A DNA stretch of 36,646 nt from a virus. Both the position numbers and the translations under genes were made by a program. Below are positions 1 to 36,646 of the stretch, piece after piece. Under the pieces are notes generated by a model that was not told the origin of the DNA, searched no databases, and saw nothing but the letters and a program-made list of their open reading frames with translations. How positions within the stretch are numbered: position 1 is the stretch's first letter; every line of letters starts with the position of its first letter. The DNA lies in the IMG/VR virus record IMGVR_UViG_3300034101_000340, positions 1 to 36,646 of that record; one strand, given 5' to 3'.

Positions 1-95
1 AATTCTGGAATGTCTATCCAAACAAGAAAGCTAAGGAAGCTGGATGGAAAGCATTTAAGAAATTAAAAGCTGATGAAACATTTGTTTCTATGTTG
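1..95. repeat. Contig-end direct repeat, left copy
   Basis: These 95 bases are identical to 36552-36646. The reading frame of the DUF1376-type protein continues across the join without a break, so this is the overlap of a circular assembly. It could come from a circularly permuted or concatemeric genome. A true short physical terminal repeat is less likely, because the repeat lies inside a gene and the phage encodes a conventional large terminase. Confidence 0.9.
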
Positions 96-251
96 ATAAA
101 TGCTGTTCGTGAACAAGGATTGCTATCCAAAGATGTTCAATACGTTCCTCATGCGTCAACGTGGCTGAATGGCAAACGATGGGAAGATGAGATCGTAAGT
201 TCTCCATCAAGCCCTAAAGACTGGTGGATGAACGACAGGAGACTGAAATGA
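1..251 (+). CDS. DUF1376-type replication protein, C-terminal part (continues from 36083)
   Basis: This is the 3' end of the gene that starts at 36083. In-frame codons begin at position 3 and end at TGA 249-251. Joined across the contig ends the protein is 239 residues. This part carries a C-terminal domain with an FWNVYPNK motif, a helical KKAKEAGWKAFKKLKAD stretch, and a tail of the form YVPHASTWLNGKRWEDE. That combination is typical of phage replisome-organiser and primosomal (DnaT/O-like) proteins. The stop overlaps the next start (ATGA at 248-251), so the PAPS-reductase-like gene is translationally coupled to it. A role in loading the helicase is inferred from the family type and from the neighbouring helicase and CHC2 genes. 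Confidence 0.85.
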   Translation, partial: FWNVYPNKKAKEAGWKAFKKLKADETFVSMLINAVREQGLLSKDVQYVPHASTWLNGKRWEDEIVSSPSSPKDWWMNDRRLK

Positions 252-1072
252 GAGACCCATTTCTTATCGACGAACCTACGGTCATAAGTTTCTCAGGAGG
301 TAGAACGTCTGCCTACCTATTGTGGCGGGTTTTACAGTCCAATCACGGGCTTCCTGACGAGGCTATCGTGTGTTTTGCCAATACCGGAAAAGAGGAAGAA
401 GCGACTTTAGAGTTTGTTCGGGATTGCTCAGTCAACTGGAATGTACCTATCCATTGGGTTGAGTATCGGCCTAACGATCCGGGGTTTGAGGAGGTTTCGT
501 TTGAAACTGCCAGCAGGAACGGTGAACCCTTTGAGCAGCTAATCCTTAAGAAAAAGTACCTGCCTAATCCAGTTACTCGGTTTTGCACCATAGAAATGAA
601 AATTAGGGCAATTCATAAATTGCTAAAAAGCAAAGGATGGAAGCATAACGAAAACATGGATTGGGTCGGTATTAGGGCTGATGAACCTAGACGGATTGCA
701 AAAATTGCTAGGGAAAGATTGCCGCTAGTTACTGCTGGCATAACGGCAAAAGACGTAGGAAAGTTCTGGTCTGAGCAGTCGTTTGACTTGGGATTGCCTA
801 ACGTCAATGGGAAAACGCTTCACGGTAACTGTGACTTGTGTTTCCTTAAAGGTGCTGGTCAAACTTTGAGCCTGATCGCTGAGAAGCCGGAAAGGGCTAT
901 CTGGTGGGCTAGGATGGAAACGCTAGTCCAAACCAGTAACGAGACCTTTGGTAACGGAGCTAGGTTTAGGAAAGACCGTCCGAGCTACAAAGAGATGATG
1001 AACTATGCCCAGAAGCAAACAGACTTTTTCGGCATGGATGAGGAATCAATAGCCTGTTTTTGTGGAGACTAA
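248..1072 (+). CDS. PAPS reductase-like (adenine nucleotide alpha hydrolase fold) protein
   Basis: The protein has 274 residues from ATG 248. I chose this start because AGGAG at 237-241 precedes it and it overlaps the upstream stop as ATGA. A PP-loop SFSGGRTS at residues 14-21 binds the nucleotide phosphate in PAPS reductases, tRNA thiolases and DndC-type proteins. Cysteines at about 113, 195 and 198 (CDLC) and 270/272 (CFCGD end) could hold a metal or Fe-S cluster. Phage members are usually annotated as phosphoadenosine phosphosulfate reductase, but a role in sulfate assimilation is unproven. Its place between two replication genes suggests nucleic-acid work instead, such as sulfur-containing base or backbone modification. 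That is inference. No DndB/D/E-like partner is visible. Confidence 0.8.
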   Translation: MRDPFLIDEPTVISFSGGRTSAYLLWRVLQSNHGLPDEAIVCFANTGKEEEATLEFVRDCSVNWNVPIHWVEYRPNDPGFEEVSFETASRNGEPFEQLILKKKYLPNPVTRFCTIEMKIRAIHKLLKSKGWKHNENMDWVGIRADEPRRIAKIARERLPLVTAGITAKDVGKFWSEQSFDLGLPNVNGKTLHGNCDLCFLKGAGQTLSLIAEKPERAIWWARMETLVQTSNETFGNGARFRKDRPSYKEMMNYAQKQTDFFGMDEESIACFCGD

Positions 1073-1073
1073 G

Positions 1074-1502
1074 ATGATTGGAAATTTCCTAAACAAGCTG
1101 GAAAAGGTGCGCGGTTCTAAAGGTCGATGGGTAGCTTGTTGTCCTGCTCACGTTGACAGATCGCCAAGCCTTGCCATAACGGAAACTGATGACGGTCGAA
1201 TCCTGCTCAAGTGCTTTGCCGGATGTTCAGCGCAACAAGTCGTTGAAGCGGTAGGAATGGACTTGACAGACCTGTTTCCTAACGACAACAATATAAGTTC
1301 CCTCAAGGAAAAACATTTTAATAAACCAGTACGCAGACCGTTTTACGCAACAGACCTGCTGAAAATAATCCAATTTGAGGCACTTCTAACGTCCGTAGCG
1401 GCGTTTGATTTGTCCGAGGGTAGGCAGGTATCAGACGTTGACAGAAAACGCCTTAAAACGGCTTTTGAGCGAATTAACGAAGCAGCTAATTATATTAACT
1501 AG
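1074..1502 (+). CDS. Stand-alone CHC2-type zinc-finger (primase-like) protein
   Basis: The protein has 142 residues from ATG 1074, preceded by GGAG at 1064-1067; a GTG at 1062 is a possible earlier start. Residues 20-62 match the DnaG/T7 gp4 zinc-binding domain: CCPAH (Cys23, His26), SPSLAI, then LLKCFAGCS (Cys47, Cys51) and a helix ending in DLFP. This domain reads the template trinucleotide where primases start. The TOPRIM catalytic core that normally follows is missing; the remaining 80 residues are mainly helical with no motif I know. It sits three genes upstream of the helicase, so it may be a split primase-helicase system that borrows host DnaG activity, or a regulatory ssDNA-binding protein. 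Confidence 0.75.
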   Translation: MIGNFLNKLEKVRGSKGRWVACCPAHVDRSPSLAITETDDGRILLKCFAGCSAQQVVEAVGMDLTDLFPNDNNISSLKEKHFNKPVRRPFYATDLLKIIQFEALLTSVAAFDLSEGRQVSDVDRKRLKTAFERINEAANYIN

Positions 1503-1511
1503 GAGAAAAAT

Positions 1512-1736
1512 ATGAAGGCGTTTCCGAATACTTTTGAAAAACTGTTAGCAATTAAAGAAGACAAAGTGCAAAAAGCCACAGTTGTCCATGAAGGTATGGA
1601 CTTACGTGATTACTTTGCGGCCAAGGCGATGCACGCAATGATAGCTTCTGGAAAATTGCCGACTGGAATCATGATTGACACGGCTGAAGAAGCATATTTA
1701 ATGGCTGACATTATGATGAAGGCGAGGAAAAAATGA
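1512..1736 (+). CDS. Small hypothetical protein
   Basis: The product is 74 residues. ATG 1512 follows an AGGAGAAAAAT ribosome site that overlaps the upstream stop. The protein is mostly helical, with a hydrophobic middle (AAKAMHAMIASGKL) and a basic C-terminus (MMKARKK). I do not recognise it. It lies between the CHC2 protein and the helicase and is coupled to the next gene through ATGA, so it belongs to the replication operon. A helicase-loading or accessory role would fit the position, but nothing in the sequence shows it. Confidence 0.75.
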   Translation: MKAFPNTFEKLLAIKEDKVQKATVVHEGMDLRDYFAAKAMHAMIASGKLPTGIMIDTAEEAYLMADIMMKARKK

Positions 1737-1939
1737 AAACTATCAGGCATGAGAACCGGCTTTGGGTTTTGGCTGATGACCATTTGAAAGCGCTAGATTT
1801 TGCTAGGGAAGCGGCAAAAGCCGTTGAGCGTGACGAATGCGCGAAGGTGTGTGAAGGGATAAATAGCACGAAAGATTATTACGGTGAGCGGGTGGAATTG
1901 GTTTGCGCTGAGGCTATCCGCGCAAGGGGGCAATCATGA
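1733..1939 (+). CDS. Small hypothetical protein with RARGQ end
   Basis: The product is 68 residues, starting at the ATGA overlap with the gene before it. It has an amphipathic helix of the type AREAAKAVERDECAKVCE and a second CAEAIRARGQ helix, giving three cysteines. Proteins with this AVERDECAKVCE / CAEAIRARG pattern are common as small accessory genes in phages of Proteobacteria, and no function is known to me. The last codons overlap a GGGGGCAATCATGA block that contains the next gene's ribosome site and start. Confidence 0.75.
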   Translation: MKTIRHENRLWVLADDHLKALDFAREAAKAVERDECAKVCEGINSTKDYYGERVELVCAEAIRARGQS

Positions 1940-2199
1940 ATTGGCTACCAAAACATAAATGCGGTTTGTACTTAACGCACAATGAGCATCGTAATTTTTA
2001 CGAGTCTGCAGAGGAATACATTTTTGCTACGGGTTTTGACGCGGACTTTATATCGCCACAAGAAATGGAAAAAGCTATTGCTGAAGATTCAGTCTGGCAT
2101 TTGCAGTGGTATCCAGATACGCCGATAGGTTCGTATTCAATTGTTGCGGCATCACTAGAAGCCATTGAAGAAGCAGTACGCGCAAGGGGGCAACAATGA
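1936..2199 (+). CDS. Small hypothetical protein with RARGQQ end
   Basis: The product is 87 residues, starting at ATGA overlapping the previous stop. It is rich in aromatic residues (about ten Tyr, Trp and Phe) and has an acidic middle. Its C-terminus (EAIEEAVRARGQQ) resembles the end of the preceding protein (AEAIRARGQS), although the bodies are unrelated. The shared end comes with the near-identical DNA block GGGGGCAACAATGA that couples it to the helicase start. No domain recognised. Confidence 0.7.
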   Translation: MNWLPKHKCGLYLTHNEHRNFYESAEEYIFATGFDADFISPQEMEKAIAEDSVWHLQWYPDTPIGSYSIVAASLEAIEEAVRARGQQ

Positions 2200-3197
2200 G
2201 CCTTGAAGATCGCGCAATAGACCTAGACGAAGCCAGAAAAGCCAGACTCATTAAGTCTGAAGTTATTGATGTAGAGAAGTATCTACACGCTAATGATGTG
2301 ACCATTAAAGTTAAACGGGCTACGGAATGGTCAGAAGTTATAAAGGAAAGCTATCTAAATAGTAAAACTGATACAAAAATTGTATTGCCTTGGCCTAAGA
2401 CGCATTCTACTTTTGCGTTTAGGGATGGTGAAGTTACTGTTTACGCTGGTGGTAACGGTGGCGGTAAGTCGTTGGCTACAGGCCAGATTGCGCTGAACCT
2501 GATCCGTCAAGGCCAGAAGGTTTGCATAGCCAGCTTTGAGATGAAGCCTGAGAAAACCTTAGAGCGTATGGTTAGGCAGTTTTCTGGTGAGTACATAGAT
2601 AACCCGTTAAGTAATGACCGTGAGAAATATATCCACAACCTTTTTGTCAGATTCGATACCTATGTTTCTGACAAATTGTTTCTTTACGATCAACAGGGAA
2701 CTACATCAGCCGACAAGGTCATAGCGATGGCAAGGTATTGCGCTACGGAACTAGGCATTAAGCATATCTTTATCGACAGCTTAATGAAGTGCGTTAAAGG
2801 TGAGGATGACTTCAATGGTCAGAAGAACTTTATCGATGAGCTAACGGCATTGGCTAGGGATCACAATGTTCACATCCACCTAGTTCACCATATCCGCAAG
2901 CTGGTCAATGAGGAGCAGCAGCCGAATAAGAACGACTTGAAGGGTTCTGGATCTATCTCGGATCAGGTAGACAATGTGTTCCTAATGTGGCGAAATAAGA
3001 AGAAAGAGAACATGAGGAACCGGGGAGAACAGGTAGACGAGACACAGCCAGATGCTTACCTAATGTGCGAGAAGCAGAGGAATGGTGAGGCTCAGGAGTG
3101 GTATGGTCTTTATTACCATAGTAACAGCCAGCAATTTATAGAGAAGGTTGGTGCTATGCCTATGGACTTTGATAACAAAGGGAGATTTAGTGGATGA
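2196..3197 (+). CDS. DnaB/RecA-type replicative helicase
   Basis: The protein has 333 residues, starting at ATG 2196 in an ATGA overlap. Residues about 65-300 form a RecA-type ATPase core. It has Walker A GGNGGGKS at 85-92, the DnaB-like IASFEM strand after it, Walker B HIFIDS at 190-195, a VHIHLVHH strand at 225-232, and a KGSGSISDQVDNVFLMWR segment at 249-266 that matches the sensor/H4 region of DnaB and T7 gp4 helicases. Both parent families are longer, about 450-560 residues, because they carry an N-terminal collar or primase domain. Here the N-terminus is only about 65 residues, so the fork helicase is reduced to its motor. The nearby CHC2 protein may supply the missing zinc module. Confidence 0.88.
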   Translation: MSLEDRAIDLDEARKARLIKSEVIDVEKYLHANDVTIKVKRATEWSEVIKESYLNSKTDTKIVLPWPKTHSTFAFRDGEVTVYAGGNGGGKSLATGQIALNLIRQGQKVCIASFEMKPEKTLERMVRQFSGEYIDNPLSNDREKYIHNLFVRFDTYVSDKLFLYDQQGTTSADKVIAMARYCATELGIKHIFIDSLMKCVKGEDDFNGQKNFIDELTALARDHNVHIHLVHHIRKLVNEEQQPNKNDLKGSGSISDQVDNVFLMWRNKKKENMRNRGEQVDETQPDAYLMCEKQRNGEAQEWYGLYYHSNSQQFIEKVGAMPMDFDNKGRFSG

Positions 3198-3393
3198 GTC
3201 TGAGGAGTATCGGCACAAGTGCGAGGTTTCTCAGGTGTTGCGCTGGAGAGCTGAAGATAGGAACAAGGCTTTAGATTACTTAGCTAGGGTTAGGAAAGCC
3301 AGAGGCGATGTCATAGCAGAAAAGTTAGCTAAGGACTGTAAAGAGCAGTGGGCTAAGGGCAACAGGGGCGAAAAGGGTGATTGGCGTGGATAA
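3190..3393 (+). CDS. Small basic hypothetical protein
   Basis: I start this at GTG 3190, giving 67 residues. The start overlaps the helicase stop and has an AAGGGAG ribosome site at the right distance; the same frame is open further upstream inside the helicase gene, but that part is not needed. The product is basic and helical, with a RHKCEV motif and a CEVSQVLRWRAEDRNKALDYL stretch typical of small phage proteins of unknown function. Membership of the replication operon is clear from the overlaps on both sides. Confidence 0.65.
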   Translation: MDESEEYRHKCEVSQVLRWRAEDRNKALDYLARVRKARGDVIAEKLAKDCKEQWAKGNRGEKGDWRG

Positions 3394-3787
3394 ACAAAGA
3401 ATATATGACGCAATGTTAATCAAGGCTTTCAGGGCTGGTATTCGTATGACAGACTTTGAAAAATGGCTTGCTCCTTATGAAATTAAATTGATGGATAGAA
3501 AGCTAAAACGTATACCTAAAAAAATTACATGGGTAGAACAAGTAAGGGTTATGGTTGCTAATAATATGAAGCCATTGGCTGATAGGTTATGGGATACCGA
3601 TAAAAGCCAAGACATAAAAACATTAGATTGGATGAGTAAAATTGAATGTCATTTTATGAGAGACAAAGTTTTATCTGAGCGTCAGACTCTTAAAAGAAAA
3701 TCAAAAATAGATAGGCAAAAAGGTGGTGTTTTGTTTGAAAATTGGGAAGCCCAAAAACGTAATAGTCAATGGGGTACGGTGAAATGA
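3386..3787 (+). CDS. Hypothetical AT-rich gene in replication operon
   Basis: The protein is 133 residues from GTG 3386, which has GGGTGA at 3375-3380; a GTG at 3377 would add three residues. It is strongly basic and mainly helical (KLKRIPKKITWVEQVRVM; RQTLKRKSKIDRQKGG near the C-terminus), which suits nucleic-acid binding. I recognise no family. The DNA is visibly richer in A+T and uses more AAA/ATA/TTA codons than its neighbours, so it may be a late arrival in the operon. Its stop overlaps the nuclease start as ATGA. Confidence 0.7.
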   Translation: MDKQRIYDAMLIKAFRAGIRMTDFEKWLAPYEIKLMDRKLKRIPKKITWVEQVRVMVANNMKPLADRLWDTDKSQDIKTLDWMSKIECHFMRDKVLSERQTLKRKSKIDRQKGGVLFENWEAQKRNSQWGTVK

Positions 3788-4056
3788 CTTACAAACGGGT
3801 AGACGATAACCAGACCAAGATTGTCAAAGAGCTAAGGGCCGCAGGGATGACGGTTCAGCACCTGCATGGGGTGCATGGTGGATGCCCTGACATTGTGGTT
3901 GGCTACAAGGGCAGGAATTATATGTTTGAGATTAAGCGAGACACTGCTGCCAAACTTACGCCGGATCAGGTTATCTGGCATCACAACTGGCAGGGGCAAG
4001 TTAATATTATTGTAACGTCAGACGAGGCTTTAGAGATTATTAGGAAAACCTATTAA
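3784..4056 (+). CDS. VRR-NUC family nuclease
   Basis: The protein is 90 residues from ATG 3784 (ATGA overlap); ATG 3769 would extend it by five. It matches the small phage VRR-NUC fold: a helix with DNQTKIVKELRAAG at 8-21, HGG at 31-33, PDIVVG at 35-40 with the metal ligand Asp36, FEIK at 48-51 giving the Glu49-x-Lys51 catalytic pair, and a final strand with IVTSDEAL. The family is PD-(D/E)XK and usually cuts branched or Holliday-type DNA as a dimer. It may resolve junctions during replication or before packaging. It ends the replication operon; a new promoter follows. Confidence 0.88.
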   Translation: MTYKRVDDNQTKIVKELRAAGMTVQHLHGVHGGCPDIVVGYKGRNYMFEIKRDTAAKLTPDQVIWHHNWQGQVNIIVTSDEALEIIRKTY

Positions 4057-4084
4057 TAATTGTTAGCCGATAGAAATATATATG

Positions 4085-4112
4085 TTGCATCGTCAAAACA
4101 TTGTGCTATTAT
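4085..4112 (+). promoter_or_regulatory. Probable sigma70 promoter with extended -10
   Basis: TTGCAT at 4085-4090 is followed after 16 bp by TATTAT at 4107-4112. The -10 is preceded by TGC, which makes an extended -10 (TGnTATTAT). It lies in the only sizeable gap after the replication operon (4057-4160) and would drive the 59-residue gene and the structured RNA at 4355. Confidence 0.5.
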
Positions 4113-4160
4113 TCCTCCATCGAAACACACATTAGAACTTAACTTTCCTTGGAGGTTCCC

Positions 4161-4340
4161 ATGTTTTCAGTTAACCAAATCGTAGCTGGCAAAAATGCTG
4201 GTGTTTTCGTAATCCTTTCGTTCCGCATCGGCGCAGACGGTGAGCGTTGGGCGAATCTCAAGGAGATTAACCCTGTAACGCAGAAAACTTATCCCGGCGG
4301 TTTGTCGCTGCCAGAAAGCGCATTGCGCGAATACCACTGA
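4161..4340 (+). CDS. Small hypothetical protein
   Basis: The product is 59 residues from ATG 4161, which has a strong GGAGG at 4151-4155; an upstream in-frame TTG is less likely. It looks like a small beta-barrel: a VNQIVAGKNAGVFVILSF strand pair, then WANLKEINP and SLPESALREY. Similar short proteins recur in phage early regions, with no function known to me. The stop codon lies in the loop of a perfect hairpin (ATACCAC 4331-4337, loop TGAG, GTGGTAT 4342-4348), directly upstream of the structured RNA. Translation ending there could influence folding of that RNA. Confidence 0.7.
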   Translation: MFSVNQIVAGKNAGVFVILSFRIGADGERWANLKEINPVTQKTYPGGLSLPESALREYH

Positions 4341-4354
4341 GGTGGTATAGTTTG

Positions 4355-4465
4355 GACATCTATGTATCCGGCGTAGATGTCAAAGCCCTTTAGCTTTGGT
4401 TCTCAATCCTTAAATGGATACGTGCCGGATACACGGAGAGCCAAACCTAGAGGGCTTTTTTATTT
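4355..4465 (+). ncRNA. Structured RNA 1: kissing-loop three-way junction with U-tract
   Basis: All pairings are read directly from the sequence. Hairpin H1 is GACATCTA 4355-4362 with TAGATGTC 4374-4381. Stem P2 is 4384-4393 with 4447-4456 (10 bp, one G-U). After a 1x1 C-C mismatch (4394/4446), stem P2b is 4395-4404 with 4436-4445 (10 bp, one G-U). The junction holds P3 (ATCC 4406-4409 / GGAT 4416-4419) and P4 (CGTG 4421-4424 / CACG 4432-4435). The P4 loop CCGGATA (4425-4431) is complementary to TATCCGG in the H1 loop (4365-4371), extendable to nine bases. P2 runs into TTTTTTATTT at 4456-4465, so it can end transcription. Its sequence differs from the element at 35729 but the architecture is the same. 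The strand is set by the U-tract. I know no Rfam family that I can assign. Confidence 0.75.
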
Positions 4466-4716
4466 AGGTCGTACTGGTCGCGTTAGTAATGAACCCATGT
4501 TCGGGGTTGCTACCAAGAAAACCGAGTGCGTTACATTGATAGGGCGGCGCAGCAGACTTGCTACAGGTACTTGCATAAACAAGGTAGAACGGTTGATGAA
4601 CGGTTGGGCCACGATACGGTCACCTTGGAAGATGAATGTAGCCCCGAGAGGGATTAGCCAGTGTGGGAAAGGTGTTAAAGATCAACCCCTCGCCCTATCC
4701 TATACCTTAAATAAAT
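4466..4716 (+). other. Non-coding or weakly coding stretch after structured RNA 1
   Basis: No convincing gene covers these 250 bases. One frame (4377-4751) is open, but it starts inside hairpin H1, has no ribosome site, and reads as a basic, unpatterned peptide. The DNA has some structure: AACCC 4492-4496 / GGGTT 4504-4508, a GAGA tetraloop on CCC/GGG at 4643-4652, and a 9-bp direct repeat GAACGGTTG at 4587-4595 and 4598-4606. It could be an extension of the RNA, a long leader for the next gene, or decayed coding sequence. Confidence 0.4.
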
Positions 4717-5058
4717 ATGATTGCGAATATGAAACAGATCAATCCCCATGAGGCTATCGATTATATGATCCGGCACTCTGCTGAATACGCACAGGCCAAG
4801 GCTCAGGTTACCTACCTTGAAGAATTCCGTAAAAGCAAAAAGGCAATGTTGTTCTCTAGTGCAATAGGGAACACTATCGCCGATAAGGATAACTATGCTT
4901 ACAGCCATCCAGAGTATCTAGCGGTACTGGACGGGCTTAAGGAGGCCGTAGAGAAGGCAGAAACGCTTAGGTGGATGTTGGTAGCAGCACAGGCCAGAAT
5001 CGATGTCTGGCGCTCACAGGAAGCTAGTAATCGGAATATAGATAGATCAACCCAATAG
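4717..5058 (+). CDS. Hypothetical phage protein (MNPHEAIDYM-type)
   Basis: The protein is 113 residues from ATG 4717; ATG 4729 (MKQINPHEAIDYM) is equally possible, and neither has a clear ribosome site. It is helical and charged, with a coiled-coil-like stretch (YAQAKAQVTYLEEFRKSKKA) and a second long helix (LKEAVEKAETLRWMLVAAQARIDVWR). This pattern is recurrent in phage early regions near replication genes, but I know of no assigned function. The poor start context directly after a long untranslated region suggests that its translation is controlled by RNA structure or depends on upstream events. Confidence 0.8.
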   Translation: MIANMKQINPHEAIDYMIRHSAEYAQAKAQVTYLEEFRKSKKAMLFSSAIGNTIADKDNYAYSHPEYLAVLDGLKEAVEKAETLRWMLVAAQARIDVWRSQEASNRNIDRSTQ

Positions 5059-5067
5059 GAGGATAAT

Positions 5068-5301
5068 ATGAACGACACAAACATAGTGGATGATAGCAAT
5101 CTAGTGCAGTGCGAGTATTGCGGTTACGTAACAGATAGTGATGATGTTCCTACGGCGAGTGATCCTTGCTGTTCTGACGGAACCGTAACTGTATGTCCTG
5201 AATGTAACGAGGGCGAATCTTTCTTACGCTATGACCCGGCAAAGGCAATTATTCGAGAACAGCGAATTGCCAATCAAGCTGCGGAACCTGACCGAGCCTG
5301 A
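5068..5301 (+). CDS. Small zinc-ribbon protein
   Basis: The product is 77 residues from ATG 5068, with a near-consensus AGGAGGATAAT site. It has a CEYC knuckle (residues about 12-15), a CC pair near 31-32 and CPEC near 40-43. That suggests one zinc site or a thiol-rich fold, followed by a helical basic tail. It is acidic in the first half. Such proteins are common in phages and may bind nucleic acid or host transcription factors. The 3' part overlaps a further small gene in another frame (5231-5410). Confidence 0.75.
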   Translation: MNDTNIVDDSNLVQCEYCGYVTDSDDVPTASDPCCSDGTVTVCPECNEGESFLRYDPAKAIIREQRIANQAAEPDRA

Positions 5302-5410
5302 GATAGAGCATCTTGGCCTAAAACATTTCGGAAATATCTACTACTACTATCCAGACCAGATTAAGTCTCTGGTTCTGGATCTTCAAAAAAAACTCCAAAA
5401 GAACAAATGA
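5231..5410 (+). CDS. Short hypothetical protein (59 aa)
   Basis: An open frame runs from ATG 5231 to TGA 5408-5410. It fills what would otherwise be a 105-bp gap and couples to the next gene by ATGA at 5407-5410. The protein ends in a patterned, gene-like stretch: LTEPEIEHLGLKHFG, then YYYYPDQI, then an amphipathic helix LVLDLQKKLQKNK. The first 24 codons overlap the zinc-ribbon gene. A TTG at 5267 would give a shorter product of 47 residues with less overlap. No family recognised. Confidence 0.6.
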   Translation: MTRQRQLFENSELPIKLRNLTEPEIEHLGLKHFGNIYYYYPDQIKSLVLDLQKKLQKNK

Positions 5411-5595
5411 AAACTCGATTCTGCAATAGTTGCCAGCAAACGAAGCCGGAGGAAGGTGGCTATCGTAAAGAAGGAAGCATGAGGGGCTGGCGTTGTGCTG
5501 GGTGCTATAACCGGACTACGCCGAGCATTTACAGAGCTAATAAACCGACTGATCCTAAGTTCTTAGGTGAGGTCAAGAAAATACTAGGATATTAA
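5407..5595 (+). CDS. Small four-cysteine zinc-finger protein
   Basis: The product is 62 residues, starting in an ATGA overlap. FCNSCQQTKP at 5-14 followed by WRCAGC at 28-33 gives a C-x2-C...C-x2-C zinc-binding site. The C-terminal half is basic (NRTTPSIYRANK) and ends in a short helix. This is the layout of small phage zinc-ribbon DNA-binding or HNH-like remnants, but no HNH histidines are present. Function unknown. Confidence 0.75.
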   Translation: MKTRFCNSCQQTKPEEGGYRKEGSMRGWRCAGCYNRTTPSIYRANKPTDPKFLGEVKKILGY

Positions 5596-5596
5596 T

Positions 5597-5800
5597 ATGA
5601 CTGACAAAGAACAATTAATGACGCAGGAAGAATTAGCTTATCGGTGGAAAATAAGCGAGGCAACTTTAGAGCGTAATAGATCAATGAAGCAAGGCGTGAA
5701 ATTTATGAAGCTTGGCGGCTTGATTCGTTATCGACTATCGGATGTTCTTGAGTATGAAGGGCAATCTACCATTGAAACAAATGGGGGCAATCATGACTGA
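5597..5800 (+). CDS. Helix-turn-helix protein (HTH_17 / excisionase-like)
   Basis: The product is 67 residues from ATG 5597; an internal ATG 5618 is a possible shorter start. LMTQEELAYRWKISEATLERNR followed by a KLGGLIRYRLSDVLEYE wing matches the winged HTH_17 (AlpA/Xis, MerR-like) fold. Temperate phages use such proteins as excisionases or activators. As no integrase is visible in this genome, a transcriptional role is more likely. It may be the DNA-binding regulator for small-gene or late promoters. The stop overlaps the next start inside a GGGGGCAATCATGA block. Confidence 0.8.
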   Translation: MTDKEQLMTQEELAYRWKISEATLERNRSMKQGVKFMKLGGLIRYRLSDVLEYEGQSTIETNGGNHD

Positions 5801-6035
5801 CAAACAACCCGAAGCCCTGCGGCTGGCTGATGCGCTTGGAAAAGAAATTGTGCGGACGGTGCATTTGGATGTACTGCATCAAGACGCGCTAAACGAACTA
5901 CGCCGATTGCATGAGGTGAATACTGAGTTGGTGGAGGTTTTGAAAGATATTTTATCGTGGGAAGAAAATGAAGAAATGACTTGGTATCCAAAAGCTAGAG
6001 CAGCCTTAGCTAAAGCTACAGGAGAACAACAATGA
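5793..6035 (+). CDS. Small helical hypothetical protein
   Basis: I start at ATG 5793, giving 80 residues, because it has a GGGGGC ribosome site and overlaps the previous stop; the same frame is open further upstream. The beginning (MTDKQPEALRLADALGK) is a hallmark of a widespread family of small phage proteins of unknown function. A coiled-coil-like segment follows (LNELRRLHEVNTELVEVLKDIL), then WYPKARAALAKATG. It is coupled to the following gene by ATGA. Confidence 0.75.
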   Translation: MTDKQPEALRLADALGKEIVRTVHLDVLHQDALNELRRLHEVNTELVEVLKDILSWEENEEMTWYPKARAALAKATGEQQ

Positions 6036-6232
6036 CACCAAAAGAAATCAACGAATTAAAGAAACTGCACAACCAATATCAAGAAGAAGGCCAAAAAGTC
6101 TACGCCTTAGTGATGGATTTGCATGAGAAATGTATGAACTTGCAAAAAGAAATTCAAGAGGCCGAAGGCGAAGACTATGACCCCATCCCGCTGATCTTTG
6201 GCGCAGGGTTTTGGATTGACCCTGATCTGTGA
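6032..6232 (+). CDS. Small coiled-coil hypothetical protein
   Basis: The product is 66 residues, starting in an ATGA overlap with an AGGAGAAC site. Residues 1-45 form a long, highly charged helix with heptad-like spacing (INELKKLHNQYQEEGQKVY... LHEKCMNLQKEIQEAE). A short hydrophobic tail with FGAGFWIDPDL ends the protein. No known function. The location in the small-gene field suggests host-takeover or accessory work. Confidence 0.7.
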   Translation: MTPKEINELKKLHNQYQEEGQKVYALVMDLHEKCMNLQKEIQEAEGEDYDPIPLIFGAGFWIDPDL

Positions 6233-6243
6233 GGAGAAGAACA

Positions 6244-6495
6244 ATGAGTAGTCATGTGTACCCGATAAACGATTTGCGCGAACACGATACTGAAAGCGGC
6301 GGCTGTTGGTGTAGTCCGCAATACGACGAAGAGCATGACTTGTATATACACAATAGTATGGACAGGCGCGAAGAATACGAAGAAGGGAGAAAACCAAATG
6401 ACCATCACACTAACCCGCGAGGAAGTACAGCAGGTGTTGGACTCTATGGAAAATGCCGTTCAACTTGGACGACAAGGAATTGCTTTGAGTTCTAG
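6244..6495 (+). CDS. Small hypothetical protein with out-of-frame-overlap tail
   Basis: The product is 83 residues from ATG 6244 (site GAGGAGAAGAACA). The first 52 residues look conserved for a known type of small phage protein: VYPINDLREHDTESGGCWC, then a DLYIHNSMDRREEYEEGRKPN stretch. After GRKPN the frame runs on for about 30 residues through the start of the next gene, and that part (TAGVGLYGKCRSTWTTRN) has no pattern. A stop may have been lost, so that the tail is overprinted on the next gene. Cys27 and Cys29 could bind metal. Confidence 0.65.
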   Translation: MSSHVYPINDLREHDTESGGCWCSPQYDEEHDLYIHNSMDRREEYEEGRKPNDHHTNPRGSTAGVGLYGKCRSTWTTRNCFEF

Positions 6496-6904
6496 CGGTG
6501 TTTTATCTGACGCAATCGAAAACCTCCGCGCCCGACTTAGCGCACCTGAACCGGAGCCGGTGGCGTGGAGAACTTTTGATGGCGAGGGCGGGTACGACTA
6601 CCGAGATTACGAATTAAATGAAGACTATGGCTATTGGTGGGAGGAACGCCATCCTAACCATAAAGGTTGGGTACAGCCGCTTTATACAGACCCAACGCCA
6701 TGTCAAACCTGTGAAGCATTAGCGCGAGCCGTAATGATGGATCAGACATCGCATGACACCACCCCACCACAGCGCGAATGGCAGGGGCTGACGGATGAGG
6801 AAATTGAAAATCTATTTATATGGCAGGAATGGAGCGAAGACTTTGCTGAATATGAACCTGTTGCCCGCGCCATCGAAGCCAAGCTACGGGAAAAGAATGC
6901 GTAA
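6398..6904 (+). CDS. Hypothetical protein with EPVAW / PLYT motif
   Basis: The protein is 168 residues from ATG 6398, with AGGGAG ahead of it; an ATG 63 bp upstream in frame is less likely. A helical N-terminus with REEVQQVLDSMENAVQLGRQ leads into EPEPVAWRTFDGEGG, an aromatic segment and GWVQPLYTDP. The VAW...PLYT motif occurs in many phage proteins of unknown role, often with variable ends. It is followed by a CQTC knuckle and a C-terminal helix with DEEIENLFIWQEW. The stop overlaps the HNH gene start. Confidence 0.75.
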   Translation: MTITLTREEVQQVLDSMENAVQLGRQGIALSSSGVLSDAIENLRARLSAPEPEPVAWRTFDGEGGYDYRDYELNEDYGYWWEERHPNHKGWVQPLYTDPTPCQTCEALARAVMMDQTSHDTTPPQREWQGLTDEEIENLFIWQEWSEDFAEYEPVARAIEAKLREKNA

Positions 6905-7220
6905 AAAAGAGGCTCAATACCTGTCAAAAGTAGCTGATATAGGCTGTATAATTTGTTACAGGCTTGGCTATATTGGGACTCCTGCTGAGATTCACCATAT
7001 CCGTGGGATAGGTTTGGGAATGGGAGTAAGGAATTCCAATTATGCAACTATCCCACTTTGTCCCGAGCATCACCGAGGGAATACTGGCTATCACGGCATG
7101 GGAAGAAAAGCCTTTGAGCGTCGGTACGAGGTTACCGAATTGCAGTTAGCGCAGCAGGTACAGGAGATTCTTAATGAAGAAGACCAAGGCCGAGAAGAAG
7201 ATTTCCAAGGTCATGACTGA
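6897..7220 (+). CDS. HNH-family nuclease, Ref-like
   Basis: The protein is 107 residues from ATG 6897, which overlaps the previous stop; the frame is open upstream but that part belongs to the preceding gene. It shows a CIIC knuckle (Cys17, Cys20), AEIHHIRG (His33, His34), IPLCPEHHRG (Cys55, His58, His59) and GYHGMGRKAFERRY. This pattern matches phage Ref-like/HNH nucleases; phage P1 Ref stimulates RecA-dependent recombination and cuts DNA at RecA filaments. Compared with P1 Ref this protein lacks a long N-terminal extension. The last residues overlap the next gene. Confidence 0.8.
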   Translation: MRKKEAQYLSKVADIGCIICYRLGYIGTPAEIHHIRGIGLGMGVRNSNYATIPLCPEHHRGNTGYHGMGRKAFERRYEVTELQLAQQVQEILNEEDQGREEDFQGHD

Positions 7221-7338
7221 GTTTGGTAAGGGCAAGCTGCATTCTGGCAAAGGTGGCCCAGTGGTCAAGTCCCAGAAACAAGCAGTCGCTATTGCCTTGA
7301 GTGAGGCTGGCGTAGCTAAGAAGAAGGGCAAGAAATGA
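7174..7338 (+). CDS. DUF6496-type small Lys-rich protein
   Basis: The product is 54 residues from ATG 7174 (AGGAG at 7162-7166), overlapping the end of the HNH gene in another frame. It matches the DUF6496 pattern: KVMTEFGKGKLHSGKGGPVV, then KQAVAIALSEAGVAKKKGKK. It is about one quarter lysine. The family is common in aquatic phages and bacteria, and its function is unknown. Basic composition suggests nucleic-acid binding. It is coupled by ATGA to the next Lys-rich gene. Confidence 0.8.
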   Translation: MKKTKAEKKISKVMTEFGKGKLHSGKGGPVVKSQKQAVAIALSEAGVAKKKGKK

Positions 7339-7517
7339 AGCCCGGTCTCTATGCAAATATCCATGCTAAACGTAAGCGTATCGCCGAGGGTTCTGGCGAG
7401 AAGATGAAGAAGCCGGGAACCAAGGGCGCTCCTACTAAAGCTGACTTTAAGCAAGCAGCTAAGACTGCGATGCCTGTACGTGGTTCTCGCACTGCCAAGA
7501 ACAAAGCCAAAAAATGA
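7335..7517 (+). CDS. Small Lys-rich protein (GLYANIHAKRKRI type)
   Basis: The product is 60 residues, starting at ATGA. KPGLYANIHAKRKRIAEGSG is followed by KMKKPGTKGAPTKADFKQAA and a basic tail (RTAKNKAKK). This phage family, which I associate with DUF5872-type proteins, often sits beside DUF6496 and DUF6321 proteins near the head genes. The function is not established. Its charge suggests contact with DNA or with the capsid interior. Confidence 0.75.
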   Translation: MKPGLYANIHAKRKRIAEGSGEKMKKPGTKGAPTKADFKQAAKTAMPVRGSRTAKNKAKK

Positions 7518-7990
7518 AAACTTGTCCAAAAGTCTGCTCAGACATCCAGCTTAATATTGCCAATAGAAACTGGGCATTTAAGAACGTAGGCTATGGCCCG
7601 GCAAACCCAGAGGAGCCTGAAGACTTTTGGGATAAACGTGCTGAGGAATGGGCTACTACTCCAGACAATGCACAGACAATGCGCTGCGGTAATTGTGCTG
7701 CATTTATCCAGACTCCTGAGATGATGGAATGTATTATCAAGGGGATTCAGGGCGAGGAGTCGGATAAAGAGACTTACGCCAATGAGGTGGTGGATGAGTC
7801 AGATTTAGGCTATTGTGAGCTATTTGAGTTCAAATGTGCGGCAGATCGTACCTGCTCTGCTTGGTTGGTAGGTGGCCCAATAACTGAGCCTATGACCAAT
7901 AAGCAGAAGACGATGCTCAAAATGGCTAAGATGGACAGCGAGGAAGAATATGGCAGCAGCATGGACGAAGAAGACGGGGAAGAATCCTAA
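7514..7990 (+). CDS. Cysteine-rich hypothetical phage protein
   Basis: The protein is 158 residues, starting at ATGA. The middle has a MRCGNCAAFI motif, a MECI cysteine, GYCELFEFKCAADRTCSAWLVGGPI, then an acidic tail (DSEEEYGSSMDEEDGEES). The spacing of five to seven cysteines resembles small high-potential iron-sulfur or zinc modules. Related genes sit next to DUF6321 genes in marine and freshwater phages. No function known. The tail overlaps the next gene by 41 bp in another frame. Confidence 0.75.
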   Translation: MKTCPKVCSDIQLNIANRNWAFKNVGYGPANPEEPEDFWDKRAEEWATTPDNAQTMRCGNCAAFIQTPEMMECIIKGIQGEESDKETYANEVVDESDLGYCELFEFKCAADRTCSAWLVGGPITEPMTNKQKTMLKMAKMDSEEEYGSSMDEEDGEES

Positions 7991-8246
7991 AGGCGGTCTA
8001 AACGAGAAGGGCCGTAAGTCTTACGAGGCTGAGAATCCCGGCTCTAATCTGAAGGCTCCTGTTAAGTCTGGAGACAACCCAAGAAGGGCCAGTTTCCTAG
8101 CTCGTATGGGGAATATGCCCGGCCCGGAGTACAAAGATGGTGAGCCTACTCGTTTGTTACTGTCTTTACGAGCATGGGGGGCCAGTAGTAAGGCCGATGC
8201 TAAGAAGAAAGCCGCTGCTATCTCTGCTAGGAATAAGAAAAAGTAA
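7950..8246 (+). CDS. DUF6321-type Lys-rich protein
   Basis: The protein is 98 residues from ATG 7950, which has GAGGAAG ahead of it inside the preceding gene. It matches DUF6321 closely: WTKKTGKNPKGGLNEKGRKS, then NPGSNLKAPVKSGDNPRRAS, SFLARMGNMPGPE, and LLLSLRAWGASSKADAKKKA. It is strongly basic. The family is very conserved in aquatic phages, yet no role is known. Its sequence conservation and position just upstream of the structural genes suggest a virion or packaging role. Confidence 0.85.
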   Translation: MAAAWTKKTGKNPKGGLNEKGRKSYEAENPGSNLKAPVKSGDNPRRASFLARMGNMPGPEYKDGEPTRLLLSLRAWGASSKADAKKKAAAISARNKKK

Positions 8247-8755
8247 TGCGATATTCCTATGGGATTGAAAACATCCGTTTAAGGGAATGGGGTGAGGGCG
8301 CTGATGTATTAATCGGCGCTTTTTGTTCTATTGCTGACAATGTAGAGATATTCCTCGGTGGAAATCATAGAACTGACTGGGTAACTACTTATCCGTTTGG
8401 GCATATTCATCAGGACAAATTCCCTTGGCATGGCAAAGGACACCCGGCAACTAAGGGTAATGTTGTCATTGGGAACGATGTCTGGATAGGGTCAGGCGCT
8501 ACGATATTCTCAGGGGTAACGATTGGCGATGGCGCTGTTATATCGGCTAAGGCTGTTGTGGTTAAGGATGTTCCTGCTTATTCGATTGTTGGTGGGAACC
8601 CGGCCAAAGTATTGAAGCTGCGGTTCACTGAAGACCAGATAGAAAGGCTTTTAAAAAAACCGTGGTGGAATCTACCTGACAGCCGTATCAAAGAGCTTAT
8701 CCCTTTATTATGTTCCGATAACGTAGAGGATCTAATTGCAGCCCTTAACCCTTAA
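8246..8755 (+). CDS. CatB-type O-acetyltransferase (hexapeptide repeat)
   Basis: The protein is 169 residues from ATG 8246 (TAATG overlap). It is a left-handed beta-helix acyltransferase of the xenobiotic/streptogramin (CatB/VatD) class. GGNHRTDWVTTYPF at 38-51 carries the catalytic His41. Hexapeptide repeats run through VVIGNDVWIGSGATIFSGVTI at 73-93, and the SIVGGNPAKVLKLRF end is typical. It probably acetylates a sugar with acetyl-CoA. Next to a methyltransferase and a glycosyltransferase, a glycan of the virion or the host surface is the likely substrate. Drug resistance is unlikely from context. Confidence 0.85.
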   Translation: MRYSYGIENIRLREWGEGADVLIGAFCSIADNVEIFLGGNHRTDWVTTYPFGHIHQDKFPWHGKGHPATKGNVVIGNDVWIGSGATIFSGVTIGDGAVISAKAVVVKDVPAYSIVGGNPAKVLKLRFTEDQIERLLKKPWWNLPDSRIKELIPLLCSDNVEDLIAALNP

Positions 8756-9266
8756 CTTAGGCTCCGGCAAAGACTGGAGAGAAGACTGTTTAAATTCAGA
8801 TATTCAGGCAAGGGTAAAACCTGACTGGGTATGTGATATTTCTAAAGTGCAATGGGGTGAGGTAATTGAGACCCGCTTTGGTCAGATCAAGATAAGGCCA
8901 GAGATATTTGACACTATCTTAGCTAACGATGTTCTGGAGCATATCCCAGATTTGGTTAGCGCCATGAGGAACTGCCGAGACCTGCTTTTACCGAACGGGA
9001 AATTTATTATTTCTGTTCCGTATGAATTAAGTCTGGGTGCATGGCAAGATCCGACTCATGTACGGGCATTTAATGAGAACAGTTGGCTGTATTACACTGA
9101 TTGGTGCTGGTATTTGGGGTGGGAGTCAGGGTTTAAGCTAGAAGAAATCCAGTTCAAGCTGACGGAATTGGGCACAGAGATGTCAGAGGCCGGACTTCCC
9201 GATCAGGAAATTCTTAGAACGCCAAGAGCAGTAGATTCCATGAAAGTAACACTGTGCAAGCAATAG
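8736..9266 (+). CDS. Class I SAM-dependent methyltransferase
   Basis: The protein is 176 residues from TTG 8736 with GAGG upstream; no ATG is available before the SAM motif. Motif I is LNLGSGKDW at 6-14, an acidic CDISK follows at 33-37, and the ANDVLEHIPD segment at 63-72 is the DxLEH motif of Methyltransf_11-type enzymes. LPNGKFIISVPY is the expected beta-5 strand. The substrate is not predictable. The neighbours suggest a sugar or nucleotide-sugar rather than DNA, and no DNA-methylase (D/N)PPY motif is present. Confidence 0.8.
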   Translation: MQPLTLNLGSGKDWREDCLNSDIQARVKPDWVCDISKVQWGEVIETRFGQIKIRPEIFDTILANDVLEHIPDLVSAMRNCRDLLLPNGKFIISVPYELSLGAWQDPTHVRAFNENSWLYYTDWCWYLGWESGFKLEEIQFKLTELGTEMSEAGLPDQEILRTPRAVDSMKVTLCKQ

Positions 9267-9961
9267 TCATCTGTACGATTAAGAATCCGGGTGTAACTGT
9301 ATTGCTGGAGAGTATCAGGGTCTATGCCCCAACGATGCCTGTATACCTATCTGGGAATAGTCTAGAGCTTTGGCATAGGGCTAAGAGCATCCTGCCTAAC
9401 TTGGTCTGGAGGCCGAATCAGGCTGATAACTTTGGCGATGCTTACAATGTAGCTACAGACTACGCTTTCGAGCATGGGAAGTTTGACTCGGTAATCCTGA
9501 GTAATGACGATGTTGTGCTGAATCCTGAGACTATAAAGTTATTGGGGACAGACTATAAACTTATCCAAGAGAACAACATTGAGGTAGGTTTCTTGGGAGC
9601 TAGGTCTGACTATGTGCTGCATGACCAAAACATTAGATTCCCTGTAGAGCAAGATCAGCAGGTAGGGCTGAGGTGGGCTAGTGAGTCAAAGATTAAGGAA
9701 ACTGGCGTAATTGCTCCGATATTTGCCAGCATAAGCAGGAAGGCATGGGAGACAGCCAAGTTTCCTAGCACTAATTGGTATTCCGATAATATAATATGCC
9801 ATGACCTGCAAGAGGCAGGATTTAGGCATTTCGTATCGAGGGCTTATGTGCATCATGCAGGGAGCCAGACAGTAGGGACTGACTACAAGAAATGCCATGA
9901 GGAACCACGAGAGTGGATAAAGGCTAACAGGCCAGATATGTACGATATGTTCTACGCATGA
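9254..9961 (+). CDS. Glycosyltransferase-like protein (GT-A)
   Basis: The protein is 235 residues from GTG 9254, overlapping the methyltransferase. An N-terminal nucleotide-binding strand (QAIVICTIKNPGVTVLLESI) and SNDDVVL at 83-89, a DxD-like metal/sugar-nucleotide site, indicate a GT-A (GT2-like) fold. A later ICHDLQEAGFRH segment fits the catalytic-Asp region and HHAGSQTV resembles the C-terminal HxxG motif. It may glycosylate a virion protein or modify a cell-surface glycan. The donor cannot be read from the sequence. A second GT is encoded after the capsid gene. Confidence 0.7.
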   Translation: MQAIVICTIKNPGVTVLLESIRVYAPTMPVYLSGNSLELWHRAKSILPNLVWRPNQADNFGDAYNVATDYAFEHGKFDSVILSNDDVVLNPETIKLLGTDYKLIQENNIEVGFLGARSDYVLHDQNIRFPVEQDQQVGLRWASESKIKETGVIAPIFASISRKAWETAKFPSTNWYSDNIICHDLQEAGFRHFVSRAYVHHAGSQTVGTDYKKCHEEPREWIKANRPDMYDMFYA

Positions 9962-9982
9962 CATCCAAAGGATAATGCAATT

Positions 9983-10282
9983 ATGGAAACAAATAGCGAT
10001 TTTAAAACGCCAGAAATCGGCAAAGGACTAGCAGGGCCGGGTAGACCTAAGGGAATGCCTAATAAGTCCACAAGCATCGTAAGAGAGGCTATTGCTAATC
10101 TACTAGAGCGCAATGCTCCTAACATGGATAGATGGCTTAATGAGGTGGCTGATAAAGATCCTCATAAGGCATTAGACATTATCCAGAAGCTCTCTGAGTA
10201 CCATATCCCTAAGCTGGCTAGGACTGAGGTCACAGGACTTGACGGCGCTCCTCAGCAGCACGTGGTTACATGGCAGAAGTAA
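9983..10282 (+). CDS. Putative terminase small subunit
   Basis: The protein is 99 residues from ATG 9983, after AAGGATAATG. The first third has GPGRPKGMPNKSTSIVREAI, a pattern typical of small phage proteins next to the large terminase. A helical part follows, with DKDPHKALDIIQKLSEYHIPK. It ends across the start of the terminase large subunit. Recognition of the pac or cos site is inferred from position. It lacks a clear longer HTH, so a DUF5681-like accessory protein is the alternative. Confidence 0.65.
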   Translation: METNSDFKTPEIGKGLAGPGRPKGMPNKSTSIVREAIANLLERNAPNMDRWLNEVADKDPHKALDIIQKLSEYHIPKLARTEVTGLDGAPQQHVVTWQK

Positions 10283-11529
10283 TCGAAATCCCTTACAAGC
10301 CGAGGGAGCATCAACTAACTCTGCATGAGGCGTTAGACAATAACCGCTTCGTTGTCGGAGTTATGCACAGGCGGTTTGGCAAGACTGTTGCAGCTATTAA
10401 CCAGATTGTTAAACAGGCTATAGAGTGCCAGCTAGAGGCTCCTAGATATGCCTATGTCGCGCCAACTTATACCCAAGCCAAAAGAATTGCCTTTGATTAT
10501 TTAGTTAAATATACGGCTCCACTAGGTGCAGTGGCTAATATATCGGAGCTTAGGGTAGATTTCTGGGGACGTAGGATTTCGCTACATGGCGCAGAAAACC
10601 CAGATTCGCTACGAGGCGGGTACTACGATGGAGTAGTGCTAGACGAAGTTGGCGATATGAATCCTAAGATTTGGAACGAGATTCTTCGCCCTGCCCTAGC
10701 TGATCGTCTTGGATGGGCATTGTTCATTGGTACTCCCAAAGGCAATAACCATTTTAAGGACTTGCGTGACAGGGCTGAGAAAACTGAAGACTGGGCGCTG
10801 ATTGAGTTCAAGGCTTCCCAAACTCAGATTATCCCTGAGAAGGAACTTTGGTCTTCTCGTCAAGAAATGGGCGAAGACAAGTACCAGCAAGAGTTTGAGT
10901 GTTCCTTTAACGCAGCGGTTGAGGGTAGTTATTATGGTCAGATTATTAACGATCTCGAAGCCAAGTCTAGGATCACGACTATTGACCGGGATGACCTTTG
11001 CAAGTCTTTTGTTGCTTGGGATCTTGGCATGGGTGACTCTACTTGCTTATGGGTGGCTCAGTTGGCTGGCAAAGAAGTGCGGCTTATCGACTGCACGGAA
11101 AACCACGGAGTCGGTCTGGACTGGTATGTATCATGGCTGCGAGAGAATAGGTTTGAGGGTTTCGCGCAAATCCTCCCGCATGACGTTGAAGTCAGGGAGC
11201 TAGGCACAGGCCGTAGCCGTAAGGAAGTCTTACAAGAGGCAGGGCTAGACATCACGGTAGCGCCTCGTCTGTCTGTGGCTGACGGGATTCAGGCTGTCAG
11301 ACGCTTGCTTCCACGTTGCTGGTTTGACCACAAGACTAAGCCGGGACTAGATGCCTTGCGGAACTATCGTCGTGAATATAACGAGAAGCAACAGGTGTTC
11401 TACGACAAGCCACTGCATGACTGGTCTAGCCACTACTCAGATGCGTTTAGATACCTAGCAATCGGGCTTGACGAGAGCGATGATTCATGGTCGTCAGATT
11501 TGCCTATCAATGCCAAATGGGTTGTATAA
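10270..11529 (+). CDS. terL: Terminase large subunit
   Basis: The protein is 419 residues from ATG 10270. The ATPase domain has a Walker A variant MHRRFGKT at 32-39, VAPTYTQA at 63-70, Walker B GVVLDE at 121-126 and coupling motif GTPKGNN at 154-160. The RNase H-like nuclease domain has VAWDLGMGDST at 248-258 with Asp251 as first metal ligand, a central HDVEVRELGTGR segment, and a C-terminal SDAFRYLAIG with the last Asp. It cuts concatemeric DNA and pumps it into the prohead. The length is normal to slightly short for podoviruses. The portal gene follows 27 bp downstream. Confidence 0.95.
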   Translation: MAEVIEIPYKPREHQLTLHEALDNNRFVVGVMHRRFGKTVAAINQIVKQAIECQLEAPRYAYVAPTYTQAKRIAFDYLVKYTAPLGAVANISELRVDFWGRRISLHGAENPDSLRGGYYDGVVLDEVGDMNPKIWNEILRPALADRLGWALFIGTPKGNNHFKDLRDRAEKTEDWALIEFKASQTQIIPEKELWSSRQEMGEDKYQQEFECSFNAAVEGSYYGQIINDLEAKSRITTIDRDDLCKSFVAWDLGMGDSTCLWVAQLAGKEVRLIDCTENHGVGLDWYVSWLRENRFEGFAQILPHDVEVRELGTGRSRKEVLQEAGLDITVAPRLSVADGIQAVRRLLPRCWFDHKTKPGLDALRNYRREYNEKQQVFYDKPLHDWSSHYSDAFRYLAIGLDESDDSWSSDLPINAKWVV

Positions 11530-11530
11530 T
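11500..11530 (+). promoter_or_regulatory. Possible promoter before portal gene
   Basis: A perfect TATAAT (11525-11530) overlaps the terminase stop. TTGCCT at 11500-11505 lies 19 bp upstream, longer than the 17 bp optimum. It would drive the portal and head genes. Weak -35 spacing keeps confidence low. Confidence 0.3.
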
Positions 11531-11556
11531 AGGCAAAATTCCTGTAAGGGCTTGCT

Positions 11557-13659
11557 ATGAAGATGGATGAAGGCCAGATTAAAGGCATCCTTGAAGCCGA
11601 GATAGATAACTCAATCGGCTACATTGAGACAGAAACTACAGAAGATCGTCGTAGAGCGCTGGACTATTACCTGCGTAATCCTTATGGAAACGAGGTAGAA
11701 GGCCGTAGCCAGATTGTTACTGGTGAGGTTGCCGAGGCCATCGATGCTGCGCTGCCACAACTTATCCGTGTCTTTACGACAACAGAGGATATTGTCTACT
11801 TTGAGCCTCAGTCAGCCAATGACGAGGAGTCTGCCAAACAAGCTACCGACTACTGTAACTGGGTGTTCTATCGTGAGAACGATGGCCTGTTGATCCTGCA
11901 CAACTGGTTCAAGGATGCCCTGCTTCAGAAGGTAGGAGTAGTTAAGTCTTATTGGGACGAGCGCGAGGAAGTTACCAAAGAGGAATACGAGAACCTGACA
12001 GAGGATGAGTTGGCTTTGCTTCTGTCGGATGAGTCTCTGGAAGTTGTCGAGCAGGAAGTCGAGTTCATTGAAGCTGGCATGGATATGATGGGCCAGCCGA
12101 TTATGGCTCCTGTGTACGAGATTGAGGTAAAGCGTGTTAAGAAGTATGGCTGCGTAAAGATTGAGAACGTCCCGCCAGAGGAGTTCTTGATTTCCAAGGC
12201 GGCTAGAACTATTGAGGATGCTCCCTTTGTAGCTCATCGTAAGCTCATGCAGCGGTCAGAATTGATTGCACTGGGCTACGACAAAGACATCGTAGATGAG
12301 CTGCCTTCTTATGATGATCTGACGTTTAGCCCTGAGCGAGTAGCTCGTTTTGACCAAGGGGAACAGCCAGACGAAGCACAAAGCCTTGATCCTGCTATGC
12401 AGACGGTTGAGGTGTACGAGTGCTATATCCGTATCGATGAGGATGGCGATGGTCTGGCTGAGTTGCGCCGGATTGTTTATTGCGGCTCAGAAATCTTAGA
12501 GGATGACGAGTGTGATTACGTACCGTTCCACAGCATTTGTCCTATTCCGATTCCGCACAAGTTCTTTGGTCAGTCGCTGGCCGACAGAACTATGGACATC
12601 CAGCTTATCAAGTCCACTATTACCCGTCAGTCTCTCGATAATCTCTACCTGACGAACAATAACCGTGTGGGCGCTGTTGATGGTCAGGTGAATCTAGATG
12701 ACCTGCTGAACGCTACTCCTGGTGGCATTGTCCGTCTGAAAAGCCCTAACGCTCTGGTTCCGCTTGAGGTTCAGTCTACCTTTGGTCAGGCTATGCCTAT
12801 GCTTCAGTACATGGACGAGATCCAGACTAAGCGTACAGGTATTAATGACGCGCAACAGGGTCTTGATCCAGATGTCTTGTCGAATGTAACGGCTGCTGCT
12901 GTTGCTGCGATGATGAAGTCGAACTCTGGCAAATTGGAGTTGATTGCCAGAATATTTGCAGAAACTGGCGTTAAAAGCCTATTTAAAGGAATATTACGGC
13001 TGTTGGGCAAGTATCAGGACAAGCCCAAGATCGTCCGTCTGCGTGGCAAGTATGTGCAGTTTGATCCTCGCACATGGGCTAACGAGTACGATGTTTCGAT
13101 CAATGTTGGATTGGGTGCAGGTGACCGGGATCAGAAGTTGGCTATGCTCCAGATGATCCTTGCCAAGCAGGAACAGATTATCCAGACGTATGGCCCGTCT
13201 AACCCGCTAGTAACGGTTGGTCAGTACCGCAACACATTGGCTCGGTTTATCGAGGCGGCAGGGTTCAAGGATGCTGATGCCTTCATGAACGAGATCACGC
13301 CTGAGCAGGACGCTATGCTGTCGCAGCCACAGCCTCCTAGCCCTGATGCACAGGCTGAAGTAGCTCAGATGCTGGCTGAGGTTGAGCGCGAGAAGATACA
13401 GGCCAAGGCCCAGATTGATGCTGCCAAGCTAGATTTGGAGCGTCAGACTTTGGAGGCTGAGTTCACCCGCAAGGGCATTGAGATGCAGATGAAGAGCCAG
13501 AAGGATCAGGCTGATATTCGGATTAAAGAGGCTGAGTTGGCTGTCAAGGAATTACAAGCGATTCTGGCTATGGACTTGGCTGACGAGCAAACCCGTAACA
13601 AACAGGCTGAGATTGTTCTGAAGACAATTAAAGAGCTAGGGAGCCTAACTGGTGGATAA
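11557..13659 (+). CDS. Portal protein (SU10-like)
   Basis: The protein is 700 residues from ATG 11557; ATG 11563 would drop two residues. The N-terminal part (RRRALDYYLRNPYGNEVEGR; SQIVTGEVAEAIDAALPQLI) and a central region with FHSICPIPIPHKFFGQSLAD and TGINDAQQGLDPD are characteristic of the large podovirus portal family found in SU10-like phages. The last 130 residues are a Gln- and Ala-rich coiled coil (EVEREKIQAKAQIDAAKLDL and onward), likely the barrel inside the capsid. Twelve copies would form the DNA gate that docks terminase and later the tail. Confidence 0.93.
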   Translation: MKMDEGQIKGILEAEIDNSIGYIETETTEDRRRALDYYLRNPYGNEVEGRSQIVTGEVAEAIDAALPQLIRVFTTTEDIVYFEPQSANDEESAKQATDYCNWVFYRENDGLLILHNWFKDALLQKVGVVKSYWDEREEVTKEEYENLTEDELALLLSDESLEVVEQEVEFIEAGMDMMGQPIMAPVYEIEVKRVKKYGCVKIENVPPEEFLISKAARTIEDAPFVAHRKLMQRSELIALGYDKDIVDELPSYDDLTFSPERVARFDQGEQPDEAQSLDPAMQTVEVYECYIRIDEDGDGLAELRRIVYCGSEILEDDECDYVPFHSICPIPIPHKFFGQSLADRTMDIQLIKSTITRQSLDNLYLTNNNRVGAVDGQVNLDDLLNATPGGIVRLKSPNALVPLEVQSTFGQAMPMLQYMDEIQTKRTGINDAQQGLDPDVLSNVTAAAVAAMMKSNSGKLELIARIFAETGVKSLFKGILRLLGKYQDKPKIVRLRGKYVQFDPRTWANEYDVSINVGLGAGDRDQKLAMLQMILAKQEQIIQTYGPSNPLVTVGQYRNTLARFIEAAGFKDADAFMNEITPEQDAMLSQPQPPSPDAQAEVAQMLAEVEREKIQAKAQIDAAKLDLERQTLEAEFTRKGIEMQMKSQKDQADIRIKEAELAVKELQAILAMDLADEQTRNKQAEIVLKTIKELGSLTGG

Positions 13660-13882
13660 AGCACAGTGGGCTATTAACCTGCTACGAGAGCCTATGTTTC
13701 AGGAGATGATGGAAGACCTCCGAGGCACAGAGCTTAACAAGTTTACAACAAGTGATTATGGTGATACTGAGATCAGGGAACAAGCGTATATGCGCCTCCG
13801 GGTCTTGGAATCGATAGAGTCCTATCTCGAAAGCATTGCTGCTCAGAAGATGATTGACGAGAGAAGGATAAAGATTTTGTAA
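13652..13882 (+). CDS. Small head-region hypothetical protein
   Basis: The product is 76 residues from GTG 13652, overlapping the portal end. It is helical with WAINLLREPMFQEMMEDLRG and a regular second helix (YMRLRVLESIESYLESIAAQ). Small proteins of this size commonly lie between portal and scaffold in this phage type. Assembly chaperone or minor head roles are possible; no family recognised. Confidence 0.7.
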   Translation: MDKAQWAINLLREPMFQEMMEDLRGTELNKFTTSDYGDTEIREQAYMRLRVLESIESYLESIAAQKMIDERRIKIL

Positions 13883-13920
13883 CCCGAGTCGGGCGGTTCC
13901 CGATATAATTTAGGAAACTT

Positions 13921-14901
13921 ATGAGCGATACTCAAAACACGACACCTGAGGGTAGTGGTGAGTTAAATGTGAATAGTGCAGCAAGCGCTATCTTGGGTCT
14001 GATGGGTGGGGATGAAGGCTCCGAACAGGAACAACCGGAACTCCAAGCAGAGGCCAACGATAGCGATGCCGAATCCGATGAGTCTGAGGAATATTCAGAT
14101 GAGCCGGAGGTAGAACAAGAAGATAGCGAGGATGAGTCAGAGGAGCCTCAGAAATTCCGTGTCAAAGCCGCTGGTGAAGAACGGGAGGTAACCCTAGATG
14201 ATCTCATCAAGTCTTATCAACTTGGCACTGATTACACCAAGAAATCGCAAGCTGTAGCTGAAGAACGCAAGGCGGTTGAGGCCGAGCGCCAAGCGATTCA
14301 AGAGGCTAAGGCTGTGCGCGATCAATACGCGCAAAGGTTGGAGATCATCGAGCAGATGTTGAACCAGCCGCAGGAAACGGAGAATCTGGATTATCTGAAA
14401 GAGACTGATCCCATTGGTTACGCTGTAAAGGTAGCCGAAATGTCTCAGAAGGAGAAACAGTTAGCGCAGGTTCGTGCTGAACGTGAGCGTATAGCTCAAC
14501 AGCAGGAATATGACCGGCAACAACAGATGAGGCAGGTAATTTCTGCTGAGTCCGAGAAGCTGGTTGCTGCGATTCCCGCTTTTGCTGATCCAGAAAAGGG
14601 CGAGACTATTCGCAAGGATATTCGCAATTTTGGTAGGCAGATGGGGTTCTCTGACGAGGAATTGACGAATGTGTTTGATTCCCGTGCAGTTCTGACGCTG
14701 TATAAGGCTATGCAATACGACAAGTTACAGTCGAGCAAACCTGCTGTTAATAAGAAGGTTTCTGAGGCTCCCAAGGCGATTAAGCCCGGAGTATCAAAGC
14801 CAAGAGACAGTAATAGCGAGGAACTGAGGAAACTTAAAGCGCGAGCTAAGTCGTCCGGAAGGGTGGCTGATGCCGCAAGTGTATTTGAACGTTTTTTATA
14901 G
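13921..14901 (+). CDS. Scaffolding protein
   Basis: The protein is 326 residues from ATG 13921 with AGGAAA ahead. The first 80 residues are extremely acidic and Ser/Glu/Asp-rich. A KFRVKAAGEEREVTLDDLIK segment follows, then YQLGTDYTKKSQAVAEERKA and a long charged coiled coil to about residue 210. The C-terminus is basic (KVSEAPKAIKPGVSKPRDS; LRKLKARAKSSGR). Acidic tail, coiled coil and basic capsid-binding end are the signs of phage scaffolds. The position directly before the capsid gene agrees. The basic C-terminus should contact the capsid shell, and the protein is expected to leave before maturation. Confidence 0.88.
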   Translation: MSDTQNTTPEGSGELNVNSAASAILGLMGGDEGSEQEQPELQAEANDSDAESDESEEYSDEPEVEQEDSEDESEEPQKFRVKAAGEEREVTLDDLIKSYQLGTDYTKKSQAVAEERKAVEAERQAIQEAKAVRDQYAQRLEIIEQMLNQPQETENLDYLKETDPIGYAVKVAEMSQKEKQLAQVRAERERIAQQQEYDRQQQMRQVISAESEKLVAAIPAFADPEKGETIRKDIRNFGRQMGFSDEELTNVFDSRAVLTLYKAMQYDKLQSSKPAVNKKVSEAPKAIKPGVSKPRDSNSEELRKLKARAKSSGRVADAASVFERFL

Positions 14902-14909
14902 GAATTATC

Positions 14910-15854
14910 ATGCCTACATATACCGCACATACCGCTATTGGTCAGCGTGAAGACCTTACCGATGTTATCTATGACATCAGCCCAACCGAGACTCCTTTCA
15001 TGTCTTCGATTGGCAAGACGAAAGCTACTGCCGTTTTCCATGAGTGGCAGACTGACCGCTTGGCAGCCGCTACTACTGCTAACGCTGCTGTTGAAGGTGC
15101 TGATGCTTCGGACGCTACTCTTGATCCTACAGTTCGTCTTGGTAACTACACCCAGATTCTGCAAAAGACCATCAAGGTTTCTGGCACTCTGGACACAGTG
15201 AACAAGGCTGGTCGTAAGTCTGAAAAGGCTTATCAGCTAGCTAAGGCTTCGCAAGAGATCAAGCGCGATCTGGAAACCATCCTGCTGTCAAACCAAGGTC
15301 GTTCGGCTGGTGACGGTTCTACTGCTCGCCGTATGGGTTCGCTGTTGTCTTGGATCAAAACCAACTCGTCTGCTCAGACCAACGGTGGTGATCCTACGAC
15401 TATCGGCGTGTCTACCCGTACTGACGGTAACACCCGTACCTTCACTGAAGCCCTGCTGAAAGAAGTTGTGGCTGAGGTGTTCGTTTCCGGTGGCTCGCCT
15501 AAAGTGCTGATGGTTGGCGCAACTGGTAAGCAGAAGGTGTCTTCGTTCACTGGTATCGCTGAGACTCGTTTCAACGTGACTGGTGCTGCTCCTTCGACGA
15601 TTATCGGCGCTGCTGACATCTACGTCAGCGACTTCGGCAATATGTCGGTGGTTCCTAACCGCTTCATGCGTACCCGTGACGCTCTGATCCTTGATCCTGA
15701 GTACGCAGCTATTGCTTACCTGCGTCCGTTCCAGACGAACGAACTGGCTAAGGCTGGCGATGCTGACAAGACTCAAATCTTGGTCGAGTGCACGCTCGAG
15801 GTCAAAAACGAGGCTGCTCATGGCATCGTGGCTGACCTGAACATGGCTCTGTAA
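14910..15854 (+). CDS. Major capsid protein (DUF5309 / SU10-like)
   Basis: The protein is 314 residues from ATG 14910. It has the DUF5309-type HK97-fold pattern: YDISPTETPFMSSIGK near the N-terminus, VRLGNYTQILQKTIKVSGT at about 75-93, EIKRDLETILLSNQ (spine-helix-like), and GFNMSVVPNRFMR-type P-domain strands, ending with LVECTLEVKNEAAHG. Codon use is strongly biased towards C-ending codons (GAC, AAC, TTC) compared with neighbouring genes, as expected for the most abundant virion protein. A G+C-rich hairpin follows the stop. Confidence 0.95.
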   Translation: MPTYTAHTAIGQREDLTDVIYDISPTETPFMSSIGKTKATAVFHEWQTDRLAAATTANAAVEGADASDATLDPTVRLGNYTQILQKTIKVSGTLDTVNKAGRKSEKAYQLAKASQEIKRDLETILLSNQGRSAGDGSTARRMGSLLSWIKTNSSAQTNGGDPTTIGVSTRTDGNTRTFTEALLKEVVAEVFVSGGSPKVLMVGATGKQKVSSFTGIAETRFNVTGAAPSTIIGAADIYVSDFGNMSVVPNRFMRTRDALILDPEYAAIAYLRPFQTNELAKAGDADKTQILVECTLEVKNEAAHGIVADLNMAL

Positions 15855-15868
15855 CGGAGTTTTGTATA

Positions 15869-15894
15869 TCCCCCGGGCCTTAGGGTCTGGGGGA
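15869..15894 (+). terminator. Strong hairpin after the capsid gene
   Basis: An 11-bp stem (TCCCCCGGGCC with GGTCTGGGGGA, two G-U pairs) closes a TTAG loop. It starts 15 bases after the capsid stop. No U-tract follows, so it is not a standard intrinsic terminator. It may slow RNA decay or partly reduce readthrough, which would raise capsid mRNA relative to downstream genes. Confidence 0.6.
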
Positions 15895-15907
15895 GTTATG
15901 AGGATTT

Positions 15908-16216
15908 ATGAACTTTAGAGATACAGCAGTACACGCGGACGGTGATGGCGGTATCGTCATCGAGACTAAACAGGATGTATCGGAGATCATTGAGGCTAAC
16001 AAGGCTCAATTAGAGTTAGACAAGCAGAGGACTGGGCATCTTAAAGACCTGCACCATGTAGCCAGAATCCCGTTCACGGTCATTGATGACTTGAACAAGA
16101 TGGGCATCATGAAAGGCTTTAGCATTGTGGATGACGCAGCGTTTGCTAGTTGGCTTAATAATCCCGATAATGCGGTTTGGAAAACTTATCGTGGCACTAT
16201 CTCTAAGGGGAACTGA
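15908..16216 (+). CDS. Hypothetical head-region protein
   Basis: The protein is 102 residues from ATG 15908, preceded by GAGGATTT. It has a helical centre (VSEIIEANKAQLELDKQR) and a C-terminal part with ARIPFTVIDDLNKMGIMKGF and DDAAFASWLNNPDNAVWKTY. Proteins with the VIDDLNK...G and FxxWLN(N)PDNxxWRT pattern follow the capsid gene in several related podoviruses. They have no assigned role known to me. The stop overlaps the next start. Confidence 0.75.
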   Translation: MNFRDTAVHADGDGGIVIETKQDVSEIIEANKAQLELDKQRTGHLKDLHHVARIPFTVIDDLNKMGIMKGFSIVDDAAFASWLNNPDNAVWKTYRGTISKGN

Positions 16217-16896
16217 TGAACGTAGGAGTTTGTGTACCAGCTAGGGACGAGGTTCACACTGCATTTGCTTTTGACTTTGCCAAGATGGTTGGCAGGGATT
16301 CTAAGCACAGGTGTTCCAAAGATGGCAACGGGCTAAAGCTCTATACGATGGCAGGAACGCTGATATTCGATCAGAGAGAGAAGCTAGTAGATGCTGCTCT
16401 CAAAGAGGGATGTGATGCGGTTCTGTTTATTGACTCAGACATGAGGTTTCCGGCTGACACGATTGACATTTTGCTAAGCCGTGAGGTTCCGATTGTTGGT
16501 GTCAATGCGGTAACTAGACGTAAGCCTACGCTACCGACTGCGTTAAACCTTGAGATTGAGAAGGATGACGAGGGTAAGATTATTCGTCACGCTTGGCACA
16601 AGGTAGATTCGATGGGCAGGGAGGGTATAGAGCCTGTCACAGCGGTTGGTTTTGGTGTGGTGATGATTCGCAAGGAAGTGTTTGAGAAGGTTCCTAAGCC
16701 TTGGTTTGATGTGGGTTGGGGGTCTAAGGGCATTATTGGCGAGGATGTGCATTTTTGCATCAAGGCCTTGGATGCGGGCTTTCAGACCTATGTAGATCAC
16801 AGCCTATCCAAGCATATTGGGCACATTGGGACTTACGAGTATCGATGGGAAGATGTAGAGGAAGGCGCTATAGAGGCGCACAATAACGGGAAATAA
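16216..16896 (+). CDS. GT2-family glycosyltransferase
   Basis: The protein is 226 residues from ATG 16216 (TGATG overlap). NVGVCVPARDEVHTAFAFDF is the N-terminal donor-binding strand, VLFIDSDMRFPAD at 69-81 contains the DxD motif (Asp73, Asp75), and GEDVHFCIKALDAG at 175-188 contains the catalytic acidic motif ED. A final KHIGHIGTYEY segment resembles the HxG end of GT2 enzymes. A glycosyltransferase within the head operon suggests modification of a virion protein, for example capsid or fibre. The acceptor is unknown. Confidence 0.85.
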   Translation: MNVGVCVPARDEVHTAFAFDFAKMVGRDSKHRCSKDGNGLKLYTMAGTLIFDQREKLVDAALKEGCDAVLFIDSDMRFPADTIDILLSREVPIVGVNAVTRRKPTLPTALNLEIEKDDEGKIIRHAWHKVDSMGREGIEPVTAVGFGVVMIRKEVFEKVPKPWFDVGWGSKGIIGEDVHFCIKALDAGFQTYVDHSLSKHIGHIGTYEYRWEDVEEGAIEAHNNGK

Positions 16897-16898
16897 AC

Positions 16899-17519
16899 AT
16901 GGCATTTACGAGCTACAGTGACCTAAAGACTACGATAGCGAACTACCTAGCTCGTAGTGACCTGAACTCAGTTATCCCTGACTTTATCCGGCTGGCTGAG
17001 GAGCGTCTGCGTCGAGACCTGAGAATCCGTCAGATGCTGGTGGTAGCTACCGCTGATACTACGGGCGGTGATTCTACGGTTGGTCTACCTACAGACTTCC
17101 TAGAGATGCGAGATATTCACTTCAAGACTACCCCGATCAGCTCTGTCTCCTACGAGGCTCCTAATAGCTTCTACCAAAGCACACGGGCTACTGAGTCTGG
17201 TATCCCACGGACTTACACGGTTCTGGCTTCAGAGATTCAGTTTGCACCTATTCCTGATACTGCGTACACGGCTCAGATGCTGTACTACGCAAAGCCTCCG
17301 CTTCTGAGTGACTCCAACACAAGCAATGTCTTCTTGGCTAACTGCCCGGATGCCCTGCTGTATGCGGCTTTGGCTGAGGCTGAACCGTACCTGATGAACG
17401 ATGCAAGATTGCAGGTTTGGGCTTCTCTGTATGACCGGGCGATAGCGTCTATTTCTAGTGCTGACCAGTCTAGTGAGTACAGTGGTCAGCCTATGGCAAT
17501 GTCTTATAACGTGAGGTGA
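16899..17519 (+). CDS. Head-tail adaptor protein (SU10-type)
   Basis: The protein is 206 residues from ATG 16899. A helical N-terminus (SYSDLKTTIANYLARSDLNS; IPDFIRLAEERLRRDLRIRQ) followed by a beta-sandwich part (VGLPTDFLEMRDIHF; FAPIPDTAYTAQMLYYAKPP) and a C-terminal helix is the usual plan of podovirus adaptor proteins that ring the portal. The family matches T7 gp11- and SU10-like adaptors in shape. It would connect the portal with the tail nozzle and fibres. Confidence 0.85.
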   Translation: MAFTSYSDLKTTIANYLARSDLNSVIPDFIRLAEERLRRDLRIRQMLVVATADTTGGDSTVGLPTDFLEMRDIHFKTTPISSVSYEAPNSFYQSTRATESGIPRTYTVLASEIQFAPIPDTAYTAQMLYYAKPPLLSDSNTSNVFLANCPDALLYAALAEAEPYLMNDARLQVWASLYDRAIASISSADQSSEYSGQPMAMSYNVR

Positions 17520-17523
17520 AATC

Positions 17524-17910
17524 ATGGCAGAAATGTCGAACTATCTGGAAAACGCTCTGATTAACGCTACCTTGCGGAATACGAGCTATACGAGTCCTAC
17601 AACGGTTTATGTCGGCCTGTATACGTCTGATCCGACTGATGCTGATACAGGAACTGAGGTTTCTGGTGGATCTTATGCTCGTCAGGCTGTTACTTTTGGC
17701 GCTCCTAGTAATGGTGTTAGTACCAACAGTGCTGCGATTGAGTTCCCGCAAGCCACAGGATCATGGGGAACCGTAGGTTGGATCGGCATTGAGGATTCGT
17801 TGACTGGTGGCAACCTGCTATATCACACGGCTCTGGATGCGTCTAAGACGATTGACTCAGGAGATATCTTTAAGATTGCTGTCGGCAGCTTGAGCGTAAC
17901 TCTGGCATAA
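17524..17910 (+). CDS. Virion-associated tail protein (beta-rich)
   Basis: The protein is 128 residues from ATG 17524. MSNYLENALINATLRNTSYT and PTTVYVGLYTSDPTDADTG, followed by GGSYARQAVTFGAP and a LYHTALDASKTIDSGDIFKI end, match a common small virion protein family (Gp80-like in some mycobacteriophages). Its location among the fibre genes fits a tail decoration or fibre-base role. The function is not proven. Confidence 0.8.
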   Translation: MAEMSNYLENALINATLRNTSYTSPTTVYVGLYTSDPTDADTGTEVSGGSYARQAVTFGAPSNGVSTNSAAIEFPQATGSWGTVGWIGIEDSLTGGNLLYHTALDASKTIDSGDIFKIAVGSLSVTLA

Positions 17911-17920
17911 GGGGTAGAAA

Positions 17921-18421
17921 ATGCCTCTGGTCGTTAAAGATAGGATAAAAGAGACCAGTACGACATCCGGTACAGGTACATTGACGTTAGCTGGCGCTTC
18001 TATTGGCTTTCGCTCATTTGCGGATATAGGTAATGGTAATACCACCTATTACGCTATTGTTGATTCTACTGCTGGTACATGGGAAGTCGGTATCGGAACT
18101 TATACGGCTTCTGGTACGACATTAGCTCGTAATACGATCCTCTCAAATAGCTCTGGCACTACGGCTGCGATTAACTTTGCGGCTAATAGCAAGGACGTAT
18201 TTGTAACGTATCCATCTGATAAGTCTGTCCATGAGGATGCTGATAATGTGGCTTATGCGCTGCATTTAGCGGCCTCTAATGGCATTTTGCTGACCAACCA
18301 GATTGTAAGTACGTCTATGACGTTCCCAAGCGGCTATGAGGGCATTAGCGGCAAGAATACAACGGTTGCTAACGGGGTGACGGTTACTGTGCCTTCTGGC
18401 GCAAACTGGACGATTGTCTAA
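17921..18421 (+). CDS. Tail fibre-like protein
   Basis: The protein is 166 residues from ATG 17921. MPLVVKDRIKETSTTSGTG, LAGASIGFRSFADIGNGN and TYYAIVDSTAGTWEVGIG describe a recurrent phage domain of about 100 residues found at fibre N-termini. The pattern continues with LARNTILSNSSGT and DVFVTYPSDKSV. The domain probably attaches a fibre to the virion. The C-terminal GISGKNTTVANGVTVTVPSG segment is beta-rich. Confidence 0.8.
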   Translation: MPLVVKDRIKETSTTSGTGTLTLAGASIGFRSFADIGNGNTTYYAIVDSTAGTWEVGIGTYTASGTTLARNTILSNSSGTTAAINFAANSKDVFVTYPSDKSVHEDADNVAYALHLAASNGILLTNQIVSTSMTFPSGYEGISGKNTTVANGVTVTVPSGANWTIV

Positions 18422-19132
18422 ATGTTTGGGATTAGCACTTATGCTCAGTCTCCATATGCGTCATTAGGTGGATCGACGTTATTCGGTGCTGCGAGTATAA
18501 ATGCTCTGGCAACGGTATCTGCTGCTGGTACACGGCAAAGGATGGCGGCAGGTTCAATTAACTGTGCTGCTACGGTATCGGCAAACGGTGGTAGGTTAAA
18601 TTTTGGCACTGCTACGGTATTTGGCAATGCTACTGTAACAGCGGCTGGTGTAGCGATATTTAGCGGCGTAGCTGCAATAAACGCAACGGCTACTGTTACA
18701 GCTAATGCAACAAGAGTACAATTTGGCAACGCTGCGGTAAGTAGTACAGCAACGGTTACAGCGACAGGAATTAGGATTCGACTTGCTGTTGGATCGATTA
18801 CTGGAACTGCGACAGTTGTAGCTAACGGTGGTGTTGTTTATCAGGGTAATGCAAGTATTAACGCTCTGGCAACAGTAACTTGTAATGCTAATGCGATATT
18901 TGCTGGTGTTGGTTATGTTAATGCTCTGGCAATAATTAGTGCGAATGGTCAGATTATTGGTGAGGAGTGGTCAGATTTAACTCCTGAAGAGACTAATTGG
19001 ACTGAGCAGAGCGCAGGTAGCAACGACTGGACGAATGTAGGAACAAGTAGCGATACATGGACACCAGTTTCTGCTGGATCGAATACTTGGACGAATGTAA
19101 ACGCAGGTTCTGATAATTGGATGAGGCAATAA
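18422..19132 (+). CDS. Repeat-built tail protein with Trp decapeptides
   Basis: The protein is 236 residues. Residues about 20-180 consist of eight repeats, each about 20-22 residues, with the pattern G-x-x-[SA]-[IV]-N-x-x-A-T-V-[ST]-A-x-G. These are beta-rich with alternating small residues, as in beta-solenoids or fibre shafts. The C-terminus has five exact 10-residue repeats each ending in Trp, of the type TNVNAGSDNW, TPVSAGSNTW, TEQSAGSNDW. The mix of repeats and Trp suggests a glycan-binding fibre tip. No homologous family comes to mind. The DNA repeats are diverged enough to be older than a recent expansion. Confidence 0.75.
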   Translation: MFGISTYAQSPYASLGGSTLFGAASINALATVSAAGTRQRMAAGSINCAATVSANGGRLNFGTATVFGNATVTAAGVAIFSGVAAINATATVTANATRVQFGNAAVSSTATVTATGIRIRLAVGSITGTATVVANGGVVYQGNASINALATVTCNANAIFAGVGYVNALAIISANGQIIGEEWSDLTPEETNWTEQSAGSNDWTNVGTSSDTWTPVSAGSNTWTNVNAGSDNWMRQ

Positions 19133-19133
19133 G

Positions 19134-19955
19134 ATGCCAATCAAGTTAAACACAGCTTCTGGCGGCGGCGTAATTCTTCAGGGTGCTAATACAGCATCAG
19201 ATAAAACAATTACTGTTCCGGCTGTTGATGGAACTATGAATATGTCTGGTGCTGTCAATGAGGTTCCTGCTGGATCTGCATCGGCTCCTGCAATTTATAC
19301 AACTGGTGATACGAATACTGGAATATTCTTCCCTGCTGCTGACACTATAGCTTTTGCTGAGGGCGGTGTTGAAAGCGCCCGTATCGACTCCAGTGGTAAT
19401 TTGGGTGTTGGCACAACGCCAATTGCTAAGTTGGACATCGTTCAAGATTCTGCTTCAGCTAATGGTGGGCGAGTTGCATATTTTCGTTCGACTGCCGCAG
19501 GTGACGTATCAAACAACGCTGTAATCATCTCCAAGTTCGACAACAACACAACGACCTCGCAAACTTTCATAAAGTTCGAGGTTAATAACACCGCGACATC
19601 TTGCGGAAAAATCAACGCTAACGGTGCGAACACAGCAGCATTTGGCTCTACTTCTGACCAGCGCGTTAAAGAAAACATAAAAGTTTTGCCATCGCAATTG
19701 CAAAATATCCTTGCTTTGCGACCTGTTGAGTTTGACTACGTTGAGTCTTATGGCGGCGGTCATCAAGTCGGTTTCATTGCTCAAGAAATGCAAGCCGTTT
19801 ACCCAGACGTTGTGTCTGCTGATGATTCGGAAGAAAAAATACTTTCCATTACCGGCTGGAGCAAAACTGAAGCCCGCCTTGTAAAAGCCATCCAAGAACA
19901 ACAGCAAATGATCGAAACACTACAGGCCAAAGTAGCCGCATTGGAGGCCCAATAA
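19134..19955 (+). CDS. Tail fibre with S74 intramolecular chaperone
   Basis: The protein is 273 residues from ATG 19134. The first 160 residues are beta-rich and fibre-like (MPIKLNTASGGGVILQGANT; AGSASAPAIYTTGDTNTGIF, ESARIDSSGNLGVGT). Residues about 172-273 form a peptidase S74 (endosialidase chaperone) domain: STSDQRVKENIKVL with the Ser174-Asp175 site, ALRPVEFDY, HQVGFIAQEMQAVYPDVV and a final coiled coil EARLVKAIQEQQQMIETLQA. S74 domains drive trimerisation and then cut themselves off. The fibre is therefore probably trimeric and autoprocessed at the TSD site. Confidence 0.88.
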   Translation: MPIKLNTASGGGVILQGANTASDKTITVPAVDGTMNMSGAVNEVPAGSASAPAIYTTGDTNTGIFFPAADTIAFAEGGVESARIDSSGNLGVGTTPIAKLDIVQDSASANGGRVAYFRSTAAGDVSNNAVIISKFDNNTTTSQTFIKFEVNNTATSCGKINANGANTAAFGSTSDQRVKENIKVLPSQLQNILALRPVEFDYVESYGGGHQVGFIAQEMQAVYPDVVSADDSEEKILSITGWSKTEARLVKAIQEQQQMIETLQAKVAALEAQ

Positions 19956-20953
19956 TGAGCGTTACCATTAACGGCACTAACGGCTTTACGTTTAACGATA
20001 ACAGCACTCAGACTACTGCTGCGACAGGATTTGGGTTTAAGAACCGCATTATCAACGGTGATATGCGGATTGACCAGCGGAATTCTGGAGCATCAACTGC
20101 TGTTGCAGACGATGTCTATTGTTTTGATCGTTGGTATGTATTAACGCAAACTGCATCTGTTAATGTTTCGCAACAGACAAATCAACAAGACGGTATTCCA
20201 TTCAATATTAGGCTAACACAAAATCAATCCTCTGCACAACGCATGGGATTAGCTCAAATCATTGAAAGTTCAAATTGCAGAGATTTAAGAGGTGGGGCTG
20301 TAACATTAAACTTTCAGGTGCGCGTTTCTGGTTCTCAAGCGGTGCGTTACGCCATTCTTGAATGGACAGGCACAGCAGATTCTGTGACTAGCGATGTTGT
20401 TAACAGTTGGACAAACTCGACGTACACGGAAGGTCAATTCTTCATTAGCACAACGACTACTGTAACAGCTGTCGGAAGCATTACACCTTCAGCAAATACT
20501 TGGACAACACTTAGTGTGCCACTTACCGGAACGCTTGGATCATCATTTAATAACATTACGGTATTTGTATGGACTGAAGGAACAGCCGCACAAAACTTTA
20601 CACTTGATATATCTAATGTCCAACTAGAAAAAGGCAGCACAGCGACGAGCTTTGATTACATGCCGCAGGGTACGATGTTGGCGTTGTGTCAGCGCTACTA
20701 TTTGCAACAAGCCGTAAGTGTTGGCGCATCCTACAATGGAAATGGGGCCAATGTGGGCCAAGGCTCATATATTGCATTTAAAGTCAAAATGCGCGGCTCT
20801 CCGACAATTTCATTTACGAATATAAGTGCATCCAACACAAATGCTGATAACACCAATTTTATTACTGCTGACGGGTTTTTTTACCAAGTAAATATCCTTG
20901 CAACGGGAAATTTTAGTAGGCAAAGCACTGCGGCAATGGCATCGGAGTTATGA
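19955..20953 (+). CDS. Tail fibre / receptor-binding protein
   Basis: The protein is 332 residues from ATG 19955 (TAATG overlap). FKNRIINGDMRIDQRNSG at 29-46 starts a domain that ends with SNVQLEKGSTATSFDYMPQG and LALCQRYYLQQ. This is the recurrent carbohydrate-binding-like jelly roll of phage receptor-binding tips. A second beta-rich part follows. The start (VTINGTNGFTFNDNSTQTTA) resembles fibre collagen-like attachment parts. It probably sets host range together with the preceding fibre and the collar-type protein at 28322. Confidence 0.82.
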   Translation: MSVTINGTNGFTFNDNSTQTTAATGFGFKNRIINGDMRIDQRNSGASTAVADDVYCFDRWYVLTQTASVNVSQQTNQQDGIPFNIRLTQNQSSAQRMGLAQIIESSNCRDLRGGAVTLNFQVRVSGSQAVRYAILEWTGTADSVTSDVVNSWTNSTYTEGQFFISTTTTVTAVGSITPSANTWTTLSVPLTGTLGSSFNNITVFVWTEGTAAQNFTLDISNVQLEKGSTATSFDYMPQGTMLALCQRYYLQQAVSVGASYNGNGANVGQGSYIAFKVKMRGSPTISFTNISASNTNADNTNFITADGFFYQVNILATGNFSRQSTAAMASEL

Positions 20954-21102
20954 AAATGTACAAACTTTCTAAATTTGATAAAAATCAAGTTGTGCGCCTA
21001 TCCGACAACGCATTCATCCCCTTTGATCCTGTGAACACCGACTATCAGGCTTTCCTGAAGTGGCTTGAAGAAGGCAACCAACCATTACCGGCAGAGGAAT
21101 AA
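20950..21102 (+). CDS. Short fibre-associated protein (50 aa)
   Basis: An open frame runs from ATG 20950 (ATGA overlap) to TAA 21100-21102, and the next gene starts at once. The sequence is gene-like: MYKLSKFDKNQVVRLSDNA, then FIPFDPVNTDYQAFLKWLEE and GNQPLPAEE. Small proteins with DNAFIPxDPxNxDYQxFLxWLxEGN are typical companions of fibres and of Tfa-like chaperones. A fibre-assembly chaperone is a reasonable guess. Confidence 0.8.
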   Translation: MKMYKLSKFDKNQVVRLSDNAFIPFDPVNTDYQAFLKWLEEGNQPLPAEE

Positions 21103-22521
21103 ATGCAAAAGATTCTATTCGGTGAGTGGTTGCCAGATCAGCCGGGTGTTACGGGTGCGGTAACAGATGCTAAAAACTGTTATCCAGTTGCTAATGGTTA
21201 TGCTCCTTTAAAGTCTGAAGCTGATTATTCTGATGCTGCCGGGGCAAACCTGCTGATTACCTTTGCTGGCAAGTTTGGCGGGGTAAGCTCATTGTTTGCG
21301 GCTAGTACAACTCAGATTTACAAGTTTGACAGCAATGATGCTAGTCTGGATGCAGCTACGACTACAGGATACACGGCTGTTGAGGGTTGGGATGTAACGC
21401 AGTTTGGCCCCAAGATGATTCTGGCTAATGGTCAGGATAAGCTGCAAGCATGGACGTTAAATTCCTCTACTAGCTTTGCCAATTTGTCTTCTGATGCCCC
21501 TATTGCAAAGTTTGTAACAGTTGTCCGTGATTTTGTGGTGGCTGCGAATGACGGGACGGATACGAGCAAGGTTTACTGGTCTGATATTAATGATGAGACA
21601 GACTGGACTCCTGCTGCTGCTTCTCAGGCTGACAGCCAGATCCTGCCTGATGGCGGTGATATTACTGGTATTGCTGGTGGTGAGTACGGGCTTATCTTCT
21701 TGGAACGAGCTATCTACCGGATGAGCTATGCTGGCTCTCCGTTTTTCTTCCAGTTTGACGCTATTTCTAGGTCTTTGGGCTGTATTTCTAACGGCTCTAT
21801 TGCTCAATACGGTAACTTGACCTATTTCCTTGCTGACGATGGTTTTTACGTCTGTGATGGGCAATCTACAAAAAATATAGGTACTGAGAAAGTAAACCGC
21901 TGGTTCTTTGATAACGCTATTCCTAATCAAATCCCGACAGGAATGAGCGCCACGGTTGACCCTATTAATAAATTAGTAATATGGAAGTTTAATAATACGT
22001 TTGGCGGTAAGAATCTCCTGATGTATTCCATTGATTTGGATAAATGGTCTTATGCCGATACTACAGCAACGTCTATTGCTTATGTATTAACGCCTTCTGC
22101 AACGTTAGAACAGGTTGATAACTATAGCTCAAGCATTGATGCTCTTGATATTCCGCTTGATTCCCGTGTATTTGCTGGTGGACAACTGCTGTTTGCAGGT
22201 GTTTCTGGTCAGAAGATCATTTCTTTCTCTGGTCAGCCCAAGACTGCCAACATAACAACGGGTGATATTGACGTAGGTAGGTCTACTGTGACGCTGGCAA
22301 GGCCGATTGTGGACAAAGGTAGCGGTCTAATCGCTGTTTCTAGCCGAGATAATCTTGCTGAACAGGTGGAATTTAGCGCAGATGTGGCCCCAGACGCTGA
22401 AAACCGTGTGAGCTTGCGGAGTAATGGCGAATATCACAGGCTTAGACTAACTCCTACTGGTGCTAATTGGGAAACAGCCTTTGGTTTAGAGCTTACTGTT
22501 GTGAAACAGGGTGATCGATGA
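21103..22521 (+). CDS. Tail nozzle / DNA-stabilisation-like protein
   Basis: The protein is 472 residues from ATG 21103. It is beta-rich with repeated short strands ending in GG or DG, as in a beta-propeller: KILFGEWLPDQPGVTGAV near the start, DFVVAANDGTDTSKVYWSDI, QILPDGGDITGIAGGEYGLI, and LTYFLADDGFYVCDGQST. The plan matches the P22 gp10-like packaged-DNA stabilisation and nozzle proteins that close the portal channel. It may form the tail tube end. Position between fibres and ejection proteins supports this; it is not decisive. Confidence 0.75.
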   Translation: MQKILFGEWLPDQPGVTGAVTDAKNCYPVANGYAPLKSEADYSDAAGANLLITFAGKFGGVSSLFAASTTQIYKFDSNDASLDAATTTGYTAVEGWDVTQFGPKMILANGQDKLQAWTLNSSTSFANLSSDAPIAKFVTVVRDFVVAANDGTDTSKVYWSDINDETDWTPAAASQADSQILPDGGDITGIAGGEYGLIFLERAIYRMSYAGSPFFFQFDAISRSLGCISNGSIAQYGNLTYFLADDGFYVCDGQSTKNIGTEKVNRWFFDNAIPNQIPTGMSATVDPINKLVIWKFNNTFGGKNLLMYSIDLDKWSYADTTATSIAYVLTPSATLEQVDNYSSSIDALDIPLDSRVFAGGQLLFAGVSGQKIISFSGQPKTANITTGDIDVGRSTVTLARPIVDKGSGLIAVSSRDNLAEQVEFSADVAPDAENRVSLRSNGEYHRLRLTPTGANWETAFGLELTVVKQGDR

Positions 22522-23306
22522 GGCAATTTCGCACATTACCGCCATTTGGAGGAGATCAGCGATCTGTTGCTGAGGTTGTCCGTGGGATTATGGACGGAAA
22601 AACCAACAATACTGGCGAAATTACTTTAGCAACCGGCAATGCCACCACAACTACCCTATTTGACGAGCGTATAGGCTACGACAGCCTGATTTTCTTTGTT
22701 CCGGTATCTGATGAGGCAGAAGAAGATTCAGCGCCTTATGGAGCGTTTCAGGACACTACAGACCAGACTGCCGCCAATACCACAACAGCCTATGCTATTA
22801 CCTATAACACAACAGATTACAGTAACGGAATATACCTATCCAACAGTTCTCGGCTAAATGTCAGAAACTACGGTATATATAACATACAGTTTAGTTTGCA
22901 ATTTAAGAACACCACGAACGATGGTCAGGATATAGACGTTTGGTTCCGTAAGAACGGTACTAATGTTGCTGGATCTAATAGCCGGTTTCATATGCCAGCT
23001 AGGAAAAGCACTGGCGATCCATCTCACTTAATTGCCGCGATGAATTTCTTTCTGGAAATGAACGCTGGTGATTATGTTGAGATTATATGGAGAACGACTA
23101 ATATTGGTGTTTCGCTTGAGCATTTTGACACGAGTACAAGCCCGACAAGACCATCAATTCCGTCTGCCATTGTAACGATGAGCTATGTGGCTCCTGCTGC
23201 GACAACGAACCTGTATGTTTCAAGCCAGCAACAAGGACAAGCAACTATATCTCATTGGGCTAATAGTACGGCGAATAAGACCTACGGTTATATAATTGTG
23301 GGATGA
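22518..23306 (+). CDS. Tail protein with C1q/TNF-like jelly roll
   Basis: The protein is 262 residues from ATG 22518 (ATGA overlap). MRQFRTLPPFGGDQRSVAEV is a typical short virion-attachment start. Residues about 110-190 (YNIQFSLQFKNTTNDGQDID; MNFFLEMNAGDYVEIIWRTT) follow the strand order of C1q/TNF-like trimeric jelly rolls used in phage tail tips. A C-terminal beta segment completes it. Likely a minor tail or fibre-connecting protein. Confidence 0.7.
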   Translation: MRQFRTLPPFGGDQRSVAEVVRGIMDGKTNNTGEITLATGNATTTTLFDERIGYDSLIFFVPVSDEAEEDSAPYGAFQDTTDQTAANTTTAYAITYNTTDYSNGIYLSNSSRLNVRNYGIYNIQFSLQFKNTTNDGQDIDVWFRKNGTNVAGSNSRFHMPARKSTGDPSHLIAAMNFFLEMNAGDYVEIIWRTTNIGVSLEHFDTSTSPTRPSIPSAIVTMSYVAPAATTNLYVSSQQQGQATISHWANSTANKTYGYIIVG

Positions 23307-23704
23307 CAGAATTTAAACATATTCCTGTGGATGATCTCCGCAAATGGTGGCCTAGTATCCGGGCTGGTTTGGACAAGATCAAGGGCAGAAGCCCTGAGAA
23401 TTGGATACCTGAAGACGTATACACAGATTGCTGGAACCAGAAGGCGATGCTGTGGGTAATACTAGAGAATAACCATTTTTATGGCTTCTTTATTTTGCAA
23501 CCAATGGGCGAGGAATTGCACATTTGGGCGGCATGGACGTTAGAAAATGATTATCAAGTGGTGCAAAAAGGTTTACAATTTATAAAAAATATGGCTAGAG
23601 AGGCAAACGTTAAATATTTGACATTTGCTAGTCATAGACCGGGCTGGAATCGTAGGGCTAAGGCTTATGGATTCCGGCCTCGAAAATGGATATGCGAGGT
23701 GTGA
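23303..23704 (+). CDS. GNAT-like virion-operon protein (T7 gp13-like)
   Basis: The protein is 133 residues from ATG 23303 (ATGA overlap). A GNAT-like fold is suggested by EELHIWAAWTLENDYQVVQK, a core helix IKNMAREANVKYLTF and the end SHRPGWNRRAKAYGFRPR. T7 gp13, an internal virion protein A in the same relative position, is also GNAT-like in this way. The acetyl-CoA P-loop (R/Q-x-x-G-x-G/A) is not visible, so catalysis is doubtful. A role in assembling the internal core is inferred. Confidence 0.65.
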   Translation: MTEFKHIPVDDLRKWWPSIRAGLDKIKGRSPENWIPEDVYTDCWNQKAMLWVILENNHFYGFFILQPMGEELHIWAAWTLENDYQVVQKGLQFIKNMAREANVKYLTFASHRPGWNRRAKAYGFRPRKWICEV

Positions 23705-23705
23705 T

Positions 23706-24410
23706 ATGGGTGGTGGTGGCGGAACTGAACAAACAAAGACAGAGATAAGCCCGGAGTTTAAGCCGTACATTACTTACTCTCTGGGTGAGGCTCAACGGCT
23801 TTATCAAGGGATGCCAGAGGCTCCTGCTACCTTGGCTCCTGAGCAATCGGCATTCTCTCGACAGGCTATTCAAAGAGCAGCGGAACGCGCTCAGGCTGGT
23901 TCTCCTCTCTTGAGTGCTGCACAAGCAGAGCAACTAGCTACGATCCAAGGACGAGGCGTTAATCCATTCCTAGCGGGTGCTTTGGAGCAGTCTAACCGTC
24001 TGGCTCGTGAGCAGTTTACAGAGGGCGTACAGGGCTTACAGTCTCGTGCTTCCTCGATGGGCCGTTATGGTTCTGGAGCTATGGCTGAACAAGAGGGACG
24101 CGCTCAAGACGTATTTGCCCGTGCTATGACTGAACAGGGTGGTCAACTGGCTTTCCAATCTGCTGAGGCTGAACGTGCCCGTCAAATGGAGGCTGCTCAG
24201 GCTGCTCCTACGATGGCGGCTGCTGACTATGCTGATATTCAGCGACTCCTGCAAGCAGGTCAGGCTGAAGAAGGTTACAGACTTCAAGATATTCAAGGAC
24301 GTTTGGCTGCACAAGAACTGCCGATGCGAAGACTGCAAGAGGCTTCTAATGTCTTTTATGGCGCTCCTCTGGAGACTAAGACTACAGCTACTCCACAAGG
24401 GGGTAAATAA
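23706..24410 (+). CDS. Internal virion / DNA-ejection protein candidate 1
   Basis: The protein is 234 residues from ATG 23706, which has GAGGTGAT upstream; the frame is open earlier but that belongs to the preceding gene. It starts MGGGGGTEQTKTEISPEF. A Gln/Ala-rich coiled coil follows from about 45 to 200, then a hydrophilic tail. Predicted ejection proteins after the tail genes in podoviruses have this composition. It likely lies inside the capsid and crosses the envelope with the DNA. Confidence 0.72.
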   Translation: MGGGGGTEQTKTEISPEFKPYITYSLGEAQRLYQGMPEAPATLAPEQSAFSRQAIQRAAERAQAGSPLLSAAQAEQLATIQGRGVNPFLAGALEQSNRLAREQFTEGVQGLQSRASSMGRYGSGAMAEQEGRAQDVFARAMTEQGGQLAFQSAEAERARQMEAAQAAPTMAAADYADIQRLLQAGQAEEGYRLQDIQGRLAAQELPMRRLQEASNVFYGAPLETKTTATPQGGK

Positions 24411-24964
24411 TGGGTGCTGCTGCTGCTCCGATACTTATTGGCTCTGCTATTGGAGCTGTCGCAAATAGAAGAAATCCGTTGCAAGGCGCTTTGCTTGGCG
24501 GTGCTTTAGGCGGCATTGGCGGGAGTGTATTAGGTGGCGCTCAGACCTTGGCAGGATCTAAATTGGCTGCTCCTGCTGGAACTAGCGCTCTAGCTGGTGC
24601 TGGTAGTTCTGCATATATGCCAGTTGCAGGTAGTGGTGTTGCTGGCGGTGGATCTGCTTATTTCCCTGTAACTGGTATGTCGGCAGTTCCGACTTCTGGC
24701 ACTCCATTGGCCCAAGGAATTGTAACTGCTGCTACTCCTGCGGCTTCTCCAACATTTATGCAGACGGTGTCTGAGATTCCAAAGGCATTTCAATCGTTTA
24801 CTGGCGAGAACCCTGTTCTTACGCAAATGACGCTGATGGGCGCTCAAAATGCCTTGCAAACGCCTCCTCGTCCTCAAGCAAACCCTAACCTGATGCGTGG
24901 TAGTCCTATTCCACAGCAAGCGCAGAGATTCCAGGCTAATGTTCCGCAAGTTTCGCTTATTTAG
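24410..24964 (+). CDS. Internal virion / ejection protein candidate 2 (glycine zipper)
   Basis: The protein is 184 residues from ATG 24410 (TAATG overlap). Residues 1-50 carry membrane-seeking Gly/Ala segments (APILIGSAIGAVA; GALLGGALGGIGGSVLGGA) of glycine-zipper type, able to insert into a bilayer. The rest is Pro/Thr/Ala-rich and flexible. This fits a small ejection protein that lines a pore for DNA. It is coupled tightly to both neighbours. Confidence 0.7.
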   Translation: MGAAAAPILIGSAIGAVANRRNPLQGALLGGALGGIGGSVLGGAQTLAGSKLAAPAGTSALAGAGSSAYMPVAGSGVAGGGSAYFPVTGMSAVPTSGTPLAQGIVTAATPAASPTFMQTVSEIPKAFQSFTGENPVLTQMTLMGAQNALQTPPRPQANPNLMRGSPIPQQAQRFQANVPQVSLI

Positions 24965-24971
24965 GTGAAAT

Positions 24972-26450
24972 ATGGCTATTACAGATTACATCCCTAACAT
25001 CTTTGGTCAAGCACCAGTTAGCTATCAAGGTCTACTTGGCGCTGGACTGATTACTCCTGAACAACTACAACAAACGCAATCACGAGCCAATATTCAGGGT
25101 TTGCTTGGTGCTGGTTTGGCGCTAGCTCAGGGCATGAGCCGTATCGGGCCTCGTCGATCTGCTGCTGAGAACATTCTGGCTGCATTGTCTGGCGGTATGG
25201 CTGCTGGTGGTGGTGCATTTGACCAAAGCCTGAAGAATATTGCTGCACAGCAACAATTATTGCTGCAAGGTAGGCAAATGGCTGGTGTTCAAGCCATGAA
25301 AGCAAAGTATCCAGATCTTGCAGACGAGTTTGATGCTAATCCAGCAGGTGCGTTTAGATTGGTTGCTGAACGTGAAGCGCTTGCTAAGAAACCAACTGCT
25401 CTAAGTGCTGGTCAGGCTCTTGTTGACCCAACTGGTAAAGTTATTTATCAAGTTCCATCTGATAAGAAAAAGAATACTGCTGCTATAGGAAATGTTCTTG
25501 TTGATCTTGAAACAGGTCAGCCTATATTTACAGCTCCAGAAGAAAAAAAGCCAACTGGAAAAGTTCTATCTTCTAGTGAGGCTCAAGCATTGGGATTGCC
25601 TTCTGGAGTTATATATCAGCAAACATCAACCGGAGAAGTTAAGCCAGTTGAGGGAACTGGTGCTAAGGCTCCTGAAGTTCGTGATTTTAATGACGGTACA
25701 ACTCGTCAATATGATCCTGCAACTCAAAGCTGGAAAGTTCTTGCTCGTAAGCCTCAAGGCGAAGGCAAAACAATGTATTCAAGTCAGCCAATCGTTGATG
25801 GAGAAGGAAGACTTGTATTCTTGCCAACAAAGCCCGGTATGCCAGTTTTAGATGCGGCAACTGGTAAACCTGTTGATTATGTTGCTAAGGTATCTACTAA
25901 GCCAATGCCAGCAACGTTGCAGAAGGCTGAAGAAGAAGATTTCGATGCAGGTCAGGCAGCGATTAATCTTGCTAATGATTCTCAAAGATACTTAAGTAGT
26001 ATTGCAAAAGGAACAATTAAATTTGGTGTTGGAACTAAAATAGGATTAGCTGCTATGAGTGCAGCAGGTTCCAATGATCCTGACGTTATTGCAAGAAATG
26101 AATTTGAGCGATTTAAGACTACCCTTGTAAATGAGTCTTTGAGATTGAATCAGGGAACTCAGACAGAGGGCGATGCAGTTAGAGCAGCCAAGGAATTGCA
26201 AGGTGCTGAATCTGCTGCCGATGCTGGGAAAGCTATTCAAACGCTTCGTGATTTAAATGCTCGTCGGGCGCAAGATTATCAAAAATCTATCGTTCGTAGA
26301 CGAACAAATGCAAAAGCTGGTGACCCAGAAATTAATCTAGAAGTTCCTCAATTTGAGCCTTATGTATTTACAAATGCTGATTATGCAAATGTTAAGCCGG
26401 GTCAAACTTATGTTGATTCCAAAGGAATAAGAAGGGTTAAGGGAAAATAA
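24972..26450 (+). CDS. Internal virion / ejection protein candidate 3
   Basis: The protein is 492 residues from ATG 24972. GLLGAGLITPEQLQQTQSRA is followed by Gly/Ala-rich membrane-seeking stretches (NILAALSGGMAAGGGAF) to about residue 90. The middle 150-300 is composed of short beta repeats with VDPTGKVIYQVPSD-like turns. The C-terminal third is helical and Gln-rich (RAAKELQGAESAADAGKAIQ). No enzymatic motif is visible. Position and composition match ejection proteins of the gp14-16 type. The gene is richer in A+T than the capsid block. Confidence 0.7.
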   Translation: MAITDYIPNIFGQAPVSYQGLLGAGLITPEQLQQTQSRANIQGLLGAGLALAQGMSRIGPRRSAAENILAALSGGMAAGGGAFDQSLKNIAAQQQLLLQGRQMAGVQAMKAKYPDLADEFDANPAGAFRLVAEREALAKKPTALSAGQALVDPTGKVIYQVPSDKKKNTAAIGNVLVDLETGQPIFTAPEEKKPTGKVLSSSEAQALGLPSGVIYQQTSTGEVKPVEGTGAKAPEVRDFNDGTTRQYDPATQSWKVLARKPQGEGKTMYSSQPIVDGEGRLVFLPTKPGMPVLDAATGKPVDYVAKVSTKPMPATLQKAEEEDFDAGQAAINLANDSQRYLSSIAKGTIKFGVGTKIGLAAMSAAGSNDPDVIARNEFERFKTTLVNESLRLNQGTQTEGDAVRAAKELQGAESAADAGKAIQTLRDLNARRAQDYQKSIVRRRTNAKAGDPEINLEVPQFEPYVFTNADYANVKPGQTYVDSKGIRRVKGK

Positions 26451-28312
26451 TGGCTAATCCTTGGGAAAAAGATCAAATAGTTGAAGAACCTGTAGAGGCA
26501 TCTGGCTCAGTAATGATGCCTAAAGCCCCGTACATTGGCGCTGCTGAGGCTGCTCGTTCTGCTGCTCAAGGGGCTACATTTGGTTTTGCTGATGAGCTTG
26601 AAGCTGCGCTTAGAACTGGGGCAGTTAGTGGCCCACAATACGAATCCTTGCGTAATCAGCTAAGACAGCAGCAAAAGCAATTTGGATACGATTACCCAAT
26701 TACAAGCGGAGTTACCGAGGTTGGTGGTGCTTTAGCTGCCCCCTTTGCTGGATTTAAGGCTTTGGGAAGGATGGCTCCTGCTGCACAAGAGGCTATTACA
26801 GGAACAACAGTATTAGGGCAAGTTGGTAGGGGCGCTGCTGTTGGTGGCGTTACAGGCGCTTTAACTGGTGCTGGTACTGCTGAGCGTGATATTGGTATGC
26901 AAGCTGGTGTAACTGGCACTATTGGCGCTGTTTTGGGCGGTGCTTTGCCAGCAGGTTTGCGTTATTCCACAGGTGTTATTAAGAATATATTAGTTGCATC
27001 TGGCATTGGAGACCAACCAACTGCTGCATCAAAATTAATCGCAGATACTTTGCGAAAAGACAAAATTACTGATGTTGAGGCACAAGCTGTTTTATCTGAA
27101 ATGCAGCGGATTGGGGTTCCTCAACCCGTTCTTGCAGATATTAGCAAAGGTTTGCAAGACTTGGCATATTCGTCTTATGTCATTCCATCAACAGAAAAGG
27201 CTGCTACTGCTAGGTTCTTGGAATCTAGGCTTATTGACCAACCAGATAACATTGTAAAGGGATTGGTTGACCGTGCTGGCCTCGGTAAAAACATTAATGG
27301 ATATGAGTATCTGACTTTCTTGGCTGAAAACCAGCAAAAGGCTGCTGCGGCTAAATACCCTAAAGCGTATAACATTGCTGTTGATGCAAGAGATTTCCGT
27401 AAATACGTTGATCGCCCTGTATTTGCTGAGGCTTATCAAGAGGCGCAGCGTAGGGCAGGAGTATACGGTCAACCGTTGCCAGATTTAGAGCAGATTCGTA
27501 ATGCTCAGTTTGTGCCAACCAATATATTGCATCAAATAAAGATTGGTCTTGATCGTGTTGTTGAGTCAAACACTGACAAAATAACTGGCAAAGTTAGTTC
27601 TTATGGAAGAGATGTTTCTAATGTCCGTAGAGAATTCAATAATCTTATAAAAGAAAAGAATCCTGCTTATGCTAAAGCAAATCAAGAGTTTGCTGACAAT
27701 GAACGAATTAAGTCTGCTTTTGAGAGTGGTCAAAAATACCAAAAGCTAGAATATACAGAAGCACTGAATAACCTTAAAAAGATGAATGACTCTGAGAAAG
27801 AGGCTTTCCGTCTTGGAATGATGGCTGATGTTAATTCTAGACTTGATAACTTTAAAGGCGGTGACTTTACTCGTCAGATATTTAAGAGTGATAAGCAGAA
27901 ATCATTGATGCGTTATGCGTTTACGGATCAAGATAAGTATAAGGAATTTGTTCAATACGTTGATGCTCTTGGTAAGCAATCTGATACCGCTAAACGATTG
28001 ATGGGTGGGTCGCAGACTGGTGAGCGACTTGCTATTAGTGAGTCTTCTGGGAAGGCTGCTAGTCTGGCTCAATCATACGCAACTGGTGGTGTTGGCGGTG
28101 TTGCAATGGATTTGCTCCGTCAAGGCGCTGCTAGAACTCGTGGCATTAGTTCGGAGACTGCTGCCGAGCTGCAAAAACGCTTGTTTACGACTGATCCTGT
28201 AGAACAAGCAGCAATCCTTGCAGAACTTAAAAAACGGCAGACAAGGCCACCAACGGCATTAATTCCTGCTTCCGCTGCAACAGGCACATTTACAGGATTA
28301 TTGGGTCAGTAA
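26450..28312 (+). CDS. Internal virion / ejection protein candidate 4
   Basis: The protein is 620 residues from ATG 26450 (TAATG overlap). Residues about 30-190 alternate helices with Gly/Ala-rich membrane-compatible segments (FGFADELEAALRTGAVSG; TGTIGAVLGGALPAGLRY). The remainder is helical and charged, with AEAYQEAQRRAGVYGQPL and TDKITGKVSSYGRDVSNVRR. No lytic transglycosylase motif is seen. It is the largest internal-protein candidate and may form the trans-envelope conduit. A collar fibre gene follows. Confidence 0.72.
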   Translation: MANPWEKDQIVEEPVEASGSVMMPKAPYIGAAEAARSAAQGATFGFADELEAALRTGAVSGPQYESLRNQLRQQQKQFGYDYPITSGVTEVGGALAAPFAGFKALGRMAPAAQEAITGTTVLGQVGRGAAVGGVTGALTGAGTAERDIGMQAGVTGTIGAVLGGALPAGLRYSTGVIKNILVASGIGDQPTAASKLIADTLRKDKITDVEAQAVLSEMQRIGVPQPVLADISKGLQDLAYSSYVIPSTEKAATARFLESRLIDQPDNIVKGLVDRAGLGKNINGYEYLTFLAENQQKAAAAKYPKAYNIAVDARDFRKYVDRPVFAEAYQEAQRRAGVYGQPLPDLEQIRNAQFVPTNILHQIKIGLDRVVESNTDKITGKVSSYGRDVSNVRREFNNLIKEKNPAYAKANQEFADNERIKSAFESGQKYQKLEYTEALNNLKKMNDSEKEAFRLGMMADVNSRLDNFKGGDFTRQIFKSDKQKSLMRYAFTDQDKYKEFVQYVDALGKQSDTAKRLMGGSQTGERLAISESSGKAASLAQSYATGGVGGVAMDLLRQGAARTRGISSETAAELQKRLFTTDPVEQAAILAELKKRQTRPPTALIPASAATGTFTGLLGQ

Positions 28313-28321
28313 GGATTAATC

Positions 28322-29041
28322 ATGGCAAAGAACAAGATCAGCGAGTTTAGCTCTACACCAGCAAATAATACCGATATTGCCGGTATTAACATTGCAGAGG
28401 GCTGCGCTCCATCGGGCATTAATAACGCTATCCGTGAGTTGATGGCGCAGCTTAAAGACCAGCAATCAGGTACTGATGGCGATAACTTTTCCGTTGGCGG
28501 AAATCTGACGGTTACTGGTACTGCTACTGGATCGACTCCATCTGTATCTGACGATAGCACTAACTTCGCTACTACTGCCTTTGTGCGAGACATTATTCCG
28601 ACTGGTGTTATCGTAATGTGGTCAGGCACTGTTGCCACGATTCCTAGTGGCTGGTTGCTGTGTAATGGCTCTAACGGAACTCCAGACTTACGCAATCAAT
28701 TTATTATTGGCGCTCATTCTGATGATGCTGGAGTTGCAAAGACTACAGTTACAGGATCTCCCACTCCGACTGGCGGCTCTAAAAATGCGATTGTTGTTAG
28801 TCATACGCACACAGCTACCGTTACTGATCCTGGGCATACTCACGTTGCAAACAATAACTTTGATTTTATTGTTGCACAGTCTGGAGGCGGCAGATACGCT
28901 GCTGGCACTATTGGTGGATTTGGAAATGGATTGGCAAGCAATACTACAGGCGTTACTGTGTCTAACAGCACTACTGGTTCTTCTGGCACTAACGCTAACC
29001 TGCCTCCTTACTATGCGCTTGCATACATTATGAAGAGCTAA
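28322..29041 (+). CDS. Tail fibre with phage collar domain
   Basis: The protein is 239 residues from ATG 28322. The N-terminal third (NKISEFSSTPANNTDIAGIN; CAPSGINNAIRELMAQLKDQ) is the usual virion-attachment part of short fibres. A phage tail collar domain starts near residue 95 with PTGVIVMWSGTVATIPSGWL, then LCNGSNGTPDLRNQFIIGA. His-rich turns follow, HTHTATVTDPGHTH, likely metal-binding in a trimer, and the ending NLPPYYALAYIMKS is diagnostic. A second receptor-binding device, separate from the cluster at 19134-20953. Confidence 0.88.
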   Translation: MAKNKISEFSSTPANNTDIAGINIAEGCAPSGINNAIRELMAQLKDQQSGTDGDNFSVGGNLTVTGTATGSTPSVSDDSTNFATTAFVRDIIPTGVIVMWSGTVATIPSGWLLCNGSNGTPDLRNQFIIGAHSDDAGVAKTTVTGSPTPTGGSKNAIVVSHTHTATVTDPGHTHVANNNFDFIVAQSGGGRYAAGTIGGFGNGLASNTTGVTVSNSTTGSSGTNANLPPYYALAYIMKS

Positions 29042-29043
29042 TC

Positions 29044-29229
29044 ATGGAAAAGCTGCCTCTTACTGATGAGCAAATAGAAGCCATTGCAGAACGTGCGGCA
29101 GAGGTGGCTTTTAAGAAGATTTATGAAGAAGTTGGTCGTTCCGTGGTTAAGAAAGTATTTTGGATTGTAGGTGCTGGAGCATTGGGTCTAATGTTCTGGA
29201 TGGCTGGTAACGGAACATTGCCAAAATGA
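29044..29229 (+). CDS. Small single-span membrane protein (holin candidate)
   Basis: The product is 61 residues from ATG 29044. A helical charged N-terminus (EQIEAIAERAAEVAFKKIYE) is followed by one membrane span (VFWIVGAGALGLMFWMAG) near residues 38-56. Holins and antiholins of one-span type look like this. It opens the lysis cassette, three genes before the endolysin. Which of the three membrane proteins is the true holin cannot be decided. Confidence 0.65.
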   Translation: MEKLPLTDEQIEAIAERAAEVAFKKIYEEVGRSVVKKVFWIVGAGALGLMFWMAGNGTLPK

Positions 29230-29786
29230 TAGAAGTGGCTACAGCCCTGATGGTCATCAAAGGGGCTAAAGCTGCTTTTGATGTCGCTAAAGAGGCATTT
29301 GACGAGATTAGAGAGTGTGCTGAAGCTGGTAAGTCTGCTCATGAGTCATTAGGGGCGCTTACCAGTTTTTTTTCGTCTGCCGGTAAAGCAGAAGAAGGTA
29401 TAGCTCACGCTAAAGAACTCCAAGAAAATCCTCCAGAAAATCAAGAAGACAGCCGCAGTGACTACGAGATAGTCATTGAGATGATGGTCGCTGAGCGCCA
29501 GCTAAAGCAGTTCTATAAAGACCTGAAAGAGATGTTTATTTACCAGTTTCAGGAACCCGGTCTATACGATGAGTTTATGGGGCGGTTAGAGAAGATAAGA
29601 GCTGACCGTAGACAGAGGGAAATAGATCATAAGTTGCATCTCAAGGCTTTGGAAATGGCTGCTAGACGAGAAAAGGCCAAGAAGGCCCAACTTATTCAAG
29701 ATGTAATTGCTATGGTGATTGGTGGGATAGTTTCCATTGCGATAATAGTCGGTATTGTTTGGATGTTTACGTTAGGGGGTAGTTAA
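29226..29786 (+). CDS. Membrane-anchored coiled-coil protein of lysis cassette
   Basis: The protein is 186 residues from ATG 29226 (ATGA overlap). The N-terminus is amphipathic (ATALMVIKGAKAAFDVAKEA) and a long charged helical part spans 75-150. A C-terminal membrane span DVIAMVIGGIVSIAIIVGIV lies near 161-182. The tail-anchored, coiled-coil plan suits an i-spanin-like or pinholin regulator, but inverted compared with typical i-spanins, which have an N-terminal anchor. No family recognised. It is coupled to the next gene by overlap. Confidence 0.65.
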   Translation: MIEVATALMVIKGAKAAFDVAKEAFDEIRECAEAGKSAHESLGALTSFFSSAGKAEEGIAHAKELQENPPENQEDSRSDYEIVIEMMVAERQLKQFYKDLKEMFIYQFQEPGLYDEFMGRLEKIRADRRQREIDHKLHLKALEMAARREKAKKAQLIQDVIAMVIGGIVSIAIIVGIVWMFTLGGS

Positions 29787-30301
29787 TGCTTACAGTCTTT
29801 TCAACTTTTATGTCGTTTTTGATGGGTGGCTTGCCCAAGTTGTTGGATTTCTTTCAGGATAAGTCTGACAAGAAACACGAGCTTGAGATGGCTAGATTCC
29901 AAATTGAGCGTGAACTAGCCTTAGCTAAGGAAGGCTATGCTGCACAACAAAAGGTTGAGGAAATAAGGCTAGATGAGATAAAGGTTCAGTCTGCTGCTGA
30001 CGAGCGTATGGCTTTGATTGGCGCTCAACAGGCTGAGATGCAAGCTATCTATGCCCACGATATGAGCCTAAATGAAGGCACTAGCCAGTGGATGAAGAAT
30101 CTCAGGGCTTCTGTACGTCCTGTGATTACTTATGGCTTCTTTGGCCTTTTGTGCGCTATTGACGCTACTCTGGCTTACAAGGGCTTTGAGGCCGGTGTTT
30201 CCTTTGATGAAATGTCTAAACAGCTCTGGGATGATGAGACTCAGGCACTATTTGCCTCAATCATAGCGTTCCACTTTGGCGGTCGGGCTTTTGGCAAATG
30301 A
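29786..30301 (+). CDS. Holin-like protein with C-terminal membrane spans
   Basis: The protein is 171 residues from ATG 29786 (TAATG overlap). It begins with a hydrophobic helix (TFMSFLMGGLPKLLDFF), then a charged coiled coil (ELEMARFQIERELALAKEGY onward), then RPVITYGFFGLLCAIDATLAY and ALFASIIAFHFGGRAFG as membrane segments. The RP-then-span pattern resembles three-span holins of gene-transfer-agent type. It lies directly upstream of the endolysin and is the best holin candidate. Confidence 0.72.
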   Translation: MLTVFSTFMSFLMGGLPKLLDFFQDKSDKKHELEMARFQIERELALAKEGYAAQQKVEEIRLDEIKVQSAADERMALIGAQQAEMQAIYAHDMSLNEGTSQWMKNLRASVRPVITYGFFGLLCAIDATLAYKGFEAGVSFDEMSKQLWDDETQALFASIIAFHFGGRAFGK

Positions 30302-30774
30302 TTAGCGATAAAGCATTAAAAATGATTAAGCATCATGAAGGGGTAAGGAATAAGCCTTACCGCTGTCCTGCTGCCTTGTGGACTATTGGTGTCGGTCATG
30401 TTCTGTATCCTGAACAGGGTAAGTTGAACATGGCTGACCGGATGAAATATCCACTAAAGATTGAGCATTTCCGTATCTTTTCCAAAGAGGAAATCGATGA
30501 GATTCTTAAGGCCGATCTTGCTCGGTTTGTACGAGGCGTATCCCGTTTTTGTCCTGTTATTACTAATCAAGGGCAGTTGGACGCGCTGGTCAGCTTTTCC
30601 TTTAATGTAGGTCTAGGGGCTTTGCAGAGAAGCACTCTAAGACAGAAGCATAACCGAGGCGATTACCAAGGTGCTGCTGCTGAGTTCTCAAAGTACACAA
30701 GAGGTGGGGGTAAGGTATTACCAGGCCTTGTAAAGAGGCGAAACGATGAAAAAGCCCTTTATTTAGGAGGCTAA
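30298..30774 (+). CDS. Endolysin, GH24 lysozyme
   Basis: The protein is 158 residues from ATG 30298 (ATGA overlap). It has the T4/P1-type muramidase triad with spacing E-x8-C-x5-T: Glu14 in HHEG, Cys23 and Thr29 in CPAALWTIGVGH. In the classical enzyme the middle residue is Asp; the Cys variant is well known among phage lysozymes. ALVSFSFNVGLGALQRSTL and the C-terminal GLVKRRNDEKALYL are the other family marks. It lacks a signal-arrest sequence, so release should depend on a holin. It cuts peptidoglycan between MurNAc and GlcNAc. Confidence 0.95.
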   Translation: MISDKALKMIKHHEGVRNKPYRCPAALWTIGVGHVLYPEQGKLNMADRMKYPLKIEHFRIFSKEEIDEILKADLARFVRGVSRFCPVITNQGQLDALVSFSFNVGLGALQRSTLRQKHNRGDYQGAAAEFSKYTRGGGKVLPGLVKRRNDEKALYLGG

Positions 30775-30775
30775 C

Positions 30776-31075
30776 ATGAAGAAACTCGCTGTTGTCTTAT
30801 CGCTAATTAGTTGTTATAGTTTTGCACAAGAAGCAGCGGGTTTTGAGAATAATGCTGGTGGCTGGACGGTAATTACCACTAGGGATCAGTATTGCGCTCC
30901 GATTGGCCTAAATGATGGTTATGCCTTTGGTAAAGAGGCTTATATCCGGTTTTGCTGGACACGCAGAGGTAATGCGATTCTGGCAGTATTTGAGAACGGT
31001 GAGAACCGTACATGGCCAGCAGCGTCTTTTAAGTTATTGGATGTTGAGCCTGAATTTAGCGGTAATAAATCATAA
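30776..31075 (+). CDS. Exported small protein of lysis cassette
   Basis: The product is 99 residues from ATG 30776 with TTAGGAGGCTAAC ahead. The N-terminus is a signal peptide (MKKLAVVLSLISCYSFAQ). It contains both a lipobox-like LISC (Cys13) and a standard cleavage site SFA-Q, so either lipoprotein or soluble periplasmic maturation is possible. The mature part has Cys residues and GGWTVITTRDQYCAPIGLND, RFCWTRRGNAILAVF strands. It may replace an o-spanin or block superinfection. No family recognised. Confidence 0.7.
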   Translation: MKKLAVVLSLISCYSFAQEAAGFENNAGGWTVITTRDQYCAPIGLNDGYAFGKEAYIRFCWTRRGNAILAVFENGENRTWPAASFKLLDVEPEFSGNKS

Positions 31076-31269
31076 TGCCTAAAAAAGAAGATTGGATGCC
31101 AGCGTGTCAATCTTGCTCATTCTTCGAGGGTGAGCCAAAAGAAGAATTAGGCTATTGCAGACGTTATCCTCCGACATTAGTTAGCGTTGGTGATGATAAC
31201 TATGAAAGCACCTTTCCTGTCGTTGGTAGGGATGATTGGTGCGGAGAATTTCATCGATTTTCTAACTAG
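31075..31269 (+). CDS. Small cysteine-rich zinc protein
   Basis: The product is 64 residues from ATG 31075 (TAATG overlap). Four cysteines (ACQSCSFFEGEPKEELGYC, then WCGEF) make a plausible zinc site, and YCRRYPPTLVSVGDD is a recognisable motif of a family that occurs in many phages of Proteobacteria. Function unknown. Placement is between lysis and phosphoesterase genes. Confidence 0.75.
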   Translation: MPKKEDWMPACQSCSFFEGEPKEELGYCRRYPPTLVSVGDDNYESTFPVVGRDDWCGEFHRFSN

Positions 31270-31277
31270 AGGGGATC

Positions 31278-32234
31278 ATGACCAAATCAGCTTGCACAGA
31301 CCAAGAATTTATAGGTCTGTGGAATAAACACGGATCAGTAACAAAAGTTTCAAAAATATTAGGTATTCATGAAAGAAACACACACGCTAGGCGCAGGAAT
31401 ATCGAAAAAAAGTATGGGATTGTCCTTGCTGGAGTAGCTAAAAATAGCCCTGATTTCAAGGTAACGTATCCAGAGAATAATGTCAGGATCAACGTAGAGC
31501 TAGGTAACGGAATTATTGTTGTCGGGTCTGACTGCCACTACTGGCCCGGAGTTGTTAGCACAGCACATCGTGCATTTGTAAAGATCATCAAAGATTTAAA
31601 GCCTCGGATGGTCGTTATGAATGGGGATGTATTTGACGGGGCTAGTATCTCCCGGCATCCGGTATCAGGATGGGGCGTTATCCCTACTGTAAAACAGGAG
31701 CTAGAAGCCTGTCAGGAGCGTCTAGAGGAGGTCGAGAAGGCCGCAAAAGGCGCTGCCCTGCACTGGACATGGGGTAACCACGATATGCGCTTTAACGCCC
31801 GTTTAGCGGCTCAGGTAGGGGATACTTGGCGAGGCGTAGAAGGCATGAACCTGACTGACCATTTCCCTAGATGGAAGTTCTCCACAAGCATTATGGTCAA
31901 CGAGTCTACGATGATTAAGCACCGTTATCATAATGGCATCCATGCTGTTTACAATAACACAATGAAGGCCGGTATTAGTATCGTTACCGGACACCTACAT
32001 TCCCTGAAAGTAACCCCGTGGAGCGATTACCGAGGCGATAGATATGGGGTAGATACAGGCTCACTGGCTGATGTGCATGGTGACCAGTTTGAGTATTCTG
32101 AGGACAATCCTAAGAATCATAGATCAGGCTTTGCGGTTCTAACCTTTGTGGACGGAAAACTGCTACCGCCTGAGCTATGTCAGGTCTGGGATGATGACCA
32201 TGTGGTGTTTAGGGGTCAGTTGATTAAGGTGTAA
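31278..32234 (+). CDS. Metallophosphoesterase with N-terminal HTH
   Basis: The protein is 318 residues from ATG 31278 (AGAGGGGATC ahead). Residues 5-40 (EFIGLWNKHGSVTKVSKILG) look like a small HTH. The rest is a calcineurin-like phosphoesterase with all metal motifs: SDCH at 84-87, NGDVFDG at 115-121, GNHD at 166-169 and GHLH at 238-241. Such HTH-MPE proteins are common in phages and may act on DNA ends or cyclic nucleotides; the substrate is not known. It is the last rightward gene and its stop overlaps the convergent DUF3310 gene by 11 bp. Confidence 0.88.
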   Translation: MTKSACTDQEFIGLWNKHGSVTKVSKILGIHERNTHARRRNIEKKYGIVLAGVAKNSPDFKVTYPENNVRINVELGNGIIVVGSDCHYWPGVVSTAHRAFVKIIKDLKPRMVVMNGDVFDGASISRHPVSGWGVIPTVKQELEACQERLEEVEKAAKGAALHWTWGNHDMRFNARLAAQVGDTWRGVEGMNLTDHFPRWKFSTSIMVNESTMIKHRYHNGIHAVYNNTMKAGISIVTGHLHSLKVTPWSDYRGDRYGVDTGSLADVHGDQFEYSEDNPKNHRSGFAVLTFVDGKLLPPELCQVWDDDHVVFRGQLIKV

Positions 32235-32433
32235 TCCGACTAATAGCCCGGTTAATGTACCACTGGGCTTTTAGCAGGTCTTTTAGCTTATCTTCTTTCT
32301 TCCCTGCCCTAGAGATGTATTTAACGGCATTGCCTAGATGAAAGTCTAGGTTCTTGGCTTCAATGAAGTCAATGGTTTCAATACCACCATCGGTATAGTG
32401 TGCTGGATGATTAACTTGATCCATCTTTAACAA
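32224..32433 (-). CDS. DUF3310 protein
   Basis: The product is 69 residues from TTG 32433, which has GGAGT close by; ATG 32424 (66 residues) is the alternative. VNHPAHYTDGGIETIDFIEA followed by FHLGNAVKYISRAGKKEDKL and KDLLKAQWYINRAI is a full DUF3310 (SaV-like) match. Members occur in very many phages and are sometimes called nucleotide kinase, without good evidence. It is the last gene of the leftward operon, next to a MazG-like gene, so nucleotide metabolism is plausible. Confidence 0.88.
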   Translation of the reverse strand: MLKMDQVNHPAHYTDGGIETIDFIEAKNLDFHLGNAVKYISRAGKKEDKLKDLLKAQWYINRAISRITP

Positions 32434-32722
32434 ATACTCCGTTCTTATTAAGGTAGCCTTTACGGTCTTTAATCTCGTTATAGGCCGATTCTAGGCAACG
32501 GGTTAGATCTACGTCCTCTAAAGCCCCCACAACAATAAGACACACAAGCACATCACCAAGGCCATCAACAATAGCAGGTCTATCCCGTTTAATAATAGCA
32601 TCGGCTAATTCTCCCATTTCTGAGACTGCTTTGAGTAGCTGAGTCTTGGAATCCGAGTTCTCAATGATTCCTCGTGCTTCTGCCCATCGGATAACGTCTA
32701 GCTCCGTAATTGCCCAAGTCAT
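32411..32722 (-). CDS. MazG-like nucleotide pyrophosphohydrolase
   Basis: The protein is 103 residues from ATG 32722 (ATGA overlap). SEMGELADAI carries the ExxE motif (Glu35, Glu38), and DGLGDVLVCLI carries the second acidic motif (Asp53, Asp57), as in all-alpha NTP pyrophosphohydrolases. Helical throughout, one MazG unit long. Phage MazG proteins hydrolyse (d)NTPs or ppGpp-like alarmones; this may keep the starving host productive. Metal ligands are all present. Confidence 0.88.
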   Translation of the reverse strand: MTWAITELDVIRWAEARGIIENSDSKTQLLKAVSEMGELADAIIKRDRPAIVDGLGDVLVCLIVVGALEDVDLTRCLESAYNEIKDRKGYLNKNGVFVKDGSS

Positions 32723-32913
32723 TGAGACAGTTCCTCAATCTCAAGGATCGGCAGACCGAATACTTTATGAACACGGATAATAATATCGGCTGATACCTTG
32801 GATTTACCGTTACGAATACGGCTCATCACTGGAGTCGATACGTTTAGTTTTGCAGCCAGTTGACGGTCATTCTTAATCTCAAACCGGCTTTGTAATTCGT
32901 CGAGCAGTTTCAT
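32719..32913 (-). CDS. Cro/CI-type HTH regulator
   Basis: The product is 64 residues from ATG 32913 with AGGAG upstream. LDELQSRFEIKNDRQLAAKL, NVSTPVMSRIRNGKSKVSAD and IIIRVHKVFGLPI are a complete HTH_3 DNA-binding domain with the recognition helix near residues 28-36. No dimerisation or cleavage domain, so it is Cro-sized. It is the obvious candidate for binding the palindrome at 34994-35007. It lies downstream of the structured non-coding region on the same strand, which would be its 5' leader. Confidence 0.88.
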   Translation of the reverse strand: MKLLDELQSRFEIKNDRQLAAKLNVSTPVMSRIRNGKSKVSADIIIRVHKVFGLPILEIEELSQ

Positions 32914-33297
32914 AAATCTCCTGTAGTTAAGATTGTTGGTGACAGCTATTCCCTATATCCGTGTGCGATATGCCACTGCCGATTGTTCACTGCCACCAAC
33001 ACGACTGAGGACTCCCCTCGGTTTCTATATTCCGATGAGCAAGTTAATGCTCGAATCCTCATGCGTCTTGGTGCAGGGTCACTGAACTTGGAGACTCGAA
33101 GGAGACTCAGCCCCTGCTGCCGGAGTTACCCGCCACAACCGGCTAGGCGTGTTAGGTGGGCTACTCGCTACACCGCCTGATGAACACCACGTTTATCGGA
33201 TTGGCAGCATCCGCTTTCGCCCGTAAAGGGTGGAGATACTCACAAGATTTAGGATGAACCGACCAAAGTCCCCGCCAGCTTGCTTTCTCTCCGTAGA
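32914..33297 (-). ncRNA. Structured non-coding region, strand uncertain
   Basis: These 384 bases carry no credible gene on either strand. They are full of paired arms: TGTTGGTGACAG 32934-32945 with 32990-33001 (11 of 12 pairs), ATATC/GATAT inside it, TGAGGA 33006-33011 / TCCTCA 33056-33061 enclosing GAGCA/TGCTC, GCAGGG 33073-33078 / CCCTGC 33112-33117, GCCGG/CCGGC at 33119-33143, AGGCGTGT/ACACCGCCT at 33145-33178, CGGAT/ATCCG at 33197-33213 and CCC/GGG at 33220-33230. This is the density expected of a large folded RNA. It sits inside the leftward operon, so I list the minus strand. The only long inverted pairs are the same on both strands, so the plus strand is possible. Confidence 0.5.
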
Positions 33298-33543
33298 TCA
33301 AAATGGAATAGGATCGTTAGGATCGTCTTCCGGCATTGGTTTAGCTTTTGGCTTTGCAGAATCTTTAGGCTTAACCGACAGGCTAAAGAACTTCTTTCCG
33401 TCCTTGCTGGACTCTTTAACCCATGCTGAGAGCCAGTAATCTATGCCATCAACATTGAGTGAACCAGAGTATTCAGGATGGTTATCCGCTGTCTTATTCT
33501 GGTTCCTAGAGAGGATCCCGCGATTAGTATTGTCAAAGCTCAT
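33298..33543 (-). CDS. Small SSB-like protein with SSB-type C-terminal tip
   Basis: The product is 81 residues from ATG 33543. MSFDNTNRGILSRNQNKT, EYSGSLNVDGIDYWLSAW and KDGKKFFSLSVKP form a small beta-rich domain, then a linker KPKDSAKPKAKP and the tail EDDPNDPIPF. Bacterial SSB proteins end in an acidic tip with final Asp-Ile-Pro-Phe or similar that recruits partner proteins, and this tail matches in acidity and in the final Pro-Phe. It follows the ERF gene, so a single-strand annealing pair is likely. OB fold not proven from sequence. Confidence 0.7.
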   Translation of the reverse strand: MSFDNTNRGILSRNQNKTADNHPEYSGSLNVDGIDYWLSAWVKESSKDGKKFFSLSVKPKDSAKPKAKPMPEDDPNDPIPF

Positions 33544-33547
33544 ATTT

Positions 33548-34171
33548 TTACCTTGTAGTGTATTTTTTAATTGCTGCCCGTTGTTTACTATCTAACAGAC
33601 TCCATAGGGCTGTTTTAGAATCTGCGTCTAACTCACATTGTTCAATATACTGAACAGCGCCTTCTACATCGTCCATAGCCAGCAGGGAGATAACCTGTAC
33701 CCCGATACTACGGATAGATTCCTGCTCCTCAGCGGTCATGCTATCGAATACGTCTTTAGTAATAGGCTTTGCTGACTTAGGAGACTCTGAACCTGTAGTA
33801 GCGTCCAAGGCATCATGCTCGACAACCTCTAGCGCACTTACGTACAAGTACCTCCGAGAGTAAGTCTGAACAGCGCCCATATTTTGTATAGGGTGACAGC
33901 CTTTCAGGTGAGCATCAGCCATCGGGCTAGTAAATGTAATGCTCCCACCGTTATCAGTATCGATAATGCGTAGAGTAGCCAACTCTTTATCAAAGCTGAT
34001 GACTGAGCAGAGTCCGAGTTCACTAAATATCCCGTTAATGGTTGGAAGAAAGTCTCCAAGCTCAAAATACTGGTAACCGGCAAACTTATTGTGTCCTGAC
34101 TTCTTTATTGGCGCTGCTTGTAACATCATCCTAGCTTTTTGCAGCTTTGCGTAAACTTGATATTCAGACAT
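33548..34171 (-). CDS. erf: ERF-family single-strand annealing protein
   Basis: The protein is 207 residues from ATG 34171 (AAGGGATAAATA ahead). VYAKLQKARMMLQAAPIKKS, GHNKFAGYQYFELGDFLPTI and MGAVQTYSRRYLYVSALEVV are the signature of the ERF superfamily of P22 type recombination proteins. The C-terminal part (TAEEQESIRSIGVQVISLLA) is helical. ERF anneals homologous single strands and helps to circularise phage DNA in recA cells. A circularly permuted, headful-packaged genome would need it. The SSB-like gene follows 4 bp downstream. Confidence 0.9.
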   Translation of the reverse strand: MSEYQVYAKLQKARMMLQAAPIKKSGHNKFAGYQYFELGDFLPTINGIFSELGLCSVISFDKELATLRIIDTDNGGSITFTSPMADAHLKGCHPIQNMGAVQTYSRRYLYVSALEVVEHDALDATTGSESPKSAKPITKDVFDSMTAEEQESIRSIGVQVISLLAMDDVEGAVQYIEQCELDADSKTALWSLLDSKQRAAIKKYTTR

Positions 34172-34174
34172 TAT

Positions 34175-34348
34175 TTATCCCTTGAATTTTTTATACTGCA
34201 TAATATTGAATTGCCGAACTTCCTGAACAGGCGGTAGCGGCTTAGTCTTAGCTTGCTGATCCTTACGAATCTTTGCAAACGTTTTAGCAATGTTTGTACT
34301 AGCAGCAGGAACATATTTGAATGAAGGATCTAAGATTGATTTACTCAT
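34175..34348 (-). CDS. Short phage protein (57 aa)
   Basis: An open frame from ATG 34348 to TAA 34175-34177 reads MSKSILDPSFKYVPAASTNI, then AKTFAKIRKDQQAKTKPLPP and a basic tail. MSKSILDxSFxYVP-type small proteins are common beside early genes in Proteobacteria phages. The stop lies three bases before the ERF start, and its last codons hold the ERF ribosome site. Function unknown. Confidence 0.8.
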   Translation of the reverse strand: MSKSILDPSFKYVPAASTNIAKTFAKIRKDQQAKTKPLPPVQEVRQFNIMQYKKFKG

Positions 34349-34417
34349 ATTGAACAGGCCAAGATGTAAAGGAACATTATTATTACACTGGTGAAACCGA
34401 TATGTCTAGCAAACCAG

Positions 34418-34612
34418 TCATTCGTCGAAAGTAGCTTTTTCATAACGTTCTTTCTCCCAGATAAGTTTATCAACGTGAGCTAGTGCTTTGCCGTAACTGT
34501 CAATGTCTTTGCCTAGCGTCTTGCAAAGCATCTGTCGGGCTATTTCCAAACCTTCTGCAATGCCATCTTTATAGGCTGTTGTGCGAACGTCTGCGATGAT
34601 TGAGTCATTCAT
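34418..34612 (-). CDS. Small helical hypothetical protein
   Basis: The product is 64 residues from ATG 34612, which overlaps the previous stop as ATGA; a TTG two codons before is possible. It is fully helical with heptad-like spacing (DGIAEGLEIARQMLCKTLGK; LAHVDKLIWEKERYEKA). Similar small proteins lie in phage early operons. No known function. Confidence 0.7.
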   Translation of the reverse strand: MNDSIIADVRTTAYKDGIAEGLEIARQMLCKTLGKDIDSYGKALAHVDKLIWEKERYEKATFDE

Positions 34613-34911
34613 AAGCAACCTTCCTTACGAGCTTGATAAACGTTATCCTCATGCCAGTCGCGCATATCTTCTGCGGTCAGCACTACGTCATCGTGCGGCA
34701 TATCTTTACTTGTCTGCTCTACTAGCTGGCCCACAAACCGGCTGATTTCGCTAGATAATTTTGTCGGGTTATTGCGGTTTCCTGCCCAGATCAACATCAT
34801 TGCACACAGGGCTTCTTTGGTATCTTCCTCGTCTAGATTGTTGACGAGTTCCTGTGGGTGACCTGTTGTAATCTCTGTAACCAAGTATTCCTGCAATTGA
34901 TAAATATTCAT
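34609..34911 (-). CDS. First gene of leftward operon, hypothetical
   Basis: The protein is 100 residues from ATG 34911 with AGGAGAT upstream. MNIYQLQEYLVTEITTGHPQ followed by LDEEDTKEALCAMMLIWAGN and an acidic C-terminus (DMPHDDVVLTAEDMRDWHED). Helical and acidic. I do not recognise it. Being the promoter-proximal gene of the operon, early expression in infection is expected. Confidence 0.75.
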   Translation of the reverse strand: MNIYQLQEYLVTEITTGHPQELVNNLDEEDTKEALCAMMLIWAGNRNNPTKLSSEISRFVGQLVEQTSKDMPHDDVVLTAEDMRDWHEDNVYQARKEGCL

Positions 34912-34947
34912 ATTAATCTCCTAGTAATCCGCTGTTGCGGTAGAGAG

Positions 34948-34976
34948 ATAATGCAGTATTGCAATAGTTGTGTCAA
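34948..34976 (-). promoter_or_regulatory. Leftward sigma70 promoter
   Basis: On the minus strand a perfect TTGACA (34971-34976) is followed by 17 bp and CATTAT (34948-34953). The spacer holds a 10-bp palindrome TATTGCAATA at 34957-34966, a possible operator half inside the promoter. Drives the ERF/SSB/HTH operon. Confidence 0.8.
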
Positions 34977-34993
34977 TGAATAATTTTAATTGC

Positions 34994-35007
34994 TAGGAAT
35001 ATTCCTA
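34994..35007. promoter_or_regulatory. Palindromic operator between divergent promoters
   Basis: TAGGAATATTCCTA is a perfect 14-bp palindrome placed 17 bp from the leftward -35 and 13 bp from the rightward -35. Symmetric sites of this size bind dimeric HTH proteins; the regulator at 32719 is the likely partner. Confidence 0.6.
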
Positions 35008-35020
35008 TTTAAAAATACTA

Positions 35021-35049
35021 TTGACAGAACAATGGGATAGCCCCACTAT
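35021..35049 (+). promoter_or_regulatory. Rightward sigma70 promoter
   Basis: A perfect TTGACA (35021-35026) is followed at 17 bp by CACTAT (35044-35049), a weak -10; TATATT at 35047-35052 has a 20-bp spacer. The first gene begins 31 bp further on. Drives early genes and, through structured RNA 2, the replication operon. Confidence 0.65.
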
Positions 35050-35079
35050 ATTTCGGCAGCACAACTAAAGGAGAAAGTT

Positions 35080-35265
35080 ATGAAAGTTGCTGAAATTGCT
35101 ATTTTGGCATTTGTATTTACTTGCGGTGCTTTGTCTATTTATTGGGCTATCAAGGCCCAGGAGCGTGGGTTTAGGCAGTCTCACTGTGCTTTTGCGGAGA
35201 TTAGCCCAGACTTTAGCCAGCAGGATCGGGAGAAGTGCCGTCAGATAAGGGGGCATAAGCTATGA
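35080..35265 (+). CDS. Small membrane protein, first rightward gene
   Basis: The product is 61 residues from ATG 35080 (AAAGGAGAAAGTT ahead). One membrane span near residues 5-26 (EIAILAFVFTCGALSIYWAI), then a cytoplasmic or periplasmic basic tail with two cysteines (HCAF and EKC). As an early product it might mediate superinfection exclusion or host membrane takeover. No family recognised. Overlaps the next gene by ATGA. Confidence 0.7.
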   Translation: MKVAEIAILAFVFTCGALSIYWAIKAQERGFRQSHCAFAEISPDFSQQDREKCRQIRGHKL

Positions 35266-35606
35266 CTCGTAGAGAGAAAATCCTAGAGGTGTTCCATAAA
35301 TATGGCGGGATGACTGCTGATTCCTTATTAACGAACTTTGGCCTATTTGGATGCAGCAGAACCTACGAACTGAGGTCAGAATTACAGACTTTAGTTAATT
35401 ACTCGAAACTTCGGCAGATAGGTAATGTATACTTCCCGATTGGGCAAACAGAGAAAATGGCTAGGGTGATGGACATTGTTCCACCACAGTACAAGCCGAC
35501 ATTTAAAGAATTAAAGACATTTTTGCCTAAAGTTTCACCACGAGGACAAGTCATTGAAAACCGAACCTTCTACACCTGTACCAGCAAACTTGCCGAAAAA
35601 AACTAA
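35262..35606 (+). CDS. Winged-helix-like early protein
   Basis: The protein is 114 residues from ATG 35262 (ATGA overlap). REKILEVFHKYGGMTADSLL, GCSRTYELRSELQTLVNYSK and LRQIGNVYFPIGQTEK follow the order helix-helix-recognition helix-wing of a winged HTH. The C-terminal 45 residues are extended and basic. Likely a DNA-binding early regulator, possibly of phage promoters. Its end overlaps the start of the zinc protein below. Confidence 0.65.
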   Translation: MTRREKILEVFHKYGGMTADSLLTNFGLFGCSRTYELRSELQTLVNYSKLRQIGNVYFPIGQTEKMARVMDIVPPQYKPTFKELKTFLPKVSPRGQVIENRTFYTCTSKLAEKN

Positions 35607-35715
35607 CTACTTTGGTATGCAGGTTTGCCCCGGATGCCGTAGGTCTAGGAGCAATATTCAGTTTCAAAATGCTAATGTTTGCAGGACTTGCCAGCTTAGG
35701 GGAGTTAAAGTATAG
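35554..35715 (+). CDS. Short zinc-knuckle protein (53 aa)
   Basis: An open frame from TTG 35554, with GAGGAC eight bases upstream, ends at TAG 35713-35715. It carries CPGCRRSRSNI and then CRTCQLRGVKV, a C-x2-C...C-x2-C zinc site with a basic surface. The first part (MKTEPSTPVPANLPKKTN) overlaps the winged-helix gene. An ATG at the MQVCPGC position would give 34 residues. It ends 13 bp before structured RNA 2. Confidence 0.6.
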   Translation: MKTEPSTPVPANLPKKTNYFGMQVCPGCRRSRSNIQFQNANVCRTCQLRGVKV

Positions 35716-35728
35716 TAATTGCAGTAGT

Positions 35729-35837
35729 ACACGCTTGGAGGCGTGTTTTGAGTAAGCCTTAGATGGGACTCTGCTGGTACTCACCAGTCCTCCAACACCG
35801 TTATGCGGTGAGAGTCTCACCTAGGGCTTTTTTTATT
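35729..35837 (+). ncRNA. Structured RNA 2: pseudoknotted three-way junction with U-tract, leader of replication operon
   Basis: Pairings read directly: H1 ACACGC 35729-35734 / GCGTGT 35741-35746 with loop TTGGAG. P2 is 35754-35762 / 35821-35829 (9 bp, one G-U). After a 1x1 A-C mismatch (35763/35820), P2b is 35764-35771 / 35812-35819 (8 bp, one G-U). P3 is CTGGT 35774-35778 / ACCAG 35783-35787, and P4 is CACCG 35796-35800 / CGGTG 35806-35810. The H1 loop TTGGAG is complementary to CTCCAA 35790-35795 between P3 and P4. A U-tract at 35828-35834 follows P2. The ribosome site and ATG 35848 of the next gene lie right behind it. The architecture matches structured RNA 1 with different sequence; a regulated terminator is the likely role. 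Confidence 0.78.
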
Positions 35838-35847
35838 GGAAAAAGCT

Positions 35848-36090
35848 ATGGTGAAATTTCAAGGCAGCCAAGGATGTGAGTTTTATATCAACCTTGATGG
35901 ATGCATTGTCATTAAGCAAGACAGTTATGAGTTTGGCAAAGAAGTTAGAGTTGTATTGACTCCAGCAATGGCTTGGGAGTTGCAAGCGTTAATTAACTCA
36001 CACCATGAGGAAATGACGTTTGCATGGGCTGATGGAATGGTGCAGTTTGCATGGGCTGATGGAATGGTGCAGGAGCCTCCAAATGCCTAA
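35848..36090 (+). CDS. Small hypothetical protein with duplicated 9-residue end
   Basis: The product is 80 residues from ATG 35848; a TTG at 35836 lies in the U-tract of the RNA and is less likely. GCEFYINLDGCIVIKQDSYE and VRVVLTPAMAWELQALINSH look like a compact beta-alpha fold. The end carries a perfect duplication FAWADGMVQ x2, encoded by a 27-bp tandem repeat. It is the first gene behind structured RNA 2 and overlaps the replication gene by eight bases. No family recognised. Confidence 0.75.
   Translation: MVKFQGSQGCEFYINLDGCIVIKQDSYEFGKEVRVVLTPAMAWELQALINSHHEEMTFAWADGMVQFAWADGMVQEPPNA
36019..36072 (+). repeat. 27-bp perfect tandem duplication
   Basis: Positions 36019-36045 and 36046-36072 are identical. 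The unit is a multiple of three, so the frame is kept and the protein gains FAWADGMVQ once more. The repeat ends just before the GGAG ribosome site of the gene at 36083. Confidence 0.95.
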
Positions 36091-36646
36091 ACGTCCATCC
36101 TTCCAGTTCTATCCTTCCGATTGGCTGAGGGATACGGCACTAAGGTCATGCTCAACGGGAGCTAGAGGTCTATGGATAGACATGATCTGTTTCATGCACG
36201 AAGGTAATCCTTACGGACACTTAAAGGTTGGGGATAAGGTTATCCATCCAGTAAACCTTGCCCGTATGGTTGGGGAAACCTTAGAGGTTGTCGAAGGTTG
36301 GCTTAAAGAGCTACATCATGCAGGAGTGTATGACATTGCTGACGATGGGGCTATTTGTAGCCGTAGGATGATCCGGGATGAAAACCTTAGACAAATCAGA
36401 GCGTTAGGTGGAAAACTTGGTGGGAATCCTGCACTAATGAAGGTTGATAAGGTTAACCTTAAGGTTATCCAAGAGGTTAAGCAAAATCCAACCCCTTCAT
36501 CTTCATCTTCATCTTCATCTTTAAAAGAACAATATAACGAGCATTTTTTGAAATTCTGGAATGTCTATCCAAACAAGAAAGCTAAGGAAGCTGGATGGAA
36601 AGCATTTAAGAAATTAAAAGCTGATGAAACATTTGTTTCTATGTTG
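36083..36646 (+). CDS. DUF1376-type replication protein, N-terminal part (continues at 1)
   Basis: The gene starts at ATG 36083 with AGGAG at 36071-36075, runs off the window, and ends at 251 after the join. KRPSFQFYPSDWLRD at 3-17 and TGARGLWIDMICFMHEGNPYG are characteristic of DUF1376 proteins, which pair a winged-helix-like N-domain with a DnaT/O-like C-domain. A QNPTPSSSSSSSSS linker, built from a hexamer repeat, separates the two. Full length is 239 residues. The protein should bind the phage origin and recruit the helicase; an origin has not been identified within the gene. Confidence 0.85.
   Translation, partial: MPKRPSFQFYPSDWLRDTALRSCSTGARGLWIDMICFMHEGNPYGHLKVGDKVIHPVNLARMVGETLEVVEGWLKELHHAGVYDIADDGAICSRRMIRDENLRQIRALGGKLGGNPALMKVDKVNLKVIQEVKQNPTPSSSSSSSSLKEQYNEHFLKFWNVYPNKKAKEAGWKAFKKLKADETFVSML
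36496..36519 (+). repeat. TTCATC hexamer microsatellite in replication gene
   Basis: Four tandem TTCATC units code for the Ser-rich linker of the DUF1376-type protein. Unit length is a multiple of three, so slippage would change linker length and not the frame. Confidence 0.9.
36552..36646. repeat. Contig-end direct repeat, right copy
   Basis: Identical to 1-95; see the left copy. One of the two should be removed when the genome is drawn as a circle. Confidence 0.9.

Follow-up and report, generated by a model that had tools for sequence, protein, structure and literature searches.

A stretch of viral DNA of 36,646 nt (IMG/VR virus record IMGVR_UViG_3300034101_000340, positions 1 to 36,646, hereafter the window) carries two members of a superfamily of phage RNAs of approximately 110 nt, which comprises at least three families, was previously unclassified and is new to Rfam. 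The two elements, T1 (4355-4462) and T2 (35729-35835), share one pseudoknotted fold. The original prediction had described such a fold for both; it was found in each (minimum free energy z-scores of -5.8 for T1 and -4.3 for T2 against dinucleotide shuffles) and is kept in dozens of homologues. As the 95-nt ends of the window are repeated, its 36,551 bp were taken to be a complete genome, either circular or circularly permuted. The portal protein has its nearest relatives in environmental podovirus-like phages and in Methylophilales phage Venkman. The parts of the two elements and their neighboring signals are as follows.

4323-4351, plus strand: putative T1 promoter TTGCGC-17-TATAGT, with the -10 box at 4346-4351, directly 3' of the stop codon of a 63-aa ORF
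4355-4381, plus strand: T1 hairpin H1, approximately 10 bp, with the loop TATCCGG at 4365-4371; predicted 5' end of the RNA
4382-4393 with 4447-4458, plus strand: T1 terminator stem P2 (whole stem 4382-4458)
4394 and 4446, plus strand: T1 1x1 mismatch, C.C
4395-4404 with 4436-4445, plus strand: T1 terminator stem P3
4406-4435, plus strand: T1 three-way junction hairpins, HP2 at 4406-4419 and HP3 at 4421-4435
4425-4431, plus strand: T1 HP3 loop CCGGATA, in loop-loop kissing with the H1 loop
4456-4462, plus strand: T1 U-tract
4462-4712, plus strand: BR, a structured non-coding RNA of approximately 250 nt that starts at the end of the T1 U-tract and has compensatory pairs
35688-35716, plus strand: T2 promoter TTGCCA-17-TATAGT, a consensus match (10/12) whose -10 box overlaps the stop codon of a 53-aa CxxC ORF
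35729-35746, plus strand: T2 hairpin H1, 6 bp, with the loop TTGGAG at 35735-35740
35750-35782, plus strand: T2 pseudoknot 2, linker GAGTA (35750-35754) with hairpin-A loop TACTC (35778-35782)
35754-35762 with 35821-35829, plus strand: T2 terminator stem P2 (whole stem 35754-35829)
35763 and 35820, plus strand: T2 1x1 mismatch, A.C
35764-35771 with 35812-35819, plus strand: T2 terminator stem P3
35774-35810, plus strand: T2 junction, hairpin A at 35774-35787 and hairpin B at 35796-35810
35790-35795, plus strand: T2 pseudoknot 1 strand CTCCAA, partner of the H1 loop
35828-35834, plus strand: T2 U-tract, with the next start codon (ATG) at 35848

The first homologue set consisted of 80 viral contigs from a terminase-anchored search; a descriptor scan found that related phages carried the same two RNAs, with loop sequences that were altered yet still matching. 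Pattern scans of viral contigs found T1 in 60 stretches and T2 in 106, and structure-aware pair counts were made on 43 T1 and 48 T2 sequences. The scan patterns demanded exact matches in parts of P3 and, for T2, of hairpin A, and thus the invariance of these parts is partly a selection effect; the pseudoknots were absent from the patterns. A descriptor defined as a 5' hairpin, an outer stem with at most one mismatch, a U-tract and a loop complementarity of at least 7 nt gave 170 matches in 2.85 Mb of fetched loci and none in the reversed sequences, which speaks to its specificity and not to prevalence because most of these loci had been picked by pattern.

In the homologue alignment of T1, 98.3% of the P2/P3 cells were paired, as were 97.3% of those of the H1-loop pseudoknot, in which all six pairs had changed on both sides (43 sequences). 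The terminator stem P2/P3 of T2 and its pseudoknot 1 were both 100% paired in the homologues, and three of the six pairs of pseudoknot 1 had changed on both sides; pseudoknot 2 was 95.9% paired, with both-sided changes in 4/4 pairs (48 sequences in each case). For either element the covariation score was reached by 0 of 500 shuffles, and the signal was lost when the pseudoknot partners were slid by 1-3 columns. These covarying pseudoknots support the proposal that selection acts on the structure. The predicted complementarity of the H1 loop to the junction region was thus kept in the homologues, with a more exact partner: the HP3 loop, by kissing, in T1 and the strand between the junction hairpins in T2. 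The original prediction was right about pseudoknot 1 and missed the second pseudoknot of T2. Moreover, the single 1x1 mismatch that it had pointed out is real and is kept mostly as A or C against C or A (C.C 27, C.A 15 and C.T 1 in T1; A.C 42, C.C 3, C.A 2 and A.T 1 in T2). Its statement that sequence is conserved only near the base does not hold inside the individual families, where conservation extends to the P3 stem and the junction. Weak matches of T1 to Rfam microRNA families were below threshold and were set aside as palindrome artefacts. Near-identical T2 elements with a C.A mismatch were seen in L186 (8711-8821, minus strand) and L213 (5628-5738, plus strand) beside differing neighbor genes, which suggests that the element has moved horizontally.

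Covariance models were built from T1 (R1) and T2 (R2). Each model picked up the opposite family with modest scores of approximately 20-37 bits; at E < 0.01 in 2.2 Mb of loci, only members or their reverse strands were reported. A third family, T3, was present in 18 stretches. Its linker-to-hairpin-A helix, 7-9 bp long, occurs in 12 sequence versions; by eye, the H1 loop also seems to make a contact that is short and constant (TGGC with GCCA). Since R1 and R2 detect each other and T3 appears to have both pseudoknots, all were treated as one superfamily, of which T1 and T2 look like divergent members, presumably by shared descent. The members examined have a common order of parts, namely, H1, linker, P2, 1x1 mismatch, P3, hairpins or pseudoknot strands, and U-tract. 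The T2 of the phage MW202462 (duplicate MW202544), in which the sequence of P2 and P3 is entirely different, was detected solely by the covariance model, and in the T2 of L094 the hairpin-A stem is inverted through compensating changes. Further divergent elements were found in L147, L262 and L271; all three are missing one junction hairpin, and the folds of L271 and L147 have larger internal loops. A stricter pattern scan for divergent elements gave no matches. No Rfam family matched T1, T2 or T3 in the loci scanned. When 50,697 phage records were searched by blastn with the elements, nothing relevant was returned for the window copies. Both elements were absent from nine further phage records, six of them fetched in part, whose portal or replication genes are related.

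The pseudoknots turn over fast, and their complementarity is almost always kept, even between phages whose flanks are approximately 98% identical. When T1 pairs with a scaffold difference below 3% (mean 0.9%) were compared, the kissing loops differed by 29% per side, and T3 showed 12 distinct pseudoknot strings in 14 contexts. Among context pairs in which both 160-nt flanks were at least 93% identical, the pseudoknots differed in 6 of 16. For example, L273 (CGCGTTAA) and L282 (TCATCCATA) have almost completely different pseudoknots despite flanks that are approximately 98% identical, and each is perfectly matched within its own RNA. Diversifying selection on the pseudoknots is suggested at most, because the numbers are small, the scaffold is strongly constrained and both strands could be transferred together in one short recombination tract.

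In every locus holding both elements, T2 lies upstream of T1 on the same strand at a distance of 3.2-4.9 kb, with the replication genes between them; in the window, the distance is 5.2 kb when counted on the circular genome. The genes 3' of T2 vary and are mostly of replication type, or small proteins followed by replication-type genes; they include DUF1376 and other replication-type proteins, small proteins, HNH and ParB-like proteins. The small protein directly after T2 in the window (35848-36090, MVKFQGSQGCEFYINLDGC...) resembles the first post-T2 genes of many phages and contains a tandem repeat of FAWADGMVQ; this ORF had no PHROGs match, and one related sequence had no Pfam match. In some phages, the genes 5' of T2 encode P22-Cro-like proteins. 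Similarly, the divergent T2 of the annotated phage MW202462 has a Cro-like ORF on one side and, on the other, a replication-protein-like ORF, the ATG of which follows the T2 U-tract by 9 nt. With Cro-like genes upstream and replication genes downstream, the layout of T2 recalls the lambdoid cro-to-replication interval.

Downstream of T1 in the window is BR, in which 25 of the 41 predicted pairs showed compensatory changes (18 sequences) and for which no Rfam match was obtained. The linkage of T1 and BR was checked independently of the T1 sequence by a search anchored on BR itself. A T1-type element was found upstream of BR in 19/19 new BR-anchored loci, with a short gene between the two in one locus and an extra RNA cassette in another; L254 was cut by the contig end. 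In place of BR, an endonuclease-like gene directly follows T1 in L070, in L117 and at the second T1 of L212 (9971-10088); the gene in L212, the only one with Pfam confirmation, was assigned to NUMOD4-HNH.

Both elements have the make-up of an intrinsic terminator, a G+C-rich stem followed by a U-tract, and P2 is followed by a T-run in the copies listed. The T1 promoter is putative, as its -35 box is weak (3/6) and the site was not reported by the consensus scan. The T1 copies listed have -10-like boxes at the equivalent place, which are weaker than those of T2, and in several homologues (e.g., L084, L091, L107, L113, L119, L131 and L137) a terminator-like T-run lies directly 5' of the T1 promoter. 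These T-runs and -10-like boxes suggest that T1 is a transcription unit of its own; all promoters given here are consensus matches. In the case of T2, approximately one promoter site of this quality is expected by chance in a region of that size, and thus the support for the promoter comes from the conservation of the -10 box. Among 74 T2 copies, this box precedes the H1 loop by 9-10 nt in 64; it reads TATAGT in 50/74 and TATGAT in 17/74, and it is also retained where the upstream gene differs. Such a placement would put the start of transcription at the first bases of H1; in the window, promoter and H1 are spaced somewhat further apart. The upstream CxxC ORF of the window (35554-35715), which is zinc-ribbon-like, has a stop codon that overlaps the T2 -10 box. 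The start codon follows the T2 U-tract after 0-19 nt (mode 12-13), which leaves no room for another promoter. T2 is therefore placed as an attenuator would be, between a -10 box (consensus match) and a start codon with no promoter in between.

The reading that we favor, with somewhat less than even confidence, is that T1 and T2 act as attenuators, 5' leader RNAs into which a conditional terminator is built. Transcription would start at the first nucleotides of H1. One or two pseudoknots would hold H1, the linker and the junction together in a compact bundle, which would close into the P2-P3 terminator stem beside the U-tract. Most transcripts would stop at the U-tract and give a stable RNA of approximately 110 nt, while a regulated fraction would read through T2 into the replication operon and through T1 into the BR RNA or, in some phages, the NUMOD4-HNH endonuclease gene. 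Pseudoknot formation, alone or via a phage factor or a sister RNA, would set the termination outcome. We infer these steps, from the production of the RNA to its regulated read-through and the control by the pseudoknots, from sequence and position. The P2-P3 stem has approximately 22 bp against approximately 19 for H1, the kiss and HP3 together in T1, and 17 against approximately 15 in T2. By this length arithmetic, the stacked pseudoknot helices could run alongside the terminator stem, and thus the RNAs look like compact bundles closed by the terminator. Moreover, the T2 operon and BR can be reached only via the terminator or by overriding transcription, which favors a leader terminator with an efficiency that depends on the bundle.

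The following points stand against the leader terminator. A conserved alternative (antiterminator) pairing was not seen in the alignments A1 and A2, so that the switch is conjectural, and a PHROGs scan of 20 proteins of the window turned up no Q/N-like antiterminator. In addition, a compact genome would put a free-standing sRNA gene near a start codon too. A 23-nt inverted repeat in the T1 of the window was considered as an antiterminator and rejected, as its pairing is not kept in the homologous copies examined. The phage Q and AlpA systems likewise consist of a promoter, a short distance, an intrinsic terminator and an operon under read-through control, with a protein that recognizes DNA at the promoter (PMC6606751, PMC9371919). 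Unlike the units described there, the leader here is an elaborately conserved RNA, and none of the 20 proteins mentioned above was identified as an antiterminator.

The main rival, which we consider rather unlikely, is that the elements are free-standing structured sRNAs that act in trans, for example, on a host or phage protein to which they bind, and that a leaky terminator feeds the next gene. Each element has its own -10 box and terminator, the predicted start lies exactly at H1 with most conserved loops tied up, as in a stable protein-binding RNA, and the T-runs 5' of the T1 promoter in some phages fit an independent unit. However, the placement before start codons or BR is kept across very different phages, beyond what autonomy would need.

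The hypervariable yet complementary helices of T1 and T3, and the position of T2 ahead of the replication genes, raise a different possibility, to which only a small probability is given. Molecules from one phage could kiss through their variable segments; the RNA would thereby sense dosage or identity, and a rise in its copy number would alter termination at T2 and T1. The hypervariable self-complementary helix in its invariant scaffold would then be an identity barcode of the phage, with recognition of sister transcripts setting termination before the replication operon; we rate this idea as similarly improbable. Against such a sensor, a back-of-envelope geometry of the stem lengths permits the intramolecular fold, there is no direct sign of dimers, and recombination can also exchange small segments. 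If the barcode were real, phages would have a means of control by copy number or by self/non-self recognition, and cross-talk in co-infection would be avoided. The fast turnover of a helix that remains paired raises the question whether phage early gene expression may be controlled by an RNA that recognizes its own kind. In the case of the leader terminator, our favored reading, control by a leader RNA would operate at a place recalling the lambdoid cro-to-replication interval, where antitermination is usually assigned to proteins. The findings add to environmental phages a superfamily of structured RNAs, which lies ahead of replication genes and of a second, unnamed RNA, and also this second RNA.

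Among the known phage RNAs, the packaging RNA of phi29-type phages also has a three-way junction and complementary loops that change together, as in T1 and T2. However, it belongs to another phage type, and the elements here end in a terminator and are not placed in relation to the terminase gene; the Rfam packaging-RNA models gave no match in the window at E up to 1. The put RNAs of phage HK022 are approximately 70 nt long with two stem-loops and no terminator, and they bind RNA polymerase (PMC9378689). As with putL and putR, there are two related structured RNAs of conserved fold per phage near early promoters, and T1 and T2 could thus act in cis on the polymerase and alter downstream pausing or termination. 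This is quite improbable, since compared with the published description of put, the present RNAs have approximately 110 nt, a three-way junction, one or two pseudoknots and a built-in terminator. It is more doubtful still that they are ordinary terminators with decorated loops; a G+C-rich stem and a U-tract do stand at the base, but a plain terminator needs no covarying pseudoknots, here in three families, no conserved 1x1 mismatch and no placement before start codons, and no terminator family of Rfam was matched.

The least probable reading is that of antisense immunity RNAs of the C4/P4 type. The original prediction had named the C4 antisense RNA (RF01695) of P1/P7-like phages as the closest precedent, and the likeness is that of a phage RNA with a variable loop and a complementary partner. 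In T1 and T2, however, the complement sits inside the same RNA, and no antirepressor or distal target was found. The absence of a visible antirepressor gene had already been noted in the original prediction, and replication genes or BR are found downstream. The model RF01695 did not match at E up to 1 in the whole window or up to 5 in 4340-4740, and loop-complementary sites in the flanking phage DNA outside the elements were at chance level with no excess. The C4 analogy therefore fails, whereas the shared pseudoknotted fold and selection on its structure, also part of the original interpretation, are supported. A pattern scan of 84,980 bacterial and archaeal genomes for the T2 core gave one match, in a rumen Bacteroidaceae genome, which had no terminator context and was judged to be due to chance. 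This near-absence argues against prophage immunity and suggests that T2-bearing phages rarely sit as prophages in sequenced genomes.

In other phages, the position of BR is taken by at least four sequence types (e.g., L087, L085 and L099). At this place, RF02932 (Betaproteobacteria-1 sRNA) was found in L085 (1785-1901, minus strand) and L095 (4654-4771, minus strand); its model did not match T1, T2 or the BR of the window. An extra structured-looking cassette of approximately 170-200 nt is inserted between T1 and BR in L107 (approximately 175-365) and also in L123, L084 and L257; its ends, TTTAGGCAGTTAATAGGTGG and CCACCTATTAATTGCTTAA in L107, are complementary. The AGGAGG in the 3' terminator strand of L117 could act as a Shine-Dalgarno sequence.

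Follow-up and report, generated by a model that had tools for sequence, protein, structure and literature searches.

The window, by which we mean the whole stretch of 36,646 nucleotides of viral DNA analysed here, encodes an 81-residue protein ending in a peptide that resembles the C-terminal tip of the bacterial single-stranded DNA-binding protein (SSB), and this tip is under strong constraint across a large family. The family keeps this tip on a core with no sequence relation to SSB, and so the phage probably employs it to engage the DNA-handling machinery of the host. The best explanation, towards which we lean with modest confidence, is that the protein is a minimal phage hub on single-stranded DNA (ssDNA) displaying the host SSB tip. 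We hold more tentatively, at a little under evens, the complete reading in which a bacterial SSB tip is carried by a small non-OB four-strand domain unrelated to SSB, acts as a substitute hub on phage ssDNA and gave the family its 'SSB' name by having been copied.

A sequence-only reading of this DNA had described an 81-residue protein ending EDDPNDPIPF beside an ERF annealing gene, and it was correct on both points. The open reading frame (ORF) occupies 33298-33543 on the minus strand and its product ends ...PEDDPNDPIPF. The ERF gene lies 4 nt away, and its product matches Pfam ERF (PF04404, E 1.1e-12) and phrog_155, 'Erf-like ssDNA annealing protein' (PHROGs, E 1.8e-25). The ATG of the SSB-like gene is preceded, at a distance of 7 nt, by a ribosome-binding-like AAGG (33551-33554, minus strand), noted by eye. 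The features are as follows.

33298..33543, minus strand: SSB-like gene, 81 aa, ATG start (ORF list and match to phrog_7364 and phrog_18154)
33361..33543, minus strand: core domain, residues 1-61, four predicted strands (E7-13, E25-31, E34-44, E51-59)
33331..33360, minus strand: linker SAKPKAKPMP, residues 62-71, basic, variable, low model confidence
33301..33330, minus strand: acidic SSB-Ct-like tip EDDPNDPIPF, residues 72-81, net charge -4
33548..34171, minus strand: ERF-family single-strand annealing protein, upstream of the SSB-like gene, its stop 4 nt before the start of that gene
32719-32913, minus strand, as the SSB-like gene: CI-type HTH gene
32411-32722, minus strand, as the SSB-like gene: MazG-like protein gene
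32224-32433, minus strand, as the SSB-like gene: DUF3310 gene

We then asked how well the tip is conserved. Relatives were gathered from viral contigs, bacterial genomes and 14 phage records, and members were recognised with an iterated core-only profile. This yielded 201 family ORFs, 200 of them with a stop and 151 distinct in core plus tail. Lack of conservation of the tail in homologues had been set beforehand as what would refute the sequence-only reading, but the tail is conserved: 146 of the 151 distinct proteins end in Pro-Phe (PF), as do 41 of the 44 cluster representatives obtained at 80% core identity, counts that shared ancestry inflates. Two further proteins carry one to three residues after PF and three end in another hydrophobic residue. 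Among the representatives, the terminal Phe is present in 43 of 44 and the preceding Pro in 41, and each of the 44 has between 3 and 5 acidic residues within its last ten. Asp predominates at positions -4 to -6 and Ile or Val before Pro-Phe, the tip thus reading D-D-D-(I/V)-P-F over the 44 clusters; DDDIPF is the SSB-Ct hexapeptide (PMC5872125; PMC5928155). Chance is ruled out as the source of this tail, for only 4 of 1300 other distinct ORFs of at least 120 codons in the same loci end in PF, against 41 of 44 clusters. Only two of these four have at least 3 acidic residues in the last 10, and both are canonical phage SSBs (phrog_44) whose loci came from a search in which one of the six patterns was taken from the tail. 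PF ends 73 of the 76 proteins that were found with core patterns and no others, and likewise all 14 INPHARED relatives, which had been selected from tblastn matches to the core. The SSB-Ct-like tip proposed for the 81-residue protein is therefore a genuine motif.

The segment that follows the core is 11 to 69 residues long. In the 41 representatives ending in PF, mean pairwise identity is 52% for the core and 61% for the last six residues, a value that includes the PF shared through selection of the set (positions -6 to -3 alone give 42%). The linker is the least similar part, at 33% identity and with an average difference of 16 residues between linkers.

The position of the gene suggests a partner that the sequence-only reading had left out, namely the phage's own annealase. 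The tip might mainly dock this protein, ERF being loaded on ssDNA covered by the SSB-like protein as the HK620 SSB loads Sak4. Indeed, most close relatives have ERF as their immediate upstream neighbour, on the same strand. Stimulation of the phage annealase Sak4 by the HK620 SSB is described as depending, both in vivo and in vitro, on the final six residues of that SSB, NDYPPF (PMC5928155), and Sak or Sak4 and Ssb of S. aureus phages are described as functioning in cognate pairs (PMC5499656). However, the tip does not follow the presence of ERF. Of the 102 distinct proteins flanked on each side by 2 kb or more, PF ends 49 of the 52 with ERF within 3.2 kb and 49 of the 50 without, part of the latter set coming from the search whose six patterns included a tail-derived one. 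For this reason, cleaner support for independence from ERF comes from 11 named phage records, chosen by tblastn on the core, which have no ERF or RecT match and all keep the tip. The tip is also kept in three RecT-like contigs with no ERF match, of which G006 passes the RecT cut-off while G008 and G009 fall below it. Over whole records, ERF was matched in 15 of 29, and a RecT-like match was found in 3 of 20, one of them above the family cut-off. A tail dedicated to ERF is thus weakened, and the phages free of ERF and RecT argue against the annealase as its sole role; we regard annealase docking as the main function of the tip as rather unlikely. Because the tip persists with ERF, with a RecT-like protein or with neither, host partners are favoured over a dedicated ERF contact, and both host proteins and the phage annealase may be partners of the same tip.

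The likeness of the tip to that of host SSB extends further in some relatives. FDDDIPF or a near copy ends family proteins in enterobacterial, Vibrio and Aeromonas phages, and the Vibrio phage VP2 protein ends NEPPMDFDDDIPF, identical to the final 13 residues of E. coli K-12 SSB. The NEPPMDFDDDIPF tail is also found on canonical phage SSBs (phrog_44) at L193:2551-3081 and L203:2494-3078. The tip of the window protein, NDPIPF, is less acidic than that of E. coli. When 14 relatives were compared with E. coli SSB by BLASTP, 12 matched at E <= 0.01, all within SSB residues 108-178; since the search ran with no composition correction or low-complexity masking, these E-values are too good for Gln/Pro-rich linkers, and what the comparison shows is the location of the match. 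None of the 14 matched the OB domain of E. coli SSB (L114 was without any hit, and the single hit of L124 had E 1.9). A sequence relation to bacterial SSB beyond the tail is accordingly not borne out, with no PF00436 match and no OB-domain match in the 14 relatives.

We also considered host-by-host matching of the tips and set it aside, as the comparison was limited to four bacterial genomes and the likeness was loose in three of them (host SSB tips DMDDDIPF, DMDDDIPF and FDDDIPF against prophage tips QDDSVPF, LGDAPF and GEDDIPF). The only alike pair among the four is that of Paramagnetospirillum, where host SSB and prophage tips both read DDEIPF. No SSB was found in a fifth bacterial genome holding a family copy.

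An acidic tail could also act in cis. In T7 gp2.5, the acidic tail occupies the DNA site electrostatically, and the tail of the present family might only regulate DNA binding in this way, with no specific partner. The charges would suit such a role: the tip is acidic throughout the family (net -2 to -5 over the last ten residues) and the core is basic, with a pI of 8.0 in the window protein, a median of 9.1 over the 44 clusters and values above 8 in 42 of them. Electrostatics alone, however, would neither keep Pro-Phe at the end of the protein in 41 of 44 clusters nor reproduce 13 residues of a host SSB, and we consider regulation in cis as the only function of the tail improbable.

The family already bears an SSB name in databases. 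The window protein matches phrog_7364 (E 3.3e-16, residues 2-64) and phrog_18154 (E 3e-11, residues 3-48) in PHROGs, both labelled 'single strand DNA binding protein', and the VP2, Mangalitsa and Kokobel2 proteins match them as well. Pfam gave no match for the window protein at E <= 1, and NCBIfam gave nothing meaningful. The T7 gp2.5/DUF2815-type Pfam family was not matched at E <= 1 by the window protein or by the 16 members of alignment A1. In a tblastn search of 50,697 phage records with the window protein, 144 gave a match at E <= 1, of which 128 stayed at E <= 0.01; among the matches listed, the alignments mostly cover about residues 2-57, i.e. the core without the tip. The sole match in a PDB sequence search, a mitochondrial ribosomal protein at E 0.087, was taken as chance. 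One member, at 39.3% identity, is PP952070.1 (hit H65), 'Staphylococcus phage Pel53', whose identity and query coverage are shared by many E. coli phage entries among the matches listed; its Staphylococcus host label looks doubtful.

Where the name came from can be guessed from the sequences. As the matches of the relatives to E. coli SSB fall in linker and tip alone, the 'single strand DNA binding protein' label of the family may derive from the tip. The VP2 record annotates its family protein as similar to V. cholerae SSB, and two canonical phrog_44 SSBs match phrog_18154 and phrog_7364 through their C-terminal parts; therefore, the name may have begun from the tip. Such an origin does not show that the name is wrong. 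The literature searched contained no biochemistry of this family.

Is the core an SSB domain? From a 16-row alignment, AlphaFold2 predicts four strands, with pLDDT 90-92 over residues 21-60 and 53-56 in the tail. Foldseek against the PDB returned no match at E <= 0.001, the SSB chains 3tqy and 7ym1 appearing only at E about 2.7 and MoSub1 at E about 1. In a viral library it gave 13 matches at E <= 0.001, among them the single stranded DNA-binding protein of Vibrio phage JSF9, and a protein named DUF736 at E 0.005. VIA-align gave no row at Z >= 5 for the core model; Pur-alpha (3nm7, Z 4.1), the T5 PC4 homologue (4bg7, Z 3.6) and human PC4 (Z 2.6-2.8) were level with unrelated rows, and rows such as DDB1, SH2 and phage coat proteins were taken to reflect a common beta arrangement. 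The OB fold suggested as a check in the sequence-only reading thus finds no support in structure prediction, and on this model the core is not demonstrably an OB fold or an SSB domain. A weak profile resemblance links the family to DUF736 (PF05284), which 10 of the 16 members of alignment A1 match at E <= 1 (best 6.3e-5) and the window protein does not; the hhalign probability is 14% with alignment A1 and 64% with the 44-cluster core alignment. Unlike the window family, the three DUF736 proteins examined end without an acidic PF tip.

The core occurs twice in VP2, in the viral-contig loci L143 and L144 and in Vibrio phage K227. Members of the VP2 type from Vibrio phages, with two tandem cores and the same kind of tip, lie at L117:3995-4471, L120:3992-4471, L143:3001-3477 and L144:3001-3516. 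A model of the two-domain VP2 protein had a mean pLDDT of 49 and was left unused.

The protein might also be chiefly a soluble display of the tip, competing with host SSB for ExoI, RecJ, RecQ, PriA and others; this would divert the host or protect the ends of phage DNA. In all 12 relatives that match E. coli SSB (E <= 0.01; 14 compared), the similarity goes no further than linker and tip, and the core has neither a Pfam SSB match nor a confident structural match in the PDB, as expected of such a decoy. It would account poorly, however, for the basic core and for the placement of the gene with ERF, polymerase, primase and DnaB genes, and the tandem duplication of the core in VP2-type proteins is more in keeping with a DNA-binding module than with a peptide carrier. 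We give a decoy of this kind little credence.

We therefore return to the hub displaying the host tip. Besides ERF, the neighbours of family members include a DnaB helicase gene (loci L074 and L078), a prim-pol primase gene (locus L117), DNA polymerase and adenylosuccinate synthetase; ERF, DnaB, the prim-pol primase and DNA polymerase handle ssDNA. A canonical SSB (PF00436) was found in none of 30 records including the window, the search control being positive in 10 of 14 genomes. It is from these neighbours, the basic core and the absence of another SSB in the phage that we infer ssDNA binding, and the docking of host partners from a tip that is identical with SSB-Ct and independent of ERF; the partners and the advantage to the phage are likewise inferred. 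We propose that the small basic beta-sheet core would coat the ssDNA arising from phage replication and recombination, and that the variable linker would tie it to the copy of the bacterial SSB tip. Taking the place of host SSB, the tip would then bring host proteins with an SSB-tip pocket to phage ssDNA, and it may dock the phage annealase as well. Candidate host partners of an SSB tip are RecO, PriA, RecQ, RecJ, ExoI, primase and the chi subunit of Pol III.

Two other observations were made in the window. Downstream of the SSB-like gene, between it and the HTH gene, about 385 nt without an apparent gene (32914-33297, minus strand) are conserved and modular, and include the following.

33073-33148, minus strand: core RNA module, 76-82 nt, two hairpins with covariation

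The model of this module rests on 18 sequences, one from the window and 17 from loci. In it 99.4% of cells are paired, against 25-54% in slid controls, and 6 of the 20 pairs are changed on both sides. The 27 cells with two-sided changes compare with a mean of 9.7 after shuffling, and none of 500 shuffles reached as high. The model matches 38 of 72 sources at E <= 1, once each (the window and 37 loci), and the matches in loci all lie on the strand of the SSB-like gene. Rfam gave no family at gathering threshold for this stretch and only chance-level hits below it. The module is a candidate new structured RNA of phages. Elsewhere, a small ORF at 35836-36090 (plus strand) ends in a duplicated stretch, FAWADGMVQFAWADGMVQ, where the overlapping long ORF 36020-36646 starts; a short tandem duplication of recent date seems likely.

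Genome-maintenance proteins of bacteria have the SSB tip as their main docking peptide. If our reading is true, its presence on an apparently unrelated 60-residue domain would offer a compact tool for finding the host repair and replication proteins that phages depend on or disable. It would also allow mimicry by short motifs to be studied in E. coli phages that are at hand. A caution also follows, namely that phage 'SSB' annotations can rest on a few C-terminal residues. Phage SSBs are moreover described as triggers of defence systems, the protein studied there being gp2.5-like (PMC13381803).

How does the family compare with known systems? The window protein belongs with phrog_7364 and phrog_18154, both of which it matches and whose label is, as far as found, non-experimental. 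Phage SSBs of the T7 gp2.5 type, including Enc34 ORF6, have an acidic C-terminal tail as the window protein does, but are described with a larger OB-type domain, unlike the window family (PMC5686142). Bacterial SSB, as in E. coli, likewise carries an acidic tip ending (I/V)PF on a flexible linker, whereas its PF00436 OB domain has no match in, or detectable relation to, the window family. Host-like tips on phage SSBs are already in print, the precedent being the SSB of phage HK620. Like the window protein, it adjoins an annealase gene and has an acidic tail ending PF as in E. coli SSB, and it is reported to need its last six residues to stimulate the annealase (PMC5928155). The likeness is one of described features: the HK620 protein, with a mass of 21.3 kDa and purified as a bona fide SSB, partners Sak4, whereas the window protein has 81 residues and ERF as its neighbour. 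What we add to this precedent is a family-wide test of the tip, its independence of ERF and a core that is not demonstrably an SSB domain.
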